Shown in pieces: positions 1 to 13,748 of a stretch of 13,748 bases of DNA (positions within the stretch are counted from its first letter, which is position 1; each line of letters opens with the position of its first letter). The translations under genes and the position numbers were made by a program. Where the stretch lies: the NCBI GenBank assembly GCA_945901035.1, contig CAMDKN010000014.1:1-13748 (forward strand), written 5' to 3'. The notes beneath the pieces were generated by a model. It searched no databases. It saw only the letters and a list, made by a program, of their open reading frames with translations, and was not told the origin of the DNA. This stretch comes from Gulosibacter massiliensis (lineage in GTDB: Bacteria; Actinomycetota; Actinomycetes; Actinomycetales; Microbacteriaceae).

Positions 1-1058
1 AATCGCGCATGCTCGATTTTCTCCGCGACAAAATCGACAGCATCGGTACCGCCGCCTGCCCGCCGTATCACCTCGCCGTTGTCATCGGCGGGACCTCGGC
101 CGAATACGCGCTCAAAACCGCGAAACTAGCGTCCGCGCATTATCTCGATGATCTGCCCCTGCACGGTGGCGAAATCGGCAATGGTTTCCGAGATGTGGAT
201 TTCGAACAGAAGGTGTTCGAGATGACGCAAACGCTCGGCTTCGGTGCTCAATTCGGCGGAAAATACTTTTGTCACGATGTCCGGGTGATTCGCCTTCCGC
301 GACACAACGCGTCGCTTCCCATCGCCATTGCGGTGTCCTGTTCGGCGGACCGTCAGATTCTGGCCACCATCAATTCGGACGGTGTTTTCATCGAAGAACT
401 CGAGCACGACCCCGCACGCTTCATTCCAGAAACGGGGTTGGAGGCAATCGAGAATTCATCACCCGGCGTTCCCGTCGATCTCCGTAAGCCGATGGACGAG
501 ATTCGACGCCAGCTGTCCGAACTCACTCTCGCAACCCGCGTGATGTTGACGGGAACGATGATCGTCGCCCGCGACCTCGCTCACTCAAAGATTCGGGAGA
601 GAATCGAGCGAGGTGACGGTATACCGCAGTACATGATCGACCACCCGGTGTATTACGCGGGCCCGGCCAAGACGCCCGAAGGGCTCCCGACGGGTTCGTT
701 CGGTCCGACGACCGGTGGACGAATGGACACCTACGTCGAGCAATTCCAAGCGTTGGGTGGCTCGTTGGTCATGTTGGCCAAAGGAAATCGTTCCTCTCTA
801 GTCACCAAATCGTGCGACACACACGGCGGTTTTTACCTCGGATCGGTTGGGGGTCCAGCAGCGCTGCTCGCTCAAGACAGCATCACGTCGATGGAGGTGA
901 TCGACTTTCCCGAACTGGGAATGGAGGCCGTCCACAAAATCGAGGTCGTCGATTTCCCCGCGTTCGTCGTCGTCGACGACAAAGGAAACGACTTCTTCAA
1001 CAAAGAAACACGTCTGCTGCTGAGCCTGAGCAGAACCCGCACCCTTGATGACGCGTGA
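1..1058 (+). CDS. fum: Class I (Fe-S) fumarate hydratase, C-terminal part
   Basis: This gene interconverts fumarate and L-malate in the TCA cycle, in the cytoplasm. The frame is open from base 3, so the true start lies upstream; the ATG at 9 is internal. About 349 residues remain of a family whose E. coli FumA/FumB members have about 548. From memory, the match to FumA is nearly colinear: [43 protein letters not shown], a [12 protein letters not shown] stretch, [45 protein letters not shown] and a [10 protein letters not shown] end. The cysteine in VSCSADR (codon 339-341) corresponds to the last of the three 4Fe-4S ligands; the other two would lie upstream. The ending is intact. It lies 24 bp before the DUF1844 gene on the same strand, with no terminator seen between them, so the two are probably co-transcribed. 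Confidence 0.95.
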
Positions 1059-1082
1059 CCACATCCAACCCGAAAGGCTCCC

Positions 1083-1421
1083 ATGACTGACGCCCCACAG
1101 AACGACCACGACGCCGCTCTCGACATCGCCGATGTGGCCGCGGTCGAGGTGCTTCAAGGGGTCGCCGTTCACCTCATGAGCGCCGCCGCCGTCAAGGTGG
1201 GACTGGCCGAGGACGTCGAGCCGGACCTGGCCGAAGCACGCATGCTCATCAACGCGCTGGCTGGGTTCATGACCGCCGCCGCCCCCGAACTGGGTGATCA
1301 CCACGCGCGGCCGCTGCGCGACGGACTGCGATCGTTGCAGCTCGCGTTCCGCGAGGCATCGGTGATTCCCGACGCATTGGGCGCCGGTCCTGGTGAAAAG
1401 TGGACGGGCCCTGTCGTCTAA
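1083..1421 (+). CDS. DUF1844 domain protein
   Basis: Small protein of 112 residues and unknown biochemical role. Residues about 18-92 form the helical DUF1844 core (VAAVEVLQGVAVHLMSAA, then LAEARMLINALAGF, then LRSLQLAFREAS). The tail PGEKWTGPVV is typical of actinobacterial members, which are commonly found near hisA/priA-sseB and infC. The ATG at 1083 follows a GAAAGG ribosome site at 1072-1077 with 5-nt spacing. The gene sits just after fumarase and converges on the sseB copy with only 16 bp between the stops. No signal peptide or membrane segment is visible. A fossil of a second copy's C-terminus lies at 5099-5131. The family call is from memory of its pattern; no function is claimed. Confidence 0.85.
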   Translation: MTDAPQNDHDAALDIADVAAVEVLQGVAVHLMSAAAVKVGLAEDVEPDLAEARMLINALAGFMTAAAPELGDHHARPLRDGLRSLQLAFREASVIPDALGAGPGEKWTGPVV

Positions 1422-1437
1422 CTGCGAAACAGACAGT

Positions 1438-1956
1438 TCACCTGCTGAGTGTCAACGTGAGTGCGTCAACCTGCGACGTGAATAGCTCGCTCCCCGACAC
1501 GCGTGCCTGAACCTGGTCAATGACCGCGCGAACGGCCTCGGGGTCTAGATCGGCCACAATTGTCAGGCTCAGGCTGACATCCGAGCCAGCACCCGTCGAA
1601 CGCGGGTCACCCGCAATCACGGTGACATCGTCGAGGTGCTCGACATCGGCGAGGAGTACACGGGTTTCGGTGAGGAAATTGGGCGACTCCCACGGCGCGA
1701 GGTAGTCGACCCCCTGCGCCATTGCCCACACCGCCGGCCGGCGAATCACGACCGAATCTGTTCCGGGGTTCACGACGATGCGATCGGTGTGTTCGCTCGC
1801 GGCGGCGAGGGCGACGCGTTGGGGGTCAATCGGGATGGGACGCGCCTCGGCGTTCCAGTTGTTCCTGGCGGCCGCCGACGTGAAAACAGGAATCACCTTT
1901 TCCCCGCCCGGTCCAGCAACGGTCACAACCGAGAGTTCCTGGATCTTGTCTTCCAT
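1438..1956 (-). pseudogene. 5'-truncated second copy of sseB
   Basis: 172 codons starting MEDKIQELSVV match residues 79-250 of the intact sseB at 5473-6225 with about 17 substitutions over the first 168 residues (about 90% identity). The N-terminal 78 residues are missing. Similarity to the intact copy stops exactly at the internal ATG (1954-1956), and an in-frame TAG lies two codons upstream (1960-1962), so nothing is fused to it. No ribosome site precedes the ATG. The frame has no stop or indel, so it is either a recent truncation or a still translated C-terminal fragment. Only its tail differs clearly (LTLSR against LTRI). It stands convergent to DUF1844 with 16 bp between stops, probably the ancestral position of the sseB 3' end. 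It lies 145 bp downstream of the glycosyltransferase pair and could be read from that transcript. Confidence 0.85.
1451..1956 (-). repeat. 506-bp direct repeat, copy A (sseB 3' part)
   Basis: Aligning by eye with 5483-5988 gives 506 bp in both copies without any gap and about 52 mismatches (about 90% identity), in the same orientation. Mismatches thin out toward the cargo side: the 166 bp from 1791 to 1956 hold about 9. Similarity ends abruptly after base 1956 (ttaactacc here, against cacggggtt at copy B). Confidence 0.9.
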
Positions 1957-2101
1957 TAACTACCGAAACCGAAGGTTTTAGACTCCAGTCCCGACTGCAG
2001 GTGGCGGGTGGTAAATCTCGGAGACACAATTCCTGAAACAACGCGGGTTGCTAAACAATTTTTGCGACATTACGTCTATTTCAATTGCGCTCTCTTCCCT
2101 G
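1957..2101. other. Non-coding stretch at left edge of cargo
   Basis: 145 bp between the truncated sseB copy and the stop of the GT-A glycosyltransferase. I see no gene, tRNA or recombinase site. Weak hairpins occur (AAACC-GAA-GGTTT at 1966-1978; an imperfect 8-bp stem at 1983-2000), but none is followed by a convincing T-run. Confidence 0.6.
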
Positions 2102-2977
2102 TTAGGCGAACGACCACGCCTTTGGAATTGAGTGTAGGGAGTTCGCATCTTCTAACTCATTTCGATACCAACACCAAATGTGGGCGATTTCCTCGCAAAA
2201 GGATGTTTTCGCCATCGAGGCCTCAAACCCCATACCTGGGCCTTTAGTGAAATGAAACATTCGCAAAGGCACCCCGTTAACGAGCACGCGACCATCTTGA
2301 CTGAAGGTGAGAGTTCTGGCGTGTAGGTTCCAATGCGCATGATTTACTCCCGGGTCTGGGCAAATTGCAGCGGACGGGAAAAAAATCGGGACAAGATTTC
2401 CCCATTTTTGATCGGTGAACAAACCGTCCGAATGTCTTTCAAAACTGTACTTGCTAATCCTCGAATCCCACCATTTTGCAAACTCAAAACCAACGCTGTC
2501 AGGTGCCACCGCGAAGCAGCCAAAGTTAAAAACGCCGTATTTCAGTGACTCGATTTCTTCCAACACCATTGTTTCCGTCTCACTTGGCACCAGCTGATGG
2601 GGTGTGAGCGCAATCGATGACTGAGTGGCTAAATCGGATAAGTCATTGAGGTCTGAAAAAATAGCCACATCCGGGTCAAGGTAGATGACTGTCTCTACCC
2701 CCCTTGCCGCGAGTAGATGAAGTAGGGCCGCACCCTTGACAGAAGTGCTCGCTTCAACAACCGTGTAAATCTTTGCTTGCGCAGCAAAATCTGGAACGAG
2801 ATCTTCGACAAGTATGATCTGGTCTATTCCCGAATCAAGTAATAGCAATTCAGGTGGAATCGTCTTTTCGACTAAGACCAACGTGAAATGGGCTGTCTCG
2901 TGGCGTCTGACTGACCTCGCGAGAACCAAAACCTGGTTCAAATAATTCAAGTTCGCCACGGTGAAAATTGACCGCAC
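2102..2977 (-). CDS. GT-A type glycosyltransferase (GT8-like)
   Basis: 291-residue predicted nucleotide-sugar-dependent glycosyltransferase for surface polysaccharide. Visible motifs are an N-terminal FTVANLNYLNQVLVLARSV (residues 5-23), the metal-binding DxD within IYLDPDVAIF (DPD at 101-103), VFNFGCFA (149-156), DQKW (189-192), HWNLHAR (215-221) and FHFTK (241-245). The set FNxGFxA/DQKW/WNLHxR/FHFS marks a GT-A group often found in capsule and rhamnan clusters. No membrane segment is seen, so it is probably cytoplasmic or peripheral. The GTG start at 2975-2977 shares its G with the TAG stop of the upstream GT4 gene, and a strong GAAGGAG ribosome site lies at 2984-2990 with 6-nt spacing, so the two are translationally coupled. 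The acceptor and sugar cannot be told. Base composition is lower in GC than the his genes. Confidence 0.85.
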   Translation of the reverse strand: MRSIFTVANLNYLNQVLVLARSVRRHETAHFTLVLVEKTIPPELLLLDSGIDQIILVEDLVPDFAAQAKIYTVVEASTSVKGAALLHLLAARGVETVIYLDPDVAIFSDLNDLSDLATQSSIALTPHQLVPSETETMVLEEIESLKYGVFNFGCFAVAPDSVGFEFAKWWDSRISKYSFERHSDGLFTDQKWGNLVPIFFPSAAICPDPGVNHAHWNLHARTLTFSQDGRVLVNGVPLRMFHFTKGPGMGFEASMAKTSFCEEIAHIWCWYRNELEDANSLHSIPKAWSFA

Positions 2978-4887
2978 TACCCACTCCTTCCAGACACCCC
3001 GGGAGTGAGTCCAGAAAACCTGAACTCAAGCGCGGGACGCCCTGCGTTCTGTTTGATGAAATCTCGAATCCTCGATTCCAAAGACACATCATCGAGTAGG
3101 TCGTCAAATCTGTTGTAAGCAATCAAGTAACCCTGTTGTGATGCAGAGTCCACCAAGTTTCCCGAGAAGTTATTGGAAATTATGGGAAGTCCAGCTTCCA
3201 TCGCCTCATAGCCGACAAAATGAAACGTTTCCGGCCACACCGGCCACGAAAAAACAACATCGATGTTATTTCGAATGAGCTTCCGCCGAAGAATTTCTCC
3301 GTTGACAGATGACCTCACGTGAACCCTCGTAATTCCCTCGTAATTATTGACGATCTCTGAGACTCCAAAGAAGAAGAAGTCAAAAATCTCGGAGTGTCTG
3401 GAATTAACTAGCGCCAAAAATTCGAGCCATCCTTTGGAAGGACTCGGATGGCCCACAAATGCGATTCTTAGTTTACGATTTTCGCGGGTTTTTTGGGCTT
3501 GGGTCGTTCTCGTGGTGGATTCCAATAACTCCCCGTGGGGCAAAACCTCAATCTGAATTTCAGCCGGATTCGAACCTTGGTTCATGACATTTCGGGCGGC
3601 CACAGACGGAGAGTAAACACTCCAGGCGAAAGCCCCCAGGAGCTCTTGGGCGTCTTCGACGTGACGAACTCTGTCCTTTCCGTGCACACAAAGTGAGCAG
3701 ATTGGAGAATTCAGAGGAGGATCACCGCAAAAAGTGACATTGTTTAGCAACAATTGAGGGCTCGAGCACTTTAACGCATAATCATGGATAAACCAGATTA
3801 GGGTTCGAGGGTTTAGTTTTTGAATGATGGAAACTAGCGTTTCCTTGCTGTGACCATAAACGGAGTGCATCGTAACGGTGCTGACATCCTCGCTGTTTAA
3901 CCCCTGCTGGAGTATCGTTATCAGCTTAGATAAATTAAAGGAACCCTTTATTGCCGTCCCGTTGAGATTGAGTGCAAGGTCAACTTCTTCAGAAGAGTCA
4001 CGCATCCTGATGAGTTCGACACTCGGGTAAACCCAAAGGTAATTGATGTTTTGAGACGTAAAAAAGGAGTTTTCGTATTCTGCTGCCTTTTGAATGCCTC
4101 CTACCGATGTCGTGAAGTCGCAATGGCCGAACGCGACGACTGTCTCACCGGACCCGGCTAGTAGCAACTTCTTCATTTGGGAAATAGCGCCCCGAAGATC
4201 AGCCGCTGGCCTGGTTTTCTTTTTTGCGGCTGATACCTCCATGACCTTGGTTCGGGTTTGACCGAAAATTCTTCGAGCGCGTGACTCTGGATAAGATTGG
4301 GATAACTCCTCTGCTTTGACTCGAGCCTCGAACTCCTTGGAGGGCAGTCTTCCTTCCTCAAATCCGTTAGCGACGAAATGCTGGAAGGGCTGGAACCCCG
4401 CGGCTGCCACGTCGGGGTAAGTGCGAAGGTAATACTCCTCATCGAACCAACTCGTCAGTGTTGTGTTGGCCGGCACTCCCAACCGAGATTCATGAACCCT
4501 TTTGAATAATTCCTTCAAATCCACAGGCCTACCTGAAACCGCCATCAATCTAACCAATAGTGGAGCAAAAGCCGGTGAAAAGTAACTCGAATACTTGTCT
4601 ACCAAATTTTCAATTGTGAAATCAGCACTCGACATTGTCGTGCGATTCTCGCTTATTCCGTGACGAGCGTAATGAACTAACGGGTTAGCTCCAGAGATGA
4701 AAACATCTTCGTGCAGCAAAAGATAGCCGTAAGTCGAGAATTTTCTCGAGGGATCTAGACCAAGCCTCCAACCAGACTTGAGGTAATGTTCAGCGAGCCT
4801 CGAATCTCTGACCTGTTCTGAACCAATCTGGTTTCTGTAGAAATCTTTTTCGAAAAAAGTCTCGGGAAATGTTTGGTTTCGCTTCAC
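2977..4887 (-). CDS. GT4-family glycosyltransferase with N-terminal repeats
   Basis: 636 residues. The C-terminal half is a GT-B retaining glycosyltransferase: FGHCDFTTSVGGIQKAAE (253-270), HDYALKC (368-374) followed by a cysteine group (C387, C397, C400), LPHGE (449-453), AFVGHPSPSKGW (476-487) and the donor-site WPETFHFVGYEAMEAGLPII (551-570). The first about 185 residues hold up to three copies of a repeat whose clearest unit is WFDEEYYLRTYPDVAAAG...HFVANGFEEGR (147-180). Earlier, more diverged units are about 12-43 (FEKDFY...HYLKSGWRLG) and 53-82 (YGYLLLHEDV...HYARHGISENR). This repeat is known from other glycan-cluster glycosyltransferases and its role is unclear. Start: GTG at 4885-4887 with an AAGGA site just upstream. 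First gene of a two-gene operon with the GT-A enzyme, which it overlaps by 1 nt. Confidence 0.88.
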   Translation of the reverse strand: MKRNQTFPETFFEKDFYRNQIGSEQVRDSRLAEHYLKSGWRLGLDPSRKFSTYGYLLLHEDVFISGANPLVHYARHGISENRTTMSSADFTIENLVDKYSSYFSPAFAPLLVRLMAVSGRPVDLKELFKRVHESRLGVPANTTLTSWFDEEYYLRTYPDVAAAGFQPFQHFVANGFEEGRLPSKEFEARVKAEELSQSYPESRARRIFGQTRTKVMEVSAAKKKTRPAADLRGAISQMKKLLLAGSGETVVAFGHCDFTTSVGGIQKAAEYENSFFTSQNINYLWVYPSVELIRMRDSSEEVDLALNLNGTAIKGSFNLSKLITILQQGLNSEDVSTVTMHSVYGHSKETLVSIIQKLNPRTLIWFIHDYALKCSSPQLLLNNVTFCGDPPLNSPICSLCVHGKDRVRHVEDAQELLGAFAWSVYSPSVAARNVMNQGSNPAEIQIEVLPHGELLESTTRTTQAQKTRENRKLRIAFVGHPSPSKGWLEFLALVNSRHSEIFDFFFFGVSEIVNNYEGITRVHVRSSVNGEILRRKLIRNNIDVVFSWPVWPETFHFVGYEAMEAGLPIISNNFSGNLVDSASQQGYLIAYNRFDDLLDDVSLESRIRDFIKQNAGRPALEFRFSGLTPGVSGRSG

Positions 4888-4932
4888 TGTTGTCCTTGAA
4901 TAATTTTCTGCTGCGCGGAGACCCGCCCGACG

Positions 4933-4959
4933 ATATTAGTCTCTCATAACATCCGTCAA
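4933..4959 (-). promoter_or_regulatory. Candidate promoter of the glycosyltransferase pair
   Basis: Reading the minus strand: TTGACG (4959-4954), a 15-bp spacer, and TAATAT (4938-4933). The -10 lies about 45 bp before the GTG start. The boxes are good but the spacer is shorter than the usual 17, so this is tentative. Confidence 0.35.
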
Positions 4960-5098
4960 GCCTACGCTGGCTTTTTCTCAATTCCTCAACCTGCGGTTGT
5001 GGATTTGCCACAGATGTTGTTCCTGCACCGTTCCGCTACGATTTTCACGAGGGATGTCAAACGCCCGCGGACAACGCACCATTTTCTCGGCTTCAACA
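4960..5098. other. No intact gene; right edge of left cargo
   Basis: Nothing coding is supported here. A small perfect hairpin TGTGG-ATTTG-CCACA lies at 4998-5012. In the frame of the DUF1844 fossil the reading just upstream (about 5026-5098) may be a badly decayed continuation of DUF1844 (a VPLRFSRGMS-like stretch against LQLAFREAS), but this is too weak to annotate. The boundary between cargo and duplicated flank must fall in this stretch or just before 5099. Confidence 0.4.
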
Positions 5099-5131
5099 CC
5101 AGGCGAAGAGTGGACGGGTCCCGTCGTCCAA
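5099..5131 (+). pseudogene. Fossil of a second DUF1844 C-terminus
   Basis: Encodes PGEEWTGPVVQ, aligned with PGEKWTGPVV-stop of the intact gene (1389-1421). 27 of 33 bases are identical. Of the six changes, four are silent third-position differences, one changes Lys to Glu, and one turns the TAA stop into CAA. This pattern indicates real descent from a DUF1844 gene from another strain or an old duplication, not chance. It faces the intact sseB as the intact DUF1844 faces the truncated one, but 341 bp lie between it and that sseB stop instead of 16. Confidence 0.75.
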
Positions 5132-5241
5132 TTTCGGATTAGACGCTTACGATTACGGCATGACAATGAACGAGCATGGAGAATCTGAAGGCAACACCGC
5201 AGCGTGTGAGTGCGCTCTTGATCCCGCAAATGCGGTGATGT
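5132..5241. other. No recognisable gene
   Basis: 110 bp between the DUF1844 fossil and the surface-protein fragment. Short open stretches occur in several frames, but none continues the sorting-signal frame past the TGA at 5236-5238. It may be decayed sequence of the lost surface-protein gene; I cannot show this. Confidence 0.4.
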
Positions 5242-5394
5242 GTGTGCGATCACAACCCCGGCGGCGACAACGAACCTCTCGCCCAAAGTGGACCGTCAGA
5301 ATTCTTCGGGAACGCACTTAGTCTTGCCGGTGGGATTGCCCTCATTGTCGGCATGGCCATCCGGTTCATGAAGCGTAAAAACCGCTTGGTCTGA
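5242..5394 (+). pseudogene. Orphan C-terminal cell-wall sorting signal
   Basis: The plus frame ending at TGA 5392-5394 has the layout of a sortase-substrate C-terminus. There is a Gly/Pro/Asp-rich linker (DHNPGGDNEP from 5248), the pentapeptide LAQSG (5278-5292; an LPxTG/LAxTG-like motif with Ser for Thr), then a hydrophobic segment (ALSLAGGIALIVGMAIRF) and a basic tail (KRKNR) five residues before the stop. No body of the protein remains: an in-frame TGA is at 5236-5238. A GTG at 5242 could in principle start a 50-residue product with no signal peptide. It reads as the 3' remnant of a surface-anchored protein gene. The alternative is a small single-pass membrane peptide, but no ribosome site was seen. 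Confidence 0.6.
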
Positions 5395-5453
5395 TCGGAC
5401 CGTCTCCGTCGAACCGATCGTGGTTCCGCGAGGGCTCGATGACGTGGCGTCAA

Positions 5454-5495
5454 CACTCACGGTGACGCGTACCTAAATTCGCGTCAACGTGAGTG
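5454..5495. repeat. Inverted repeat spanning the sseB stop
   Basis: Arms CACTCACGGTGACGC (5454-5468) and GCGTCAACGTGAGTG (5481-5495) pair at 14 of 15 positions, with a 12-nt loop holding the sseB stop codon (5473-5475). No T-run follows in either direction, so it is not a classical intrinsic terminator; it could still act as an mRNA 3'-end structure. The truncated sseB copy keeps most of the right arm but lacks the left arm. Confidence 0.6.
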
Positions 5496-6225
5496 CGTCA
5501 ACCCGCGACGTATACAGCTCGCTCCCCGACACGCGTGCCTGAACCTCGTCAATGACCGCGCGGACGGCTTCGGTGTCCAGATTGGCCACGATGGTAAGGC
5601 TCAGACTGACATCCGATCCAGCGCCCGTCGAACGCGGGTCACCCGCGGACAGGGTGACATCGTCAAGGTTGGGAACATCGCCGAGGAGTAGACGTGTTTC
5701 GGTGAGGAAATCGGGCGACTCCCACGGCGCGAGGTAGTCGACCCCTTGCGCCATCGCCCACACCGCCGGTCGACGCAACACGATTGAGTCAGTCCCCGCG
5801 TTAACGACAATGCGATCGGTGTGTTCGCTCGCTGCGGCGAGGGCGACGCGTTGGGGGTCAATCGGGATGGGACGCGCCTCGGCGTTCCAGTTTTTCATGG
5901 CCGCCGCCGACGTAAAAACAGGAATCACCTTTTCCCCGCCCGGTCCAGCAACGGTGACGACCGAGAGTTCCTGGATCTTGTCTTCCATCACGGGGTTATC
6001 GGCGTCGAAGTCGTCTCCCGCGTGCGCGACGAGCGGAATGAGAAATCGGTTGGTGGCGAACGCGGCAATCAGCGCGGAATACGTCCCGGAACCGCTGCGC
6101 CACGCGCCCAACGCCTCGGAAACGTCGGGCGGAGTCTCGCCACTATCCGCCGCGTGTGGATTGGGTTGAAAGGTGCGCCCCTTCCACGGAACCCCGGCGG
6201 AGTCGGTGTGGTGGTCGTGGGTCAT
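5473..6225 (-). CDS. sseB: SseB-family protein
   Basis: 250-residue protein of the SseB family (named for enhanced serine sensitivity in E. coli). The biochemical role in actinobacteria is not established. The ATG at 6223-6225 (MTHDHHTDSAG) is preferred over an in-frame ATG at 6315, because it begins 4 bp after the hisA stop whereas the longer form would overlap hisA by 86 bp. Landmarks: residues about 35-70 with an FATNRFLIPLVA strand, MEDKIQELSVVTVAGPGGEK (79-98), VIPVFTSAAAMKNWNAEARP (99-118), the RVALAAASE helix, RRPAVWAMAQG and YLAPWESP, all typical of actinobacterial SseB proteins encoded downstream of hisA. Last gene of the hisB-hisH-hisA-sseB run. Its residues 79-250 are duplicated at 1438-1956. 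Confidence 0.88.
   Translation of the reverse strand: MTHDHHTDSAGVPWKGRTFQPNPHAADSGETPPDVSEALGAWRSGSGTYSALIAAFATNRFLIPLVAHAGDDFDADNPVMEDKIQELSVVTVAGPGGEKVIPVFTSAAAMKNWNAEARPIPIDPQRVALAAASEHTDRIVVNAGTDSIVLRRPAVWAMAQGVDYLAPWESPDFLTETRLLLGDVPNLDDVTLSAGDPRSTGAGSDVSLSLTIVANLDTEAVRAVIDEVQARVSGSELYTSRVDALTLTRI
5483..5988 (-). repeat. 506-bp direct repeat, copy B (inside sseB)
   Basis: Partner of 1451-1956: same orientation, no gaps, about 52 mismatches in 506 bp by eye. Beyond base 5988 this copy continues into the rest of intact sseB. The two copies lie 4.03 kb apart and could recombine to delete the glycosyltransferase cargo. Confidence 0.9.
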
Positions 6226-6229
6226 GGCG

Positions 6230-6964
6230 TCAGTGGCCGTCCGCAACGGCGAGGGCTTCGCGCAGTGTGAACGCGCCGGCGTAGAGGGCTTTACCCAGGA
6301 TTGCACCTTCGACACCGAGGTCGACGAGTTCGCGGATGGCGGCGATGTCGTCCAGTGTCGAAATCCCGCCGGAGGCGATCACGGGCCGGTCGGTTCGTTC
6401 CGCGACGTCCCGCAACAGGTCTAGGTTCGGACCCTTCATCATGCCGTCCTTGGTGACGTCGGTCACTACATAGCGACTGCACCCGTCGGCGTCGAGTCGC
6501 GCGAGGACGTCGAACAGGTCGCCGCCCTCCTCGGTCCAGCCCCGTGCCGCGAGTGTTGTTCCCCGAACGTCCAGTCCCACCGCCACGCGGTCCCCGTGTT
6601 CCGCGATCACCTTCGCCGTCCACTCGGGGTTTTCGAGAGCGGCGGTTCCGAGGTTTACTCGGCGCGCTCCTGCGACGAGGGCTCGGTCGAGCGACTCGTC
6701 GTCCCGAATCCCGCCCGACAGTTCGATGTTCATCGACCCCGACAATTCGTCGACCACGCGGCGAATGACGGCGGTGTTTTCGCCGCGACCAAACGCCGCA
6801 TCGAGGTCGACGAGGTGCAGCCACTCGGCGCCCTGGTCGAGGAAATTCCGCGCCGCCTCCAGCGGGTCGCCGTAGGCGGTTTCCGTGCCGGCGGCTCCTT
6901 GTGTCAGGCGAACGGCCTGGCCGTCCGCGACATCAACAGCGGGAAGGAGGATGAGTTTGGGCAT
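6230..6964 (-). CDS. hisA: Phosphoribosyl isomerase A (HisA/PriA)
   Basis: Isomerises ProFAR to PRFAR in histidine biosynthesis. Actinobacterial members (PriA) often also perform the TrpF step of tryptophan synthesis in genomes that lack trpF. 244 residues, full length for this (beta/alpha)8 barrel. Seen: [14 protein letters not shown] with the first catalytic Asp at 11, [10 protein letters not shown] (49-58), ELSGGIRD (81-88), GTAALENP (106-113), the VGLDVRG strand, AARGWT with R141/W143 (the Arg/Trp pair that PriA uses to bind both substrates), VTDVTKDGM (167-175; second acid), ASGGIS and [16 protein letters not shown] start at 6964, 12 bp after the hisH stop, with only a weak ribosome site; it ends 4 bp before sseB. 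Dual PriA function is inferred from lineage and the RxW pair. Confidence 0.95.
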
Positions 6965-6976
6965 GGCGTCTTTCGG

Positions 6977-7615
6977 TTAGAGCGACTGGATCCAGTTGCG
7001 CAGAAGCCGAAGCCCCGCCTCGCCGGATTTCTCGGGGTGAAACTGGGTTGCGGTCAACGGTCCGTTTTCGACGGCTGCGATGAAGCGCTCGCCGTGGGTG
7101 GCGAAGGTCACACGCGGCGGGGCAAACGCGCCGTACGCCTCGAGTGTCCAATCGGTCGCGGCGTAGGAGTGCACGAAATAGAACCGTTCGGTTTCGACGC
7201 CCGCGAACAGGACGGAATCCGGTGCCGCGTCGACCGTGTTCCATCCCATGTGCGGCAGGATCGGTGCGTTTAGTTGAACAACGGTCCCGGGCCACTGCCC
7301 GAGCCCCGCGGTGTCGAGCCCGTGTTCGACCCCGCGGTCGAAAAGGATCTGCATTCCGACACAGATTCCCAGCACGTGTCGGCCGCCCGCGAGTCGCCGT
7401 TCGATCATTTCGTCACCGCGCACGGCTCGAAGTTGTTCCATCACCGCACCGAACGCACCGACACCGGGGACGACGAGCCCGTCAGCGTTGGCAATCTCTT
7501 CGCGGTCGCGAGTGAGTGTGACATCGCCACCGGCGGCGGCGAGAGCCTTGACCGCCGAGTGGACGTTTCCCGACCCGTAGTCGAGGACGGCAACCGACGG
7601 GCGGTCAGCCGCCAC
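6977..7615 (-). CDS. hisH: Imidazole glycerol phosphate synthase, glutaminase subunit
   Basis: Hydrolyses glutamine and channels ammonia to HisF, together making IGP and AICAR. 212 residues, complete. Triad-type glutamine amidotransferase: oxyanion strand PGVGAF (50-55), nucleophile C85 in GICVGMQ, and H193/E195 in [10 protein letters not shown]-terminus [13 protein letters not shown] is typical. GTG start at 7615 directly abuts the hisB TAA stop (0 bp gap), indicating translational coupling. The partner hisF is not in this window; in actinobacteria it commonly lies apart from or further along the his genes. Confidence 0.96.
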
Positions 7616-8224
7616 TTAGAGGGCGCCCTTGGTCGACGGGATTCCCGTGACCCGCGCGTCGCGCGACACCGCCGTGCCGAACGCCCGCGCGAAAGCCTTG
7701 AATTCCGCTTCGGCGATGTGGTGCGGGTCGCGGCCGTCGAGCACCGTGATGTGGACGGTCAGGTCAGCGTTGAGGGCGATCGCCTCGAACACGTGCCGTA
7801 CGAGTGACCCGGTGAAGTGCCCACCGATTTTGTGGAGGGCGAAACCCTCGGGTTCGCCGCTGTGCACGAGATACGGGCGTCCCGAGATGTCCACGACGGC
7901 CCGGGCGAGAGCATCGTCCAGCGGAACGTGCGCATCGCCGTAACGCGTGATGCCCGACTTGTCGCCGAGAGCCTCGGTAATTGCTTGGCCCAGTGAAATC
8001 GCGGTGTCTTCGACCGTGTGGTGGATGTCGATGTGCAGGTCGCCCGTGGCCTTGATCGTCAGATCACACAGCGAATGGCGGGCGAACGCGGTCAACATGT
8101 GGTCGTAGAACGGAACACCGGTGTCGATGGTGGACTGCCCCGACCCATCGAGGTCGAGAAACAGTTCAATCGACGATTCGGACGTCTGGCGCGAAATCGT
8201 CGCGGTGCGGTGGGTGGCGCTCAC
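7616..8224 (-). CDS. hisB: Imidazoleglycerol-phosphate dehydratase
   Basis: Dehydrates IGP to imidazole acetol phosphate, the substrate of HisC. 202 residues, complete, monofunctional (no phosphatase domain). Manganese-binding and signature motifs: FYDHML (39-44), [10 protein letters not shown] (66-75), RHVFEAIA (143-150), [16 protein letters not shown] (166-181) and the C-terminal PSTKG (196-200). GTG start at 8224, with no purine-rich ribosome site but a TAGAAT -10 element ending exactly 6 nt upstream, which suggests leaderless translation. In an intact operon hisC would precede it; here 4.6 kb of sugar genes lie between them. Confidence 0.96.
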
Positions 8225-8236
8225 CGACTAATTCTA
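8225..8236 (-). promoter_or_regulatory. Leaderless-type promoter of hisB
   Basis: Minus strand reads TAGAAT (8236-8231), TAGTCG, then the GTG start. This fits the actinobacterial TANNNT -10 consensus with transcription starting at the start codon. No good -35 was found. It would let hisBHA-sseB be expressed although separated from hisC. Confidence 0.55.
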
Positions 8237-8275
8237 GCGGCGAGCCGAATAGCAAAATTCGGGGACCTTTGCTCG

Positions 8276-8281
8276 CATAAT
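8276..8281 (+). promoter_or_regulatory. Candidate -10 of the aminotransferase gene
   Basis: CATAAT lies 26 bp before the GTG start, so transcription would begin near 8288. No convincing -35 is visible. It shares the 83-bp divergent region with the hisB promoter. Tentative. Confidence 0.3.
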
Positions 8282-8307
8282 CGTCGAGGTGGTCAATAAT
8301 TGTAAAT

Positions 8308-9444
8308 GTGTCCCTTCGTTTCACACATCCGTACATTTCCTCCGCAGAGTTGGATTCGGTTCGTCGCGTAATCGAATCGGGGGTTACCGGCGGGGACGGG
8401 CCATTTACCCTGTCCGCCGCGTCACGCCTCACCGAAATGCTCGACGCTGCACACGTCGCAATAGTGTCGTCCGGAACAGATGCCGCGGAACTGGCGGGAA
8501 TTGTGGCGGATTTCGGTCCCGGTGACGAAGTCATCGTGCCGTCGTATCAATTCCCCTCGGCTGGACTGTCTGTCGCTCTTCGAGGGGCGACGCCCGTGTT
8601 CGTCGATGTCGATCCCCGCAACGGGAACATTGATGTCGAGCAGGCTCGCGCCGCCGTGACATCGAACACGCGGGCGATCACCTTTGTCAACTACGCCGGC
8701 GTATCGGCGGACACGGCCACAATTCGACAGATTGCGAACCAACACGACCTGATTGTGATTGAAGACAATTGCCATTCTCTGGGCGGTACTCATGCAGGTG
8801 AACCGATGGGCCGATGCGGAGACCTGGTGCTGCATTCGTTCCACGCGAGCAAGAACATCGCGTGTGGCGAGGGCGGGGCGCTGGTTGTCAACAATCCGAA
8901 ATTCACCGAGCGAACCGAAATCGCCCGCGAAAAGGGAACCAACCGCAACCGTTTCCTGCGCGGCGAGGTCGATCGTTACACGTGGGTCGATGTGGGTTCC
9001 AACTATCTGCCCAGCGACGTGCAGGGCGCGATGCTGGATTCGCAGCTCGCGGACTACGACATCATTCAGGGGCGGCGCATGTCCGCGTGGGCTTCGATGA
9101 ATGGCGGAATCAGCGAATGGGCGGCCAACTCGGGCGTTTCGGTGATGGACGCGGGAGTCGGCAACAACCACACCGCACACCTGTTGTTCGTCCTTATGCC
9201 GAACCAGACTCAACAGCGGGCACTCATCGAACACCTCTCGTCCCACGGTGTCCCATCCGCAACTCACTTTCAGCCGTTGCATTCCTCCGAAGCGGGTGAG
9301 CGTCGCGGGCGAGCGTTCGATTCGGGCGAGAACTCGACCGCATTCGCCTCACGAATCGTGCGCTTACCGATGCACGCCAATCTCGAACCCGCCGACGTCG
9401 ACCTGATCATCGACAGTGTCACGTCGTTCGAGGTACGCGCCTAG
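8308..9444 (+). CDS. WecE-like nucleotide-sugar aminotransferase (DegT family)
   Basis: PLP-dependent transfer of an amino group from glutamate to a dTDP- or UDP-4-keto-6-deoxyhexose; likely product a 4-amino-4,6-dideoxyhexose. 378 residues, complete. It resembles E. coli WecE along its whole length: GDGPFT (29-34), SSGTDAAELA (54-63; PLP phosphate site), GDEVIVPSYQFPSAG (72-86), VNYAGV (127-132), VIEDNCHS (150-157), SFHASKNIACGEGG with the internal-aldimine lysine K182, REKGTNRNRFLRGEVDRYTW, the GSNYLPSDVQGAML segment, HTAHLLFV and HFQPLHSS. GTG start at 8308; the nearest purine-rich stretch, GAGGTGG (8286-8292), is 15 nt away. Divergent from hisB, convergent with the BKACE gene, sharing the palindrome CTAG (9441-9444) for both stops. 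No dTDP-glucose 4,6-dehydratase is in the window. Confidence 0.92.
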   Translation: MSLRFTHPYISSAELDSVRRVIESGVTGGDGPFTLSAASRLTEMLDAAHVAIVSSGTDAAELAGIVADFGPGDEVIVPSYQFPSAGLSVALRGATPVFVDVDPRNGNIDVEQARAAVTSNTRAITFVNYAGVSADTATIRQIANQHDLIVIEDNCHSLGGTHAGEPMGRCGDLVLHSFHASKNIACGEGGALVVNNPKFTERTEIAREKGTNRNRFLRGEVDRYTWVDVGSNYLPSDVQGAMLDSQLADYDIIQGRRMSAWASMNGGISEWAANSGVSVMDAGVGNNHTAHLLFVLMPNQTQQRALIEHLSSHGVPSATHFQPLHSSEAGERRGRAFDSGENSTAFASRIVRLPMHANLEPADVDLIIDSVTSFEVRA

Positions 9445-10295
9445 CGACCCAGGACGACTGTTCGGTACTCGGCCGGACTCATGACCCGACGGCCCGCTAC
9501 GTCGACAGCGCGGTGAACGCGTTCCACGAGGGCGGAATTGGTTGCCAATTGATCCCGTCGATGGTCGAGATAGATTCCGTCTTCGAGGCCAACTCGAACA
9601 CCGCCACCGGCAGCAATTGCCATCATGGTTGCGGTGACCTGCGCGTCACCCAGCCCAGCCCCGCTCCAATGAGCGCGGGGTGGGAGGCGGTCGATCGCCA
9701 ATCCGAACTCCGCCGGCGTCGCTTGAATCCCCGCGATGTTTCCGACGAAAATGTTGGCGGGGAAATCGCCGATCAAAATACCTTCGCGCTGCAGAACGTG
9801 CGCGAAGTTGACCATCCCCAGGTCGAAGATTTCGAGTTCGGGGACAATGCCGCGGTCGCGCATGATTGTCGCCAACGCGCGAATTGTTTCGGGTGAATTC
9901 AGGGACGCTCCGTCCAGGAAATTCAGTGACGACATTGTCAGCGACGCAACCTCCGGCTTGATGTCGCCATCGAGCGCAAGAACGTCGGCGCGCTTTTCCA
10001 ACTCGGAAAAGTGTCGTCCCGACGTCGACACATTAATCACGAGTTCCGGATGGCGCTCTCTAATTCTGGTGATGATGTCGGCATAGACATCTCGATTCCA
10101 CGTGGGAACACCGTCGTCATCGCGCGCGTGAAGGTGGACCGCCGAAATTCCGAACGACACAGCGGACGAGACGTCGTCGGCAATCTCGGCGGGTGAAATC
10201 GGAACGTGAGGCGTCATGGCTTTTGTCGGGATCATTCCCGTGGGCGCCAGCACCACCGGGACCGGCGTATCTAGTTGTTCACGCAGTAAGGGCAT
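9441..10295 (-). CDS. Beta-keto acid cleavage enzyme (BKACE, DUF849)
   Basis: Family enzymes use Zn2+ to condense a beta-keto acid with acetyl-CoA, yielding acetoacetate and a new CoA ester; the founder (Kce, lysine fermentation) makes 3-aminobutyryl-CoA. TIM-barrel signatures by residue (GTG numbering): LAPTGMIPTKAMTPHVPISP (20-39), VHLHARD with metal ligands H58 and H60, INVSTSGR (91-98), PEVASLTMSSLNF (118-130), PELEIFDLGM (156-165), RAHWSGAGLG (211-220) and VRVGLEDGIYL with E242, the third expected ligand position. I chose ATG 10295 (284 aa) over GTG 10307: AGGAG lies 11 nt before the ATG, while an AGAGGA run abuts the GTG. It overlaps the acyltransferase gene by 25 bp. A BKACE in a glycan cluster is unusual; substrate unknown. 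Confidence 0.88.
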   Translation of the reverse strand: MPLLREQLDTPVPVVLAPTGMIPTKAMTPHVPISPAEIADDVSSAVSFGISAVHLHARDDDGVPTWNRDVYADIITRIRERHPELVINVSTSGRHFSELEKRADVLALDGDIKPEVASLTMSSLNFLDGASLNSPETIRALATIMRDRGIVPELEIFDLGMVNFAHVLQREGILIGDFPANIFVGNIAGIQATPAEFGLAIDRLPPRAHWSGAGLGDAQVTATMMAIAAGGGVRVGLEDGIYLDHRRDQLATNSALVERVHRAVDVAGRRVMSPAEYRTVVLGR

Positions 10296-10930
10296 GTTGT
10301 GTCCCACTCCTCTGCGGTCTTGATTTCACGGGCCGGATTTCCTGCCACAACACTAAACGAGGGAACTGACTTTGTGACCACCGCGCCCGCACCGATAATT
10401 GCGCCGATGCCAATCTGAAGTCGAGGGAGCACAACGGCGCCCGAGCCGATAAACGCTCCGGCTCCTACGACGATTTCCCCCGCGAGCGTAACGCCGGGAC
10501 CGATGTGGGCGAAATCCCCAATGGACGTGTGGTGTCCGATCGACACAGCACGGTTCACATTCGCAAAACACCCGATTCGCACCTTGGCAGCGATCACGAC
10601 ACCGGCGTTGACATAAGCACCGTGATGAATCTCGACCGAGGTGGCAAGGGTTGACGTGTTGTCGACGAGCGACACCGGGTTGGTCCAACCCGAACGGTGG
10701 ACGGCGTGCGCGGTGGCACTGCGTGCCCCAGCCGATCCGGTACCAAGGACGAATTCGACCGTGCGATCGACCACCGTCGATTCCGCGGTGTATTCGGGCA
10801 GCTCGGAATCCGCGGAGCCAACGTTATCAACACAAATTGGTTGACGTCCTAGACGAATGACCGACTCAACGACATCCCAGACATAAGGGGCCGCAACGCC
10901 AACGATTCGCATCGACCGAGCGTTTCTCAT
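10271..10930 (-). CDS. NeuD/PglD-type sugar acyltransferase
   Basis: Acyl-CoA-dependent N- or O-acyltransferase acting on an amino sugar or sialic-acid-like sugar. 219 residues. Residues 7-40 form a small Rossmann-like sugar-nucleotide domain (RIVGVAAPYVWDVVESVI). From about 88 on, hexapeptide repeats build a left-handed beta-helix: VDNTSTLATSVEIHHGAYVNAGVVIAAKV in outline, then AVSIGHHTSIGDFAHIGPG (128-146), where H133 matches the catalytic His of PglD-type enzymes, and VVLPRLQIGIGAIIGAGAVVTKSVP. The ending VVAGNPARE is normal for the family, but an extra tail with CPYC (213-216) is not. ATG start at 10930 overlaps the stop of the GT61 gene as ATGA. Best guess: acylates the 4-amino sugar made by the neighbouring WecE-like enzyme. 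Confidence 0.88.
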   Translation of the reverse strand: MRNARSMRIVGVAAPYVWDVVESVIRLGRQPICVDNVGSADSELPEYTAESTVVDRTVEFVLGTGSAGARSATAHAVHRSGWTNPVSLVDNTSTLATSVEIHHGAYVNAGVVIAAKVRIGCFANVNRAVSIGHHTSIGDFAHIGPGVTLAGEIVVGAGAFIGSGAVVLPRLQIGIGAIIGAGAVVTKSVPSFSVVAGNPAREIKTAEEWDTTCPYCVNN

Positions 10931-12822
10931 GGCAACTTCTCGAGTGCGCGTCGGACTTTCGCGGGATCGATCTCATAGTTTCGCGAAGTGCCGGCTCGGA
11001 ACGCCGTGATGTGATACAGCGCCGAGTCCCGCGCTGCAAGAACCGGATTGTGGTACGTCTCGGCCCGATCTTTGTGGAATTCAGGTTTGTTCTGCACCAT
11101 AACGAGCCGTGAGCCGCTTGGCATAAACATGGACCAGGTAAGGGCGCTTCCCTGCTCCCCCAGCATGTCGGTCGTTGACGTCACCACCTCGATCTGCTCG
11201 TCGAGGCTCAATTTTTCCGGAAAAACGGTTTCGTATCCGAATTCTTCGGCGAGCTTGGACAGCTCTTCGCGATTCGCACATCCTCCGCGCTCGCCCGACT
11301 CACTGTCGCGGGCAAAATAAACCTTCCGGGGCGACGCGTCTGGAGTCTCGGGTGCGAATTGCGTCACGAATTCGTTCAAAGTGTGCGGATCCGACCGGGC
11401 GGAACGCGATTCCGGTTGCAGGTGTGTGGTGACGATAAGATCGGGCACGCGCACCAGGTGCTCGGAAATCATGGGCGAGACCCGTGCGATGCGTTGAGAA
11501 GAGGAACCGCAACGTTCCAGCAATTCGGTATCGTCATATTGTAATTCCCCCGCGATTATCGTCATCGAATCGTCAAACGTTGACAGTGCAGCGACTCGGG
11601 GTGCGATCTGCAGCAGCCAATGCCCGAATCCCTTTAATCGAGTCAATGTCAGACCCGCGCGTTCCGAAACCTCGGATGTCACCCAGCCGTCGATGTTAAA
11701 TTTGTAATCAGGCGTTCCGAAATACGGGCCCGCGAGCAGGGTTCCGTCCTCGAGCATCACCGCGCCATTGGGCGCAACGATCGCGTTTTTTACCGAGATC
11801 AACCACGGCCCAATCGATTTTTCGCGCAAAACCTGCGGATCCTGCGTTCGCCAGCGGCCATCCGCGAAAACCCGGTGATTTTCGACCGTGGTGTCAACGA
11901 CGGTGACGTCGGGGCGCGAAATGATCTCGACCCCCCTAGGAAGACGCGAGCCGTTTCGCAGAGCGGAATCGATGTCGAACTGATCGCTCTGGGTGAATCG
12001 GCCCCGGGGGCGCGAGGACGGGCCGGTGTGGTCAGCCACGCGGATTGTGGCCGACGGACGGGCGAAGGTAGATAGAGGTTGAAGCGTCTCTGACTCGAGA
12101 GTGACGAACGCTGCCGTCTCGACCGCGCGGGCCAGTTTCGCCACGGTCATCCGGTTCACCGCGAGCAACGTCGCACCCGACGATTCGTGGGCAAATCGCG
12201 AGTCCACCATTGCTGGTGGCGTGACACCCACACCCAGCTTTACGTCGGACACCAGGTACACCTGCCCGGACGATTCCCGCTCGTCTCCCTCAAAGAGTTG
12301 CGCAAACTGCCGCACGCTCGTGTCCGTCGATTCGGTGCCGGGAATGCGCGCGAACACAGCCGAACCGACCTTGTAAGCGGCGCCCCGCGAAATCAGCACG
12401 CCACCAGAACTGACCCCGCACCGGGCGAAGACCGGTCCGAGGGCGAACGGTCCCGAATTGGCGAAGACGTTCAGCCCTGGTTTTTCCCTGCCGAGAGAAG
12501 CAGCGCGTGGGCCAAGGGAGGACACGACCTCCATCATTGAATCGTGATGACCCAGGACAAAACCATGTTCACCGTCGAGGATTTTCAATTCAGTCTCGGG
12601 GAACCGGCGCCCACCAAGACCAAACTTTTCGCTCACAATCCATCTACCGGCGGCGCGGACCGACCCGTCCGGAAAAACCGTCGCGTTGGAGATCGAAATC
12701 ACTGATGGGCCGAGCTCGTCCTCCGAAACGACGGTGATGAACGACGGCCACCGTGTCGTTCCGTCGAGAGACAGCGATTGGATGCGCTGCAGCGCCCGTC
12801 GAATCCACCCAATTTTCGCCAC
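10927..12822 (-). CDS. Tandem GT61-like glycosyltransferase, first domain degenerate
   Basis: 631 residues. The C-terminal domain (about 338-580) has the GT61/DUF563 pattern: LISVKNAIVAPNG, GFGHWLLQIAPRVAAL (398-413, the H-W motif), RKVYFARD (499-506), a REELSKLAEEFGYETVFPEKLSLDEQ run, GEQGSALTWSMFMPSGSRLV (555-574). Residues 38-265 repeat the same order in weakened form: VISISNATVFPDG (41-53), HGFVLGHHDSMMEVV (86-100), QVYLVSD (187-193), VNRMTVAKLARAVETAAFV (222-240), FARPSATIRV (253-262). There the G-H-W and EQGSALT motifs are lost. Predicted role: sugar transfer in surface glycan synthesis; acceptor unknown. No signal peptide or clear membrane helix. GTG start with TAGAGT 6 nt upstream, so probably leaderless; first gene of the GT61-acyltransferase-BKACE operon. 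The start lies 9 bp past the hisC fragment's stop. Confidence 0.82.
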   Translation of the reverse strand: MAKIGWIRRALQRIQSLSLDGTTRWPSFITVVSEDELGPSVISISNATVFPDGSVRAAGRWIVSEKFGLGGRRFPETELKILDGEHGFVLGHHDSMMEVVSSLGPRAASLGREKPGLNVFANSGPFALGPVFARCGVSSGGVLISRGAAYKVGSAVFARIPGTESTDTSVRQFAQLFEGDERESSGQVYLVSDVKLGVGVTPPAMVDSRFAHESSGATLLAVNRMTVAKLARAVETAAFVTLESETLQPLSTFARPSATIRVADHTGPSSRPRGRFTQSDQFDIDSALRNGSRLPRGVEIISRPDVTVVDTTVENHRVFADGRWRTQDPQVLREKSIGPWLISVKNAIVAPNGAVMLEDGTLLAGPYFGTPDYKFNIDGWVTSEVSERAGLTLTRLKGFGHWLLQIAPRVAALSTFDDSMTIIAGELQYDDTELLERCGSSSQRIARVSPMISEHLVRVPDLIVTTHLQPESRSARSDPHTLNEFVTQFAPETPDASPRKVYFARDSESGERGGCANREELSKLAEEFGYETVFPEKLSLDEQIEVVTSTTDMLGEQGSALTWSMFMPSGSRLVMVQNKPEFHKDRAETYHNPVLAARDSALYHITAFRAGTSRNYEIDPAKVRRALEKLP

Positions 12823-12834
12823 GCGCGCACTCTA
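12823..12834 (-). promoter_or_regulatory. Leaderless-type promoter of the GT61 operon
   Basis: Minus strand reads TAGAGT (12834-12829), GCGCGC, then GTG. The TAG of the -10 is also the stop codon of the hisC fragment. Same geometry as at hisB and hisC; no -35 recognised. Confidence 0.45.
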
Positions 12835-13407
12835 CCCGACGTGAGAAATTCGCGCCATCGCGTCGAGGAACGCGGCGGCGATGGCGTCGAGCGCGACACC
12901 CGTGCCGGTCGGGTTGTTGGGGGCGCAGAACACGGTGATGTCAGGTTTGTGGGCTCGGATCGCGGCGACGGCGATGTCAGGTGTGATGGCGAAATCAGGA
13001 CCGCGTTCGGCCGTGACCCACGCTGTGCCGGTGCCTTCGGCGAGCAGCGGATACATCGAATAGGTGGGCGGGAATCCGAGCAGGCTTCGGCCCGGCCCAC
13101 CGAACGCCTGCAGAATCTGTTGCAGGACCTCGTTCGACCCGTTCGCCGCCCAGAGGTTGTCGGCGGTGACGTCGCCCCCGACGTATCCGGCCAACGCCTC
13201 CCGCAGAGCGGTGAATTCGCGATCGGGATAGCGGTTTATGTCGGTGAGTGCCTCGCCCAGAGCCCGCGCGATATCCGCCGCGACCTCCTGCGGCACGGGG
13301 TGAGTGTTCTCGTTGACGTTCAGTTGGATCGGGACGTGAATCTGCGGCGCGCCATAGGGCTTTTTTCCGCGAAGGTCGCCGCGTACCGGCAGATCGTCGA
13401 GGCTCAC
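12832..13407 (-). pseudogene. hisC: hisC, histidinol-phosphate aminotransferase, 3'-truncated
   Basis: HisC transaminates imidazole acetol phosphate with glutamate to give histidinol phosphate. Only 191 residues remain of a family usually 350-370 long. Present: LNVNENTHPVP (29-39), the YPDREF region (60-65), AANGSNEVLQQIL (88-99; cofactor phosphate side), GFPPTYSMY (111-119) and FCAPNNPTGTG (160-170). The frame then runs through VALDAIAAAFLDAMARISHVG to a TAG. Missing are the DEAY strand contacting PLP, the Schiff-base lysine (SxSK) and the substrate-binding arginines, so it cannot be an active aminotransferase. It ends 9 bp before the GT61 start, so the sugar cluster appears to have replaced its 3' half. 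Start: GTG 13407 with TACGAT 6 nt upstream. Alternatively the last dozen residues derive from the native C-terminus after an internal deletion. Confidence 0.85.
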
Positions 13408-13419
13408 GTTTCAATCGTA
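13408..13419 (-). promoter_or_regulatory. Leaderless-type promoter of hisC
   Basis: Minus strand reads TACGAT (13419-13414), TGAAAC, then the GTG start of hisC. Fits TANNNT with the transcript beginning at the start codon. Probably the original promoter of the whole his operon. Confidence 0.5.
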
Positions 13420-13515
13420 AACGCACGTGCTGTCACCACATTTCTTCACGGTTTGTTCACTCGACATTCACCGCGAGGTCGGCGCTTGCGAACCCCGGGT
13501 TGTCACTCTGTAAGC

Positions 13516-13748
13516 GTGAACATTCGCTCGTATGTCGCCATTGGGGATTCACTGTCGGAGGGAATGGGTGACCGTTTCTTCCTCTCGCATCGGGTGGGGA
13601 GCGGATGGACCGACCGCCTGGCTCACCTGCTCGCGACGGACGCCGCCGAACGTGGACACGAGTTCGAATACGCGAATATCGCGATCCGCGGCTGCAAACT
13701 CGAGGACATTATGGAAGGCCAACTCGAGCACGCGATGGCGTTGCGCCC
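13516..13748 (+). CDS. SGNH/GDSL hydrolase, N-terminal part
   Basis: First 77 codons of a predicted esterase/lipase-type hydrolase, cut by the window end. Block I is VAIGDSLSEGMGD (7-19) with the presumed nucleophile S12. ANIAIRG (53-59) is the next conserved block, with the oxyanion-hole glycine at 59. Start: GTG 13516 places the GDSL motif at the usual distance from the N-terminus; no signal peptide is seen, suggesting a cytoplasmic enzyme. It is divergent from hisC across a 108-bp region. No clear ribosome site is seen. The SGNH fold covers many substrates, so no substrate is assigned. Confidence 0.88.
   Translation, partial: MNIRSYVAIGDSLSEGMGDRFFLSHRVGSGWTDRLAHLLATDAAERGHEFEYANIAIRGCKLEDIMEGQLEHAMALR

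Follow-up and report, generated by a model that had tools for sequence, protein, structure and literature searches.

How did two cargo genes in the genome (G000) of an uncultured actinobacterium, Gulosibacter massiliensis, come to lie between duplicated pieces of the same two flanking genes, DUF1844 and sseB? In the window (the whole stretch of 13,748 nucleotides analysed) the locus has the look of a scar left when a mobile element entered by recombination, with one flank copy derived from a diverged strain. The features are listed in Table 1.

Table 1. Features of the DUF1844/sseB locus and the basis of each assignment
Feature	Position	Strand	Basis
Fumarase 3' part (Fumerase and Fumerase_C), left neighbour of DUF1844 here	3..1058	+	Pfam
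DUF1844, intact, left flank	1083..1421	+	PF08899, E 1.9e-13
Att-like site 1, resembling the tRNA-Arg(ACG) anticodon arm, degenerate, at the DUF1844 stop codon	1408..1438	+	Model R1, E 5.9e-5, best match in the window
sseB copy 1, truncated: 5' part lost towards the cargo, last 172 codons kept	1438..1956	-	SseB profile positions 46-124 of 124
Cargo start, similar to the integrase-element left end seen in G006 and on G000 contig C161	1957..1999	+	Gapped alignment from base 1
GT8-like glycosyltransferase of the cargo, 291 aa	2102..2977	-	PF01501, E 1.2e-6
636-aa cargo protein, probable glycosyltransferase	2977..4887	-	Weak short glycosyltransferase matches; outside Pfam families
DUF1844 3'-end remnant, last ~10 codons, stop lost	5099..5128	+	76% over 46 bp to the window copy; 96.7% over 30 bp to G010
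Att-like site 3, degenerate, weak	5118..5145	+	Model R1, E 0.087, second-best match in the window
Small-ORF remnant	5144..5397	+	5144-5261 90% identical to the G004 island beside a photolyase-like gene; rest read by eye
sseB copy 2, intact, 250 aa from Met at 6225	5473..6225	-	PF07179, E 5.1e-20, for the longer frame 5473-6315
Right flank: hisA/priA, presumed hisH, hisB	6230..8224	-	hisA by Pfam profile; HisB by NCBIfam search; hisH by position

The sseB arms form a gap-free direct repeat of 506 bp (1451-1956 and 5483-5988, aligned within the window) with 454 identical positions, in agreement with the divergence of about 10% given by the first-pass annotation. A shorter direct repeat found by self-comparison of the window (1389-1434 and 5099-5144; 35/46 identical, E 0.003) corresponds to the DUF1844 3' end, a displaced fragment of the target gene thus being present at the distal end of the cargo. 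The cargo side cuts sseB at the left and DUF1844 at the right, and the outer DUF1844 (left) and outer sseB (right) are whole; the two repeats and the gene profiles confirm this geometry, which had been proposed earlier. IS or transposon ends were considered and dismissed, the remaining repeats of at least 25 bases found by a repeat finder in the window being one direct pair of 26 nt (81%) and two inverted pairs (77%).

The left and right arms lack colinearity. From the DUF1844 stop to that of sseB the spacing is 16 bp in the left arm versus ~340 bp in the right, and the ~320 bp of extra DNA include 120 bp that match an island of the relative G004 at 90% identity. The earlier description of the incoming piece as simply "DUF1844 tail to sseB Met79" has to be abandoned, since the right arm holds this additional DNA. 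Identity between the sseB copies is uneven along the repeat (144/150 adjoining the joint, 151/177 and 161/186 farther off), which a single crossover leaves unexplained. The DUF1844 tails are more diverged than the sseB arms (11/46 versus 52/506 differences, Fisher p 0.012), which suggests that more than one event took place. Later changes within one arm are another possible cause of arms that are non-colinear and unevenly diverged.

The cargo, 3.1 kb between the repeats, has a GC content of 0.482 versus 0.615 in the rest of the window and consists of two genes, both of which are probably sugar-transfer (glycosyltransferase) genes. The 636-aa protein has 83-98% identical relatives in environmental contigs and no match in the other 14 genus genomes, and nothing was retrieved for it from Pfam, NCBIfam or solved structures; PADLOC gave no match for either cargo protein. 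No integrase is found in the cargo, no recombinase among the ten window proteins tested with Pfam (other frames were judged by eye), and no tRNA gene in the window.

Comparison of 15 genus genomes, including that of the window, showed that the DUF1844/sseB junction is a genus-wide insertion hotspot. Both genes lie on one contig in eight genomes, of which six are occupied (G000, G001, G007, G008, G009, G013), three with AMP-ligase-like genes and the others with different cargo, and two are empty. At both empty sites the genes are convergent, an arrangement that the first-pass annotation had named as support for integration: in G010 the stop codons abut (sseB runs past the contig end) and in G011 the genes overlap. 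Among the 12 regions compared from 10 relatives, none was accepted as having duplicated flanks without cargo, the finding named earlier as one that would speak against integration. G007 has a 121-bp exact repeat at its sseB end, with 100 unresolved bases between the copies; it was taken as an assembly overlap and not as a cargo-free duplication. In G004 a DUF1844-tail-like piece directly precedes sseB, a weak resemblance with only ~22/59 matched bases outside sseB. Left of DUF1844, the window has a fumarase gene, present in 2/15 genus genomes, versus, in the gene order of G009, a gene that we take by eye to be infC. No infC was seen beside DUF1844 in the window's own, incomplete assembly, in which the infC-rplT region of G009 matched only 149 bases near its end.

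The two sseB copies differ with dS 0.32 and dN/dS 0.19, compared with 0.10-0.35 among those other sseB pairs for which a ratio was obtained. Copy 1 has close full-length relatives (P0001, 165/172; P0003, 162/172), and copy 2 matches another protein (P0005) at 168/171 over its 3' part; the truncated sseB record itself (P0002) is listed for a single contig, the window's own. To judge from this divergence, typical of functional alleles, and from the full-length relatives that each copy has elsewhere, the sseB 3' ends are diverged functional alleles of separate lineages, and one of them would therefore have been imported, in line with one of the two readings of the first-pass annotation, an incoming arm from a related strain or an old event. 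Decay of copy 1 as a pseudogene was considered and found no support: among 57 differences polarised on G009, 15 fell to copy 1, 24 to copy 2 and 18 were ambiguous. A scan of genome contigs for sseB returned two loci, in G009 and G011, and no strain of the window's species, a search in which near records may be left out.

The 3' ends of genes serve as targets of integrase islands. Model R1, built without the window sites, has its two best window matches at the two DUF1844 ends, and a gapped scan of the plus strand of 1-7000 gave the best starts at 1419 (score 24) and 5130 (22), followed by 1957 and 838 tied at 20, with 0.73 matches scoring at least 20 expected by chance; the three att-like places share one orientation. 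At 1957, where sseB meets the cargo, the sequence is similar to an integrase element's left end: it scores 28 against that of G006, a value reached by 2/5480 window 50-mers (both at this joint), and 24 against that of C161, a value equalled at three other window places. Model R1 misses this joint, the match coming from the gapped alignment alone, with several gaps, and the right joint between cargo and DUF1844 tail (5098) has no element-end signature. Most tRNA-piece copies outside tRNA genes begin where an open frame has its stop codon, and several different genes are involved. We propose from these resemblances that the att-like sites act as att, TAACTACGGA being the predicted site of recombination between the C161 element's left end and the DUF1844 3' end or tRNA-Arg(ACG).

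Integrase elements occur at this junction in a relative and elsewhere in the window's own genome. In G006 an HTH gene (below the Pfam cut-off) and a phage integrase (tyrosine recombinase) lie directly behind DUF1844, on a contig that continues with helicase/PLD and Eco57I-type methylase genes. The G006 sseB contig, presumably joined to the former, has an exact att copy ~25 bp from sseB; this right att carries no DUF1844 tail. Contig C161 of the window's own genome encodes an integrase 64% identical to that of G006; the element there shares the left end, which is placed at another gene's stop codon. The exact left-end 18-mer occurs only at the G006 and C161 sites among the 15 genomes, and when the left-end pattern was reversed as a control, 2 matches arose by chance in them at 2 mismatches. 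Integrase relatives outside the genus include three adjoining tRNA-Arg(ACG) (G073, 43%; G021, 32%; G040, 30%). The first-pass annotation had reported neither att nor recombinase; the cargo does lack an integrase, but degenerate att-like copies stand at both DUF1844 ends and the G006 element has a tyrosine recombinase.

We propose, with a probability of about 0.4, a Campbell-type insertion of a circle of the integrase family, perhaps aberrantly excised, carrying a diverged sseB end. The DUF1844 stop codon would be the attachment site, a mimic of the tRNA-Arg(ACG) anticodon arm, for a family of tyrosine-recombinase elements. The inserted circle would have carried the glycosyltransferase cargo together with the DUF1844 3' end, att, small ORF and sseB 3' part of a diverged strain, and it would most likely be an element excised in error, whose left end was joined to codon 79 of sseB and not to its own att, comparable to specialised-transducing circles. 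Recombination with the resident sseB would have orphaned the old sseB 3' part beside DUF1844 and produced a complete sseB whose 5' part is resident and whose 3' part is imported; the cargo would since have lost its integrase gene. What we infer from this arrangement is that a circle existed and was aberrantly excised, in what order things happened and which sseB copy is resident. Campbell-type integration as first envisaged agrees with the geometry, the empty site and the diverged alleles, but an unrelated circle recombining by plain homology is only one of the possible routes, because the junction is a hotspot with att-like sequence and G006 carries a tyrosine recombinase there. We count against the integrase-circle insertion the cargo without integrase, the 5098 joint without element end, the weak att site 3, the gapped match at 1957, missed by R1, with its tie at 838, the C161 score equalled elsewhere, the reversed-control matches, the origin of P0002 from one contig only, the unequal divergence of DUF1844 and sseB, the uneven identity along the sseB repeat, the G006 right att devoid of a DUF1844 tail and the merely presumed join of the two G006 contigs.

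The nearest competitor, possible but rather unlikely in our estimate, is homology-facilitated illegitimate recombination, in which a linear fragment from a strain with an occupied site (cargo, DUF1844 remnant, small ORF, sseB) paired at the resident sseB/hisA region and was joined illegitimately at its other end to codon 79 of the resident sseB. A linear donor of this kind, anchored by homology on one side only, yields an identical final structure. A single new illegitimate joint (1956/1957) would suffice, the DUF1844 remnant being already in the donor, and the unequal divergence of the two repeats would be accounted for. The mechanism is known from naturally competent species and from E. coli conjugation (PMC3240628) and has been suggested as the source of orphan gene remnants in T6SS arrays of Vibrio (PMC5361080); however, it does not predict a sequence resembling an element end at the illegitimate joint. 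Accretion of ordinary integrase islands in tandem at the DUF1844 att would explain three att-like places in one orientation, and is consistent with the att-like copy inside the G013 island and with the same FAD gene near att copies at loci in G002, G005, G009 and G011. The sseB fragment would then be a passenger piece, yet it stands behind DUF1844 in the order of the empty site and at near-zero spacing (16 bp, compared with abutting stop codons in G010 and overlapping genes in G011), unlike a random passenger, and we regard such accretion as very unlikely.

The contig could also be a chimera of two co-occurring strains joined by the assembler, which would put both sseB alleles into one contig. 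The G000 assembly is fragmented (163 contigs, 79.94% complete), both alleles have relatives as separate full-length genes, identical runs of 59 and 41 bp within the repeat could allow an allele switch, and hisC of the same contig is likewise cut at a cargo border. The cargo/sseB joint, however, lies outside the shared sequence, and across the genome bases 1900-2100 match nothing but themselves and the repeat arm; a switch within the repeat swaps alleles and makes neither cargo joint, and a 98% identical relative of the cargo protein lies on another contig. We consider a chimera distinctly improbable. A further reading starts from a tandem duplication of DUF1844-sseB: cargo would then have entered the spacer, and the inner copies would have decayed. 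Duplication with later cargo entry had been named earlier as the main alternative, and it does explain the repeat order with no outside donor. We now consider it the least probable of all: dN/dS lies within the orthologue range at a dS of 0.32, the closest relatives of each copy differ and lie in other contigs, and the arms are not colinear.

Beyond this locus, we advance as speculation, rather unlikely in our estimate, that streamlined Microbacteriaceae might practise an integron-like exchange of metabolic and surface genes. Integrase-less modules, bounded by copies of the tRNA-Arg(ACG) anticodon arm that also supply the upstream stop codon, might be mobilised in trans by a tyrosine recombinase resident in the genome (here that of C161), wrong excision dragging along the ends of neighbouring core genes and swapping them between strains. 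Small-genome bacteria may in this way swap surface-sugar and metabolic genes at one harmless spot, with no recombinase beside the cargo, and core genes can have their ends reshuffled in the process. The mechanism is directly testable, given a proposed attachment site that mimics a tRNA where a protein gene stops and a candidate recombinase encoded in the same genome.

Among the literature matches listed, no publication on the DUF1844/sseB locus was recognised; in one search the 10 listed of 82 papers did not mention DUF1844. Islander describes integrase islands at tRNA genes, with the target regenerated and a fragment displaced (PMC4383910); the present locus similarly has the target whole at one end, a displaced 3' fragment at the other, a putative anticodon-centred att and a tyrosine recombinase (in a relative's element), but here a tRNA-Arg(ACG) mimic lies at the stop codon of a protein gene, the cargo has no integrase and sseB is duplicated too. 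Streptococcus pneumoniae merodiploids, which arise by transformation with repeat-mediated duplications of ~100-900 kb, share the tandem duplication with intact and inactivated copies of the target gene (PMC3784515), whereas here 0.5 kb is duplicated and two alleles are present. In T6SS immunity arrays incoming cargo also leaves a displaced orphan gene beside the new one (PMC5361080), but at the present locus both flanking genes occur twice and the joint looks like the end of an element. A tycheposon borders a tRNA gene and carries a tyrosine recombinase, and the window has neither (Pfam on ten proteins, the rest by eye). In Methylophilaceae, for which tycheposons are also described, repeated copies of a tRNA gene's last 20 bp mark additive flexible genomic islands (PMC10872708); these too are genome-streamlined aquatic bacteria with islands marked by repeated tRNA-piece copies, whereas in the genus studied here most copies outside tRNA genes start at the stop codons of open frames, at several genes.

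The window is a complete contig (C14) of an assembly that totals 1.2 Mb, is split into 163 contigs and is 79.94% complete, and it carries a 506-bp direct repeat (1451-1956 and 5483-5988) with 454 identical positions in a gap-free alignment. The cargo between the arms has a GC content of 0.482, versus 0.615 in the remaining window. Its 636-aa gene had no match in the other 14 genus genomes, and relatives of the protein in environmental contigs share 98, 90, 88 and 83% identity. The left side of DUF1844 (1-1083) is also rearranged, a fumarase gene standing where G009, another genome of the genus, has infC; this gene is present in only 2 of the 15 genus genomes and lies in G007 on a different contig from DUF1844.

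Features of the window, from left to right
Feature	Position	Strand	Remark
Fumarase end			leftmost
DUF1844, intact		+	
Spacer			16 bp
sseB fragment (copy 1)	1438-1956	-	last 172 codons
Cargo, two genes	1957-5097		GT8-like; 636 aa without Pfam family
DUF1844 3' end remnant			30 bp
Small-ORF remnant			
sseB, intact (copy 2)	5473-6225	-	
hisA, hisH, hisB			in this order; hisH is our presumed name
Cassette	8308-12822		GT61, NeuD-like acetyltransferase, BKACE, DegT aminotransferase; separates hisB from hisC
hisC	12832-13407		first ~180 codons only; cut at cassette border

The junction between DUF1844 and sseB is a hotspot of insertion in the genus. DUF1844 is present in 11 and sseB in 10 of the 15 genomes, and both lie on a single contig in eight. 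Two of these junctions are empty: the stop codons of the two genes abut in G010 (where sseB extends past the contig end) and the genes overlap in G011. The other six are occupied. Besides the window, G007 holds one AMP-ligase-like gene and G001 an insert assessed solely from its initial bases, each of about 1.5-1.7 kb. A collagen-like gene lies in the insert of G008 (about 1.4 kb), a pair of AMP-ligase-like genes in that of G009 (4.4 kb), and FAD enzymes, a nitrilase, an alcohol dehydrogenase and permeases in that of G013 (11.6 kb). Pfam was applied to one G009 and three G013 proteins, the remaining island genes being named by eye. DUF1844 and sseB are on separate contigs in G004 and G006, and G005 has DUF1844 only. 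G007 (locus L020, 8000-12500) also contains a direct repeat of 121 bp with identical copies, of which one lies over the sseB 3' end; since 100 unresolved bases separate the copies, it is probably an assembly overlap.

Much of the surface-sugar cassette at 8309-11979 also follows hisB in G013 (L018/L143; 71% DNA identity over 3178 bp), so that the his operon contains a second variable spot. Apart from the cut gene, the sole hisC match in this 80% complete assembly is a 29% identical stretch on contig C60.

An att-like sequence, TAACTACGGATCAGACGGTTGGGG, lies right at the DUF1844 stop in G004 and G005 (2 mismatches in 24 each), G013 (4) and G006 (6); the form in the window has 8 mismatches in 24, and none was seen by eye at this stop in the other six genomes with DUF1844. 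In the stretch from the anticodon loop to the T stem, tRNA-Arg(ACG) differs from TAACTACGGATCAGACGGTTGGGG at one base. With two mismatches allowed, a 22-mer of it occurs 22 times in 13 of the 15 genomes, and the reversed control 0 times in the 15. ARAGORN calls tRNA-Arg(ACG) at nine of these loci, another (in G012) looks like a tRNA cut at a contig end, and 12 hold no tRNA; in 8/12 of the latter the first bases of the motif are the stop codon of an open frame 60 or more codons long, a count without a chance control. A sequence model (R1) made from 14 such sites, all outside the window, has its best window match at one DUF1844 end (1408-1438, E 5.9e-5) and its second-best at the other (5118-5145, E 0.087), and yields 35 matches at E ≤1 across 13 of the 15 genomes. 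A gene for an FAD-dependent oxidoreductase, 87-92% identical to a G004 island gene, lies within about 1 kb of the motif in G011, G009, G002 and G005 (L090, L091, L092 and L093).

Behind DUF1844 in G006 come an att-like copy, an HTH gene (under Pfam's cut-off) and phage integrase, helicase/PLD and Eco57I-type methylase genes; an exact att copy stands about 25 bp from sseB on the contig of the latter, and we infer that the two contigs join. Of 150 family genomes, 89 have matches to the G006 integrase at E ≤0.001. Most of the matches are distant; apart from G006 itself, the closest (64%) is on contig C161 of the window's own genome. There, the stop codon of a decarboxylase-like gene, whose two NCBIfam matches are under cut-off, coincides with the same left end, and behind this gene a cytosine DNA methylase, the integrase and an HTH gene are found (2-3161; L131), apparently a restriction-type element of the same family. 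Across the 15 genomes the exact left-end 18-mer, TAACTACGGAACACACGG, occurs only at these two elements; two mismatches give 11 matches versus 2 in the reversed control. A tRNA is present at 13 of the 20 integrase loci given, tRNA-Arg(ACG) at three (the family genomes G073, G021 and G040) and Thr, Pro, Tyr or Met tRNAs at the rest of these 13.

The cargo begins with TAACTACCGAAACCGAAGGTTTT, which from base 1 matches the left ends of both elements in gapped alignment. Of 5480 window 50-mers, 2 reach the score with the G006 end (28), both at the joint at 1957, as do 0 of 2000 shuffles; 19 reach that with the C161 end (24), at four places including the joint, as do 8 of 2000 shuffles. Against the att consensus the joint scores 20, a tie with a place at 838 in the fumarase gene, and R1 gave no match there. 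The resemblance of the joint to an element left end is suggestive, not proof.

Over 171 codons the sseB copies differ with dN 0.062 and dS 0.318; this ratio of 0.19 falls within the 0.10-0.35 of the other sseB pairs yielding a value (most with dS >1, hence saturated), so that the copies seem to have evolved in different lineages while still functional. The copy 1 protein has 346 relatives, 120 of them listed. Among the matches listed, full-length relatives are P0001 (165/172) and P0003 (162/172) for copy 1 and P0005 (168/171) for copy 2, and the truncated form (P0002) comes from this contig only. P0001 is by eye a mosaic, its middle like copy 2 and its end like copy 1, which suggests recombination of sseB ends between strains.

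We propose that an element left end would have been joined to codon 79 of sseB in a circle also bearing a diverged DUF1844-end/att/small-ORF/sseB-end segment, and that this circle would have inserted in the Campbell manner. The window as a whole fits such an insertion, the single crossover suggested by the first-pass annotation; however, arms that are not colinear, uneven repeat identity (144/150, 151/177, 161/186) and DUF1844 tails more diverged than the sseB arms (11/46 versus 52/506, p 0.012) speak against one clean event. The same arrangement is obtained if the donor DNA was linear and one joint illegitimate, but this leaves the resemblance of the joint to an element end unexplained. The contig may also be strain-chimeric, in which case an allele switch inside the repeat would account for the alleles at most, as it cannot create the cargo joints.

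Integrase islands in tRNA genes as a rule regenerate the target, displace a fragment and have an anticodon-centred att (PMC4383910), islands of streamlined Methylophilaceae are marked by repeated tRNA ends (PMC10872708), orphan genes lie beside incoming cargo in Vibrio (PMC5361080) and transformation makes duplications in pneumococcus (PMC3784515). Unlike these kinds, as described there, the window locus has a tRNA mimic at the stop codons of protein genes and a duplication of the ends of two core genes.
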